Positions 1 to 64,000 of a DNA stretch of 64,000 bases are shown here, one piece after another. The translations under genes and the position numbers were made by a program. The notes beneath the pieces are model-generated. The model did not search any database. It had not been told where the DNA came from and saw nothing but the letters and a program-made list of their open reading frames with translations. Source of the stretch: Harmothoe impar (taxonomy: Eukaryota; Annelida; Polychaeta; Phyllodocida; Polynoidae); NCBI GenBank assembly GCA_947462335.1, contig OX381705.1:38091570-38155569 (forward strand). The letters run 5' to 3'. Every line of letters starts with the position of its first letter. Within the stretch, counting starts at the first letter, position 1.

Positions 1-83
1 GCTATAAAGAGAAGGACTGGGTAGCAGTGACAGCGGGAGGCGGGTAGAGCCCAGACCACCTTGTACCGAGGCTGTTCACTTAC

Positions 84-196
84 CTTGTCATATGGCAGAG
101 GTCCACTCAATGGGAAGCGTAGCGTGTTCGGATTCAGTTTCCACACATTGGCTGTTGAACTGGAGTGACCGACAACAGGCAGCAAGCTTGATCTCC
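84..196 (-). CDS. MED23: MED23 coding exon 8
   Basis: 113 bases. Acceptor TTTTGCAG|GG and donor GACAAG|GTAAGT. Completes the glycine of exon 7 and reads RSSLLPVVGHSSSTANVWKL to the conserved LPYDK end. Phase 0 at the donor, so the gene continues beyond position 1. Confidence 0.92.
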
Positions 197-3100
197 CTGC
201 AAAACAAGTAAAGTACTGACTATCAGAAAACACTAATATATTTATCCTACTAAAAGGACACACATATTACTTTTCAATAGGTTTGGCTGAGGAAGTGAAG
301 TGTGAAAGATTGGGCATGTGATCGCTTCACAATAGACAAAGGACCTTTGAAAGGTATTATAGGAAAAAAGTCATTCAAAGTGGTTGCATCGTGCAGGATA
401 GACCCCCCACCCCTAGCTCTGGTGGTGTTATCTGACAAGCAGCGAATGGTTTTGCCCACATAGTCTTTAGCATAGACTTTTAGCCCTAAGAGTACTGCTT
501 TGGTCTCTTTGATGTTGGTATAGAGAGTCCTTCCCTCCAACAACCATAGACCTCTGGTGCTGTCAGCTCCACACACAGCCCCCACCCAGTGTATGAGGAG
601 TCTGTGATAACAGTTGTCACTGGCTCTTGTAGTCTTACTGTTCTACAACCCTTGTCCAGATTATCTAGCCATCAGAAAAGGATGTCAGCAGCTACGGCTT
701 TGAACTTGAGTGGGTGTTACTGTCATCCTACTGGTGTTGATGGTATACCCGAGGAAGGCCAATTCTCTGGTGGGCTTGACTATGCTCTTGTTTATAATAT
801 GTATTTTGAAACCTAAGCCCACCGGCATGTCCTGTAGCTTATCTATGGTTCTAACTCTCCCGTCAGCACCACTTTAGTTGTGCTGTCGGAGAACAAGGGA
901 GAAGACACCGGACCGGAAGTCGTCAGTTGCGCGTGCGCATTGGATCAGACAAGACGCAGTGAAAGAGCTCCGGTGAGTTTGTGTTTAAAATCTTTATTTT
1001 TTCAGTACAAACTCCAGTGGGAGTCCAAAAAACGCGTATCATCCCTTTATAAAGGTTTGTTCCGTTTCTGGTTGGCGGTGTTAACCAGTTTTTATGTTGT
1101 ATTTTGCAGAAAAACACAGTTTGCTGCGAATACACGTGGGACCGCTGTAGCCGCCATCTTGGTTTGTTCAAGAAACGCACGTGCGACGGCCCAAACATGC
1201 CCAATTCGAACGATAACTGCTCGTTGGATGGCGAGTATAATGAAGATGGGCTGAGTCAAGTCTCAGAAGCAGTAGATGAGCCAAATGAGATGGAAGGGGC
1301 AGCTCAAGAAACTGCCCGGAGTGTTGCCAGTGCCGCTACCGGAGTCACGCCGGCGCAGGGCACTGGCCGGGGCCGTCACCCACGTTCCCCCACTAGACAA
1401 GGTGCACGTTGGAGGGACTGGCAGATCTCCGCTGATGATCTAGAAACTGTAAGTGATCAGGAGTTTCTTCGTAGAGAGAGACAACGTTTGGCGGAGTACA
1501 GCAAGCAGCTGGAAGAGAGACGTCAACGCCTCAATCAGGAGGAACAGCAGCGGAATAGACGCCGCCACATGGCTGCTGACGCTGACGCTGACAGCCAGGC
1601 TAGTCATGTCAGCCGAGGCAGTCAGCCTGCTAGAAGGAGGATGACACATTCTATGTCTCCTGCTCCTGGGCGTCAGGGTGGCCCTAACAACCCTGGTGAT
1701 TCTGATTATGCCGCCAGCTTTCTTTTTGACGAAGATGACCTGGAGGGAGAGTCGGTGTCACAAGCTGGACTGCTGTCACACCACTCCGACCAGGTGTCAA
1801 CTGCACCACGTGCCGCGGAACAAGTTGACACTGACGAGGGGCAGGAACCAACCAAACCGGCCAAGAGAAAGGCCGCAGGCACAGTTGCAACTAAGGCAAC
1901 CAAGAAAGCCAAGAAGCCTGATAATGCAGAAGAAGAGCAGGAAGAGGAAGTTAACCCATTTGAGAATTGGGATGATAGCCCATTTGCGGCAGCAGCGCAG
2001 GCTGCGGTCCAAGAAGCTGAACGAGAAAATGTATCTGGTGAAGTCACCCCAGGTATGGCGAAGTTGTTGTCCACCTTTCATCGAAATTGCAAGGATCTCA
2101 GTAAAGCTAAAGAGTTGGTTGCAAAGTACCCCCCACCGAAAAATGCTGCATCTCTGGTTGCACCTAGAATGGACCAGGGATTCTATCGTTCAGAAGAAGT
2201 GGATTATGCTACAAAGAGGGCAGATAAAGAGCTTCAGCTGACTCAATCAGCGATTCTGGCTTCCATAGTGGCAATTCTTCCTATACTGGAGCTAATGGTG
2301 AGTCGAGGAAAGAAGGATGAACCATTAGCAGAGACTGGTCAAGCAGCCATTGATGCTATGCAGTTGGCTTTCTATGCCAATACATCAGTGGTTCGCCGTA
2401 GGAGACAGGCCCTACGCCCCAATCTGGATCGACGAGTTGTGCATTCTGTGGTGGATGCTGATGTAAGTGGAGCAAATTTGTTTGGGGAAAATGTTGAAGA
2501 AACTGTCGCACAAGCAAAGAAATCTGATCGACTAGTCCGTGACCTGATGGGCCCACCTAGAACGCCACGTGGACGAGCCCCCCAGAGAGGTCGAGGAGGT
2601 CGTGGCCGAGGGGCACCACCCAACCAGCACACTGGCAGAGGGGGTTTTCGAGGAGCCCCTCCCTCAGCCCGCGGTCGCAGAGGAGGACGCAGGGGTGGCG
2701 CGGGCAGAGGGGGTCGTCGGGACCATCGAGATCTCTCTCACCACAGCCCACTCGACGGAGCTTACCCCCACGACAAGAGCTACAAACGGAAAGACGACTA
2801 GAGGTGGGTGCAGAAGGTGTGTCCAATTTTCAATTAACTCCTGTACTAGATATGTCTGACCTAGTCCATACCCCGGAAAACTTCCAGGCTGGTCAGATTA
2901 CTCATTTTGTTGCACAGTGGTCTGACTATACTGGAGACAGATGGGTTTTAGACCAAGTAAGCGCGATGAGAATACCTTTTGTGCAAAACCCCATACAACA
3001 ATCTGTTCCGTTTCCCTATTCTCTAGGAACTGTAGAATCTGAAGGTATAGATGTACAAATTGGAAAAATGTTGAACAAAGGGGTAATTGAGGAGACGGTC

Positions 3101-6100
3101 CATACCAGGGGGGAATGGATCTCTAATATTTTCCCAAGGCCCAAGCCTGATGGGGAGGTCCGTGTTATCTTGGATTTGACTCAACTAAATAAATTAGTGG
3201 AGTATCAACATTTCAAGATGCATGGGTTGACCACAGCTTTGGATCTCATGCAAACCGACTCTCATCTCGCTTCACTTGACCTGAAAGACGCTTATTATTC
3301 CCTGAAAATCCATGAAGACGATCGCAAGTATTTGAGATTCTATTGGAGGGGAATATTGTATCAATTTACGTCTCTCCCTAATGGGTTGTCGTGTGGACCA
3401 CGGTATTTCACAAAGATTTTGACCCCTATCTTTGCTGAAGCCCACAGGAGGGGAATTGAGTGTTTCCAGTACATTGATGATGTGTTCATTATACATGAAA
3501 CGTATGAGGGATGTGCTGAATCAGTCAGGGAATTAGCCTACCTGCTAGATAGTGTAGGGTTAGTGGTACATCCTAGTAAATCCTCACTTATACCTTCAAC
3601 CACAATGAAGTTTTTGGGATTTATGCTGGATTCCCATCATAGGATTGTGTATCTCCCAGAAGATAAGATTGTAAAAATGGAGAAAGTTACTGCGACCATG
3701 CTGGACACAGAATTTCCTACCATTCAATCGGTGGCTGAACTTGTGGGGTTGATGACTGCCTATACACCAGCTGTTGATTATGGAATTGCTCACATCAAAG
3801 TGTTAGAGAGAAATAAAAATTCTGCCCTAGTAAGAACGGGAAGGGATTACACCCAGACCATGACCCTTTCAGAGGAAGCCAGAAATGAAATCTTATGGTG
3901 GCATGACCACGCCCGCCAAGCCTACCGGGTAATTAGGGGAGAACCTGACCTAGTAGTTGAGACTGATGCAAGCCATGGAGGCTGGGGGGCTGTATCTCTA
4001 GGGGTAGAGACAAATGGGAGATGGACGGAGGATGAAATGGCTCATATTAATATCCTAGAATTGAGAGCCATTCTACTTGGGATTCAATCTTTCCTCCCTG
4101 ATGAGCCTACATTTGTCCATGTAACGACGGACAATACAACAGCTAAGGCGTATGTTAATAAAGGGGGTGGTGTCAAATCACTAGAGTGTCATGCAGAAGC
4201 CAAAGACATTTGGAACTGGTTAGAGCAACATGGACATTGGATTGAGGTATCTTTCATTCCGGGTTGCCAAAATGATGCAGCAGATAAGGCCTCCAGGGTG
4301 TTTGCTGACAATCTTGAATGGTCCTTGAGTGACAAGTTGTTTGATAAGATCTGCAGCGTTTTTGGCACACCTGAGATTGATTTGTTTGCCTCAAGAGAGA
4401 ATGCAAAATGTCCACTGTACATGTCCTACAAACTTGATCCAGGATCAATACATGTAGATGCGTTTACTACTGTTTGGACTAACTGGTATGTTTATGCTTT
4501 TCCTCCACCCAGACTACTGCCAAGAGTGCTCAAGAAGATACACGCGGATCGCCCCAAGAAGGCCGTTATCGTTGCCCCGCAATGGCCAACAGCTCATTGG
4601 TTCCCTCGGCTACAAGTCAGGGCGAAGCGAGGAATAAACATCGGGAGAAAAAGAAGCAACCTCCAGCAAAATCAGGACGTAACCAACAGGTTCCCCAAAG
4701 GACTGGGTTTGATTATTTCAGAAATTTAGAATTTCAGTTAATGACAGAGCTCAAGTGTAACCGAGCTACTGCAAAATTCCTGATTGAAAGTTGGAAGAAG
4801 GGAACACAGAAAGTATATAATCAATACATTAAGAAGTGGTTTACCCATTGTATCATTAAGAACATAGATAAGTTTGGTGATTCTGAAGCGAATGTGTGTG
4901 ACTTCATACGGGTTATGTCTGATGAAAACTACTCGTATGGAGCTGTGAATGCAGCGAGATGTGCTCTCTCTGTGGTGCTGCCCAAGACCTCTACTCAGGA
5001 CACAATGGGTAAGAGGTACTGGGTAACTAGGGCGTGTAGATCTGCCTACCTGCGAAACCCTCCCAAACCAAAACACTCCTATTTTTGGGACGTACGCCTT
5101 ATTTTTGATACGTTGAGGTCATGGGGGAGAAACTCCAAAATGACTCTGAGCAGGTTGGGTAGAAAAGTGTTGTGTCTTATGTTACTGATATCAGGACATC
5201 GAGGCCAAATGGCCCTAGCATTAACTCTTGAAAACATGGAAGAGTGGGATGACGGGTCGGTGTCATTCACCCTGCTATTCCCTATGAAGACAGCCAAAAC
5301 TGGTGAGAAGTTATTGAAAGTGAACTTCAAGCCTTACCACAAAGATGTCCGTTTGTGTGTGGTTAGGGCACTCCGCAGGTATGTGGAAAGGACAGCGCCT
5401 AAAAGGACATCACAGAAATTGTTTGTATCGTACATTTCCCCATATGGGGCTGTGAAGAGAGACACCATATCCAGATGGGTCGTGTTGACCATGAGGGCAA
5501 GTGGGATCAACACAAAAAGGTTTGGGGCTCATTCTCTCAGAGGTGCAGGTGTGTCCTCGGGAGCTAGACTTGGGGTATCTACAGATCTGATGCTCAAGTA
5601 TGGCTCTTGGAGGAATGAGGCCACTATGGCTCGGCACTATCTGAAGAAGGTACAGGTTGCTCCTAAGAAGAGCTTAGGAGAACAATTGTTAGATGCTGTC
5701 TAGAAACAGCTGGTGCAAATGTTGTTGTTAACACAGAAAGAGATCTGTAAATGAATTTTATTTTTACAAAGGTACTTTTACAATTGTTGATTTTATGTTG
5801 TTAAGTCTGCGGGTAGCAAGACTCTAAAACATACAGTTTTTACAAACTGGTTAAGTAGTGAAGACATTACTTCCTAGAAACACATACCCCGAGTCTGAGG
5901 GTTTTACAGTTGTTAAGGATTGTTCGTTGTTGTGAACAATAAAAGTTCTGTTATTAAATTCAGATTTCGCTTATTATTTAATTAGTGGAGTCTGACCCGG
6001 GAAAGCAAAATTGGGCTTTGAAATTCTCCCTTGTTCTCCGACAGCACAACTAAAGTGGTGCTGACGGGAGAGTTAGAATAGGTAATTACCCGAGGAACTT

Positions 6101-9100
6101 ACCTTGGTTAGTTATGAAGGGGAATTGATGTTCTAACGATGCCTCAGCACCACTAGTTGGGCTGAGGAGGACGAGGGCCCACCCTCCTTCCCCTAAAAGC
6201 AGGATAGTAAATAGACTGATCAAGGTAATTACTATTCTAATTAAATTAATTTGTTACTTCCAATTTAACTTTCCCTTAATGCTCCCGCTCTAAACTGACG
6301 ACTTCCGGTCCGGTGTCTTCTCCCTCGTCCTCCTCAGCCCAACTAGTGGTGCTGAGGCATCGTTAGAACATCAATTCCCCTTCATAACTAACCAAGGTAA
6401 GTTCCTCGGGTAATTACCTATTTGTTCATGTTGTTTTTAAGTTTCTCCCATAATGAAGGTGTCGTCAATATAGCCAAACACGAGTGCCCATGCTCTTGCA
6501 GCATGGCAAACACCGTCTTCAGTACTTTAGTAAATGTTCTGGGAGCCTGTGCTAGTCCATTGGGTAGGCATGTGTATTGGTACATCTCCCCCCCCCCCCC
6601 TCCCATCCAAACCTAAGGAGCATTTGTTCTTCCTCCATTACAGGGATGGAGTATTGTAAGGACGCCAAATAGTAATCTTTTTGTATTACTGTAACTCTAT
6701 TGTTGTCTGTAGGCTGTCCATATTGAAATTTCTGTAGACTACAGAGTCATTGAGGTCAGACAGATCCAGAATCAGACGGTGTTTACTGACTTTTCACTCA
6801 GGGAGAACTTCAGTGTATCCTGTCTGAGATATGTCTGCGTCCGACATCGCTACAGCTACAGCAGTCATGGCATCTGTCATGTTTAACTGCAACCTCATGC
6901 CCATGAGTCGGCCATTTTGGGTAGTGGCCTGCTTCAAAGCATTGTTCAGCTGAGGCGGCTCCAGCGTGGGTGCGTTACCCGGGGACGGGAACTGATTTCT
7001 CTTTTCTTTGACAAATCTGTTCTCAAAAGGCTGACCAATGGCCATCTTGAAGACACTTAAAACCTTTTGTTGAAGTTCTTCACTGGTCTTCTCTCCTTCC
7101 TCCAAGACTTCATCTAAGTTCTTGTAGTACTCCAGAAAAGGTTCTCCTCGTCAGAGTCGCCATCTTGACTGCGGTCACCTACTTGGCCGATGTAGTGGTG
7201 TCCTCCTCTAGCGTGGTCAGCGCGGCCGCCATTGTCGGTACTGCTGCCGTCACTGTCACCATTGTCCAAGATGATTGCCGAGGCCTTCCTCTTACCGTAA
7301 AACCTCGCGTATAAGCCGCGGCTTGTACGCGAATCAGACTCAGCTTTCTTTTGATATCAAACATGCCTTTATAGGGTGCGGCGTATACAAGAGTTTTTAT
7401 AAGTACCGTAAAACCTCGCGTATAAGCCTTACTCGCGTGTAAGCCGCACCGAGAGTTTGGGCTGATCCTATAAGCCGCAATAGCGATCTGAGTTTGGTAA
7501 CTTTCAGTACTGTGCCATAGTAGCAAAAACTCGCGTATAAGCCACACCCTGACCCTGGGCCGATCCTATAAGCCGCACCGCCGATCTGACTCGCGTACTA
7601 GCCGCGGCTTATACGCGAGGTTCACGGTATACTACAGTACCAAATTAACAATTCTCAGATGGCCTTTGCGGCTTATAGGATCACACCAAACTCGGGGTGC
7701 GGCTTATACGCGAGTTAGGCTTATACACGAGGTTTCACGGTAGCACCCTTTTGTTTCAGGACTAGACTGTCTTTCATGTGAATAAACTTATCTCTGATTG
7801 CTTCTTTGATCATGCCGCTCCGCTCAATGCGACATGCATCTTCAGAGGGGTCAGGAGACCCACAGTCAGCAGTGTCAGCATTGCCAGCAGAGCGTGTACC
7901 GGGTGCCATGTTTGGTCAGCCGGTCAAAAACTCAAATGTGCTCAGGGATCTGGTCTCGCAACTACTAGCCACAGATTGAGTCTGAGTTTGCCAAAAAATA
8001 CTGCTGCAAGAGCTATAGACCGAGAGCAGTATTATAGTTCACTTTTCACAGTAAAAACAGGTGTTGTTAAGGGTAAATCCGATCTTTAGAAGGGGTGATG
8101 TGAATCGAAGCGTGCATCTGCCACACAAGTTTGTGTGCTACTGCTTAATGCGCATGTGCATGGTGCGCATCTCTGTTGATACTACTACGACGGCCAGCAA
8201 CCAGCTATAAACTTCTAGTACAATCCACAAAGTGCAGACAAAATTTAAATATCTATTTCTTAGATACCTGTCCCCCGATGTTGACTAATTGTTGCTTTTG
8301 CTCCTATTGGTCAGAGTGACCTTAATTGAACTACAGATAAGATCTAAGGTGCTTCAAAAACATCTTAATTTTAGGGCGAAACCAGTCCTATATCCCAGGG
8401 TTAAATATAGCGGTCTACCGTTATAGCAGTCCATCAAACTATAAGATATATGTAAATATTGGCTGCGTGGTGTCTATCACTATAATACATCCAGCAATTG
8501 AGAATGGGAGAACGGGATAAAGGGATAAAGGGAGAACGGGGATAAACGTAGAAGGGGATAGACGTAGAAGGGGATGAATGGAGAACGGGATAAACGGAGA
8601 AGGGGATAAAGGGAGAACAGGATATATGGAGAACGGGATAAACAGAGAACGGGATAGACGGAGAACAGGATAAACGGAGAACGGGATAAACGGGAGAAAG
8701 GGAGAACGGGATAAACGGAGAACGGGATAAACGGTGAATGCTATAAACGGCAAACGGGATAAACAGAGAACGGGATAAACGGAGAACGGGATAAACGGAG
8801 AACGGGATAAACGGAGAACGGGATAAACGGAGAACGGGATGAAGGGAGAACGGGACAAACGGAAAGTGGAGAAGGGGATGAATGGATTAAGAGAGAACGG
8901 GAGAAAGGGAGAACGGGATAAATGGAGAACGGGGTAAATGGAGAAAGCTATAAACGGCGAACACGATAAACGGAGAACGGGATAAACAGAAAAGGGGATA
9001 AACGGATGAAGGGAGAACGGGAGAAAGGGAAAATGGGAGAAAGGGATAAACAGAGAACGCTATAAACGGAGAACGGGATGAACGGAGAAAGGGAAAACAG

Positions 9101-12100
9101 GAGAAAGGGATAACGGGAGAAAGGGAGAAAGGGATAAACGGAGAACGGGATAAACTGTGAACGCTATAAACGACGAACGGGATAAAGGGATAACGGGATA
9201 AAGGGATAACGGGATAAACGGAGAACGGGATAAACGGAGAACGGGAGAAAGGGAGAACGGGAGAAAGGAAGAACGGGAGAAACGGAGAACCGGGTAAATG
9301 GAGAACGCTATAAACGGCGAACACGATAAACGATGAACCAGGGGTAGACACTAACATTTTAGACCTTGGGCCACCCAGGCCCCTAGCATGAGAAATTTGT
9401 GGGCCCGGAGGTAAAACTGTGGGCCCGGGAATTTCAACAGCCAAGTCCATTCTAGTCACAAAATAAGCCTGTATCTTTGGTATTGTTTTCGTAATTGTTA
9501 CAATCATTATATCATGTTACACATTTCATGATTTAAGAAGGATCAGCATGGTACAAGAATGCAACACTCCGATCAGTTAGTTATACATGCATTACTGCCA
9601 TCCAAATTTTACACTAGTGTTACAATTTTTGTTACGTTTTCTAGCAGAAAAAGTTGCACAGTCTTGCGTCAAAGTGTCCAAGGACGGGCGACCCTCGACC
9701 ATCTGCCACTGTTAAAACCGCGTCATGGTGACTCGGTTTGGTTAGCCTTGTCGCTAGACTGTACAATTTTAGGATCCATGAAAATGATTATTGACCGGCC
9801 CCATCGCTATGGGATCGGTCTATATGAAGGAGAGTGAATCCGCTGTAAGCACAGAGAGAGAAAAAGCGCACCATTGACTTAACCCTGGGACCGCGAACCG
9901 TAGGCACAGTACAGACTGCACAGCGGCAGAGCCAGTGGACTGTGACATAGCCTCCATAGGCTCCAACTGACATTTCAGGACAGAGTTAGTTAGTAGTAGC
10001 ACTTGAATCCTCATAGGGACTGATTATATCACTCCAGTTGACGCCTGTAGCGCCCGCTCCTCCCACAAGCCGTCATAGCCTCACATGTTATCAGCAGGAG
10101 GGAAAGTACATTCGTAAACTCAATTATGCATCATGTGTTCTGTACACTAACCCTTTAACCCTTTAGGTACGGCATCATGCCTTAATACATCATGCCCTTG
10201 GTTGTCACAACTACACAGTGATACACTCATGCATCAGGATTCTTGAACACTAACCCTTTAAGGATGACACACTGCTAAAACTACACAGTGATACACTCAT
10301 GCATCAGGACCCTTGAACACTAACGATTTAAGGATGACACACTGCTACAACTACGCAGTGATACACTCATGCATCAGGACTCTTGAACACTAACCCTTTA
10401 AAGATGGCACACTGCTACAACTACACAGTGATACACTCATGCATCAGGACTCCTGAACACTAACTCTTTAAGCACAGCTACAACTACACAGTGATACACT
10501 CATGCATCAGGACTCTTGAACACTAACGATTTAAGGATGACACACTGCTACAACTACGCAGTGATACACTCATGCATCAGGACTCTTGAACACTAACCCT
10601 TTAAAGATGGCACACTGCTACAACTACACAGTGATACACTCATGCATCAGGACTCTTGAACACAAACCCTTTAAAGATGGCACACTGCTACTACTACACA
10701 GTGATACACTCATGCATCAGGACTCTTGAACACTAACTCTTTAAGGACAGCCACTGCTACAACTACACAGTGATACACTCATGCATCAGGACTCTTGAAC
10801 ACTAACCCTTTAAGTATGGCATACTGCTTCAACTAGACAGCAATGCATTTATGCATCATGACTATTTTTACACTACCCCTTTAAGCATGGCATACTGCTT
10901 CAACTACACATCATGCATCATGACTATTGTACTCTACCCCTTTATTTTTAAGGACAGCACAGTACTTCAAGTGAACACAGCCACAGCCACCTGCTCACCT
11001 ACAGCCAAAATCATCTGCAACGCACGCCGCCCGTGGCGGACAGACACGGCGAAAAAGATACATGCCGCTGCAGTTTACGCTCCAACAGACTCGCTATTTG
11101 CCTGAGACGTAAGGCGGCGTTTACGGGCTGGCGTGCGACGACGCCCACAGCCACCTGCTTGCCCCCAACCACCTGCTTGCCCACACCCACCTGCTTGCCC
11201 ACACCCACCTGCTCGCCTGGAATTTGATCAAATAAGGCATGTGACCTATTAAAGTATATCAGTTTTTCCTCGGGATTACGATTCTGCTATCAAAAATGAG
11301 AAATAACGTATTGTATTAAAATTAGATCACTCATTCGACTTTCTAATGACAAAAGGGGTATGTGTGAGGCTTGTGGTGGCCTGGTAAGTAGCAGAGAGCG
11401 GCATAGGAAATAGCAGACGACATTCACCATATAGTTAACCCTTTGAGGCCAACATAACTATTTCAATGTGCATATAAGAAGGTCTAAAGTGTGTTGGGGT
11501 GTGTGTGTAAATAGCAGGCCTTAAAGGGTTATTAGCTAGGTGTGACAAACTTAGGCGGGCTCCAGTGAGTTTTCAGATGCCACTAGACTTGCCTTACCCT
11601 TTAAGGACAGCCACTGTTACAACTACACAGTGATACACTCATGCATCAGGACTCTTGAACACTAACCCTTTAAAGATGGCACACTGCTTAAACTACACAG
11701 TGATACACTCATGCATCATGACTCTTGAACACTCACCCTTTAAAGATGGCACACTACTACAACTACAGTGATACACTCATGCATCAGGACTCTTGAACAC
11801 TAACTCTTTAAGGACAGCCACTGCTACAACTACACAGTGATACACTCATGCATCAGGACTCTTGAACACTAACCCTTTAAGTATGGCATACTGCTTCAAC
11901 TAGACAGCAATGCATTTATGCATCATGACTATTTTTACACTACCCCTTTAAGCATGGCATACTGCTTCAACTACACATCATGCATCATGACTATTGTACT
12001 CTACCCCTTTATTTTTAAGGACAGCACAGTACTTCAAGTGAACACAGTGATGCATGAATGCATCATGACTTCTGTACACTAATATTTAAGGATGGTACAC

Positions 12101-15100
12101 CGCTTCCACACTAAAAACAATGATTTAATCCCTTACAAAAGCCGGTCACCACACCTATGGTGTGCAAATCCTAGATCAAAACCATTGCATCCTCGTGATT
12201 TTGGTGGAAGGGTAACTTGACATTTCTGCTATTGGACGTGCTATCTGTTGTGGCCTTAATCTCCCCTTTCCAACGAGATATCACATGCCTATACTTCATT
12301 TTAGTGATTGATTTAATGGCCATGTTTACAGTCGTATTCACTTGAAAATTGGGATGAATATACAGGGATGTAAGTAAGGAAAGGTGAAAAAACAGGAAAT
12401 CGGACCAGGCCCTCCCAGCAGTGCTCCCGGCCAGCAGAACGGCTGCCCCAGGGCACCTGAGGCCCTCCTGGAATCCTCCCAGTGAGTCACTGGGAGGATT
12501 CCAGGAGGGCCAAAGAAGCCACCCGGGGGCCGTTCTGCTGGGCGGGAGCACTGCAGGGGAGGCGGGGAGGGGCTCAGGAGCGCGACGTGGCCTTCCTAGG
12601 GCCGTTCTGCTGGCCAGGAGCACTGCAGGGGAGGCAGGGAGGGTCTTAAGAGAGTGGTGTGGCCCGTAGCAATGTAAATATTCAGAAAACTACGGGCCCG
12701 GACCCAAAATTACGGGCCATTGGCTCCCGGGCCAGCGTTAGTGTCTACCCCTGCGTTCAGCGATAAACGGAGAAGGGGATAAACAGAGAAGGGGATAAAC
12801 GGATGAAGGGAAAACGGGAGAAAGGGAGAACGGGATAAATGGAGAAAGGGATAAACAGAGAACGCTATAAACGGAGAACGGGATGAACGGAGAAAGGGGA
12901 AACAGGAGAAAGGGAGAAACGGATAAACGGAGAACGGGAGAAACGGAGAACGGGATATAGGGATAACGGGATAAACGGGGAAAGGGAGAACGGGATAAAC
13001 GGAGAAAGGGATAAACGGAGAACGGGAGAAACAGAGAACGGGAGAAAGGGAGAACGGGAGAACAGGAAAAGGGGATAAACGGAGAAGGGGATAAACGGAG
13101 AAGGGGATAAACGGAGAAGGAGATAAACGGAGAATGGGTAAACAGAGAAGGGGATAAAGGGCGAACGGGATAACGGGCGAACGGGATTAAGGGAGAACGG
13201 GATTAAGGGAGAACGGGATAAAGGGAGAACGGGATAAAGGGAGAACAGGAGAACGGGATAAAGGGAGAAGGGGATGAAGGAATAAACGGAGAAAGGGATA
13301 AACGGAGAAGGGGATAAACGGAGAAGGGGATAAACGGAGAACGGGATACACAGAGATCGGGATAAACTGAGAACGGGGTAAAGGGAGAACGGGATAAAGG
13401 GAGAACAGGATAAAGGGAGAACGGGATAAATTGAGAAGTGGAAAAGGGAGATCGCAAAAACGAAGAAAGCGAAACCGAAGAACGCGAAAACGGAGAACGC
13501 GAAAACGGAGAACACGAAAACAGAGAATGTGAAAACGGAGAACGCAAATACAGAATCATGAGCGGGGGGAGTGGGGGCGGGGAGAGCGGAGAACGGGAAA
13601 TTCAATATAGAGCGACGGCAAAGGCATAGACACATAGCACACGCCGCCCCGCGTCCGACCGACACGGCGAAACTGCAACGAAGATGGTGTCGCTGCTGAC
13701 GCTCCGATCGACTCGCTTTTCGGGAGAATGGGACAACGGGAGAACGGTGAACGGGATAAACGGTGAACGGGATAAACGGAGAACGGGATAAACGGAGAAA
13801 GGAGAACGGGATAAAGGGAGAACGGGACAAACGGAAAGCGGAGAAGGGGATGAATGGATTAAGAGAGAACGGGATAAAGGGAGAAGGGGATGAACGGAGA
13901 ACGGGATAAATGGAGAAAGGGATAAACAGAGAACGCTATCAACGGCGAACGCGATAAACGGAGAACGCGATAAACAGAGAACGGGATAAATGGTGAACGC
14001 TATAAACGACAAACGGATAACGGGATAAATGATCAACGGATAACGGGATAAACGGGGAAAGGGAGAACGGGATAAACGGAGAAATGGAGAACGGGAGAAC
14101 GGGATAAACGGAGAACGGGAGAAACGGAGAATGGGATAAAAGGAGAACGGGATAAACGGAGAACGGGATAAACGGAGAACACATAGGTACCAATATAATC
14201 CGACAAAACGAAAATCACGAATATCTTCGCTGTTTACGCTCCGATCGGCCCGATTTTCGGAAGGGTAGGAGAACTTCGAAATTTTGAGTCAAAATCGTTT
14301 CGGGGCTCAAAATCGGTTTTGGGGGCAAAATCGGTTTTGAAGGCAAAATCATCTGCAGCTCACGCCACCCCCCGGCCAACCCGACACGTCGACCCAGAAA
14401 CGAAGCTGCAACGAAGATGGTGTCGCTGCTGACGCTCCGATCGACTCGCTTTTTCGGCCGAGACGTAAAACAGCGGTTACGCGCTGCCGGGCGCTGACGC
14501 CCACAGCCACCTGCTCACCCGCAGCCACCTGCTTTCCCACAGCCACCTGCTCACCTACAGACAAAATCATCTGCAACGCACGCCGCCCGTGGCGGACAGA
14601 CACGGCGAAAAAGATACATGCCGCTGCAGTTTACGCTCCAACAGACTCGCTATTTGCCTGAGACGTAAGGCGGCGTTTACGGGCTGGCGTGCGACGACGC
14701 CCACAGCCACCTGCTTGCCCCCAACCACCTGCTTGCCCACACCCACCTGCTTGCCCACACCCACCTGCTCGCCTGGAATTTGATCAAATAAGGCATGTGA
14801 CCTATTAAAGTATATCAGTTTTTCCTCGGGATTACGATTCTGCTGTCAGAAATGAGAAATAACGTATTGTATTAAAATTAGATCACTCATTCGACTTTCT
14901 AATGACAAAAGGGGTATGTGTGAGGCTTGTGGTGGCCTGGTAAGTAGCAGAGAGCGGCATAGGAAATAGCAGACGACATTCACCATATAGTTAACCCTTT
15001 GAGGCCAACATAACTATTTCAATGTGCGTATAAGAAGGTCTAAAGTGTGTTGGGGTGTGTGTGTAAATAGCAGGCCTTAAAGGGTTATTAGCTAGGTGTG

Positions 15101-18100
15101 ACAAACTTAGGCGGGCTCCAGTGAGTTTCAGATGCCACTAGACTTGCCTTGTCCATCATTCCAATGATACATAAATATGCAAGGGGTTAAATTAGTATAG
15201 GGCTATGTGTTTATTGGAAATTATTTAACAAATTTTCAAACTTAGGCCTTGGAGTAAGGCCATCACGGTCTAGGTTGCGCACCATTGCTTCAGGTACAGG
15301 GCCTTTAACAAGGAGTGAGACCAGGGTTTTTGGTATAAGGATCCGTAGGGAAGTCCCCAGTATGGCCCTTAGGGTCCCATATGGACCCTAAGCGAAGCCA
15401 ACGCGCTATTTTTCGTACTGGAATGCAAAAGGAAAAAAGCTAGGCTGTAGACTCTTATGCTAAGGGTATTTTTGGCCACAAATGCACTGGGAGCAACTTA
15501 ACGTACAAAGACGTTAAATAGGCCGCCCTGACCACTCAAAGGCCGCCTATAAGTCTACTCTCGTCCCCAAATCCTTCCGAAGGAAGGCTCTGGTAACAGC
15601 CAAATGACCTTGAACTTTGGATTTTGCTGTGTCTGGGCAACCCCTGCTGGTAGGCTGGAACCAGCAAACAGGAACAGGAAATGGAACCAGAATGTATGAT
15701 GGTAGTTTTAGGTAGATTTACCATCAGCCTTTCTGGTTCCATTTCCTGTTCCTGTTCGCTGGTTCCAAGCTACCAGCAGGGGTTGCCCAGACACAGCAAA
15801 ATCCCAACATTTGGCAGTTACCAGAGCCTTCCTTCGGAAGGATTTGGGAACGAGAGTACCTATAAGTCTAGCACATGAACAGCCAAGCATACCGAAATGT
15901 AGCTCTCTTTGTTCTATAGTATACACATTTTGCTCACTAACTACCATTAAAACCAAAAATGAAATAGCCAATCTTTCGCAGGAATTTGTATCATACAGTA
16001 CAAGAAAAAAAGAAAGATGCACACCTACAAATTGATTCAGTACATTAGAAAACATAGCATTAAGCCCATTCAGTTGGACCAAAGAGAGAAATCAGCCTAT
16101 TTCAGGCACTTTTTTTCTTAACATGGCTTGAAATACCTCTAGATATGAAGTTATATCTCTGAAACTGTGGGTAAAGTTGGATATGATTCCAAAGAACACT
16201 AATCCATGACTCTCATCCCTATAGTGCAAAGCATTATAGCATTTAGAAGCACTATAGTGAAATCTGAGACCCCTATAACAAACATTGGCTATGCGCCATT
16301 ACATAACACTACAACACTAGAGCAATCCACGTAGCCAATAATAACCCTGAGTCAACAATACTGCATATAAAACTTACCACATAGTGTGACCATCTGCGCG
16401 GCTTGTCTAAATGTCTGTACGAACTCGCTCAGCATCAGTCCCATTTTCTGTAAAATAAACACAGCACTAACATTTAATAGGCCAATTAAAGTGTTTTCGA
16501 AAGTCTAAACGACACAGGGATGAAAGTGAGCAATCTAAAAAATAAATTGAAATATTAAAATTATTGCCCCTGAATAAAGGACCTCCATAGTTCAGTACAT
16601 GTCTTTGCAACATAAAAGAAACTTGAAACCAGGGAAAACCTGAATTTTTTCATCCCTTACGAAGACTAAAGAAGTCGCATAATGTCAGTATTACAAAAAT
16701 GATTAACCTGACGTCCTTGTCACTGCATACCCTAAATTAATTTATAATAGAAATAGAGAAGTGTGGAAAATATTCCCAAAACCCTCCTCGGGTTTTTAAT
16801 TAATTATCATACAGAACGGCTGGAGTACTACTTAGAGTCGACGTTTCAAACTTTTCAGATCTTGTTGTTGTTGTTTATTATATAGTCTTCTGCTGTTGAA
16901 TAAATAAATAAATTTAAATATAAATAAATTAATTATCAACAATTAATTAATTAATTGACGATTGGTACCAGTTTTTTTGGGGAGAAAAAAATAGAGAAAT
17001 AGAGAAGGCTTACCCAATGCGGCCAAGGGCGGTCATCAGAGCATAATTTAGTGATTTCATTGACAGCGAAATAGCTCGGTAGGAGGCAGGCATTGCGGTC
17101 CAGTATGTATTCCACAACCTAATTGAAGATAAACAGGGACATAAATTGTTTTTTCGACATCAATCAGGATATTGATAGCAAATAAAGAGAATTGCTAATT
17201 GCAGTAAATTCTCTCATATATCCACATCTCACATATAATCAGGGCTACACTAACGTTTTCAGCCATGGGTCGCCCAGGCCCATACCTTTAAAACCTGAAT
17301 CTGCGGTCCCAAAATAATCTTGTTAGTTTTCTTAAAAGATCGATTGTGTGATTGACATCACAAAAGACTCAGCTTTTAGGAGCACGGAGTTTGTGCTTGT
17401 GCACGGCAGAAGCTACCTTGACCGAATGACCGTTGCTAGTCACAACCTAACCCTGGTTGCTAGACAGTCCCCACAGCATTTGATGAAATCACCACAATTT
17501 GTGATGATGATTTTATCAAAGGTGTGTAGTCACCATGGAGATAATATTGCATTATGGTCCATCCTTTGTTGAGAGATTTCTTTTGCTCTCCCAGCATAGG
17601 TTCAAATCTCCAAACATATGTACAAAAAAAAAAAAAGAAAAAAAAAAAAAAAAATCACAAAAGTCTCAGGGTTTGGGTACCTGCTTGATTCAATGCATGT
17701 TAATTTATTAACTCCTCAGATACAGGATACTGCCACTGTAAACGAGCAATGACCGTGCACACATGGGTTGTCTAGTCTAAAACACTTTCTTGTGCACTAA
17801 ACCACACATTGGTATATAGAACTTTTATTGAATTCAAAACATAGCAGGGAGCAGGGTTGTCTAGAATGGTGCACACTGCTTCAGCATAGAGTTCAATGGG
17901 AGGGCAGTATCTGTGCTTTGTTGATTCAAGAAAGTGCAAAAAATGTTGGCATGATTTTTCTGCAACAAAAAATGCAAAATTGTGTGCACAGTGCATTGTG
18001 TGCCACAGATAAGGTATGAAGGTAACAAACCACGATTTAAGAAAAATAAGACATGGATAGTAGATGAAATATGATTGTGTGAAGTTGGAAATTTGAAAAT

Positions 18101-21100
18101 CCCTTAACCAATGTTCAGAATCGACTCACTGAGTCAATAATTGGTTGGTTTAAGGGCCCTGGCGCTTATGAATTGGAAGCTCCCGTACCTCCAGTGCTTA
18201 TGTGAGGCCAGCGCTTTTTTGAAGTCTGGCACTTATAGCAAGAAGTGTAAAGGGTAGGAGGTCTGACTTAGCACCTCGCCTATGGGCATAGTGTGACAAG
18301 CCTCCCCCCTCTAGCCCCATCTACCCCCCCCCCCCCCCCCCCATGAAAGTGGGCGACTTGTGTGCTCACTATTGAAAACTATGGAGAATAGTGGGGTTTA
18401 TGTGGTTCTTTTGAGTCTTTATTAGAGTGATACCAAATGAAAAGAAGGGGTTTTCTAGACCAAAAAATCCTGCTGAACCCAAATTTTGTGGTCTCTATTC
18501 CCAAAAACTGACCAAATCTACTCAAAAATGATGTTTGATGATGCTAAGTATTAAGAAAATGTACAAAATAAAGTTGAAAATGTTTGAGACATTACCTATA
18601 TATAAACCTGTCAATCAAAATCAGTACCTCAATCTGTGTCCCCTACCACACATGGGGTACTGTCTCTACTTACAAGTATTCATTGTATTTATAGAAGATC
18701 ATCTGTTTTGTATCAAGAGATCACCTGGCTTCCTTATAAAGTAAGATTTCAATCAACTCCAGCCACCGGAAAATTTATCATACAACCCACACCTACATCT
18801 AGACTTTGAAGAATTCCCGTCCCTCCCTCTTCACAATTTGTATAGATGGGGCACATAAAAGTATAAAAAATTCTAGAATGAAGCTCTACGCGGATGACCT
18901 TGTCCTATACTGTACAAATGAAGATGCCAAGAAAGCGCTGGACCAGCTACAAATGGATCTTGCCAGGCTACACAGCATGCACTAGCAGGGGCCTTACTAT
19001 AAATACCGTAAATTCCCGCATCTTGCGTATAACCCGCACCCCTAACTCAAGAGAATGCCGTTTTTGGATCTGAAAATTCATATTTTAGTTCTGTTCTATA
19101 GTGATAGAAACCCTCGTATAACCCGCACGCTGTATAGGCATGTCTGGTATCAAATGAAAGCTGAGTTTGCTTCGCGTACTACCCGCGGGTAGTACGCGGG
19201 AATTTACGGTAGGTCTAAGACTATATTATCTGACATCTTCGGAGGAGCGTATATTTTATATGAGAAGTGTCAATAAACCTATTTAAAAAAAAAAAAAGAC
19301 AAAATTCTGCTGGTTCTGCTCGGTAAACAGCTTTGCAAAATGCCCTAAAGACACATCCACTCTAGAGGGTACCCCCTCCAGCTTGTAGAGAAATACACCT
19401 ACCTAAAGGTAATACTGGACAGAACCCTCTCAATGGAAGCACACGCTAGGGATGTTCTTAAAAAACTTAACTTCCTATGCTACAACCTATGGTAAGCTGA
19501 GGTACAAAATATCCACTGACGTAGCCATCATCATATTTAAACAAATGATTACTGTTCTTTCCTACATGACAAGTTGTAACCAGGACATAAAGAGACATGA
19601 TAGACAGAGTACAGAATAGAATACTCCAGTGCTGCCTAAAGATCAGAGATCCCATGTCCATATCCACCAGAAAACTACATCTGCTGTGTGAAACGGCCTA
19701 CCCCCCCCCCCCCCGACTGAGAAGAAAAAGCTCTACCACGTTCTTGAAAAGAACCCTAAAGCTACCTCCCCTACAGAGTGAACCAAGAACCAGGAGGGAC
19801 TACCTTCCTATGTTCCCTATCCGATGCAGGCGTTAAGAATATTACAAGAGAAGCCCAGCTTACAGGGGAGCCAAGAACGGGAACTTCCTACCCCCACAGC
19901 TGCAACTCATCATGGGATAAGGCCACTTAAAATTGATTATCAGCTTTGCGGACAGCGCCCGCATCCTCTAAAAGGGGCCGCATGGGTGTTTTTTTTCACC
20001 CTTTGAGAAAAAAAAGGCCTAAAATGGCCGCACCTAAAAAAAATCCTAAGACAAGTTGCAAAATGATCAATATCTCAGCTCATAAAAAGGGTAGAAACCT
20101 AATTTAAAAGGGGTTTTAGACCTTCTTTCCAATTGCAAACTATCAATTTTCTAGAAAAAGGGCCCTCCCGCCCCTCCAGAAAAAAGTGTAACAAATAAAA
20201 TAAAAAAGCGCCCTCCCGCACCCTTTTTTACTAAAAAGTGTCCGCAAAGCTGATAATTGATTTTAAGTGGCCTAAGTTCAAATTTAAGAAAGAAAAGAAA
20301 TTTCTAGGAACCAACCTAAAAGGTAAAAGGAAAGCCATACTTCAGGGGAAACTTAAGCTGGTCTAGATGTTCTCTAAGCTGTGTATAAAACAACCTACAT
20401 GTATATCCTTACCCCTACACTCCTTAAATTATCCTTATATTGTCAACCCCCTAACAGGGCGTAGTCCCTTGTGCCTGCAGGAGTTATCTCTTGTTGGACA
20501 CATATGTCTCCATAATGGAGCTAGGTGACATTGTAAATTGCACTACAAAATAGCCATATTAATCTTTGACTCATCTTGTAAATACTCATAATATTTTGAT
20601 GTTGGTTTGTCTGAACCCTTTTGTGTCAGCGAAATCCCGGCGCTTATACTGTACATATACATTCATACGTTCCCACAAACAATTCAATATGAGCTAGATA
20701 AGCTATCTATATATGATGAACCGAGGTGTTACTTTGGCCATTTTAATTCTGTAATATACTTCCATGTCCCCGTAGTTTCATGTTCAAACCAAACGTGGCG
20801 CTAGATGGCAGGGGCGCCGCTTACGTATAGCGGCGCTTATACTGTACATATACATTCATACGTTCCCACAAACAATTCAATATGAGCTAGATAAGCTATC
20901 TATATATGATGAACCGAGGTGTTACTTTGGCCATTTTAATTCTGTAATATACTTCCATGTCCCTGTAGTTTCATGTTCAAACCAAACGTGGCGCTAGATG
21001 GCGGGGGCGCCGCTTACATATAGCGGCGCCCCCCCCCATCTAGCGCCACGTTTGGTTTGAACATGAAACTAATGTCCCTGCACTTCCAAAAAGCAGGAGC

Positions 21101-24100
21101 GTGGGAAGAAACTTAGAGAGGCAGGACATTCAAATCCAAAGCCAAAGCCAATAAAGTTCAAAATGGTGGGCGACTGAGCTTCAAAAGTGATGCAGTGAGA
21201 AATTTGCTGGGGGCTTGAGGAAAATTTTCGAAAATTTTGAAAATATTGACATAATTTGGTATAATATATCACAGGCTGTCACTAAAATTCGCATCATTTC
21301 AACATACTAAATTCGGGACATTTTAAGGAATACCCCTAAAAAAAATTGCCTAAAAATAGGGTAAAAAAAAAATCCCCCCCCCCCCTTTGAATACCCCTTA
21401 GAAAGATTGCCCCCCCCCCTCAAATGCTCACCCCCACCCCGGACATAAATAATGAACCCTCCCTTTTTGTAACTGTAATGATGCGGGATGCTCACTTGTA
21501 TGCGATTGGACCAGACGAAACTTATTTAAAAGAAGAACACTCCCCTAGAAATTAATTTTTTTTTTACAAAAAGTAAGTCTTAATTTGGGCAGTTTTTTAG
21601 GCAGTTAGAAAAGGCCTAGAGCAACATTTTTGAAATGAGTGCATAGGAAAGGACTTTATTTTTTGAATATTGATTTTTTTGGATAATAGAACCAATTTTG
21701 TTACCGTAAATTCTTCTGTAGAAGCCACGGCTTGTACGAGAGTCAGAATCCCAGTTAGCCTTATAGGATTTCTACAAGGTCTAGATGTGGCTTACACAAG
21801 GGTTTCTTCTGGTAATATAATGTACTAAAAAAAAGTCACTGTAATCAGATTGCTGGTGCGGCTTATAGAAATGGCCCAAAGTTGGGGTGCGACTTATAAC
21901 CCGTGAGAATTTCTGGTAGTCAAATTTTCAAAAATGGACTCTGATACATTTTCTTTTGGCCCCTTGTCCTGCAAACCCGTCTAGGGAGCCCTAGGATCCC
22001 TGAGTCAACAAGAGAAAATCATAGCTATTATACTGCACAACTTTCAAAAATTGAAAGAAACTTGGACCAGACACATTTATTCTTATGTATTTTGACCTGA
22101 GAAATTCAAAAATGGTCAGTTTTAAGATTTTCACATATTTACTTATTTTATTACCGTTCTGTTACAGAAATAAGTACTCTTGGTGAATTAATAGGTATGA
22201 AAAAACACTTTGAAGTACATGTATATGACTAGTGCTTGATAAGGATCGCTTTGTTTTCCTATTGTATTCCCCGTCAGGACAATCTCTGTCTATATTCTAA
22301 TAATGTACTTGGTTAATGTTTGATGTAAAATTAGTTTTTATGGTCAAATATCCTAATACAAGGATACCCTTATAGTAGAAAATTGGTTCCGAAAGAAATT
22401 TGCAAGGCCTATTTTGGGTTTGCGGTATTGATGATATTTCCAATATTTTGAATATGGGAATGGCTGCCATGGTAACCAGAAACTGGCCTTTGTACCATCG
22501 CTGCCTAAAAATACATCATAGATATAGAATTTTGATACTAAAGATGGAACACCAATAATCCACCGTTGCATTCTGTATAAACGGTGATCCAAACCATTTT
22601 TGGTCTAGATTTTTTTACTCGCTTTGGGATTCTGGTGCGTCTGGTGGCGTAAAACAGTACTACCGGTAATATCTCTCCTGAAGGTAACTGTTTTATGGTA
22701 TTTTTTTCCAATTAATATCACTAATTTAGATAAATAACATTGTAGAATTCAGGTTTTTATGGTCTCTTCAGAGTCAACTTATCTCTGCCAGGTGAACAAA
22801 ATCTTTTTTAGGAATGCTGTCCCTCCTGTATATTGGTCGGACCATATTTTTAGCATGAGACCGACTACCGTAAAACCTCGCGTATAAGCCTAACTCGCGT
22901 ATAAGCCGCACCCCGACTTTGGCCCGATTCTATAAGCCGCAGATGGCCTCTGAACAACCCCTGACAAAAACTCGTGTATAAGCCGCACCCCCAACTTTGT
23001 CCATGAGCCCAACATGGAGTCAGGGTCCTCCTGGTGGCCCTGTGCGGCCTCCTGGCGGCCCGTATCGCCTCCATGGGGCCTCCATGAGCTGTGACAGCTT
23101 TCTTAGTTCAAGAGCTGTACTGTAGAAAGGCATCACTCCAACACCCCTCCCCCCCCCACACCCCTCCCTATATAGTACTGTACAGTCATGTGGCGGTCAA
23201 CCTCCGTCCCCCCCCCCCCCCCACACTATCATCCATTGGGGTATGTTACATGGAGAATGCTTGCAGGAATTAGCGGTGGGTTGCATTGTCTTACGGCTGA
23301 GGTGCAAGTGGGCTGCATAGTCTTACGGCTGAGGTGCGAGTGGGCTGCATTGTCTTACGGCTGAGGTGCGAATATGCGGCATTGACTCACCCCCCCTCAT
23401 CCCCCTCTGGCATTTCCTCCAGCTGCTACCGTCAAATTCAGGCCATTTTATGATTAGATTGGAAATATGAACTTGGAAAAACTCGCGTATAAGCCGCACC
23501 CCCAGTTTGGGCCGATCCTATCAGCCGCACCGGCGATCTGATTCGCGTACTAGCCGCGGCTTCTACGCAAGGTTTTACGGTAAGGGTAGATGTTCAATTT
23601 TTATGATTTCTGTTGAAAAAAAACGTAAATGACAAACCTTTATTACAACCTCAATCAGGTCCAGTGTACAAACATTTTCTCCACTTGGAACTGAGCGTGC
23701 TTTCTCCAGAATCACTCGAAGCAAATCGCGAACTCCCTGCAATCAAATTGTCGCATTTCAGCTTCAACTCACCACAGGATAAGCATGCAATGTCTTTATA
23801 TAACTGTATTTTTTATCACATCTACAAACGGTTCACATGTTCCTTCTATTTCTGGATAGACCTTTTTCTGTGATAATCTTGAGAAACCCATTCTTCCTCA
23901 GGCATTCAGATAATCTGTTCAATGCCTGAGGAAGAATGGGTTTCTCAAGATTTACTTGAGGAGTTAAAAAGGACAGGTTACTATCAAGATCTTATAAAAC
24001 CAAGAATCCTCTTGACAGACAAATTGTAAATGATGCCAGGAAAAAAAACATGTTTATAAAATTAGAGGATTTTAAAAATGACCTAGTTAACTTTTGGAAA

Positions 24101-27100
24101 GAAATATCAAAATTGTTACCATCAAAAAGGGAAAAAATTTAACTTTACAATAGGTCAATGTAAATGAGGATAATGACAACTACTATTGAGGAGACAGCTG
24201 GCTATATTAATAACTATTTTACAAATATTGGTAATAATTTAGTAAAGAATCTTGATTCAACTTGGTCCTTGTTGCTTGCTGTTTGCTGGACTCTCTGAGT
24301 GAAGCGCTCTACCACCGGCGAGGTAAGGCACTAGGTAGCACTCGTGGACCTTACTTATATGGAAATAACTTCCAGGGAAGTTATGCCCATCACAGGGTTC
24401 CCACTATTTTTCAGTCTCAGTTTTAACTGACATTTAACTAGTCTGAATTTACAGAGGTAGTATCTCCATTCTGTGTCCTGGATATATGTTTTTGAATCTA
24501 GCGTATGCAGTAGTATGTACATACCAGTATCATAGAATTTAATAATAAGTATTTGTATTATAAATACAACAACTTGCAAATTTTGTACATTTTTACATAC
24601 TCCACATTAATTTATAACGTTGATGTTATTGGAAAATTATAAAAAGTATATTAAATAATTACATGTTTATATTGTGATTGTATAACTTATAACATATGAG
24701 ATGAGAAATGATTATAAGGCGGCCGACGTAAGCAGATCCTCGGATCTTGAAGTAGCCTTTTTACTTGAATATCATTGACTGTAAAGAGATGACCTGTAGA
24801 AGGTTTAATAGATTTGGAATATTCAAATCTATATTGTACACTTGTAAAAACACGACATCAATGAACTGTATCTCCTGCTACTTTTGACCAAATAAATCCT
24901 TTAAAATTGAATTAAATTGAAATGATATTTATAGAACCTTTTTATATACATGTGTATCTCAGATGAGTACCTTGTAATCCACTCCCCCAATGATGCGTCG
25001 TAGCAGTTCAAAGGTCCAGTACCATTTCTTCGAGGCACGCCAGGTTAGTTTATCGCAGGTAAGTAGTGCTTCGCATACAGATCTGAGTGTCAGAGGAAAA
25101 TATGCCTTATGTAAATGCATATTCAAGCACATTAAATATAGCTTTCATGCGTAACAAAAGCACTATCAGCACGATCCAACAAAAGTTCTAAGGAAACCCA
25201 CAGCAAAAATTATTTAATTAGTTTAAAAAGAAGAAGAAAATTCTTGATTTTTGGAAAAATGAGGCGAGCGAAATCCGTTGACCAAAAATAAATTTCCATT
25301 TCCGAAAATAAGGTGTGCGAAATCCAATGACCAACTTTGAAGGGAAGTAAGGTTTTAAGCAACACTCTAGATATATTTCATGGTGCATACAGTTGCCCCA
25401 TTGATTTAACCAAATAACGCAGCATTTCACAGAAATTCACACCCCTGCGAAATAATGGCCTGTCAAATCATCATAATTGGTCATCTAACCATTATAAAAA
25501 AGCTTTTTCAGATGAGAGAGCATAAAGGAGCACTCATATAGTTTCCCACTGAGGGTTATTTCACGAGGTGAAGCCATACTCGTGAACCTTTGTCTATATA
25601 CTCACTAACATAAGTTAATTATCTTCTAATATTTTTGTGGTTCGGAAATAGGCACCCAATAGAGTTATCATGATGGGTACAGTACTCCACAAGACAAAAT
25701 ACTAGATTATGTCATTGACAATTTACTGGGAGTTATCTAATTGATGTACAACTTTCCTACTTGTTTAATATCTGCATGGGGAGTGGGCTGAGTCTAGACC
25801 CATCAGATCACTGCTAAGTATTCAGCTTGAGACAGAGGACGTGGGTAAAAGGTACGCATCGTGAAAGCTCTTATCACTGCTTATCGCTTCCACTGCTGGA
25901 GACACTGTAAAACAAGGCTTAAGCCTATCCGTGTATCAAGATGCACTTACTTGGCAGGTACGTGGTTGTTATCAACGAGGAGCTCAAGCATGTCAAAGAG
26001 CAACTTAGCCCTTTTCTCATTTGTCTGGTTGTGGATGCAGATCACGAAGTATTTGATTGCCATGTCATGGTACTCCTGGAATAGGTATTATACTAAATGT
26101 TCATGTTTAATAGAAAGGCCTACATCATTGATGTTATTCTACTTGATACATTGTATCATGTTAAATTTATATTCAATCAGGATTCTCCACAGGATGAAAA
26201 AGCACACCATACATGTATTTCGACATTTTGATTAATGTCAAGCATCCGAAGCTTGACAACATGAGCAAAGTTATTTCAACAAGTGGTCCCCGCATGACCC
26301 CCTCAGATCCTAATAATCTTCAACCTACATGAAGATGTATGCAGTTCATAACCGAATGCAAAATTATACCATGGCTTTGTATATGTAACTATCTTTCACA
26401 GAATAATGAAAAACTTAAATTGTTGGAAAAAGTTGGTACATTTTTACTATTTTCCGACCCCTGATTTTCACCAGAAGAAGCCATAGGACCAATACAATTT
26501 TACCATCAAACATAAGGCACATGAAGAGCATTACCCGGTACTATTTATCCCTCCAACCAAAATAGGGCATTGAAAAGTGTCAAAAATCCAATTGTGGCCA
26601 TTTTGAGGCAGCCATATTGGATTTGCACATCATGGGAGACACTGCATCTTTGATTTTCATGTTACCGTAAAACCTAGCGAATAAGCCGCAAATCAGATCA
26701 GCAGTCTGGCTTATAAGGTTTGCCCAGCAAAACGCAAGTTTTTGCCACTATGGTACAGTACTAAGGGAGTGATCATTTTTTAACAACAGGGGGGGGATGG
26801 TGGGTTTCCGCGCGGAGCGCGCAAATTTGTTTACACCCCCCTCCTTTTTTACACCCCCCTCCAACATTTTTTACCCCCCCCGCCTTACGGCCGAAAATCG
26901 GCTCGCGCGCGGGCCCTTTTATGCATAATAAAGCGCGGGCTTTTTGGCTCAAAACAGGTTAAATTATTTTGACCCCCCCCCCAAGAGGGGTCCAAATTAT
27001 TTTGCCCCCCCCCCCCCGGTCAAGGGGTCCAAATTTCTTTGCCCACCCCCCCCCCCCCTGTTGTTAAAAAATGATCACTTCCTAAAGTCACCACATTCAG

Positions 27101-30100
27101 ATCGCCAGTGTGGCTTATAGGATCGACTTTAAGTCAGGGTGCGGCTTATACACGATTTAGGCTTGTACGTGAGGTTTTACGGTAAGAGCTTCCAGAGCTC
27201 AACATTTGGAATTCAAATTCCCAAGGCATTTTAAGTAGCAGTTTTGATGCTATGATTTTTCAAACCTTTTCAAATTTCTGTTGCATTTGGAAAATTTACG
27301 ACCTTTTATGCTCGCCATGTCGCCAATAAATGGCGACACTAGCCTTGAAATTGGCGACAATAAGCTCCTGAACTCAAGCTTTCCAAAACTGAAAGAATTT
27401 TGTAAATCGTCCAACCAGAACCAAAGTTATAATTTTTTTTTTTATTTGCACTAAAATACATTATTTTGACTTCAATATTTTAAAATTTCCAATTTAAAAA
27501 ATCTGAAATAGGCATGTTCATTATGGTTATTTTCTTGAGATTTAGGCCATCTTGGTGAAAACAAGGGCATTTTGATGAAAACTAGACCCTTGCTAGGTCC
27601 ATATTGGTGGAGTAAGCCTCTTCTAGGGCAATCTTTTGTTAAAAATTGGCCAGTGGCACATTTATTGGGAGAGGAGTCACATAGGCCCTGTCCCATGAAA
27701 AGTGAAAAAAAAAGTGAAAAAAAAAGGCAAGAGAGAACCCCTAATTTTCTGAAAACCAAACCAAACCTAACCATTCTAGTGCCAATATCTGGGTGCCCTA
27801 CCCTATTCCCAAAATGCTTCAGATTGCACCATTTTAGGTAAAGATTTTCAAAATTTTCCAAACCCTTTCGAATCCCTCTAAAAAAATGTTCCAGTCCCAA
27901 TGAAAATAGGACAATTACAGAATGGGGCAAAAATAGATTTTGTGCCAAAATGCACCAGAACACACCATTTCAAGTATAGACTTCCAAAATGTTCTTGTTA
28001 GGGGGGGGGGTGTTGAGGGCTGTAAAAAATGCCCACGGAGAAGGTCCTTTTTTGCACATCCTTCCAATACGTGTCTTGGCTACAACTAGTTCTGTATTGG
28101 CTCCACGGTGTTCAGATATGCCCACCCCTGAATTAAGTCTTTATCCAAACCTTCAAATATTTCCCCAGAGTGAATGAATGTGTAGGACTCGTTCAAAAAC
28201 CAGACATCTAGCTCATTGTATTCTGAAAATATTGCATGTTGAAGATGACACTAAAATGGGATTTTGCAAATTGAGGGCCAAACACCTTCATGTTCAGTGG
28301 CCTAAATGTTGGAAAGTTACGGCAGTTGGATGGTATAATTTTGCATACGGTTATGAACTACATACATTTTCTTGAGGTGAAAGATTATTAGGATCTGAGG
28401 GGGTCATGCGGTGAAAGATCCTAAAATCTGTCTATATAACACGGAATGGCCCGATTGGTAATTTCAAAGCATATTGGTAGAGAGTTTTGAAGAAATTGCA
28501 AAAATAAGCTCTAAGTTCTAATTCGAGTATTTACAAAATTAAAAAACCTTTGGATAGCTAAAAGCACTCAGGCTGTGATTCGGAGGGTATTTTACACAGG
28601 CCACACTATAGGTTTTCATTACTGTGCATTTGAGGATTTGCATTACCTCAAATTTTATTAATAAATAGAGCAAATATAAGTTTGCTATATGTCGTGAGAC
28701 ACCAGCATTAAGAAAACGGAAGCTAGAGGTAACAAATACACACCTTTGGGAGATTGGTCCAGACCTTTCGCAGTTGGTCGAGGCAGCATTCTTTTTTCAT
28801 TGTTTCTCGTGGAATGAGAAAGCCGACGAATGCCTCTTCGATGGACTGCACCTTCTGCATGGGAAATAATGGATATTACCTCTTTAACAATACACGTTAC
28901 ATACATTTGCATCTGTTCGACCGTCTGACATCAAAAATAATAATTTTTTCAGATCTACAACAAAAAGATTGAGCGTGTGAGTGGCCTCACAGATGACTCA
29001 GGGTAAGCTGAATCTGAAGCTTATCATGCACTTAGATATAGTACTCCCTTATAATCATTCATTGGTCGGTTCTGGCATCAGAAATGAATTCCTTGTTAAA
29101 TAGTACCCTAAAGTCATGTGTCATACATGTATGTTATTCCATTTCAGGCCAGCAGGTGGGTGTGGGTGAGCAGGTGGGTGTGGGTGTGCAGGTGGGTGTG
29201 GACAACAGTTCTGTCCCTATCAAAAAGCCAGTCAATCGGACGATAAACGGCGACGATATGGGTGGTACAGTTTTGAACTGCTCTGGACGCTCCTTTCATC
29301 CTGACGCTGTCGCTGGCAACTCTCGTGTTGTCTCGCGCAGTTCTCGAGTGCACGAGAAGTTGCAGTGGCGCCACCCTTTGGGGGACGGTCGCTAGAGGAA
29401 CTAAAATATTTGTCAGTGATGTAAGTGATGGGGGTATAGATGGCGGGGTCCCAATGTCGCATGTCGATTTAAAGAAATGGCCATGTCACCTGTCCATTAT
29501 ATCCTCATCTTCCATGTTGCCTTTAACAGCCTCTCCTGTCCCATGTGGATTTCAATAAGTACCCTATGTTATGTCACTTGTTTTTTTCCTCTTGTCACTA
29601 AGCTGGCTTAACTGTATATGTATTGCAGTTCTATTCATGGCCTACAATGAGAACAACAGTGGGACTTGCCAGGGCAGGTAATCCAGCCTAGGGATGCTCT
29701 GTGTTGAATTCTTTCATTTAAATTTAATTTAAGCGTTTAAGATAGTTATTATTGTGTGTTTGAGGGTATTTCGAGTGTAGAAGATGGCATTTCTGCGTGT
29801 GAAGAGAGAAATATGGGACAGATTGGCAAAAGTTCTCATTTCTATCTTTGCTTTAACACTGGAGCCTATGTACCTTTCATTTAGAGGGTAGCAATTTAAG
29901 AGTACTTAAGAGTTTAAGGAAAAGAGAGAAATCACTACCTAAAGATCGCAGGCGAATTACAGCAAGAAGGAAAGACATTTAAAATTATTTTTCGAAGGAA
30001 ACATCTGTCCTCTGACCTTGTCCATCTGTCTTCTTTGTTATCTCATCTCTGTCTGTCATACAGGCTGAATGACAGACATTCTCCTATGTAACAAAAACGT

Positions 30101-33100
30101 CTTAAACCTTGGTTGGGTCGTTTAGTATTACTAAGTTACCCTGAGTCAATAATATATTCTACACTTCTACAAAGGAATAATAAAGATTGAACATGTGATT
30201 TGCAGATCTAGTGATGCGAACATAGGTTTATAAGATCTGGAAATATTTCTAATCAATTACACTGAATTAGAATTGATGATTTTCCCAACTTTTTTTTCTT
30301 TAAAAATTCATAATTTCTGTTCTTGTTGTCATATCAACCTCGGACAACCTGCAATGTGTCCGCAATGATACTGCCTTTCAGGCAATATATACTTTTAAGG
30401 GGTACATGAGCATAAATTGATTAAAAGGTCACAGGCAGTCCTTCTTTGTAAAGTTTAAGATAACGACGAAAAAATGGCCAACCTTGCTCCATTCAAACTG
30501 CTCTAATTTCCTTAATAATAGTGATAAAAGCAAAATTCCAAAAGATTATGTATTCTAACATGTCTCTCCCCACGACTGTCATAAAGGCAGGAAGAGATAA
30601 TGCATTTGAATTTTTTTGTAACATACCAACAGTGTATTAAACAGTAATGGCAACTGAATTTCAGCTCGAAATTATCAAGGCCAGGGCCAAAAATTGTTTC
30701 TCAAAATCGAGAAGGGTAGCCGGTATGTATTGGAATTTTTTTAGAATTTTACAAATACATGTTTAGTATAGTGGCAGATACAATACACAACACCCGTGCA
30801 GTGGACTGTCGGTAACCAGTTGTTTCAGGACCGTGGCTGTTTCAGCCCCAGTTGTTTCAGACCCATGGTCGTTTCAGACCCAGTCGTTTCAGACCCATGG
30901 TCGTTTCAGCCCATGGTTGTTTCAGACCCATGGCACAGTCATTTCAGACCCAGGAACAACAACTGACTGGTACTTTCGGAAGCAAGGACAGATCAGGTGC
31001 AAACATTTCAGAAGCAGTATATTTCAGTAGCAGACAGGAAAAGATTGAACGTGTGATTGAGATCACACTAGACTCAGGGTCAGGTAGAGGTGTGAAGGGA
31101 AATGTATCATTTATCATAGTAAGAAAGAGAAAGGGTGCACTCTTGTATTAATGGGATTCTTAAAGATGTGACCTTTGACCTTGATTTTGACCTTTTTCTG
31201 ACCTAGATATCATCGTACACATAACAGAAATGGATTCAGCACCTTTGGTTTACCCTAGTCCACTATCCATATCAATCCATTGCTCCCCCTATTATATCCT
31301 GGCTGGACCGTTTCGGATAGCATACCCAAATTGTGCATCACAAGTCAGGAACTGACAACTACCTATAGGCCTGCACCACACAACCTATAGGTCGCATGAC
31401 GCAGGTGCCCTAAGAAAGTCACACCGAATGAGGCAAGCCGCGCAAAAAAAGGGTATACTCGAAAAAAATGTGTACATTGACTTTTTTTTGGGGGGTACTT
31501 GAGCCCAAATTCTAATTTTCATGTCCCCAGATATTGGCTATCTATGTCTTTTGTCCTCTCACGTCTATGTCCGACACACACTGAATAAAAAGCTCCCATG
31601 TCCATATTGTAAATAATTACCCCGGTAGAGAGAGGGGGAGGGGGGTACTCACATTTCCATATAGTTTTTGTTGCGATACGTGCATTATCAGTGCAAAGTG
31701 AATCAGGGTTATCACAACACTGATCTGTTACACAAATAATATCAAGTAACCTCCCCTGTAAATTACCTCTAGTACTTAAGTGTTTGATAGATGTCTGAAA
31801 AATAGCGTCTCACCTACCCCTCCCATAGAGATAGCATTGGTTGTCACGAACTATCCAAATTTGGGGTTATCGGTTATCTACACGCTCCCATAGAGCTCTA
31901 TGCTGAAGCAAATTACCAGCAATTACTGCCTAATATTATTTTTCGTTTTTTAGGGGGTTACAGTTGGAATTTGTAAAAAACAAATACACCATTAGATAGA
32001 TATTGTGGAAAGTGATCTAATGACACCATGCAAGATGCAAAGAGTGAAATATTGACCAAATGGGAGCAATTTCATTTTTTCAAGGAAAAGAGGTGTCCAG
32101 AATCGTCTCACTAGACTCAGGGGAGACCCTGAGTCAATGATCGTGTAGATATTTTAGTCACCGATGTCGACCTATGCTTCTCATAGAGCACCTATCAGAT
32201 TCTATGCGATCATTGGTTGGGTACGTCCAACTAAGATATTTCGGAAGTACATTCGGAAGCTGACAATTTTTTTTATTGTAGTTATGATAGATCTTGAAGA
32301 ATACAATAAATTTTTTTTTTTTTTTTTAATTCAAAGTTTTATTTTATCCTGGGACAGGTTGTCAGTCTAGGGCCTATAGCCCTAGCCTAGATCTCCCCGC
32401 GTCGACCAAGTTTGGTCATGTGTGTAACAACCAGTATGTTCGTTTGTCTCTTTCAGTGTAAATGTCAGTTCCACACACCTATTAACCAAATAGTCTATTG
32501 AACCAAGTATATAAAGCGTCAGCGCTACAGGACTAAACAGGACATACATTTGTCAGTTTGTAACCGCAGGGATATTTCTAGGATTTTATGCAGTGGGCCA
32601 ATGGCGCATCTATAGGAAAAATAATGCGCCATTTTCAAAATCAATGGGCCATTAACTATATTTTCTTGGAAATGATAATTTTACTATAAAATCTTCACCT
32701 TGAATCATATCTAGACCACTGTGGAACAAAATCTCATTAGATGAAAGCAATCAAAGGGAAATTTACCAATCTAAAAAAAGACATTTACCCTTTCTCTTTT
32801 TTTAATCAAACCATCGAAACTTTACCACATGTTGTCCTAACCCATGGGTACCATGCAAGATCAGGGTAAGAGTTAAGATCAACATATGATACATGGTATG
32901 AAGGCTAGAGGTGCTAATGGAAGGCAATCAATAAAAAAAAATTCAAAAGGAGGAGGGATTATTCATTTCATATCTAGGAAAATTCAGGTGCTCAGTATAT
33001 CTATTTGAGATTTAGATGACCAAATTACCGCTGTTTTTAGCTTTCCAATGATATGCTATACCCCCTATCTGTAAATTCTGACACATATTTTTGGGAATAT

Positions 33101-36100
33101 ATTTTTTAACTTTTAGTATACCATGATGTCTTGTGCGCCAATGGGCGCATAATTGGGGATTTTAATGCGCCATTTTGCATTTAAATGCGTGTATTGCGCG
33201 CTGTGCGGCCCTAGAAATATCCCTGTAACCGTACTGTTGTTAGCACCCTACCCAGGAGATCGGTTCACATATTCTTTCTTATACCCTATTCTATTGACCA
33301 GTTTTACCATTAACAATAGTTATGCCAGTCGTATACAGAGCTGTCTACTCTTCGTTAATATAAACAGTGGAAACTCCATTAACAATAGAGTTCCTACTCA
33401 TCTAGTACCCTGATGTCAGTACCCTGATACAGGAGATGTGATTGATCTTTTCTCCACCTTTCGTAGAAATATTTCACTAATTTACTCAGGATTTGTTTTT
33501 TGAACGCTTTTTGTCCACCGGACGTCTGGTTGAAGACAGTTCCACCTTGCGAACGCTTGGTAAGTGGGGTTATGGAGCAGAAAGTTTTGTTTAGGGTGTT
33601 TTTGTCTAATAACCGGGGCACCTGTGGCTCTAGTACCTGTACACGGGAGGGTGTCCAGATTGCCTGTGTAGAGCAACCTATGGCATGTCGTGTTTTGTAG
33701 GTAAATCCTACGTAACTCCAGTGGTAGCAGTTTTGCTCTGGCATGCAGATCCTTCACATGAGCTTCCTGGGGATTTCTTATACTGAAGCACAGTCTCAGC
33801 GCGTTGTTCTGCAGCACCTGTAGGTGCCCCGCTATGTGCCATTGTTATACTAGTAAGGAACACAGATCCGTAGTCCATGTAAGGTAACAGCATAGTCTTG
33901 TATATCAGCACTGCCGTCCCCACGTCTACAAATGGTCTTATGTATTTAAACATCCACGTCTTATAGTCTACCGCCTGCGCCATTTTACTATACTGCGCTT
34001 CATATGACAGATTACTGTCCATCACAATACCAAGGTATGTATATGTGTCTGTGCTGTGGAGTACCGTGTTCCTCAAGCGGATTTGTAGCTCCTCTTGCTC
34101 TAGTGTACAGGATATTAGCATTGTTTTTGACTTGGCCGGGTTTATTGTCAGCTTTTTCGCATTACGCCAACTCTCTAGCGTCTCAAGGTCTTTCTGCATT
34201 ACTCGGTTTATTTCTACGACATCTCTTGCGCTGTACACTAGCATGGTGTCGTCTGCATACAGCCTGATTTTGGACGTCACTGGTAGATTCGGGATATTGT
34301 TCACATACATTAGAAACAGCAGTGGCCCCAAGATAGATCCTTGGGGCACACCATACGTTACCTCCTCCCATCCTGACAAGACATTGTTGCAGATCGTCCT
34401 TTGTCTCCGTCCTGTCAGGTAGCTCTCAAACCAGTCCTGGGCGATTCTGGTTACCCCCAGTTCGGGCAGTCTCTCTAGCAGCTGCTTATGATCTAATGTA
34501 TCGAATGCCTTCGAGAAGTCTAGGTATATGACCCCTGTGTGCTGTCCCTTTACTTGTGCCTCGTAAGCTTCCGTATTCACCAGAAACACTGCGTCGAGTG
34601 TACAATGGTTTTCTCTGAAGCCCGACTGCGCTTTATGCAATAGTCCATTCTCCTCCATGTAGGCACACAGTTGTGTATGCACTAGCCTCTCCACAACCTT
34701 GCCCGGGACCGGCAGGAGTGAGATGGGCCTCAGACGGCGAGGTCGGGGCTGTCACCTTCGGGGCTGGGACCACCTTAGCCGTCTTCCACCTGCTTGGGAA
34801 CTCCCCTTCTGCCAGCGAGTTGTTTACTATAGCTGTGAATTCTGCTAGCAGTATAAGTAGGCTGTCTCTGAGCAGTCTGGCTGATATAGTTTCTATTCCA
34901 GACGACTTTGTGATATCGATTTTCTTTATCTCTTTCCATACTTGGTTCTGAGTTACTGCTTTTATCCTGAATCTCGTCTCTACCTGCGGTACATTTATTG
35001 GCCTCGGCTCCTCCCCCTCCGTTGGGAGCTTACTCGCCAGCGTCGCCCCAATGTTGGCAAAATACTTGTTTATGACTGTAGAGACCTCTTCTGTTGGTAT
35101 TGGTTCATCATCTGATAGAAGGTGGATTGGCTGTCTTTTCTTCTTTTTGGCTGGCAATAATTTCTGTAGACTCTCCCAAAACTTCTTTGGGTCTTTCTTG
35201 TGTGCTCTCAGCTTCTCCCCTATGTATACCCCTTTCGCTCTTCTAACCAGCGTGTTCGTCAGTGTTGGCAGCGCCAGTCCCGCTGCCATGATGTTATCCG
35301 GCCCTGTGTAGATCTGGTCCAGTGTGTTGACATCGTTATGTAGCGGCCTGGTGGGTTCAGTGATGAGTGGTTTCAGCTGGTACGTGTGGGCTAGCTGATG
35401 CATGACCGTGCTGTGATGCACTGCCGGGGCTAAGTTCATGTTGAAGTCGCCCCCCACATACAGAGTCGCCCCCAGGTAGTGCCTGGTCACGAGGTGAAGA
35501 GCCTGCTGTAGGTGTTGTCTGAATGCATCCTCACTGCCTCTGTGGGGTCTGTACAGGCTTATCACCACTTCAGGTCTGCACTCCTTCCTATGTATCGTGA
35601 CCGCCAGTAGTTCACAGTCTTTTGTCATCACATTGCATTCCGGCGCTTTCAGTCTCATTTGCGGGATTGTATCTTTAACGTATATACTCACCCCTCCTGC
35701 CCTATCAACTATCCTGTCCTGCCAGTGCATACTGTACCCATTGAACTCGTAATAGCTGTCAGGGGTCCATGGTTTTAGCCATGTCTCCAAAAAAGCTATG
35801 ACGTGTGGCTTTCTTGTATAGGTGAAGTACCTCAGCGACTCACTCTTGTTTTTCATACTCTGGGCGTTCCAGTAGATCAGCTTGAACCCTTTTATATTCG
35901 ACTCATCCATTTGAGGTTACTGCTGCTATCCCCTCCCCCCCCCCCTGTCCCGTGTTCTCCATCTCGACGCTACTTCCCCCTCTCTCCGTCTTCTTCTCTT
36001 CGTCTTGTTGCCACGTAGCCCGGTTACTGACTTCACACCCTACACATACAACATATAAAAGGTTCTGTGAGCCCCTCCTCTCAGGATTAGGACCCCTTTT

Positions 36101-38784
36101 CCCTACATTTAAATTGTCAGCTTTACGTCCTGCGACCTGGTTTGCTGTCATCCTGTTGCAAATAGTGGAGGCGTGGGGCCTTGGTGTAGTTTGTGACTTG
36201 ACAACAGCACCACTGTGCACACCCCCCATACCCCCAGGTTCTGTTAAGTCTAGGGGTGGGCAGGGTTGGGGATGTACCACCCGTTTTATCAATGTGTCAA
36301 AAACTCAGAGTTCTCAATGTAACAGTTTATTTCAAAACTCACTTGTCTGAAGAACACAATTTATTTCACATGATCTATATATTTTCTGTTAATATTCTAC
36401 CACCTCTTCTTATTATACAGCGCCCCCGTCCATTAACAATAGACCAGTTCGTTTAATGAGTTAATATTCAACCTTAGTCCATGGCTATACACTACCCTTT
36501 TTCTATCACAACCCTTTGTAAGGCATCTTGTACGTCCATTAACAATAGACTTTTGGATGTCGTGTTTTACTCTTTGTTTGGTAGTAGCCATATATCAATA
36601 TTATTTGTCTATAATCATCCCGCCATACAGCCTATCATATTGTTAACATGGTCGTAACACTGAACTGGAAGTAACACAACTGTTCTTATTCTACTGGTAC
36701 ACCGTGTCATCCCTTGTGCACACTTGGGCCTAGGGTAGCTTATTCCTTGAAGGGCCTACCGTCTGAAAAAATAGTCCCCTGCCCATTGACAATAGGCGGG
36801 GTAGCCCATTAACAATAGGCTATACAACACAGTGTGACATTAACAATATCCACCATGAATAGCAGACCACATAGTCACCCGCGGGCGTGACACTGGTGTA
36901 ATGATGAATGGGGGGGGGGGGGGGGGGGGGCAGGCGCCTCCATATATACACCCTTATTCTAATATTTTCCTACTGGTAATATGATAACTTTGCATCTGAG
37001 TATTACATTATCACTTTTCATCAAATTTTAACAATTTATACAGAAATGGCATTTTAATTTTTTAATGAATTTATGGAATATATCATGCGTGTGTATACAT
37101 GGCGATTACTGCTTTAAAATCTGGACGTACTGGTTTTTATACTATACCACTACAGGCATTATGATAGGTTTTTTATCTGAGTATTAGCCTGACACCTATA
37201 CGTCCATGTATAACGATTTATACACAAATAATGGCTTAGTACACGTATAGCGATTTATACACAAAGAATGGCTTGGTACAATTTGGCCTGAGGTACATAC
37301 AGACTTGGGGTATAGTGTTAATTGAATGTGGTAACTCTTGTCAGTTACTTTACCGTGACCCTTGGGCCTATCACACGTATTTGGTTATGGTACCTTGACT
37401 GCCAGTTTACAACTAGAAGTAATAGGCCCATTTCAATATATCACACTGTACAGTACCATGAGTGAGTGGGTAGAAATTTGATTGTATTTCATCAATAGAT
37501 TTTTGGCCAACCTAATATAGTCATAGCTGCTTATACTACTATGGCGTATCGTCCATGGGCTTGGCCTACAATGTAGGCCTGTCTGCATATTGTTTTAGCG
37601 TGGTCCATCTGTGCCTCATATGAATAGGTATAGCTACTGGCGTATTCTTGTGATTACAGTCGTGATGAGTCCATCATACTTTCCAGCTATACGCTGTTTC
37701 TTAATGATCATATATGGCACGCACAAGTTCTAGCGATTTTAGTGTTCAAAAGTATCAATCATAGTCAATGATAATTGTTCACCTCTATACCCTGCAAGAA
37801 ATAGCGCTACTATACTAAAAATATAACTTAAAATATAACGGTACAAAAAAGTGCATAAAAGTATATAAAACAAGAGCATTTCCTTGACTATTTCTACAGT
37901 ATCAGACATAATAAAAATATAGAGAAACGTAATCTTTGCATTACATTAATTACACCAGATATAAAGCTAACCTATATACTCTTAAACTATATACACAAAA
38001 CCTTACATGTAATATTTCTTAGCACCAGACATAACAAAAGTAAAGACATACATTCTTGCAATACTATGATTCAAAGATATATGACTAAGGATAACACCAA
38101 TGATACATTTCATATTATTTTGCACCGTATAATCTAATATACTACCCCCCCCCATCATTACAATATAATTTTGCGCCTGTCAGACCCCCCTGTCCCCCCG
38201 GGGCCCCCCCAACGCAGGTTGCAGCAAAGAGTCCTGCCCTCTGCCACTAGAGAGGGGAGTGGGGTCACCCACTACAGCTTCTTCACCGCTTTACTTTTTC
38301 TATCTCCTCAGTCCAGCGTATCAGCAGATCTGGACTGGGGTAGTTTGGTTCTAACCTTTCACATAGCGTTATTTTAGACATAGTCTAACCAGAAAGAAAG
38401 AAAGAAGGAAAGAAGGAAAGAAGGAAAGAAGGAAAGAAGGAAAGAAGGAAAGAAGGAAAGAAGGAAAGAAGAAAGGAAGGAAGGAAGGAAGGAAGGAAGG
38501 AAGGAAGGAGGTAAGGAAGGAAGGAAGGAAGGAAGGAAGGAAGGAAGGAAGGAAGGAAGGAAGGAAGGAAGGAAGGAAGGAAGGAAGGAAGGAAGGAAGG
38601 AAGGAAGGAAGGGAAGGAAGGAAGGAAGGAAGGAAGGGAAGGAAGGAAGGAAGGAAGGAAGGAAGGAAGGAAGGAAGGGAAGGAAGGAAGGAAGGAAGGA
38701 AGGAAGGAAGGAAGGAAGGAAGGAAGGAAGGAAGGAAGGAAGGAAGGAAGGAAGGAAGGAGGAAGGAAGGAAGGAAGGAAGGAA

Positions 38785-38826
<42 letters not shown>

Positions 38827-38832
38827 AGAAAA

Positions 38833-38902
<70 letters not shown>

Positions 38903-40344
38903 GTTTTTTTTAAACAAAAACCAGCTGCAAAGTAAAGAAAGAAAAGGGAAATAAAGCTAGGGGGTTGGGGGGCACAGCCCCCCATATTTGAAACAAAAGA
39001 CAGGGTTAAAAAGACCTCATCAGGCTCATGTGATCACTCAGTGAATGAATTGGAATTTTCTGATTTGATTTATTACCTTGTCAGTAATGGTACTGTCACT
39101 GCAGAAGCTAATAATATTGAATCTTTTTGGAATTTTTTGGGGTCTGAAATGACCTGGCCATGGGTCTGAAACGACCATGGGTCTGAAACGGCCGTGGGGC
39201 TGAAATGACTGGGGCCGAAACAGCCACGGTCCTGAAACAACTGGTATTCGGACTGTCATCGCTAGGAGGGATTATGGACGATTCGCACCACTGTCAGTTC
39301 GCCCTAGATGATTCGCACTACACCTCCTGGATGATTCGCACTACTTGCTGGACCATTCGCACTACCCCAGGGCAGGAGTATGGGGTTGGATGATTCACCC
39401 TACTGCTCCCCGGGGTGTCGACCCCTACTCCCCGGGGGGTAGGGATGTCATCAATACACATATTTGGAATAGTAGGACAGCCTTGTGACTTGTCAATGTG
39501 TATTAATTATGGGGGGGCTCTGCCCCCCAACCCCCATTTTTATCTTCTTTTCTTTTTTCTTTTCCTACTCTGCTGCCACTGTTCAAAAAGAATATATTTT
39601 CAGGGATATTGATAGGAATCTTTTCAATGTGACACTGTCACACTCCTTAGCCTAACTAGTAGGCTTAGCAAGAACAATGCGCTATTTTGGGTTTAATGGG
39701 CCTTCATAGTTCTCACAGTAAAATACTTATAATATGAAAATTGTAAAATAAAAAAAATAATTTTTGAATAGTTTCTCACAAACACTCTAGGGATCAGAGA
39801 GGTTTTATATCGCTTGTGCATCTTGCTCCAAAAATATAGATTGGTGTGTTCTGTACCAACACATATTGTATGTACCAAGAAAACTTGGTATTCAAACTTT
39901 AGATAGGTGTTCTCTGATGGCTTTGTGGGTATCGTAAGACGTTAATTACTCCCAAGAAATTTTTGAAAGATGGGTGTTGGATTGGGGAATATATTAACTT
40001 TGGTTCTAATTGGAATATTTCAAAAATTCTTTCAGTTTTAGAAAGCTTATGCGCCGTAGGGCGCACTAGTGCGGATCATCCAGAAAGTAGGGTAAATCGA
40101 CTAGGGCGAATCATCTAGTAGTGCGAACAGACAGTAGTGCGAACAGACAGTAGTGCGAATCATCCATTTTCGCCTAGTAGTAGTCTACTCGTGTGGCAGA
40201 ACCAAGCCAAGCCGGCGAACGAAGTGGCAGATCACTGGAAATTTGTACATAAATTCGAATGGTACTGCCATGGTACTCGTAATTACTTACCAGAAGCTGG
40301 TCAACCACTTCCTGGATACGATCCTCAACTGAAGGCTGCGCCAT
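84..40344 (-). CDS. MED23: Mediator complex subunit 23 (N-terminal 263 residues, 8 coding exons, gene runs off left edge)
   Basis: MED23 is a large subunit of the Mediator tail, a nuclear coactivator that links transcription factors to RNA polymerase II. Joining 40344-40291, 28854-28744, 26075-25951, 25082-24971, 23736-23638, 17118-17014, 16447-16378 and 196-84 gives one open frame of 263 codons with every junction in phase and GT..AG borders throughout. The translation follows the known family N-terminus. Landmarks are SIEEAF, a HNQTNEKRAKLL helix, VCEALL, RRIIGGVDYKGVRDLL, YILDRNACLLPSYFAV, GRSSLLPVV and WKLNPNTLRFPLSGPLPYDK. The vertebrate protein is about 1,370 residues, so roughly a fifth is here. 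Introns are large and packed with transposons (intron 7 about 16 kb, intron 1 about 11 kb). The exons are too short to stand out as single long frames. The identification rests on recognising the protein, not on a database search. Confidence 0.93.
260..848 (-). pseudogene. Older DIRS copy, 3' part (RT thumb and RNase H)
   Basis: On the minus strand the sequence reads KLQDMPVGLGFKIH, then FLGYTINTSRMTVTPTQ (RT C-terminal motif), then RNase H pieces GLWLLEGRTLY and KTIRCLSDNTT. The frame decays near 400, and no recombinase follows before MED23 exon 8 at 196. It is the downstream half of the copy that continues at 6421; the intact DIRS element separates the two. Confidence 0.85.
849..926 (+). 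repeat. DIRS left terminal repeat
   Basis: The outer 55 bases (849-903) recur inverted in the ICR at 6024-6078. The inner 30 bases (897-926) recur inverted in the right terminus at 6295-6324. The outer part differs from the right terminus, as in known DIRS elements. Confidence 0.9.
973..1109 (+). other. Candidate spliced leader intron in the DIRS element
   Basis: A strong donor (CCG|GTGAGT at 973) and a strong pyrimidine-rich acceptor (TTGTATTTTGCAG ending at 1109) bracket 137 bases of untranslated leader before the first ORF. DIRS-like elements with introns are known. Here it rests only on the two consensus sites. Confidence 0.45.
1197..2801 (+). CDS. DIRS ORF1, gag-like protein
   Basis: 534 codons from the first in-frame ATG. 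The frame is open back to at least 1104 but without an earlier ATG. The protein is polar and acidic in its first part, then has a charged helix likely to form a coiled coil (RRERQRLAEYSKQLEERRQR), a lysine-rich KRKAAGTVATKATKKAKK tract, a mixed central domain, and a C-terminal RG/GR-rich tail (RGRGGRGRG) ending in KSYKRKDD. RG-rich tails bind nucleic acid in many proteins. DIRS first ORFs are assumed to package the RNA but are poorly conserved, so the name rests on position and composition. It is followed directly by the RT frame. Confidence 0.8.
   Translation: MPNSNDNCSLDGEYNEDGLSQVSEAVDEPNEMEGAAQETARSVASAATGVTPAQGTGRGRHPRSPTRQGARWRDWQISADDLETVSDQEFLRRERQRLAEYSKQLEERRQRLNQEEQQRNRRRHMAADADADSQASHVSRGSQPARRRMTHSMSPAPGRQGGPNNPGDSDYAASFLFDEDDLEGESVSQAGLLSHHSDQVSTAPRAAEQVDTDEGQEPTKPAKRKAAGTVATKATKKAKKPDNAEEEQEEEVNPFENWDDSPFAAAAQAAVQEAERENVSGEVTPGMAKLLSTFHRNCKDLSKAKELVAKYPPPKNAASLVAPRMDQGFYRSEEVDYATKRADKELQLTQSAILASIVAILPILELMVSRGKKDEPLAETGQAAIDAMQLAFYANTSVVRRRRQALRPNLDRRVVHSVVDADVSGANLFGENVEETVAQAKKSDRLVRDLMGPPRTPRGRAPQRGRGGRGRGAPPNQHTGRGGFRGAPPSARGRRGGRRGGAGRGGRRDHRDLSHHSPLDGAYPHDKSYKRKDD
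2852..4729 (+). CDS. DIRS ORF2, reverse transcriptase and RNase H
   Basis: The open frame runs from just after the ORF1 stop. The first ATG is at 2852, giving 625 codons to the TAG at 4727. RT motifs in order are VRVILDLTQLNK, the LDLKDAYYS aspartate motif, LPNGLSCGPRYFTK, catalytic FQYIDD (tyrosine codon at 3470), and LGFMLD. RNase H follows with ETDASHGGWGAVS, INILELRAI, TTDNTTAKAYVNKGGG and DAADKASR, so the acidic residues are present. The C-terminal part (TPEIDLFASRENAKCPLYMS to APQWPTAHWFPRL) is a segment typical of DIRS elements between RNase H and recombinase. In some members it is called a methyltransferase domain, and I cannot confirm catalytic motifs for that. It overlaps ORF3 by 148 bases in another frame. 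Confidence 0.92.
   Translation: MSDLVHTPENFQAGQITHFVAQWSDYTGDRWVLDQVSAMRIPFVQNPIQQSVPFPYSLGTVESEGIDVQIGKMLNKGVIEETVHTRGEWISNIFPRPKPDGEVRVILDLTQLNKLVEYQHFKMHGLTTALDLMQTDSHLASLDLKDAYYSLKIHEDDRKYLRFYWRGILYQFTSLPNGLSCGPRYFTKILTPIFAEAHRRGIECFQYIDDVFIIHETYEGCAESVRELAYLLDSVGLVVHPSKSSLIPSTTMKFLGFMLDSHHRIVYLPEDKIVKMEKVTATMLDTEFPTIQSVAELVGLMTAYTPAVDYGIAHIKVLERNKNSALVRTGRDYTQTMTLSEEARNEILWWHDHARQAYRVIRGEPDLVVETDASHGGWGAVSLGVETNGRWTEDEMAHINILELRAILLGIQSFLPDEPTFVHVTTDNTTAKAYVNKGGGVKSLECHAEAKDIWNWLEQHGHWIEVSFIPGCQNDAADKASRVFADNLEWSLSDKLFDKICSVFGTPEIDLFASRENAKCPLYMSYKLDPGSIHVDAFTTVWTNWYVYAFPPPRLLPRVLKKIHADRPKKAVIVAPQWPTAHWFPRLQVRAKRGINIGRKRSNLQQNQDVTNRFPKGLGLIISEI
4582..5703 (+). CDS. DIRS ORF3, tyrosine recombinase
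   Basis: 373 codons from an ATG inside ORF2. The N-terminus is lysine-rich, then comes a SAM-like DNA-binding part (ESWKKGTQKVYNQYIKKW), then the catalytic domain. Candidate catalytic residues are Arg207 (SGHRGQ), His317 and Arg320 (HSLRG), Trp343 in place of the second histidine (YGSWRNE), and the nucleophile Tyr353 (RHYLKK). This is the R-H-R-W-Y set expected for the family. The enzyme integrates the circular DNA copy. All key residues are present, supporting a functional protein. Confidence 0.92.
   Translation: MANSSLVPSATSQGEARNKHREKKKQPPAKSGRNQQVPQRTGFDYFRNLEFQLMTELKCNRATAKFLIESWKKGTQKVYNQYIKKWFTHCIIKNIDKFGDSEANVCDFIRVMSDENYSYGAVNAARCALSVVLPKTSTQDTMGKRYWVTRACRSAYLRNPPKPKHSYFWDVRLIFDTLRSWGRNSKMTLSRLGRKVLCLMLLISGHRGQMALALTLENMEEWDDGSVSFTLLFPMKTAKTGEKLLKVNFKPYHKDVRLCVVRALRRYVERTAPKRTSQKLFVSYISPYGAVKRDTISRWVVLTMRASGINTKRFGAHSLRGAGVSSGARLGVSTDLMLKYGSWRNEATMARHYLKKVQVAPKKSLGEQLLDAV
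5938..5943 (+). terminator. DIRS polyadenylation signal
   Basis: AATAAA lies 235 bases after the recombinase stop and 80 bases before the ICR, where a 3' end for the element's transcript would be expected. Confidence 0.5.
6024..6177. repeat. DIRS internal complementary region
   Basis: Two halves abut at 6078/6079. The left half is complementary to the element's left end and the right half to its right end. In the DIRS replication model this region aligns the two ends so that a single-stranded circle can be closed. The base pairing is seen; the role is family knowledge. Confidence 0.9.
6291..6420 (-). repeat. DIRS right terminal repeat
   Basis: 99 bases (6322-6420) are the exact-length reverse complement of 6079-6177, so the pair forms a long hairpin across a spacer of about 144 bases. 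The inner 30 bases match the left terminus in inverted orientation. Confidence 0.9.
6421..6790 (-). pseudogene. Older DIRS copy, RT palm region
   Basis: Minus-strand reading gives RLILDLSDLNDSVVYRNFNM, then YQYTCLPNGLAQAPRTFTKV, then after a one-base frame change GYIDDTFIMGE, which contains the catalytic box. Stops, a C-run and frame changes show it is dead. It breaks off exactly at the right end of the intact DIRS element. Confidence 0.88.
6794..7292 (-). pseudogene. Older DIRS copy, gag-like remnant (C-terminal part)
   Basis: Open minus-strand stretch including EEGEKTSEELQQKVLSVFKM and QLNMTDAMTAVAVAMSDADI, preceded by an acidic DNGDSDGSSTDNGG segment. It lies upstream of the RT remnant in element order, so it is read as gag-like. 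The foldback cluster at 7293-7742 separates it from its N-terminus. Confidence 0.65.
7293..7742. mobile_element. Composite TACCGTAAAACC foldback element
   Basis: Begins TACCGTAAAACCTCGCG and ends with its complement before GGTA, with TA at each outer edge. It contains a second complete copy of the terminus pair (7404-7629) and several inverted CGCGTATAAGCCGCA units. It is inserted in the gag-like remnant of the older DIRS copy. Confidence 0.75.
7743..7909 (-). pseudogene. Older DIRS copy, gag-like N-terminus
   Basis: Starts with an ATG at 7909 (MAPGTRSAGNADTADCGSPD) and stays open into the foldback insertion at 7742, where the frame runs out. It lies in the right order and strand to be the start of the same gag-like ORF. 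Confidence 0.55.
7910..8490. other. Unassigned, probable leader of the older DIRS copy
   Basis: Lies upstream of the older gag-like ATG on the minus strand. No terminal repeat or coding motif was recognised. The far part is plain AT-rich intron sequence. Confidence 0.3.
8500..9338. repeat. ATAAACGGAGAACGGG minisatellite, block 1
   Basis: Tandem, degenerate copies of a 16-base unit with 11-base variants such as AGAAAGGGATA. Period-driven open frames appear on the minus strand (repeated FIPFSVYPVL) and are not genes. The array is cut at 9339 by a CAGGGG-ended element and resumes at 12754. Confidence 0.9.
10190..10975. repeat. 70-bp satellite, block 1
   Basis: About ten copies of a 70-bp unit containing ACAGTGATACACTCATGCAT and AACACTAACCCTTTAA. 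The ATACACTCAT core recurs at 10221, 10291, 10361 and 10431, which fixes the period. Confidence 0.9.
10982..11592. repeat. Duplicated block of about 610 bp, copy A
   Basis: From CACAGCCACCTGCTCACC to GACTTGCCTT this block is nearly identical to 14536-15150, with only a few substitutions and one indel seen. It starts with repeated CACCTGCTTGCCC units. No coding potential beyond chance was recognised. Confidence 0.9.
11600..12100. repeat. 70-bp satellite, block 2
   Basis: The same unit resumes after the duplicated block of about 610 bp and ends with the same degenerate tail (CATCATGACTATTGTACTC) as block 1. This shows that the tail was duplicated together with the array. Confidence 0.88.
12418..12635. 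repeat. GC-rich palindrome
   Basis: 12461-12485 and 12487-12511 are perfect 25-base inverted repeats around one central base. Imperfect outer arms (GCAGTGCTCCCG and its complement) extend the hairpin to about 12418-12555. A third outer-arm copy lies near 12600-12630. Confidence 0.85.
12754..13556. repeat. ATAAACGGAGAACGGG minisatellite, block 2
   Basis: Continuation of the 8500-9338 array after the inserted element, drifting to GAAAACGGAGAACGC variants at its right end. Confidence 0.9.
13557..13735. repeat. GACGCTCCGATCGACTCGCT unit, copy 1
   Basis: A unit of about 120 bp with CACGCCGCCC, GACACGGCGAAACTGCA and GACGCTCCGATCGACTCGCT. Related units recur at 14349-14485, 14570-14690 and 11015-11130. 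Confidence 0.6.
13736..14190. repeat. ATAAACGGAGAACGGG minisatellite, block 3
   Basis: Third stretch of the 16-base array, ending near 14185. The unit drifts but keeps the GATAAACGG and AGAACGGG halves. Confidence 0.9.
14191..14535. repeat. CAAAATCGGTTTTG units and CACCTGC arrays
   Basis: Short direct copies of CAAAATCGGTTTTG are followed by another GACGCTCCGATCGACTCGCT unit and by CCCACAGCCACCTGC repeats leading into the 610-bp block. Confidence 0.55.
14536..15150. repeat. Duplicated block of about 610 bp, copy B
   Basis: Second copy of 10982-11592, lying outside the CAGGGG-ended element. The near identity implies recent duplication or conversion. Confidence 0.9.
15151..15545. other. Intronic sequence, nothing recognised
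   Basis: No open frame, array or clear inverted repeat was seen. Confidence 0.4.
15556..15858. mobile_element. Foldback MITE with 10-bp target duplication (MULE-like)
   Basis: 303 bp made almost wholly of two inverted arms of about 145 bases (TACTCTCGT at the ends, GGTTGCCCAGACACAGC inside). Directly repeated CCTATAAGTC flanks it at 15546-15555 and 15859-15868. Long arms with a 10-bp duplication fit Mutator-like foldback elements. Class is inferred. Confidence 0.8.
15880..16375. other. MED23 intron 7, nothing recognised
   Basis: Low-complexity intron sequence without features, ending at the exon 7 donor. Confidence 0.4.
16378..16447 (-). CDS. MED23: MED23 coding exon 7
   Basis: 70 bases. 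Acceptor TTTTACAG|AAA and donor TGTG|GTAAGT. Encodes KMGLMLSEFVQTFRQAAQMV followed by TLC, and leaves one base of a glycine codon that exon 8 completes across a 16-kb intron. Confidence 0.9.
16448..17013. other. MED23 intron 6
   Basis: AT-rich. A run of TAAATAAAT/TTAATTAATT simple sequence lies near 16900-16960. No insertion recognised. Confidence 0.5.
17014..17118 (-). CDS. MED23: MED23 coding exon 6
   Basis: 105 bases, 35 codons, phase 0 at both ends. Acceptor TCAATTAG|GTT and donor CATTGG|GTAAGC. Encodes VVEYILDRNACLLPSYFAV and continues to RPWPHW, one of the most diagnostic MED23 stretches in the window. Confidence 0.94.
17240..17300. mobile_element. Solo end related to the CAGGGG-ended element
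   Basis: CAGGGCTACACTAAC followed by a GTCGCCCAGGCCC motif resembles the left end at 9339. No matching right end was found nearby. Confidence 0.5.
17301..18884. other. MED23 intron 5, mostly unassigned
   Basis: Holds A-rich tracts (17625-17655) and a C-run at 18325-18342. No gene or clear repeat boundary was seen. Confidence 0.4.
18885..19900 (+). pseudogene. LINE reverse transcriptase remnant
   Basis: Readable pieces are KLYADDLVLYCTNEDAKKAL (the catalytic YADD box), LVEKYTYLKVILDRTLSMEA, and VQNRILQCCLKIRDPMSIST. They come in LINE order but in different frames, and are interrupted by a foldback MITE at 19004-19211. It is a decayed non-LTR element fragment. Confidence 0.85.
19004..19211. 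mobile_element. TACCGTAAATTC foldback MITE
   Basis: 208 bp with TACCGTAAATTCCCGC at the left and its complement at the right, and CGCGTACTACCCGCGGGTAG inside. Same family layout as the copies at 7293, 21712, 22866 and 26663. It lies within the LINE remnant. Confidence 0.8.
19921..20272. mobile_element. TAA-flanked MITE (PIF/Harbinger-like)
   Basis: The terminal inverted repeats of about 34 bases start GGCCACTTAAAATTGATTAT with a few mismatches. TAA is directly repeated on both sides (19918-19920, 20273-20275). A 3-bp TWA duplication is the hallmark of PIF/Harbinger. No transposase is present. Confidence 0.7.
20639..21072. repeat. 193-bp tandem duplication with inverted end
   Basis: Two near-identical 193-bp units (20639-20831, 20832-21024) each end in GGCGCTAGATGG...GGCGCCGCTTAC. 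The last 45 bases of the unit then recur inverted (21027-21072), giving a GGCGCC-centred hairpin at the border. Confidence 0.85.
21073..21711. other. MED23 intron 5, unassigned
   Basis: C-runs at 21375-21385 and 21411-21420 only. No gene or defined element. Confidence 0.4.
21712..21918. mobile_element. TACCGTAAATTC foldback MITE, degenerate
   Basis: Starts TACCGTAAATTCTTCTG and ends with a mutated complement, with GCTTATAGAA/TTCTACAAGG units inside. An older member of the TACCGTAAA family. Confidence 0.65.
21919..22865. other. MED23 intron 5, unassigned
   Basis: AT-rich sequence with no recognised gene, array or bounded element. Confidence 0.4.
22866..23582. mobile_element. TACCGTAAAACC foldback element, long form
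   Basis: 717 bp bounded by TACCGTAAAACC and GGTTTTACGGTA. Both ends carry CTCGCGTATAAGCCGCACC units. The middle holds three copies of GTCTTACGGCTGAGGTGC (about 40-bp period, 23289-23370) and C-runs. No coding region. Confidence 0.8.
23638..23736 (-). CDS. MED23: MED23 coding exon 5
   Basis: 99 bases, phase 0 at both ends. Acceptor GATTGCAG|GGA and donor AAAG|GTTTGT. Begins GVRDLLRVILEKARSVP, the direct continuation of GGVDYK in MED23. A nearer GAG|GTTGTA donor is possible, but extending to AAG|GTTTGT keeps the family spacing to the next exon. Confidence 0.88.
23950..24265 (+). pseudogene. LINE fragment upstream of RT domain
   Basis: Reads YYQDLIKPRILLTDK, KKNMFIKLEDFKNDLVNFWK and TAGYINNYFTNIGNNLVKNL with stops and frame changes. 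These are motifs typical of the segment between endonuclease and RT in LINE elements. Confidence 0.7.
24600..24920 (+). mobile_element. LINE 3' end
   Basis: Ends in AAATAAATCCTTTAAAATTG and short AATTG repeats, a tail typical of CR1/L2-type LINEs. It probably belongs with the fragment at 23950 after internal deletion. Confidence 0.45.
24971..25082 (-). CDS. MED23: MED23 coding exon 4
   Basis: 112 bases. Acceptor CACTCAG|A and donor TACAAG|GTACTC. Completes the codon left open by exon 3, encodes SVCEALLTCDKLTWRASKKW, and ends with the conserved RRIIGGVDYK signature in phase 0. Confidence 0.93.
25083..25950. other. MED23 intron 3
   Basis: Contains at about 25245-25335 a repeat piece (TTTCCATTTCCGAAAATAAG) that recurs inverted at 49215-49260. 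Otherwise nothing recognised. Confidence 0.45.
25951..26075 (-). CDS. MED23: MED23 coding exon 3
   Basis: 125 bases starting in phase 0 and ending with two bases of a codon. Acceptor TATTCCAG|GAG and donor CCAA|GTAAGT. Encodes EYHDMAIKYFVICIHNQTNE and continues to LVDNNHVPA, matching the family's helical-repeat segment. Confidence 0.92.
26285..26378 (+). repeat. Left arm of a 2-kb spaced inverted pair
   Basis: CCGCATGACCCCCTCAGATC and the following bases to TATACCAT recur inverted at 28327-28410. They may be the ends of a transposon about 2.1 kb long in MED23 intron 2. Confidence 0.7.
26663..27184. mobile_element. TACCGTAAAACC foldback element interrupted by a MITE
   Basis: Bounded by TACCGTAAAACC and GGTTTTACGGTA. 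The sequence is split by the TAA-flanked element at 26765-27082. Confidence 0.8.
26765..27082. mobile_element. TAA-flanked C-rich MITE (PIF/Harbinger-like)
   Basis: The 26-base inverted termini (GGGAGTGATCATTTTTTAAC...) are flanked by TAA at 26762-26764 and 27083-27085. The interior has C-runs and palindromic CCGCGCGGAGCGCGC. A related, damaged copy starts at 48855. Confidence 0.8.
27185..28326. other. MED23 intron 2, unassigned
   Basis: No gene recognised. Open frames here lack any family signature. Confidence 0.4.
28327..28410 (-). repeat. Right arm of a 2-kb spaced inverted pair
   Basis: Reverse complement of 26285-26378 with few differences. The interior of the pair contains the TACCGTAAAACC foldback copy and no transposase. 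Confidence 0.7.
28744..28854 (-). CDS. MED23: MED23 coding exon 2
   Basis: 111 bases, 37 codons, phase 0 at both ends. Acceptor CCCATGCAG|AAG and donor AAG|GTGTGT. Encodes KVQSIEEAFVGFLIPRETMK and continues to VWTNLPK, matching the early IEEAF...GLP region of MED23. Confidence 0.9.
28975..29030. repeat. GACTCAGGGT-type repeat end
   Basis: AAAGATTGAGCGTGTGAGTG and GATGACTCAGGGT recur at 31045-31085 and, inverted, at 45722-45765. Each carries an imperfect GTGATTGAAATCAC palindrome. Confidence 0.55.
29150..29400. repeat. CAGGTGGGTGTGGG array and GC-rich block
   Basis: Four CAGGTGGGTGTGGG units, the complement of the CACCTGC arrays at 11150 and 14700, are followed by a GC-rich stretch containing CGGACGATAAACGGCGACG. 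It looks like a distant member of the same repeat family. Confidence 0.5.
29401..30800. other. MED23 intron 1, unassigned
   Basis: AT-rich. No gene, array or bounded element recognised. Confidence 0.4.
30805..30960 (+). repeat. TTTCAGACCCATGG array (left)
   Basis: Eight or so units of about 17-20 bases (GTTTCAGACCCATGGTC) start after GGACTGTCGGTAACCAG. The array recurs inverted at 39140-39250, with the outermost CCAGTTGTTTCAGGACCGTG shared. Confidence 0.85.
31660..31968 (+). repeat. Dispersed repeat, copy 1
   Basis: About 300 bases (including GTGCAAAGTGAATCAGGGTT and CTCTATGCTGAAGCAAATTA) recur inverted at 47925-48162 and 48463-48530. Confidence 0.85.
32567..33225. mobile_element. CAGGGATATTTCTAGG-ended MITE (hAT-like)
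   Basis: Perfect 16-bp inverted termini. TAACCG is directly repeated on both flanks (up to 8 bp if the border is shifted). The interior has several TGGCGCAT/ATGCGCCA motifs near both ends. The CAGGG end plus a duplication of up to 8 bp suggests hAT. No transposase. Confidence 0.75.
33305..33390 (-). repeat. CTATTGTTAATGG motifs in LINE 3' flank
   Basis: Two copies (minus-strand sense) lie just after the LINE stop. The same motif occurs five times on its other side. Confidence 0.7.
33410..34720 (-). pseudogene. LINE ORF2, reverse transcriptase part (frameshifted)
   Basis: Minus-strand reading gives ERLVHTQLCAYMEENGLLHK, QSGFRENHCTLDAVF, VIYLDFSKAFDTLDHKQLL, YGVPQGSILGPLLF, and KIRLYADDTMLVYS with the catalytic YADD at 34248-34259. 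Then come TYTYLGIVMDSNLS and, in another frame, LQNNALRLCFSIRNPQEAHV. Frame changes lie near 34720, 33820 and 33500. Motifs fit the CR1/Jockey group of non-LTR elements. It is almost complete but broken. Confidence 0.92.
34633..35910 (-). CDS. LINE ORF2, endonuclease and pre-RT part
   Basis: 425 codons from an ATG at 35910. The apurinic-type endonuclease motifs are WNAQSMKNK, AFLETWLKP, DRAGGVSIYVKD, SLYRPHRG, LYVGGDFNMNL and TLDQIY. After KKDPKKFWESLQKLLP the linker to the RT follows. A final SD/H endonuclease motif is not clear. The frame passes into the RT only through a shift near 34720, so as it stands this is a fragment of one polyprotein. Confidence 0.88.
   Translation of the reverse strand: MDESNIKGFKLIYWNAQSMKNKSESLRYFTYTRKPHVIAFLETWLKPWTPDSYYEFNGYSMHWQDRIVDRAGGVSIYVKDTIPQMRLKAPECNVMTKDCELLAVTIHRKECRPEVVISLYRPHRGSEDAFRQHLQQALHLVTRHYLGATLYVGGDFNMNLAPAVHHSTVMHQLAHTYQLKPLITEPTRPLHNDVNTLDQIYTGPDNIMAAGLALPTLTNTLVRRAKGVYIGEKLRAHKKDPKKFWESLQKLLPAKKKKRQPIHLLSDDEPIPTEEVSTVINKYFANIGATLASKLPTEGEEPRPINVPQVETRFRIKAVTQNQVWKEIKKIDITKSSGIETISARLLRDSLLILLAEFTAIVNNSLAEGEFPSRWKTAKVVPAPKVTAPTSPSEAHLTPAGPGQGCGEASAYTTVCLHGGEWTIA
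35903..36292 (-). CDS. Possible LINE ORF1 C-terminus
   Basis: A minus-strand frame that ends exactly where ORF2 begins (overlapping ATGGATGA). It contains VVCVGCEVSNRATWQQDEEK, with CxxC-like spacing. Its start lies further upstream or is lost. The overlap suggests coupled translation, but the protein is not recognised. Confidence 0.4.
   Translation of the reverse strand: MIKRVVHPQPCPPLDLTEPGGMGGVHSGAVVKSQTTPRPHASTICNRMTANQVAGRKADNLNVGKRGPNPERRGSQNLLYVVCVGCEVSNRATWQQDEEKKTERGGSSVEMENTGQGGGEGIAAVTSNG
36425..36850 (-). repeat. CTATTGTTAATGG motifs in LINE 5' flank
   Basis: Five copies with small variants (at about 36432, 36537, 36781, 36808 and 36837) upstream of the LINE frames, same orientation as those at the 3' side. 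The 13-mer is AT-rich and its spacing irregular. Confidence 0.7.
36851..38385. other. LINE 5' flank or intron 1, mostly unassigned
   Basis: Holds a G-run (36910-36930), a tandem duplication of about 48 bp (37195-37285, CGATTTATACACAAA), and a GC-rich part at 38170-38340 that could be the LINE 5' UTR. No gene. Confidence 0.4.
38386..38903. repeat. GGAA/GAAA microsatellite
   Basis: More than 500 bases of GGAA units passing into GAAA at the right, with GGAAAGAA units at the left. Long FLPSFLPS-type frames on the minus strand are artefacts of the repeat. Confidence 0.97.
39140..39250 (-). repeat. TTTCAGACCCATGG array (right, inverted)
   Basis: Inverted counterpart of 30805-30960. Its outer end is AACAACTGGTATTCGGACTG, complementary to the left outer end. 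Confidence 0.85.
39270..40175. mobile_element. Element with inverted GATTCGCACTA arrays
   Basis: The left array (39270-39370) and right array (40055-40175) are inverted relative to each other. They share an outer ATGGAYGATTCGCACYACTG and several inner TGGATGATTCGCACTA units. The interior of about 680 bases shows no gene. The outer edge lies 20 bases from the TTTCAGACCC array. Confidence 0.75.
40291..40344 (-). CDS. MED23: MED23 coding exon 1
   Basis: Encodes the first 18 residues, beginning MAQPSVEDRIQEVVDQLL, and ends in phase 0 at a strong donor (CTG|GTAAGT). The ATG is the first after a GC-rich stretch with a YY1-type motif 70-80 bases upstream. The N-terminus aligns with the start of the known protein, which supports this start. 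The sequence TTAAATTCAG just before the ATG resembles a splice acceptor, so a separate 5' non-coding exon cannot be excluded. Confidence 0.85.
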
Positions 40345-40465
40345 GCTGAATTTAAAATATGTTTTACCTGCCAGATTGAATCAAAACAAAGCGCGCAAAA
40401 GTTTTGGCCTAGGAGGCCGCCATCTTCATTTGCTGGTACCCGACCGCAAAGGTAGCTGCATACTA
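40345..40465 (-). promoter_or_regulatory. MED23: MED23 5' UTR and core promoter region
   Basis: The sequence upstream of the MED23 ATG holds AAGATGGCGGC on the minus strand (40416-40426). This is a YY1-type motif commonly found just downstream of housekeeping start sites in animals. GCGCGC lies nearby and no TATA box is seen. Transcription probably starts between about 40430 and 40465. A transposon terminus begins at 40466, so little non-transposon promoter DNA lies upstream. The motif is seen; the start-site position is inferred. Confidence 0.55.
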
Positions 40466-42869
40466 TGGAAGGCCGGTGCGACAGTGTGCCATTTGCTAAT
40501 TGCCATTTGCCATTTGTCATTTGCCAGCCATTTGCCAATTGCTGGTTGTCAGTTACTCTAGTTGTCAGTTGGCACTTGTAGATTGCCATTTGCCATTTGT
40601 ATAGGTGGTTGTTTATGCCAGTTGCTATTTGTCGGTTGTTTAATAGTTGCTATTTGGTAGTTCATTGGTGCAATTTTAGGGTTGTTTTAGTCTAGGCCTA
40701 GGCCTACATGGGATTATGTAGGCCCTACATGATCATATTATGGAAGGCCGGTGCGACATTGTGCTATTTGCTAATTGCTGATTGCCATTTGCTGGTTGCC
40801 AATTGCCATTTGCTGGTTTGAGGGTGCCAATTGCCAGAAAAGGTTGCCAATTGCTCAATGTGGTCATCAATCGGCAATATTGCCATTTGTCAATCGCCAT
40901 TTGCTGATTGCCATTTTGTCAATTGCCATATGCCATTTGTCAATGAAAATTTTGTCAGTTGACAGCTGTCATGTTGCCATATAGCTACTTCACAGTTAGA
41001 ATTGCCATTTGCTACTATGGCAAAATTGCCAGTTGCCTATTCTGAGGTCAGCAGTTCCTAGGATAGGCTAGAATGAGTATCAGTCTGTATCCGGAGGAAT
41101 TTACAGACTGACTGCACCGTATCTAAGTTTTGCGGGCACTTGCTATATATCACCATGACAACATGGTACGTCATATGGACGTCAAATTGGCCGCCACTAC
41201 TTTTTGAGCCTGATGGAGTTTAGAAATGAGCTAATGATGCTTATAAAACGGCTATATTCACATCTAAATTGGTGCAGGCCGCATAGGTGAGCCCTAAATC
41301 TATCTAAATATTTTTCAAATGAAGGCCATAGGTAATGTTTTCAATGCAGGCCACCCTTTTGAAAATTTCCCCCCCGAAATGAATGGGGGTCGCCCAGTAG
41401 CCCTACTGACGTGAGAGGATCGGGAGGCTTAGTAGGGGTACGAGAGTGGCTAAGGATAGGCCTACTAAGTCTAGGCTGTCCATCTTTTCTTTTTTTTTGG
41501 TTATGTAATGGTTTATTGCCATGATATTACCTACAATTTTTTGGTCCAGACTCTGAGGAGCCATCTCTAGGCGTCATATAATACAAGAAAATATGATTAG
41601 GGCCTACATAGATAGAGGGGGGTGCAGAGAGGTCCCCCCCTGGGGTCGTAAAGTCGCCGAAATTAACGGCCCCAGGTCACAAAGTCGCTTTTTAAGACCC
41701 ATTATGCTATAGCCAAATTTGTCCAAAAGTCGCCAGGTCGCTTATATTAGGCCTATTGTATAAGGTCGGCAGGTCGCCTGGAAAACAGCCCAGGTCGCCA
41801 GGTCGCTTTTGACCCCTCTAGAGCCACATAGAGCCTGACCTTTAGGAGGCATAGTACCGGTACCTAAATAGTACCACTAAATACCCTTTATGTAGTATAT
41901 TTTAGGCTAGAAAGGCTAGCTTGAATTAAATATATATGCTTTATTTTGGATAAATCCCTTACAATGATGATTATGATAATGGTTTCTAGGTATGTAGGCC
42001 TACTGTAGGCCTAGACATAGTCTGACCCTAGACCTAACTGTAAGTGTAAGCTGAGACTGGCAATTAATAGCAACTGATTACTAGCTAGTAGCTTACAAAT
42101 GGCAACTGGCAAACAGCAAATGGCAAATGGCAATTAGCAAATATCTACATTCAGCAAATGGCAATTAGCAAATATCTACATTCAGCAAATGGCAATTAGC
42201 CAACGGCAAATGGCAAATGACAATTAAGGTGTCACGGTACTAATCCAAATAGTCCCTACTAAAAACGGACTTGTGGTGGATATGATCAATGCTAGGAGAC
42301 CTTATTTTTGACTGGGAGTAATAATAGGCATACCAGAAGATGGGCAATGCTTGGTTTAAAAAAAGTGTATAAAAGTTTTTGGTATCCATGGTAACCAAGG
42401 GGTCACGCTAAGAGGTCAAAGTCAAGGTCACAGGTCGGTGGGGCACTTGAAAAATTGATCATATTCAGACTATGCTTTTTCCATGGCAACTAGCGCAAAA
42501 TCTAATCTGATTCCGATATTGATGGATATTTTTAAAAGATCGGAAATGACGTCAGCTCTTGTTTAAGGCGTCATTTATGAACGCCATCAAATTTTGAACT
42601 GCATTTGGAGCAACTTGATAGTGAAAAAGAGGAAAATGTCGGAACATCACTGTGCCAATTAGTAGGCCTACCGTGACACCTTAACAAATGGCACAATGTC
42701 GCACCGGCCTTCCATACTATGACTACCATATTAAGCAATTGGCAACATTTTATGGCAGTTGGCAACCTCAAACGAGCAAATGGCACCCTCAAACCGGCAA
42801 ATGGCAATTGGCAACCAGCAAATGGTAATTGGCAATTAGCAAATAGCACAATGTCGTACCGGCCTTCCA
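40464..42869. mobile_element. TTGCCATTTGC-array elements, two nested terminus pairs
   Basis: The terminus TGGAAGGCCGGTGCGACA occurs at 40466 and 40741, and inverted ending at 42714 and 42869. Inside each terminus are dozens of TTGCCATTTGC or CAATTGCCA units, facing inward from both sides. No transposase seen. The interior also holds AGGTCGCCAGGTCGC repeats (41640-41820). The left edge is 40 bases upstream of the MED23 YY1 motif. Confidence 0.8.
42228..42680. mobile_element. TTAA-flanked MITE
   Basis: 453 bp with terminal GGTGTCACGGTA and its complement. TTAA is directly repeated at 42224-42227 and 42681-42684. TTAA duplication fits piggyBac or Kolobok-type elements. It is nested in the TTGCCATTTGC element. 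Confidence 0.82.
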
Positions 42870-43739
42870 GCGGGGATGATGTCTATCTCTTTCTCATGCT
42901 CAACCAGGAAAAGTACTTTAACATCCGGTAACTGATACAGGAGGTGGACGTTTCGTTGTCAACAGGGTAAGAATCTTGATATAGTTATCACCTGTGCTCC
43001 TCTTAAGCAACTATGGCATTTTGTATTGGCTTCCAAAATATTCAGAGTTGACGTTGATGGTCGCATTCCGTATTACGTTCCGTAATTTGGTCAGAATCGA
43101 CTAGATCTAAACCACCTAAGATTTCAGGGCAGGTGGTTGTTGACCCACATACCAAACATACTGACTGGAACTGTGGTCCGTGCCTGTCACCCTGTGCTGT
43201 GGGAAGCCATTGGAGTGAGTCACTGATGCAGGAAGACCAGTCAGGCACGGACGGATTCAGACAATTAGGTCTTGAGGCTACATTTGTACCTTACATTAAT
43301 ACGTATGTATTACTGCTACTGCCGGTGACATGACTGAGTGATATTGAAAATTCAATTTAGCCTACTGTAACACTACTGTAGGTTACTGCCTAGGCTAGGG
43401 TCAGGCTTGGGCCCATGGAAAACGGCCCTGGAAAACCCCAAGACACACCCACCGGCACTGCGACTTCACAAGTTCACTTTCATATTCATCTATACTAGAC
43501 TATACCTGTCAACAGAGCTTTAGTATCCCATGCTGTGGTAGACTTAAGTTATAGTGTAACATTATCATATTCATAGACCTGTCCCTCTCACACCATCGTG
43601 ACCATGTCTATTTGGTGTTGGAATGAACCTTGAGTAAGTCTCCTCTGCAAAGCCATGGGATGTTTAAACTACACAAACAAACAAAACCTACAATCTTCTC
43701 ATTGAGTCATTCACTCCTGTGGCCCACACTGTGTGGCTG
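42870..43739. other. Intergenic, possible MRLC upstream region
   Basis: A good donor-like CAACAGG|GTAAGAA at about 42967 could end a non-coding MRLC first exon, but nothing else supports it. No repeats of note. Confidence 0.25.
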
Positions 43740-43840
43740 TGGGCCACCCGGGCCCATAGGAAGCCAGGTAATTACTGAGAAAACTCTGGGCCCGGACCCC
43801 AAACTACGGACTCCAGGGTCAGCGTTAGTGTCTACCCCTG
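43740..43840 (-). mobile_element. Solo end of the CAGGGG-ended element
   Basis: Complement of CAGGGGTAGACACTAAC at 43824-43840, with the GGGCCCGG subterminal motif, as at 12753. Confidence 0.65.
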
Positions 43841-44693
43841 GTTGTAACTCAATAGGGCGCAAGGGGATGTCTGACTCTTGAGAGTTACGGAGAGAAGTGT
43901 CAATTTTCTACTGGTTGTCCTTGACATAAGGACATAAGTTATGTCAATCAAACATGTAGAAATTTACACTCAATCAAGGCAGGCCATGATTGGCCATTCA
44001 TACTACTTACGGCCTCAATTGGGTGAGGCGAACCCTTCAAAAGGGTAATTATGCATAGGCACTTTCTCCAAAGTGCTCTAATTTAGTGAGTCTAATGTGT
44101 AGACATTATAAATGAATCTCAAAGTCTAAAAACGTAGCAAGGTAGAGGAAAGTTGTAAGAATTCCCCTGTGGAATTTCAGCTCAGAGAACCGTTTGTTAA
44201 GCCCAGGGGAGTACGAATCAAACCAACCTCGCATTTGGGCTAAATTTCCAGAATTTTTCAGACACCCACAGCAGTGAGCTTCGGCCGTGGGTATCGCAGG
44301 CTATACTATTACAGGGCTGAGAAGCTGTCGCCAAAAAGTGGCAACACTGATTCTGAAATTGGTCTCAATCTTGTCCTGATCTCAATCTTGTCCTGATCTC
44401 AAGATATTTGTAAACACTGATGTTTAGTGGGCGGATAATACGAGGGTATTTTCATGTTGCTATGGAACAGTAATAAAAAGCCAATTTCCGACCTTTGATA
44501 GGTGCAGTGTATAGGATTTTCCTGATTTAGAGGTGCAAGTTAATATGTTATGTGTGTGTGTGTGTGAGAGGGGGGGGGGTATATTCGTGAATTTACCGTA
44601 GTTGGATGTGGACTTTACATAATGTCTGATAATTATATTTTTAAAAGTACCGGTAAGTGCACTTATTTTGACACAACCTGTGATGTTTTTCAG
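43841..44693. other. Upstream of MRLC exon, unassigned
   Basis: Contains a GT run (44545-44565). Probably the end of MRLC intron 1. Confidence 0.35.
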
Positions 44694-44897
44694 TTTAAAC
44701 ACAGACTTTCACAATGTCCAGTCGGAAGGCCAAGGGGAAGGGGACAAAGAAGAGGGCACAGCGTGCCACTTCCAATGTCTTCGCTATGTTCGACCAAGCA
44801 CAAATACAGGAGTTCAAGGAGGCCTTCAACATGATAGACCAAAACAGAGATGGATTTATCGACAAAGAGGACTTGCACGACATGCTAGCTTCACTTG
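44694..44897 (+). CDS. MRLC exon with start codon
   Basis: The exon opens after GTTTTTCAG at 44693 with 20 bases of 5' UTR. ATG is at 44714, and it ends one base into the Gly62 codon at CTTG|GTGAGT. It holds the phosphorylation site and the first EF-hand loop. Confidence 0.95.
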
Positions 44898-47003
44898 GTG
44901 AGTTAACATAATCTGCCTCGATGGTCAGGTCTACTTTCACTACAAGTCTACATCTACATCTCTGTGAACATGTTTTTTTTCCATCATGTATCCAAGCAGA
45001 GGAGCGACTCTTTAAGAGGCATCTTCTGCTTGGATAGTGAGAGGATCTTGTGTTACCTTCTGCAATTATTGCATGGGACTGGGGTCCATTAAGCAGAAAG
45101 GTTGACCTACTTGTAGTGGAAAGGACTAGGAGTTGTAGGTCTACTACAGCCACCAGCAAAAAAAGGGTGGATATTAAAAGATGGGACATTCATCTACATG
45201 CTACACCAAGAAATATTACAAATATCATGTTGCAGCCAATCAAAATATTGAATGTAATAAAAGTCACAAAATCTGACCAAAAAGTTGGAGAGAAAAATTA
45301 AACTCTTAAGTACTACTAGATTCGACTTTTGTCTCCATTACGGTCCACACAACTCCAGTGCTAAGTCAATGGGAGGTATCTTGTAATACTAGGCGAGACC
45401 TTTTTTGTAAGACCTTTTTTGGCTAATTCTCTTCACCTATCTTGAATTATCTTGAATTATATAAATGTGTGGACAGATACTAGTTTGCACAGGGTCAGTG
45501 GATACTGGTACTCAGTGGTAGTGGGTAATGTTGGGTAGGGGATGTGGGGTAGGGGATGTGGGGTAGGGGAATGTGGGGTAGGAGGACGTGGGGTAAGGGA
45601 ATGTGGAGTAGGGAGATGTGGGGTTGGGAAATGGGGGGTAGGGGGGTGTGGGGTAGGGGATGTGAGATTTACAGCTTCAAGTTTTTAATAAATAAATAAA
45701 TTCAATCACTTAATTACCTTGACCCTGAGTCATCTGTGATTTCAATCACACGTCAATCTTTTTGTGGCTAAACAAAGCATTTTATTGATACTTGTATCCC
45801 AAACAAAATACAACCGTATTTTAAAGAAAAGGTTTTTAGCCTGAAGATATTGCTTATTTATGCGGCATTTATTAAATGTATGGTTTCAAACAAATCTGAT
45901 AAATCCCCCCCCTCCTTGGGGCGTGACATACTTTTTGAAGCGCCCCTGTGCTCTGGTTAGAAATGTTGTCAGTTTTGTAAAGTGACTAGTCATGTGAGGT
46001 GCTGCTCCGGTTAAGGGAATTTGGAATAATCCATGAAGAAACAAGTGACCGGTTGAGTAGATCTCCAGGTCACTGGAGGACACATTTAAGCAATGCATTG
46101 GAACCCGGTGCTCTACTTGAGGTCTGTAGATCCCCTACCAGAGCGACCTTAGCCTGTGCACATAAACAAACGCCCACTCCCTTCCTATTTTTCTACCCAG
46201 TGCATTGTCATTGTATTCCAATGGTCTTTTGGAGACCCGTTTTAGTAACAGAAAGGACTATCTTTTCTTTGATGCCCAAGACAAGACCTAAAGGGGTATT
46301 CTCACCACTCGCACTTAGTCATATAGTAGACTAGAAGTAGAACAGTACTAGAATTGTGAGTGGGATACGCTCGGTGATTATGCCACTTTAATTATTGAAC
46401 ACACTGCTAGTATTTAGACACGTCCTTTTAGTTTTAGCATGTTTCATGAACTTGTCTCGATGCAGGTAATTAGGTATGAGTAAGCTGGTAGAACTATGTA
46501 GGCCTTATACAGGTGTATGTTTGGTGTGGTAGTGTTGGTTACTGAGTAGGCCCAGGGCTGCTGCTGGCGTGTCCTTATATGGAGCTGGCCTCCCGTGCAG
46601 GAGGACGGGGGTGGCGTTCAGGGAATGTGGAAGGCATGAGGGGTGGGGGGTGGGGGGTAGTCTGGGGCCACGGTTGGCTGCTGGTCATTATATGTTTTGT
46701 TACCTCGTGTGCAGGTCGTGGGGGTGGGTGGGTGGTTGATGTCCCTACATATCCTTGTAGCAGGACAGATAGGCCAAAAGTATGTTACGAGGCCACATAC
46801 CTGTGAAGTACACATGTATTAGGAGTTCTCTCTCTTGAATACCATACATAAAAGAGCGAAATGACTACATAGTATTTCCTGACGTGACGCCCTGACTGTC
46901 TAATAGCATTCAGTATTTAGAAATAGGTATGGCCTTAGGTATTACTCATTGCAAAGAACACCGATGTGAACAAGGCTCAGACTGTCTACTGCACTGAGTC
47001 ACA

Positions 47004-47035
<32 letters not shown>

Positions 47036-50000
47036 NNNNNNNNNNNNNNNNNNNNNNNNNNNNNNNNNNNNNNNNNNNNNNNNNNNNNNNNNNNNNNNNN
47101 NNNNNNNNNNNNNNNNNNNNNNNNNNNNNNNNNNNNNNNNNNNNNNNNNNNNNNNNNNNNNNNNNNNNNNNNNNNNNNNNNNNNNNNNNNNNNNNNNNNN
47201 NNNNNNNNNNNNNNNNNNNNNNNNNNNNNNNNNNNGGGGGGGGCGTAATATGATCGGCAACAATCCGTTAGAGTCCATTGTTCTCAATTACAAAAAAGGA
47301 AGCATTCTAGTCTTTTCCAGTTGGTGTATAATACACTCATCTGCTAGTGCTTGTATTTAGAACCAGAGATAAATTAAAGAAAGCTTTTACCTGAAAAAAA
47401 AAACTAAATTGCCCGCTCTCGTTGCCCGCACAGTTAGACTTTTGGAAAGAGCTGTATCCCTAAATGGCCATTAATTGATTTAAAGGCTTTAATAGAGCTC
47501 ACAATACATGTGTTTTAATTACGTGCATTCTACACGGGGCATTCTATTGCTAATTAAGCTGGTATGGACAACCTAACATGTAATATATGGAAACTCAGCG
47601 ACAGACAAGTATCGATAACAAGTTACAACCATAGTGTAACGGTACATGAGTAGGGTGTGATATCTTATCTGCTGTATAAACGGATATGAAACGATGCTTA
47701 TGTCTAATAAAAATTTACAAATCTAATTATGGAATGGGAAACTAACCTGCACACTCTATTATATATAATACATGGTATTACACTGGTCAGTATTAGTACA
47801 ATACATATCAATTGTGTGCATCTACATGGGTACTCAGATTTTTGACCATGTCGCCGTGTCGATTTTTAGCCTGAGGGCTGTGTCGCGTGTCGAGTTTTAT
47901 ATGTTTAGAATATACTAGGACCTCCTACTATAACCCCAAAAAAACGAAAAATAATATTGGGCCGTAATTGGTGGTAATTTGCTTCAGCATAGGGCTCTAT
48001 GGGAGCGCGAAGATAACTGACAACCCCAAATTTGGATATTTCGTGACAACCAATGCTATCTCTATGGGAGGAGTAGGTGAGACACTTTTTTTCAGACATC
48101 TATCAAACACTTAAGTACTAGAGGTAATTTACAGGGGAGGTTACTTGCTATTATTTGTGTGCCTTCGGCCTCTGGCGAGTCGCATCGCTACCCTTGCCCC
48201 CCCCCCCCCCCCACAACTACTCCTCACTGAGCCCCTCCCCCTCCCACTGACCTGCGTGACCTTAATAGGCTCTCTCTCGAGTCTATGGTCACCCTGCTCT
48301 GCCCTGATGTAGCTTAACAATGTGTGGAGTAACTGGCAGGGCCCCAGTGTAGTTACTCCCAGCTTGGTGGTCACCATACAGGACAATCCAACATGGCGCC
48401 CTCCATGGAGGCTGCTGCTGCCCGAAAAGGCACATCCGTTATATGTAGTAGTGTCTGTAAACAGTGATAACCCTGATTCACTTTGCACTGACAATGCACA
48501 TATTGTTACAAAGACTATATGGAAATGTGAGTGGAGGGCCAGACACTGTAGAGACCAGGGCAGCTTAACTTGCAGTCTATTTGAAGAGACAGATTGGTCT
48601 GTTAATCGACAGTGAAAGTACCACACACCACTGTCGCAGACCAACCTGTGGTGGTGATATTCGCACCTCTACGATGTGCGTATAGCATTCCCCACTCGCA
48701 CCTCCTCGAGGTGTGGATAAGAATTCTTATTCGCACCTCGAGGAGGTGTAGGCTGGTTTCACTATTCGGACCTCGAGGAGGTTTAGCACAGGGGGCCATA
48801 GGGGGGGGGGGACAGGGGCACAATTTCTGACCTGTCGGGGGTAGAGGAGGGTAAGGGAGTGTTCATTCATTAAATACAGGGGGGGTGGTGGGATTTCGCG
48901 CGGAGGGGCGAACATTTCTTAAGCCGATAACGCGTAGAGTGCTTCACGCCCCCCTCGCCGGAGGAGCCGAAATATGTTTGCCCCCCCCCTTGAACTACAG
49001 TAACACACAGGCTTTTTTGCTTAAAAGGGGCTGAAATTTGTTCCTAATTATTATTGGCTAAGTGGATCGCTCTGCTGTTGGAGTGTTATATAATGGTGCG
49101 TAGCCAATGTTTGTTATAGGGGTCTCAGATTTCACTATATTGCTTCTATGTGCTATAATGCTTTACACTAGTCATGGATTAGTGTTCTATGTATTGTTAG
49201 GCCAGACCAAAAAAAAAATTGGTCAATGGATTTCGCGCACCTTATTTTCGGAAATGGAAATTATTTTTTTTGAAAAAAAAATTGTCAATGGATTTCGCTC
49301 GACTCCTTTTTTCTCAAAATTGAGAATTTTTTTTTTTTCAAATTTTTCTTCCAATAATTCCCCCAGATCAACCAATAAATTTTTATGTTAGGGGTCCACT
49401 AAGAACTTTTGTCAAAGACTGAAGACTGGGTTAAAAAAAATAAAAAATTGTCGCTCGCTCCACTTTTCCACTGACAAAATTCATTGACAAAAAAAAAATC
49501 TTTTAATTTTTTTTCGCTCGCTCGCACCATTTTTTGAAAAGTGAAATCCATTTTTTGGTGTGGCCTTATCCAACTTTACCCATGGTTACAGAGATATGAC
49601 TTGATATCTTCATGTATTTCAAGAAATGTTAAGAAAAAAAGGTGCCTGAAACGGGGCTGAAATTGTCTATATGATATAGTACAGGCTTAGGTCTCTATGT
49701 GATATAGTACAGCTATAGGTGTCTATATGATATAGTACAGGTTTAGGTGTCTATATGATACAGGGGTAGACACTAACATTTAAGACCATGGGCCACCCGG
49801 GCTCGCAGCCTCAGAAAGCTGGGGGCCCGGAAGTAAAGTTGTGGGCCCGGGAATTTCAATATTAAAGTCAGAAAGGGGTGGAAAAAATCTTCTTCACAAT
49901 GAAGCAGAGACAATATGTTTTTACTACTTGTCCTATTCACTCTCACGGACTCTCACTCTGCATATATTTCCAATCATTTGACAGACCTATGGCTGGGCCC

Positions 50001-53000
50001 CACTGTGCCCCCCTATAAACTCTTGCTGCCCATGGGTTATATACGATTGTCATCAATTCTCTGAAACCATCATTAGGGCATAGTATGTGGAAATAATCCA
50101 GCAATATTTATAGAGAAAATCTGCATAGATGTCAACTTGAAAAGAACTGGCATCTCCCGCTGGTTCATGGAATTGGGCTGCCTAGACATGGACTATGACA
50201 TCCAAATGACTATGACTTCCAAATGACATTATACATTTTGGTTAAAATATATCTCATTGCATCTATTTCTTCAAATACAAGTTGGGTGTCATGTCGAATA
50301 TGTGCTGAATTATTCTGTTTATTCTGGCTGATCATTATTTTTCCAGGCTTGTATTTCCATGTAATACATATTTCTTCCCCCCCCCCCCCCCCCCACAAGT
50401 AGGAGGTTGTATTAAGGGCATAATATCATAGATAGTACTAATTTTGGTCAAGGGAAAGGGTGGCCTAAAGGGGTTTGGGTTGGGAGTTGGCCCCCCAAAA
50501 TTCTCAAACTCAAATTCGACTTATAAGTGAGGTTTTTCAAAAGTTCAAAGCAAAGTTCTTTTAAGTCGATTTTTCCCTTCAAAAGTCCAATTCGACCTAC
50601 AGGTGGGGTCGACTTATGAGCGAGGTCTCATGGTAGTACATGATTAGGTGTCCATGTGAGATACCATAATGGCCTGTTTAGTATAACCTGGTTTAGCCTG
50701 GTAGTATAAGCTGGCCTTATACTTGGGGCCCGGTTTATACAACAGTAAGTCACCTTTTCTCCAGGCTTATACATGGGGCAGGCTTATACTTGAGCCCCGG
50801 CTTATACACGGGGATATACAGTATGTTATATGCCATAAATCTATACTTCCATATTAATACCAGTAACAATGAGCAATTGCTGGATGTATTATAGTGATGG
50901 ACACCACGTAGCCAATATTTACATATATTATATAGTTTGATGGACTGCTGTAACTATAGTCCGCTGTATTTTTGTAATTTGTCAAACTTGCTTGTATATG
51001 TAGAATCAACGAGTGGCCCTTTAATCTAGAACAGTGAGACATTGATTATCCGGCCTTGATAATCCGCTGATTCTGGCCCTCAAAAATCCGGCCCCTTCGA
51101 TTTTCCGGTTGATTTTTCTATCAGGGACAGTTCTAAACATAAGCATATAAATATACTTCAGTAATCCGGCAGCTTCAACATCCGATCGTGTTTTGCCTGT
51201 AATGTAGTAATGTAGTAATATTAGCATAATATTTTAATCTCTCTAGAATCTTTTAAATGATTATTGATGTGTGACTTTGTTTCTGTGTGTATGGCAGGCA
51301 AGGACCCTACTGAACAGTACCTGGAGGGCATGATGAGCGAGGCACCAGGCCCCATCAACTTCACCATGTTCCTCACCATGTTCGGGGAGAAACTCAATGG
51401 CACCGACCCAGAGGATGTCATTAAGAATGCTTTTGGTTGTTTCGACGAGGAGAATACAGGTAGTAAGTGTCATTCGTGAGTCAAATCACTACTTATTAGA
51501 TTTAAGATTTCATTAATTGAATATCGAATGTGTTTGGTGTTCTGAATGTTGCCATTTACTGTATTTAATGTTTCAATTAATCGACTCATAAATGTCAAGG
51601 TTCAGCGGTTTCTAGGTGAGAAATTGCGATACACATAAAACTGACATATACATGTATGGGTCATTAGTCCATGGTCGGTTGGAAGTAATATCACTGACCT
51701 AGTCTCCTTATCTGCCATACTTAATGGTTATTGACCATGTCACAACACATCCCTTGGTGATATCCATGTGATACACCTTATCACCACAGCCCCCCACCTT
51801 CCCCTCCCCAGCACGTAGGGTGCACACATGGCCTCACAGATACACACCGGTCAGCTGGCTGGTGTTGACACATGCGTTACATCACTCCCAGCTACGGGGT
51901 GATCTATAAGCTGCCTATCGGCCCGCATCGTCCTATTACCTATACAAGTGGGGACCAACCAGGATCCTGCTATCACTAGATACAGCTAATGTAATTCTGT
52001 AGCTAGCCTTATGGATATTTACATTGAATACGAAATCGTGCATGTCCTGGTTGTGCCCAATTTATGCGGTTTAGATAGATTTTGGTATTTTAAAAACTAG
52101 ATTTGAGAATACAAAACGTAGTTGATCAAAAACGTAATATGTAGCTTGGTCCAAGTGAGAGCCAACATTCAATGACACCCCACCGACAGTATGTCTCATG
52201 TTAATTAATACGATAAAACGAGATCTATGATTGAAACACTGCTTACGTTATTTACTGGTGCACTTTATATTTTGTACAGGTTACATCCACGAGGACAGGT
52301 TACGGGAGCTGCTCACCACAATGGGCGACCGCTTCACCGATGAAGATGTAAGTGTCGAGACATGTTCATCACATACCATACCGTCGCATCTTAGTGTTGG
52401 GTTTTATATACGGGTGAGAGGCTACGCAGTGTGGCCACGGCCATCTTTAATTTGTCACCTGAGACAGTCGGAAACACTAGGTGGCGGCCTGTGCGTCCGT
52501 GTGGCGCCCTCTGTGCCTTGTGGATGCACTGGAGTCCCGTCCAGCAGGCGTGAGCCACCCACCCCAGGGGGGGATGCCCTCACATAGCCCCCGCCACCCT
52601 CTGTCCACTCCTCCTTCACGGTAACCTCTCTCACCGGTCCGTACGGCATTACGACCATTACGATTTCTGGTGGCAAATTACGATTTTTTTAGGAATTTTG
52701 GAATATCCCTCCACATTGGACCAATAGGTAGGAAAAAAGGGTTGGAAAAAGAGATATGGGAAACTACTCACCATAACCTTGCCAACAAACTGGTCTGTTA
52801 TTCTTAATGAGAATGAGGCATTATATTTCACATTGTATATGCAGCATAAAGAAATCATGTATGTGTAAGATCATTCTAAGGGACCTACTACTGTTACGAT
52901 TTTTGTTAGGATTTCAAGCAAAAATTGTTACGATTTTTGGGCCTAAAAATCGTAACAGATACGATTTTGAGGGTGAGTAACTTGGCATCCCTGCAGAGGC

Positions 53001-53374
53001 ACACAAGTAGTGCCCCCCCCCTCTCCCCAGATTATAGGCCTACTAAGTATGTAGCAAAACAGGTCACATTTTGTTACTGTCCCCATGAAGAATGGTCAGA
53101 CATTTCTGCTCCACCCACATTCAACATCACAATAATATCTGTAACATTTCTGACTTGAAGACATTGACACGTTCCTTTGTGGTTTTTAGACACAATTTTT
53201 CTGCCTTTATACTTAACATCAAATTGCCTGCTTGTTATTGAAAACATGGTACAATTGCTATGTTTCCAGGTGGACGAGATGTACAAGGAGGCCCCAATCC
53301 GTGGTGGAAACTTTGACTACATTGAGTTCACACGCATCTTAAAGCACGGAAAGAAGGACAAGGATGATGACTAA
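44714..53374 (+). CDS. Myosin regulatory light chain, non-muscle/smooth-muscle type (complete, 4 coding exons)
   Basis: Regulatory light chain that binds the neck of a type II myosin heavy chain. Phosphorylation near its N-terminus switches on the motor. Joining 44714-44897, 51298-51459, 52280-52347 and 53270-53374 gives 172 codons plus a stop, the usual family length. Visible features are a basic N-terminus with [12 protein letters not shown] (the Thr/Ser pair phosphorylated by MLCK and ROCK in the family), a first EF-hand loop [46 protein letters not shown], and a [13 protein letters not shown] tail. The Thr/Ser site groups it with the non-muscle/smooth class (MYL9/MYL12 type). Intron phases are 1, 1 and 0. 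An acceptor at 44693 shows that the start codon lies in the second exon. The first, non-coding exon was not located with confidence. Confidence 0.97.
44990..45038. repeat. Short hairpin in MRLC intron 2
   Basis: TATCCAAGCAGA and its complement, extended with two mismatches to 17 pairs, enclose a loop of about 14-24 bases. Confidence 0.6.
45525..45665. repeat. GTGGGGTAGGGGAT minisatellite
   Basis: About ten tandem G-rich units of 13-15 bases in MRLC intron 2. Confidence 0.9.
47006..47243. other. Assembly gap flanked by poly-G
   Basis: 200 Ns at 47036-47235, with 30 Gs before and 8 Gs after. The round length marks a placeholder gap. Confidence 0.98.
47925..48530 (-). repeat. Dispersed repeat, copy 2, interrupted
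   Basis: Inverted copy of 31660-31968 split by about 300 inserted bases (48163-48462). Part of that insert (48265-48370, CTCTCTCGAGTCTATGGT) recurs at 55625-55705. Confidence 0.85.
48655..48790. repeat. CACCTCGAGGAGGTG palindromic units
   Basis: Four spaced units of TTCGCACCTC...GAGGTG, two of them perfect or near-perfect palindromes around CTCGAG. Confidence 0.75.
48855..49010. mobile_element. Damaged relative of the TAA-flanked C-rich MITE
   Basis: Starts after TAA with GGGAGTGTTCATTCATTAAA and has GGTGGGATTTCGCGCGGA as in 26765-27082. No intact right end. Confidence 0.55.
49200..49560. repeat. Dispersed ATGGATTTCGC repeat
   Basis: GGTCAATGGATTTCGCGCAC and following bases match 25287-25335 in inverted orientation. 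Further degenerate TCGCTCGCTC pieces follow. Confidence 0.55.
49761..49870 (+). mobile_element. Solo left end of the CAGGGG-ended element
   Basis: CAGGGGTAGACACTAACATT plus subterminal GGGCCCGG motifs, closely matching 9339-9440. Confidence 0.65.
50500..50825. repeat. GGCTTATAC-type degenerate repeat
   Basis: Repeated CGACTTATAAG and GGCTTATACATGGGG units in both orientations resemble the TACCGTAAA/TATAAGCC family, but without its termini. Confidence 0.45.
51298..51459 (+). CDS. MRLC coding exon 3
   Basis: 162 bases. Acceptor TATGGCAG|GC completes Gly62, then [20 protein letters not shown] and on to FDEENT. Donor ACAG|GTAGTA. Phase 1 at both ends. Confidence 0.95.
51460..52279. other. MRLC intron 3
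   Basis: 820 bases, phase 1, nothing recognised inside. Confidence 0.7.
52280..52347 (+). CDS. MRLC coding exon 4
   Basis: 68 bases. Acceptor TTGTACAG|GT completes a glycine, then [20 protein letters not shown] and ED. Donor GAAGAT|GTAAGT, phase 0. Confidence 0.95.
52348..53269. other. MRLC intron 4
   Basis: 922 bases, phase 0. Repeated TTACGATTTTT motifs at 52655-52690 and 52895-52980 in both orientations suggest a small decayed element. Confidence 0.6.
53270..53374 (+). CDS. MRLC terminal coding exon
   Basis: Acceptor TTTCCAG|GTG, then [20 protein letters not shown] and the basic/acidic tail, with TAA at 53372. AATAAA signals at 54923 and 54992 are candidate polyadenylation sites, implying a 3' UTR of up to about 1.6 kb. 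Confidence 0.95.
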
Positions 53375-55020
53375 ACCCTACCCGTCTCAACAAGAAAAGT
53401 GCGGTCTCCACTATTTCCGCATAGTGCGGCATCCATCACGTCGCAAAGTGCAGATTCTGCCATGTCCAAGGCAACGAGAATGCATTTTGCCAAATCCTTT
53501 TTCTAAGCTCGATTGTATCACTGACTGATCATTGAAGGATCTACCTGTGATGCTATTGGTTGTATATGATGCATTCCTTTTGCATATTTTATGATATTCT
53601 GTTATTCCATTGGATTATCTAGACATTATATTTACATAGAACATAGCACAATGTAATATAAACATATGTCTAGCCAAGTGTTTTGTAAACTCAAAAAGCA
53701 GAGCGGGGAAAGAATGGTGTACTGCAAGAGAGCCAATGTACCATGATTATTTTTACAAATCAGATCTGCAAGTGCAGCGACTATTAGTCAGTAGTTACTA
53801 AAAGACTGTCCAGTGGCAAAAATGTTAGTGACATTTTTATAGAATACACAAATATTATAGAAAAAATGTTGACAATTGGAGACAATAGCAGTTTACGGTC
53901 AACTACAATCTGTTACTAGTGTACAATCCTGTCAGAGTACTACTGACATGGAGTTTGATGTCAGATTGGATTCATATATATTGGAGACTCAAGAGAAAGA
54001 TCAGGAAGACAATTTTCTAATTCAAACTTCGATGTTAAAACTCTGTTCATTCCAGATTCTCTGAATTAACTTGAATATCTTGAAATAGACTGAATTATGA
54101 TTCAGTATATGTTTATAATACGTAACTTAAAAGAGGACACTGGGTATAACAATAATGATAATAAAGATAGTAAATAACCTAGCCTTACAACCTCGTAAAT
54201 AGAATTTACCCAACTCCTACTGCCAATGGTTAAACCCAGGAGGTGCTCCCACAACGTTGTCATATGATACACAAAGTACTGTTCTTGTCTGATTGTAAGT
54301 CCGCATAGATCGACCTGTTTCACCTTTGTTCTTTTTTTAATTGTACTACTTTGTGATTTGTTCTTTAGTCTGGTTAAACTGTTCACCCAAGGTCTGTCTA
54401 CGACTTTGCGAGTATTTACAACAACAAAAATATCAAATTATGTGTCTAGTACTCAGTACTTCATGAGATATTTTGTTTGGAAAAATCAATGTCATCTACA
54501 TTCCAGATTACTGAAGGGTGATTTTGTATGTGGTCGCCTGGCACAAATTTGGACCATAGCGGCGATTAATTTCCACATTCCACAATGGGTCTTTCTCTGT
54601 TGCTGTTGATGGTTTAAATTCACTATTCATTCCTATTCATTCTTCTGCTGCAGAATTTACGTTAAAACATTCCCCATGTGTATGTAGATATGGATAGGAG
54701 CGGACAATTTTTATACTTGAAGTTATGTAGGTGATAGCAGGAGTGATCATGTAATAAGAGGGAGCCAAAATAACGATTGTGGGACGAGATCAAACACTGA
54801 GATGGACACGTTTCTTGAATAGCATAAGACTTGAATTGGGCCATTTGCTCCTTTTGAATCCGAAAGTACATGGCCATCGTATGTATACATGTTCTTTATA
54901 AGGGTCATGTATAACCACACTGAATAAAACAGTTATCACCGAGAGACGACTGACTTGTCTTTGCTACTCTCACCCTTTGCATAAACTTTATAATAAAGTC
55001 TCCGTGCGTTGTGGCGAAAT
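53375..55020 (+). other. Probable MRLC 3' UTR
   Basis: AT-rich sequence after the stop codon with no convincing gene or repeat array. AATAAA hexamers are at 54923-54928 and 54992-54997. The extent of the UTR is inferred from these signals only. Confidence 0.45.
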
Positions 55021-55390
55021 GGAAGTAAATATTCTCTAGGACTATGGGGTGTATTACTTACATCTTTAAATGGGTCAAGTTCGTTGGTGCACACATACGT
55101 TTAACTCAGCAGGTCTTATACAACACGCACATAGATTTCTATTGCCCTACACCACAGGCATACACTGAGCCGTGTTCTGGTGGAGATAGTCTACAGTGGG
55201 TTGGTAGTATTAGTGTAAAGGCCTGACACTGGTGGTGCGGTCATCCAGGTGACCAAACACTACAGGTCTCAGACAGGGAAATGAATTTTCACTATAGTTT
55301 AATGTAACGTAACATGCAATAAAAAATTCCCAGCCGGGTATTGATGGAAAATCTCTTAGGAATGAATATGAAATCCTTTTATTTAACCAA

Positions 55391-55509
55391 TAATGAATGG
55401 CTAACGCCCTCACAAGGGGCTGTATCGCTGGATATCGGCACGAGTGCGTAGCACGAGTGACGATATCCAGCGATACAGCCCCGAGTGAGGGTGTTAGCCA
55501 TTCAATATT
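55391..55509. mobile_element. Small near-perfect foldback (about 119 bp)
   Basis: Arms 55391-55444 and 55452-55509 (GAATGGCTAACGCCCTCAC at the end, CTGTATCGCTGGATATC inside) pair over about 50 bases with a loop of about 7 bases. Confidence 0.85.
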
Positions 55510-55624
55510 AGGTTTATTATACGATTTCATTAACTCCTTACTGTATCATGCCAACCTTATGATGTTGATACACTCCCAAATAGTCGGCATGATGCCCTGT
55601 AAGCCTATCCCACTCCTACCCCGC

Positions 55625-55705
55625 ACCTCTCTCTCTCTCGAGTCTATGGTTTCCCTGCTATAAGCTAACAGTGCTTGGAGTAAGTAGCAGGGTGCCAGTG
55701 TAGGT
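55625..55705. repeat. Dispersed repeat shared with 48265-48370
   Basis: CTCTCTCGAGTCTATGGTTT through AGTAAGTAGCAGGGTGCCAG matches the insert in the 48-kb repeat copy. Confidence 0.7.
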
Positions 55706-55796
55706 GCACCGCGGCCGTGGACCCGACCCAATATGGTCCGACCTAGATCCGACCCACTGCCATGATAAGTTGGATGGGTGTCCCTCCGGTTGTACC

Positions 55797-55875
55797 GCGG
55801 CCTCTGTGGCCAAGCACCTAGGGCGTCGGACTCACACACCGAAGGCCCAGGGTTCGAGCCTGCGTGAAAACGTAC
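55797..55875 (+). ncRNA. tRNA-like SINE head 1
   Basis: An A-box-like TGGCCAAGCACCTAGGG and a perfect B box GGTTCGAGCCT are spaced as in a tRNA gene, followed by a T-run. The acceptor stem does not pair, so this is a tRNA-derived SINE or relic rather than a working tRNA. Confidence 0.6.
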
Positions 55876-56111
55876 CTTTTTTAAAGTGGATATATATATG
55901 TAAAAAAAAGGCCCTAGAATTATTTTAACAAATAGCTAAGTAAAGTCCAACTACTACCTTTATAGTAAAAAAGAAATTAAAATAAAATATCGATTTTCAA
56001 AGAAATTATACGAAAAAATGCCTTTTCTTCTGTAACTCGGTAAATAATGGTCCTACAGGGCTGGAAATCCGCCTGTAGACTCCTTGTTTCGCCACCCACC
56101 TCTACCAGCGT

Positions 56112-56180
56112 CTTCACGGCGTGGTGGTTAGCACATCGGACTTCAAGTCTTGATGTAGCGTGTTCGAGTCTCCATAGAAC
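56112..56180 (+). ncRNA. tRNA-like SINE head 2
   Basis: TGGTGGTTAGCACATCGGAC resembles A box to anticodon stem, and GTTCGAGTC resembles a B box. The folded anticodon would be TCA. The acceptor stem is not convincing, so it is probably SINE-derived. Confidence 0.55.
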
Positions 56181-56404
56181 CTCGGCTTTTATGGGGGACG
56201 AAATTTCGGAATTGCTCAGGACCACCGGAAACGGGATGATATCCCCCGGAAACGTGCTGATATCCACCGGAAGGGTGCCGATATCACTAGATATCAGCAC
56301 GGGGATATCACAGAAAAAGCACGATGAGTGGCCCGATCGTATAATAAACACCATATAAATAAATTAAATGGGTTTTTATTCACCGAAATCTGAAATGCCG
56401 GTCA

Positions 56405-56680
56405 ATAGGGGGTGGGGTGGTGGTGGCACCATCAATGGGGGGTGGGGTGGTGGTGGGACCATCTTCAATGGGGGATGGGGTGGTGGTGGGACCATCTTCA
56501 ATAGGGGGTGGGGTGGTGGTGGGACCATCTTCAATGGGGGATGGGGTGGTGGTGGGACCATCAATAGGGGGTGGGATGGTGGTGGCACCATCTTCAATGG
56601 GGGAAGGGGTGGTGGTGGCACCATCTTCAATAGGGGGTGGGGTGGTGGTGGCACCATCTTCAATAGAGGGTGTGGTGGTC
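56405..56680. repeat. GGTGGTGG minisatellite
   Basis: Eight tandem units of about 36 bases (ACCATCTTCAATGGGGG, GTGGGGTGGTGGTGG). Frames through it (Pro-rich or Gly-rich) are repeat artefacts. Confidence 0.9.
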
Positions 56681-56788
56681 CGCCGTGTATACAGTATTCA
56701 TGCATGCACGACAGCCGTGTAGGGTAAAGTGCCCATGAGTCGGCCATTTGGAGATGTGATTCACCTGTGAGGTATTTTGGGAACCATA

Positions 56789-57776
56789 CCCAGCTAGCAT
56801 GGTTACGTTGGGCCAACGTTTCCAATGGTTGGCACCGTCGCAGGCAATAATTTAACGTTGTGCCAACGTTGAAATGCCAACGTTGTACCAACGTTGGGAA
56901 ATTTATGCTATACCAACGTTGCAATGTTGGGCGAATGTTTGCGCCTGACGTTGGTACAACGTCAACATAATGACAGTTGGCATAACGTTGGCCCAACATT
57001 GGCCCAACGTTGGCATGCTGACGTTGGCTCAAATGGAATGCCACCGGCCAAAACTACGTTGTGCCAACGTTGAAATGCCAACGTTGGCACAACGTTGGCA
57101 TATTAATGTTGGGCCAACGTTGCATGTCCAACCTCCACTAGAGGGCATGGAAGGATGTCAGAAGAGATTTTGCCCAGCAGATCCTTTATCTCTCATCATA
57201 AGTGGCCATTAATTGGGCCCTACATGTGTTATATCAGTTTTAAAAGCCAGGGATATTCCATGCATATGCTATAACATACTTAATTACCAACTTTCCCAGT
57301 GACAGAACAAAATGCAGTGACATTGCCATGAGGACACCTTTTTTAAGGTAATGGTAGGTATATAAGGTCTGAAGGATGGGATGGCTGTCAGTCACCTCTG
57401 GTCCCTTTAAGCTGATATAAAAGTGAAATGCAAAGACAGAAATGGTTGTTTCTAAACTGATTCTTGTCTTTAGCAGAATAAATCACAGTTCCGTGATCAT
57501 TAATACTCTATATGAGCATAATACAAAGTTAGAATGGAATACCTCTGGCAAAAACTATGTTGTGTCAATATCTGCACCTGACGTTGGTACACTATTAACA
57601 TAATGACAGTTGGCATAACGTTGGGCCAACGTTGAGCCAACGTTGGCATGCTGACGTTGGCTCAAACGGAAAGCCCCCGGCCAAAACTACGTTGTGCCAA
57701 CGTTGGCATGCTGACGTCAGCCCAACCCTCGACTACGTTGAGCCAATGTTGGGCCAACGTTGGGATGCTAGCTGGG
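56789..57776. mobile_element. CCCAGCTAGCAT element with CCAACGTTGG arrays
   Basis: 988 bp with inverted termini CCCAGCTAGCAT, TA on both sides, and over twenty GCCAACGTTG-type palindromic decamers concentrated in both subterminal parts. The middle (57180-57540) lacks them. No coding region. Confidence 0.85.
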
Positions 57777-58970
57777 TACTGTAGTATGTACTAGTATCAT
57801 ACCAGCCATGGACACCTATAGTCATTAAGCAGAAAGCCCTATGTTGGGGGGTTGGCTTGGAATTCACCCACCATTTGTTGGAAATGACTGCAAAAGGTGA
57901 TGATACATGGTAGATTAATCCTTTGCTAGAGTGAGGACGAATTAAATCCCAGAAATTGATAAGTAGCAGAAAGCTGAATCTCCCCCTATTCTACCAGGGA
58001 AAATAGGGTAAATAACAATTCAACAGCTTTTTATGGCTGCAACTTGGCACTTAGAGCAGGGCAAAGTGATTGACTCAAGGTACATGACCGACTCAAGGGC
58101 ATCTTACCCTATATATATAATACACACGGCGGCCGTGTTTATAGTGCCACCATCCACATGGCTGCCGTGTGTATTAGAAGACTGTACATGGCCATCATGT
58201 GTGCAGTGTCACTATACATACGGCCAAATTACAATTTAGTGACTTAGTTTTGGCCCTGGTTATGGTACAGGGACATCAGAAATCCGTAAGGCCAATTAAG
58301 AGCCTCAGTCTTCATGAAATCTTTTTCACCCTGCAGGACATTTGGTCCTGCGGAATTAAAAATCAGCAGGACCAAAGTTTTGTAGAGTAATTAGTAGCAA
58401 TATATTACAATAATAAGCAACCTGGACAGGATACAATTACTTTAATGATACATTGAAAAAAATGTCTCCAAAATCTAAAGATTTAGGTTTAGGCATAGTG
58501 TACAAAAAGAGGTGTAATAAATGCTCAGTTTAGAGCCTACAGTTCCCTTAATAATGGTCCGATTTACACAAAGCAAAAACCAAAATGTGGGTAATTGTCC
58601 TGGGAATCCAGCCGGACATTCGGCGGACTGTAGTCTCAAAGAGGGCTGAATGAACCAAATAGATGCCTAAATGGTCTATAACCACATCCGTAACTCAATC
58701 GGAGGTCTGCCAACTTTCATCCTCCAAAATTAGAAGTACCGTATTCGATGTAATAAGCGCACAGTGCACTTAAAAAATGACTATGGACACGTTTTAGTTG
58801 TTGGAGTTTAATTAGGATAAACAATTGAGACAGGTTGTAAGTTTGTTTCAGTGCTATTCTTGATTCAAAATATGCAACAAGAACTTTATACAGCTGCATC
58901 AAATGTTGACAACAAATTTTCTTCATTTTGCCCAAACCGTGTCCCTTAAACCCAGGGTGCCCTGGGTCAA
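57777..58970. other. Intergenic, unassigned
   Basis: No gene recognised. TACCGTATTCGATGTAATAA at 58738 is a faint relative of the TACCGTA termini. Confidence 0.4.
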
Positions 58971-59084
58971 AAAGTTGTGTTCAGGTAACATGGCCCAAAA
59001 AAATAGGGTAGGTAGGTCGATTTCTTTTTTTACCAATTTTTTTAAGGATTGTGAGACAAAATTCCTTCCTTTTTCGCATCATTT

Positions 59085-59880
59085 CAGTAAAGACCTATTC
59101 CGAAGTACCCCGGCATTGAGATATCCCACTGCTGATGAGTATTTCATACTGGATACAAACGCCAGTAATGATAGTATTGGTGCTGCCCTTTCCCAGATAC
59201 AAGAGGGGCAGGAGGTGCCACTGGCTTTCGCTAGTAATACCCTGAACAGAGCTCAGAGGAATTACTGCACTACCAAAAGAGAATTGTTGGTCGTGGTAGT
59301 GTATAAGAAAAAGTTTAAGCATCTCCTATGGGGAGGTGACTTTACTTTACGGACCGATCATTCTTCTTTATGATGGCTGTTAAATTTCAAAGAAGCAGAA
59401 GGAATGATCTGGAGGTGGCTGACACACTTGTCAGAATTCTGGTTGGAAAACAGCCAAATTCAACATAGAGCAGCAGCAAGCACATCAATGTAGATGCCTT
59501 ATCTCGGAGACCCATTCAGAAAAGTTCCAGGGCTGATTGTGATGACTGTGGGGTGAACAATGGCATAGTGGTGGGCATCCGAGTACCTTTAGATGTTGGA
59601 CAATCTAAGGCCATATAATGGTCTACAGAGACCATCCGACAGTTTCAGAAAGGGGACCCGGTCATTCGACACCTACTGGAAAAGGTTTCGAAAGGCGTCC
59701 AGCCTGAAAGACCTGAAGTTTCCATGAAGAATCGCGAGATGAGATAGCTGTTAGCCCAATGGGATGGGGTTGTTATGTAGGTGGAAGGTCACATCCTACA
59801 AACCGAAAACCCGACAAATAGTGATACCTGCTGCTATGCGGAGGGATATCATGTATTTGTTCATGGACATCAGACCAGAA
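59085..59880 (+). pseudogene. Gypsy-type LTR retrotransposon remnant (RNase H to integrase)
   Basis: Reads LFRSTPALRYPTADEYFILD, NASNDSIGAALSQIQEG, TTKRELLVVV, LLWGGDFTLRTDHSSL, then a stop, then IWRWLTHLSEFWLE and the beginning of the integrase zinc-binding region (QIVIPAAMRRDIMYLF). The RNase H start has Asn where DTDAS is usual, so a catalytic Asp is lost. Several stops and frame shifts. No LTR is adjacent. Confidence 0.88.
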
Positions 59881-60207
59881 AAACTTTTTGGTAGAAAAAA
59901 AAAGAAAATGCCTTCCAAAAAAAAAAGAAAAAAAAAGGGTAGGGCCAAAAAAATAGGGTCACTAGAACACAGCTTCTTTTTTTTGGCCCAATGACTATAT
60001 TGCTTATGTTGTGGAAAAGTAATATTTTATTTGATATAGCTCCAAAGCAACAGTATTATATAGCAATAAGCACTGACATGTATATACAATATTATTCTGT
60101 GTCACCCTCTACATCATATTCATCTCTTCCATATCCGTTTTCCCCATGTACCATCTCTTCCTCTCCACCACCTTCCTCAACCTCAAGTGGGTCCTTCACT
60201 ATATATT

Positions 60208-60560
60208 CTACACTAATTCCGGGAACTGAGTGCAGTCAAACCAGTTCATCATGTAATGACTATCATCTAATGTCCATCCATATTGCACAGGGTCCAAATA
60301 TTGAGGAGATGGCACCAGAAGTGCCCTCTGTACTTGTTTCTCTAAAGCGGGTTGACTTGGTGGGAAATTGCTGGGATTTGCTCCTTTTACCACCTGTAGG
60401 ATGTCTCCTTTCTTCTTTGCCTGGTTCACTGACTTACATTTTGGCTTCCCATACAAGGCACACACCCATGGCTCAAATTCAGTTGTCAGCTTTCTTTAAT
60501 AGGTTTACATTATCCTCACCAATTTTGAGAGTGTATGACTACTTCTCAACAAAAGATTCA
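60208..60560 (-). pseudogene. Unidentified coding-repeat fragment
   Basis: The minus-strand frame includes NETFESFVEK, IGEDNVNLLKKA and LYGKPKCKSVNQAKKKGDIL in shifting frames. It then continues to QPALEKQVQRALLVPSPQYL and a GW motif. The pattern resembles a protein segment common in invertebrate transposon-like repeats, which I cannot name with certainty. Confidence 0.4.
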
Positions 60561-60652
60561 AAGGTCTCATTTTCTATTTGTGATTGAAAGGGGCTATCAG
60601 GGGCTAGGCCTCACTACTGCTCACACTGTAGAGAAAGAGGCTTATTATAGGA

Positions 60653-61342
60653 TGTCATGTGACAGGTACCGCCAATGGCGGTAGACGCTACCCCCGCTGC
60701 CTACCCGCACCGGGGGACCGCTGCGCGGCCTAGAGGGCCGCGCACGGCCCACACAGGGGTGCTCCGGGCCGCCGCACACCACCGGCGCCCAGCGCATCCT
60801 ACTGTTAGATAGGGGTGTATTGTTCTCTGCCTGAGAGAACGACAATTGTATTGTTCTACGCCTGAGAGAACGCCAATTGTATTGTCCTCATCCACATGCC
60901 CATAGGGGTGCAGTGTTAACTGACACTAACATGTGGATGCCAACTCCCAAGCCATGCTGGTGGCCTACCCACTATAAAAAGGGTCAGGTCCCAGCACTGG
61001 GCATCTCCATCCTCACTCTACACATGAACTCCACTGAACAAAGACCTCTCCACTGACTGAGAACAAGGCTATAGGCTATGCCCTACTAGGCCCAACTATC
61101 AGACATGGTGCAGGACCCCCTTGGCTCTAGTCCATCTTTACTTCACCTCAGGGTTCTCGGGTATACTTACCAAGACCTATACTATTGTGTGGATAGGTGT
61201 AACTGAGTGGAACCTACTTGTACTTACTGTACTGTTGCTGTCAACTTGTAATAAATACCAACTATACTACAAGACCTCAAGACTTACTCAACTTCAATAG
61301 ATTACAAGGAGTCTCCCAACTTAGGGGATTCCTTGTATGACA
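60653..61342 (+). mobile_element. Long terminal repeat of an LTR retrotransposon
   Basis: 690 bp starting TGTCAT and ending ATGACA, the inverted TG..CA form of LTRs. In order it has two 31-bp tandem repeats (GTTCTCTGCCTGAGAGAAC), a TATAAAA box at 60973, and AATAAA at 61250. TGGTGGAGAAG beginning at 61346 could be the tRNA primer site. No second LTR is in the window. Confidence 0.72.
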
Positions 61343-61637
61343 AAGTGGTGGAGAAGTCTCAACAAGATCCCACAAGCTGGCAGCACAGACTACCAAGACT
61401 CACCTCCGCAGCAACGGACCAGCTACCCCTGGATCTCTACCTAGCAGGAGGAGGAGACCCAGCTCCAAGGAGTCATCCAGGAGCTCCACTCCAACACCCT
61501 CAGCTTCACCACACCACACCACTCAAGAGAGTGACTTCCAAGGCAAGCTTCACCTGGACACCCTAGCTGCCCTGGACACTATCCAGGACACAAAGAGTGA
61601 CTTGTTCTCAAACGGTCAGCATACTCCAGGATCAGGT

Positions 61638-62003
61638 ATGAGCGAAGATGAGACACTACCCCCAGGCCAGGCAGCCAAGGAGGAGGCTGAGGCACTTCTA
61701 CTCATAGCCCAGAATGTAGAAACTCATGTGGATAAGACACTTAGGCCTGAACTCACAGCCCTACACACCACACATGAGGAAAGCACCAGTCGAGCCCTAA
61801 GGAAGGCCAAAGAGGAACAAGAGAAGGAATTAATATTACTCAGACAGGCCAACCAGGCACTGAAGAACTCTATGGAGACCCAAAAAGTTGAGGCCGCTCA
61901 AGCACTACTTGATATGCAAGCTCAGCTACAAGAGACAATGAAAAACCAGCTAGCTGAGGCCCTAGCCTCACTCAGGCCAGGTGCACCCAATACCCAAGAG
62001 TAG
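61638..62003 (+). CDS. Short gag-like coiled-coil ORF after the LTR
   Basis: 121 codons from the ATG of MSEDETLPPGQAAKEEAEAL. The same frame is open without ATG back to about 61338 with a Ser/Arg/Pro-rich segment. The C-terminal part is a strongly predicted heptad-rich helix (REL.. to QLQETMKNQLAEALASL). It sits where gag begins after an LTR but lacks zinc knuckles, protease or pol, and ends just before a tandem array. Either truncated or a non-autonomous element. Not a recognised family. Confidence 0.5.
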   Translation: MSEDETLPPGQAAKEEAEALLLIAQNVETHVDKTLRPELTALHTTHEESTSRALRKAKEEQEKELILLRQANQALKNSMETQKVEAAQALLDMQAQLQETMKNQLAEALASLRPGAPNTQE

Positions 62004-62054
62004 TATAGTATGTATCGGAACGGGACTATGGTTAACTACTGTTTATTACTCAAT

Positions 62055-62520
62055 CGACCTGCAGCCAATCAGAGGCCTCCATTTGGTCACGTGACCCCCT
62101 CATTTGCATAATTACGTAATAGGCCACTCCCTCATTTGCATAATTACGTAATAGGCCACGCCCTCTTGATCACCAGCCAATCAGAGGCTACCATTTGGTC
62201 ACGTGACCCCCTCATTTGCATAATAGGCCGCGCCCCCTTGATCACGTGACCCCCTCATTTGCATAGTAGACTACGCCCCTTTGATCACCAGCCAATCAGA
62301 GGCTTCCATTTGGTCACGTGACTCCCTCATTTGCATAATAATGGATCACGTGACCCCCTCATTTGCATAATAGGACCACACCCCCTTGGTCACGTGACCG
62401 GAAGCGCTCTTTATTTGGAAAATAGTCCACACCCCCTTGGTCACGTGACCTGAACCCCTCCCTCATTTGCATAATATAGATAATAGACAGACCACGCCCC
62501 CCTTTTGGTCACATGACTTG
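62055..62520. repeat. Array of CCAAT-like, E-box and octamer motifs
   Basis: Imperfect tandem units contain AGCCAATCAGAGGC, GGTCACGTGACCCCCTC and ATTTGCATAAT (some with TTACGTAATAGGCCAC). ATTTGCAT occurs seven times and TCACGTGA seven times within 470 bases. Confidence 0.85.
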
Positions 62521-62524
62521 GACT

Positions 62525-62685
62525 AGCTAATGGGAGGCTTCTATAAGGGGGGAGGGGAGGGGGGGAGGGGGGGAGGGGGGGAGGGGGGCACTTTAAGATG
62601 CATGGGGAGGGGAGGGGGGGAGGGGGGGCACTATTTATGGGGTGGGCGGGCACTTGGGGGGGGGGCTTTTGGGGTCTGCTGGGGA
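62525..62685. repeat. G-rich GGGGGGAGG tract
   Basis: Long runs of GGGGAGG and GGGGGG with quadruplex-forming potential. Confidence 0.85.
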
Positions 62686-62729
62686 GAAAAAAAAAAAAAA
62701 TTTTTTTTTTTATCTGATCTCTAGGGAAT

Positions 62730-62996
62730 CGCCTCCTCCCTACCCCCCTTTAGGGGGGTAGGGAAGAGGCGAGTCGGAGGTGACTGTAGAGGAGTTTTTC
62801 GGTGACTTGATGACTTTCAAACGACCGTACTGATAGGGGATAAATTTGACTTTTGACTTGAATATTTCTTGCGACTTTGCGACTTGTAAGCGAAAGCGAA
62901 AGCGACTTTGCGACTCGTAGCTCCTTAAATAAAAAGGTGACTTTGTAACCTCAGGGGGGAGATCCTTCTACACCCCCACGGAGTAGAAAGGATCTC
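62730..62996. repeat. Two strong hairpins
   Basis: CGCCTCCTCCCTACCCCCC pairs with 62753-62771 across a 4-base loop with one mismatch. GAGATCCTTCTAC pairs with GTAGAAAGGATCTC (62959-62996) with one bulge. Between them lie repeated GCGACTTTGCGACT motifs. Confidence 0.75.
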
Positions 62997-64000
62997 GGTT
63001 GATTGACTGCACTTTGACTTGTTGTTGTAAACAAAAAAAAACAAAAAAAAAATCAATGAATAGAACGACCCCCTTATTGCTAACAAAGGAACGACTTTGA
63101 ATTACACAAATGAGACTACCCTCTTTTGTAGGGGTTGGCGGTAACTCGACTTAAATTAGAGTATTAGGGAGAGCAAAACGCGACTACACGCCGTCTTAGA
63201 CTGTCGTCTTACGGACCGGATAACAATAACCATAGTTACCTCGGTTACTGTTGATGACGCGTAATGAGCAACGTCGTCAAAATTAAGCTGACGTTAGCGG
63301 TCGGCTAGCCAGACAGTTTTTTTTTGTCAAAATGACCGGAGCAGGTTACGTTGCGGTCGCTCAAGAGACGGCGATGGATCTGGTCACGTGGATACTGAAA
63401 GAAGGTCTACCTATAACCACCACGCTAGTTTGAGCGCGGCGGGTATCAGGCATCATGGGGCCCTTGACGGGTGGGTCCTCCCCATGCAGCCGTATGTCGA
63501 ATTTAAGAAATGCCCATGTCACACGTCACTAAGGGAGAAACGTTTTTTGAAATATTTAGAACCCGAATTTGAGCATTCTGGTACATTTTTAAGGACCCAG
63601 ACACTGCAAAGCCGGGTACCATCCAAGAAAAAAAAAAAGTTTTTGGCGAAATGTTTAGGTTTGAAATGGTACTTTTCTGATGTACTCTTCGAACATTTTT
63701 TTTTTCCTCATGTCACTATGGTCCATGTCACATGTCGGACTCAGGAGCCACATGTCCCATGTCACTTAGATGTCCATGCCCGTGTCGTCGTATCGAATTT
63801 TAAGAAAATGATCATGTCACCATATCGAATTTAGGGGTCTAGTGACATCAGCATGTCCGGCTATCCTCCACAAATTTAGCTCTAAAATGTTTACTTTTTT
63901 GGGCTGATTTTTCATCATTTTAAAAAAAACAATAGGATGTTGAAATGTTTGCTGTTGTAAATAGAAACAAAAACAAAACAAAGCGCATGGTAAGATTATG
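62997..64000. other. Right edge, unassigned
   Basis: Short repeated CATGTCACATGTC and GTATCGAATTTAAG motifs (63500-63830), otherwise nothing recognised. Confidence 0.4.

Follow-up and report, generated by a model that had tools for sequence, protein, structure and literature searches.

Introduction

DIRS-1 of Dictyostelium discoideum has three open reading frames (ORFs), with ORF2 and ORF3 overlapping, and encodes a reverse transcriptase, RNase H and methyltransferase together with a tyrosine recombinase. It is further described as having inverted repeats, an internal complementary region (ICR) and a right extension, with a model of integration that involves no target duplication (PMC5633606, PMC3266345). 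An annelid relative, CaspDIRS1 of Capitella, is listed in Table 3 of PMC3266345 with ATT/ATT ends, an AAT junction and a long ORF overlap, but is reported there as chimeric and without repeat sizes, so that its anatomy cannot be set against that of other elements.

We analyzed a stretch of 64,000 nucleotides of the Harmothoe impar genome (contig OX381705.1, positions 38,091,570 to 38,155,569), referred to as the window. Positions 849-6420 share the features listed above for DIRS-1 and resemble CaspDIRS1 in the three tabulated respects. We conclude with high confidence that they form a structurally complete DIRS1-like tyrosine-recombinase retrotransposon, which sits in another repeat with RT-like coding and would replicate by the cycle proposed below.

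Results

The ICR is an exact complement of the outer ends

An earlier note on this DNA, made from the letters alone, had claimed that the two halves of the ICR meet at 6078/6079 and are reverse complements of the outer termini. Alignment gave full identity: 849-903 and 6024-6078 are exact reverse complements (55/55), as are 6079-6177 and 6322-6420 (99/99), the latter match extending to 101 nt (6077-6177 with 6322-6422). The ICR and the ends of the window copy thus show 0 differences in 154 nt. A chance origin of the inverted repeats was dismissed, their length and exactness being too great. The proposal in the same note that the ICR displays the logic of a circle junction is also supported; both halves are complementary to the outer ends, and the junction reads AAT. 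Note that the usual convention counts the shared trinucleotide in the ends, in which case the element would be 848-6422, with a GTT start, an ATT end and an AAT junction. The terminal features are as follows.

849..903, plus strand: left terminus (lTer); first bases TTCTAAC, preceded by target base G848; reverse complement present as the left ICR; boundary identical in 21/21 copies
860..889, plus strand: imperfect palindrome of the left terminus; centre varies among lineages
896..928, plus strand: conserved part of the left inverted terminal repeat (ITR); strict complement of 6293-6325, with the divergent part adjoining
6024..6078, minus strand: left ICR; reverse complement of 849-903
6076..6082, no strand assigned: circle-junction sequence GAATAGG; invariant in 40/40 copies inspected
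6079..6177, minus strand: right ICR; reverse complement of 6322-6420
6293..6368, plus strand: right ITR; conserved 6293-6325, divergent 6326-6368
6332..6357, plus strand: imperfect palindrome of the right terminus; compensatory arm changes in related copies, right-ICR counterpart at 6142-6167
6369..6420, plus strand: right extension (rE) of 52 nt; counterpart in the right ICR, none in the left terminus

At the ITR boundary, AGGG (~4 nt) is all that both ITRs and both ICRs of the window element have in common, short of the at least 10 nt that a 2011 survey gives as an observation, not as a definition (PMC3266345).

Three open frames encode the expected domains

Open frames extend over 1053-2801 (first ATG 1197), 2561-4729 (first ATG 2852) and 4483-5703 (first ATG 4582).

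1197..2801, plus strand: ORF1; Gag-like position, S14/N9 against the closest relative
2561..4729, plus strand: ORF2; reverse transcriptase, RNase H-like and Dam-like methyltransferase
4483..5703, plus strand: ORF3, tyrosine recombinase; overlaps ORF2 by 247 nt

A Pfam search with ORF1 returned no family above the cut-off. ORF2 gave a clear match to RVT_1 (E 1.2e-21), and its translation contains the RT motif YIDD; matches to Dam (3.7e-5) and RVT_3 (0.0037) were under the curated cut-offs, with the domains in the expected order. For ORF3 of the window itself, Pfam returned only a weak match (Phage_int_SAM_4, E 0.014), while PF00589 was present in 16/21 homologues and the ORF3 model matched Cre (E 2.1e-8). 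A PDB sequence search with ORF3 gave 12 sequences at E values of 10 or less, and no recombinase was among their names. Across the 22 aligned rows, K269, H350, R353 and W376 do not vary, and conservation is at least 90% at R240 and Y386 (numbering of 4483-5703); we take these six positions to be candidate catalytic residues of the recombinase. Hidden frameshifts were looked for in the window copy and not found. Three open frames with catalytic residues had been noted earlier, and YIDD together with the conserved R-K-H-R-W-Y set bears this out. The assignment to the DIRS retrotransposons made at the same time holds as well, given the exact inverted pairs combined with RT, RNase H, a Dam-like domain and a Cre-like tyrosine recombinase.

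Copies in the genome and present-day activity

A search of the 1.51-Gb source genome recovered 21 copies of the group with both ends; these were retrieved with the window copy's own 5' end, and fragments are therefore under-sampled. The copies found are spread over many contigs, whereas DIRS-1 is centromeric in D. discoideum. All three long frames are open in 15/21 of the two-ended copies. The idea that only the window copy is intact was dismissed on this count, and the earlier argument that most DIRS copies are broken, making an intact one a candidate for a live element, loses its force because openness is not distinctive.

The nearest relative found, L021, lies on another chromosome with different flanks. 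It is 99.0% identical, with 50 substitutions and a further 6 gap columns in an alignment of 5572 nt, and has a broken ORF2 frame. Near-zero divergence, which the earlier note had proposed to look for, was not found for the window copy and is confined, among the copies found, to a different lineage of the group: L038 and L039 are 99.94% identical, which suggests that the group has moved recently. Between the window copy and L021, 24 synonymous and 17 replacement changes fall in ~1027 and ~3476 sites, respectively. The resulting ratio of ~0.2 suggests that the divergence accumulated mostly under selection. No purifying signal was seen for ORF3 in this comparison, with tiny numbers (S1/N3 outside the overlap, S1/N5 for the whole frame).

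The reading of the window element as a live copy is therefore only partly supported, and from these comparisons we would put the probability of its present-day activity near one in two. The competing view, which concerns this part only and is compatible with DIRS identity, is that an active source inserted the copy lately and that it has been immobile since. We give this view a little less than an even chance: in the scored set no relative is closer than 99.0%, and ORF3 lacks the purifying signal, but every frame is open, the catalytic residues are kept and the ICR still agrees with the ends at all 154 positions.

The ends and the ICR change together

A fast-changing segment of 4-6 nt at the left end, present in 9 variants, equals the copy's own ICR segment in 21/21 copies; in 100,000 shuffles the mean was 3.7 matches and the maximum 12. 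In 33/40 copies, the right end and the right ICR of the same copy are identical over 95 nt. The mean distance of the right end is 0.25 to its own ICR, as against 1.96 (tier 1) and 6.94 (tier 2) to the ICRs of others. Such change in step would be as expected if one was copied from the other.

Gene conversion within each chromosomal copy, rather than copying during replication, would likewise make the ends and the ICR change jointly. We consider this improbable, since the left terminus and the left ICR are inverted and 5 kb apart, and unrepaired differences persist in 5/21 copies (L022, L027, L034, L035 and L037), as expected when copying occurs once, at the birth of a copy, and decay follows. 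The 21 two-ended copies from distant lineages make the model of the ICR as template testable by sequence alone.

Each terminus contains an imperfect palindrome

The arms of the right-end palindrome change in matched pairs in L040, L035/L037 and L071, and these matched changes are the direct evidence for the palindrome. At the left end, the arms are nearly constant among tier-1 copies (small departures in L034, L037 and L040) and the centre is variable. Nearly all palindrome changes are also carried in the ICR. Segments for a folding test came from 39/40 copies, the one copy without the segment being dropped. Native right-end arm pairs folded better than swapped ones (-6.28 vs -4.32 kcal/mol), a result reached in 4/20,000 permutations with 11 distinct segments. 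Within tier 1 (3 segments) the count was 3211/20,000, about one in six and the minimum attainable with three segments; within tier 2 (8 segments) it was 1131/20,000. As these within-tier tests are unconvincing, the pooled signal partly reflects relatedness.

The ends and ICRs have a mean identity of 96-99% between lineages, as compared with 63-75% for the coding parts of the same lineages. Together with the matched arm changes, this suggests a putative structural site. Tentatively, and with a chance that we place well below even, each terminus may hold a short imperfect palindrome that is under selection despite its fast-changing centre, forming a previously unreported site common to the lineages of this genome, either a dimer site for the recombinase or a hairpin that serves in the joining of cDNA ends. 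A palindrome in DIRS ends is not mentioned in the titles and abstract openings of the DIRS literature searched; full texts may differ. Bench experiments with DIRS circles could put the palindrome to the test.

Integration occurred without target duplication

Empty sites were compared at 12 loci, several of which are overlapping places. When joined at 848/6421, the flanks of the element align without a gap through the join in L042, a related repeat, and there is no target duplication, as described for DIRS1-like integration. L042 is the only clean empty site; the other flank relatives compared letter by letter have gaps nearby. L044 (the same place as L046) spans the join, with a 20-nt gap beginning 4 nt further right, and L045 carries a single additional base immediately left of the join. 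L043 lacks the stretch around the join, and L048, L051 and L052 stop short of it. At the C1:79334 place (L047, L049, L050 and L053), a single alignment piece, not compared letter by letter, crosses the join. The left boundary base is A in 14/21 and G in 7/21 copies and the first right base is T in 21/21. The copy set confines the point of exchange to one or two bases. Among three flanking minus-strand frames, the best Pfam result was a weak RVT_1 match (E 0.015).

Proposed replication cycle

Following the published DIRS model, an element RNA that lacks parts of both ends would be reverse transcribed. The ICR, in which both ends lie back to back, would serve as the template or the splint for restoring the missing parts. 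Joining of the ends, again as in the published model, would give a circle whose junction reads CCT-ATT-CTAAC; where 6420 joins 849, the expected sequence is CCTATTCTAAC, regardless of the base that flanks the chromosomal copy. The Cre-like recombinase may then, by the same model, swap the circle junction with a short chromosomal match, here G-TT-TG. Exchange at such a match would leave no target duplication.

Discussion

The DIRS reading is supported by observations on the exact ICR, the co-variation of ICR and ends across copies, the fixed junction and the duplication-free empty site. Membership in another tyrosine-recombinase group is highly improbable: PAT, Ngaro and VIPER likewise possess RT, RNase H and recombinase, but PAT and Ngaro are typified by split direct repeats, whereas the window element has inverted repeats and an ICR, and the methylase domain is absent from Ngaro and VIPER (according to PMC3266345 and PMC9210276), whereas the window element has a Dam-like match. 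These groups were dismissed because a search of 1-8000 for direct repeats of at least 20 nt linking both ends found none, while inverted ones were present.

A scan of IMG/VR for relatives gave 30 pattern matches, none of them confirmed. Judged against the published DIRS1-like elements tabulated in PMC3266345, the window element is ordinary for its class and close in anatomy. The conserved ITR of DIRS1-2 is far longer, at 304 nt (Table 3). A close comparison is with the mollusc elements AcaDIRS1/2 (Aplysia) and LgDIRS1/3 (Lottia) in the same table. Their ends are of the NTT type, all ATT, as compared with GTT on the left and ATT on the right in the window element, and the junction is AAT in both. 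A long overlap of ORF2 and ORF3, 247 nt here, is not reported for Mollusca. The divergent ITR of the window element (47 nt) exceeds that of the four mollusc elements (30-36), and its summed ICR of 154 nt is larger than in every one of the 27 elements with tabulated sizes. The remaining proportions agree: the extension is on the right only (48-49 nt in the mollusc elements, 52 in the window element), the conserved ITR is short (31-36 and 33), and the right ICR has roughly double the length of the left (86-88 against 39-45 nt in the mollusc elements, 99 against 55 in the window element).

Structure of the window copy

As the earlier note had described them, the paired segments of the window copy were exact reverse complements: 849-903 and 6024-6078 (left end and left ICR) at 55/55 bases, 6079-6177 and 6322-6420 (right ICR and right end) at 99/99, the latter match running to 101. 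All three frames were likewise found open. ORF2 matched RVT_1 (1.2e-21), Dam (3.7e-5) and RVT_3 (0.0037) in Pfam, the Dam and RVT_3 scores lying under their Pfam cut-offs. ORF3's own Pfam match was weak (Phage_int_SAM_4, E 0.014); PF00589 was present in 16 of its 21 homologues, and the R-K-H-R-W-Y residues were conserved. The best PDB matches of its predicted structure (mean pLDDT 75.5; residues 1-76 below 50) were Cre recombinase (E 2.1e-8; TM by query length ~0.5). On its sequence and modelled fold, ORF3 is a tyrosine recombinase.

Copies in the source genome

Searching the source genome (1.51 Gb) with 849-1200 gave at least 56 matches (40 of 78 candidates scored), 22 of them 5' ends of at least 264 nt and the others short pieces of ICR or inverted terminal repeat (ITR). 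Here as throughout, copy counts are lower bounds. Twenty fetched loci and the window copy make up tier 1, 21 copies with both ends and the ICR; the 22nd 5'-end place (C57, 278 nt matched) was left out. Some tier-1 copies have internal deletions or insertions (L022, L024, L027, L034). Query 6178-6420 (40 of 157 candidates scored) recovered the right ends of all 21 tier-1 copies, 86-100% identical, and 19 further ones at 76-85%. These form tier 2, for which the data are the final ~500 bases of each copy and which may be larger than 19, as 117 of the 157 candidates were unscored. Tier 2 (L056-L074) is a sister group: its junction is identical, but it differs in the palindrome of the right end, and its target base on the right is less strictly fixed.

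Joint change of ends and ICR

The segment of the left end between AGCACC and GTTGTGC occurred in nine variants of 4-6 nt in tier 1, and in 21/21 copies it had the letters of the copy's own left ICR. In 100,000 shuffles, matches averaged 3.7 and never exceeded 12. Across 53-55 nt, left ICR and left end were the same in 19 of 21 tier-1 copies (exceptions, L034 and L037). Over the first 95 nt, right end and right ICR were identical in 16/21 tier-1 and 17/19 tier-2 copies, with a summed distance to the own ICR of 7 and 3, respectively; the smallest distances among 20,000 shuffles were 11 and 65. Some end variants, compared by eye, turn up on separate branches of an RT-region tree (20 copies; L034 excluded for an insertion). 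Because of this recurrence, the changes seem to have happened repeatedly, reaching both end and ICR every time. Joint change of this kind is expected if the ends are copied from the ICR when the element replicates.

Each end of the window copy also contains a palindrome:

860-889, left end: imperfect palindrome with a variable centre
6332-6357, right end: imperfect palindrome whose arms change in pairs

At the right end, a C-G pair of the arms became A-T in L040 and T-A in L035 and L037; the tier-2 copy L071 has another, well-paired arm set. An arm-swap test favoured native pairs when the tiers were pooled (4/20,000) and does not convince when run tier by tier.

Mean identity to the window copy over 13 other lineages (L034, one further lineage, left out) was 95.9% for left end plus left ICR and 98.6% for right end plus right ICR. 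For the same lineages, coding means were 62.8% (ORF1), 71.9% (ORF2), 75.1% (ORF2/3 overlap) and 69.7% (ORF3), and non-coding means 67.2% (5' UTR), 56.0% (3' UTR) and 68.2% (stretch from ICR to right ITR). Strong constraint and inter-lineage exchange could both account for the high identity of ends and ICRs.

Junction and target bases

The ICR junction was GAATAGG in 40/40 copies of both tiers. In tier 1, TTCTAAC was preceded by A (14) or G (7), and CCTA was followed by T in 21/21, then by T (15), A (5) or C (1), with T third in 18/21. In tier 2, the base following CCTA was T in 16/19 and A in 3/19 (L064, L066, L072). The joined flanks of the window copy aligned without a gap across the unoccupied site in L042, a relative of the flanking repeat. 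Among further relatives, the alignment was interrupted near the join by a 20-nt gap beginning 4 nt to its right in L044 and by a single extra base immediately left of it in L045, and L043 was without the insertion place. Because of the unoccupied-site alignments, the best reading is that G848 belongs to the target and the A preceding TT on the right to the element, with the exchange point of the window copy inside TT. Six copies carry A or C as the second base on the right; in these, if nothing has mutated since, exchange took place within one T.

The flanking sequence (1-848 and 6421-7150, minus strand) is another repeat with RT-like coding, into which the element inserted. Two pieces of it are 39% and 49% identical to ORF2, with a weak RVT_1 match, and its relatives on C21, C8, C10 and C1 are diverged and fragmented. 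Nearby, at 7293-7742, direct and inverted repeats cluster around TACCGTAAAACCTCGCGTATAAGCC, with arms (7404-7504 and 7642-7742) 84% complementary; the arrangement resembles that of a non-autonomous element of palindromic form. The 200 consecutive N at 47036-47235 may be an assembly gap or a withheld stretch. Elsewhere in the genome we found two differing mitochondrial-type COI genes, on contigs C736 and C466. The former, which adjoins ND3-, ND2- and COII-like frames, is presumably annelid-like and the latter bivalve-like; the C466 gene may be contamination or come from a companion species.

Age and activity of the copies

The window copy had been singled out as a candidate live element on the premise that most genomic DIRS copies are broken. 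However, 15 of the 21 tier-1 copies were open over at least 525 (ORF1), 697 (ORF2) and 406 (ORF3) codons, counted stop to stop irrespective of start codons, making it one among many open ones. Tier 1 consists of six close pairs, identical at 98.2-99.94%, plus nine singles. Between a copy and its nearest other lineage, the BLAST-aligned interior agrees at 74.8-77.9%, or 69.0% in the case of L040. The near-zero divergence sought among genomic copies was reached by a pair of another lineage (L038/L039, 99.94%). L021, the nearest relative found for the window copy, differs from it at 50 bases and 6 gap columns (ORF1, S14/N9; ORF2, S9/N5; ORF3 outside the overlap, S1/N3). ORF2 of L021 is broken by a small insertion. 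Our reading of these sequence distances is that the lineages are probably old, the individual copies young and copy numbers low.

Relation to published DIRS elements

Among DIRS elements, copies with open frames are nothing exceptional: most recovered copies of Xenopus tropicalis DIRS-37_XT are termed putatively functional in an excerpt of PMC9210276. The window copy belongs to a kind already described: an extract of PMC3266345 sets out the ITR, ICR, extension, 3-bp junction, lack of target duplication and domain order of DIRS1-like elements. DIRS are present in annelid transcriptomes and well represented in Polynoidae, according to a section of PMC8556966. In its sizes, the window copy resembles the mollusc elements in the portion of PMC3266345 containing Table 3.
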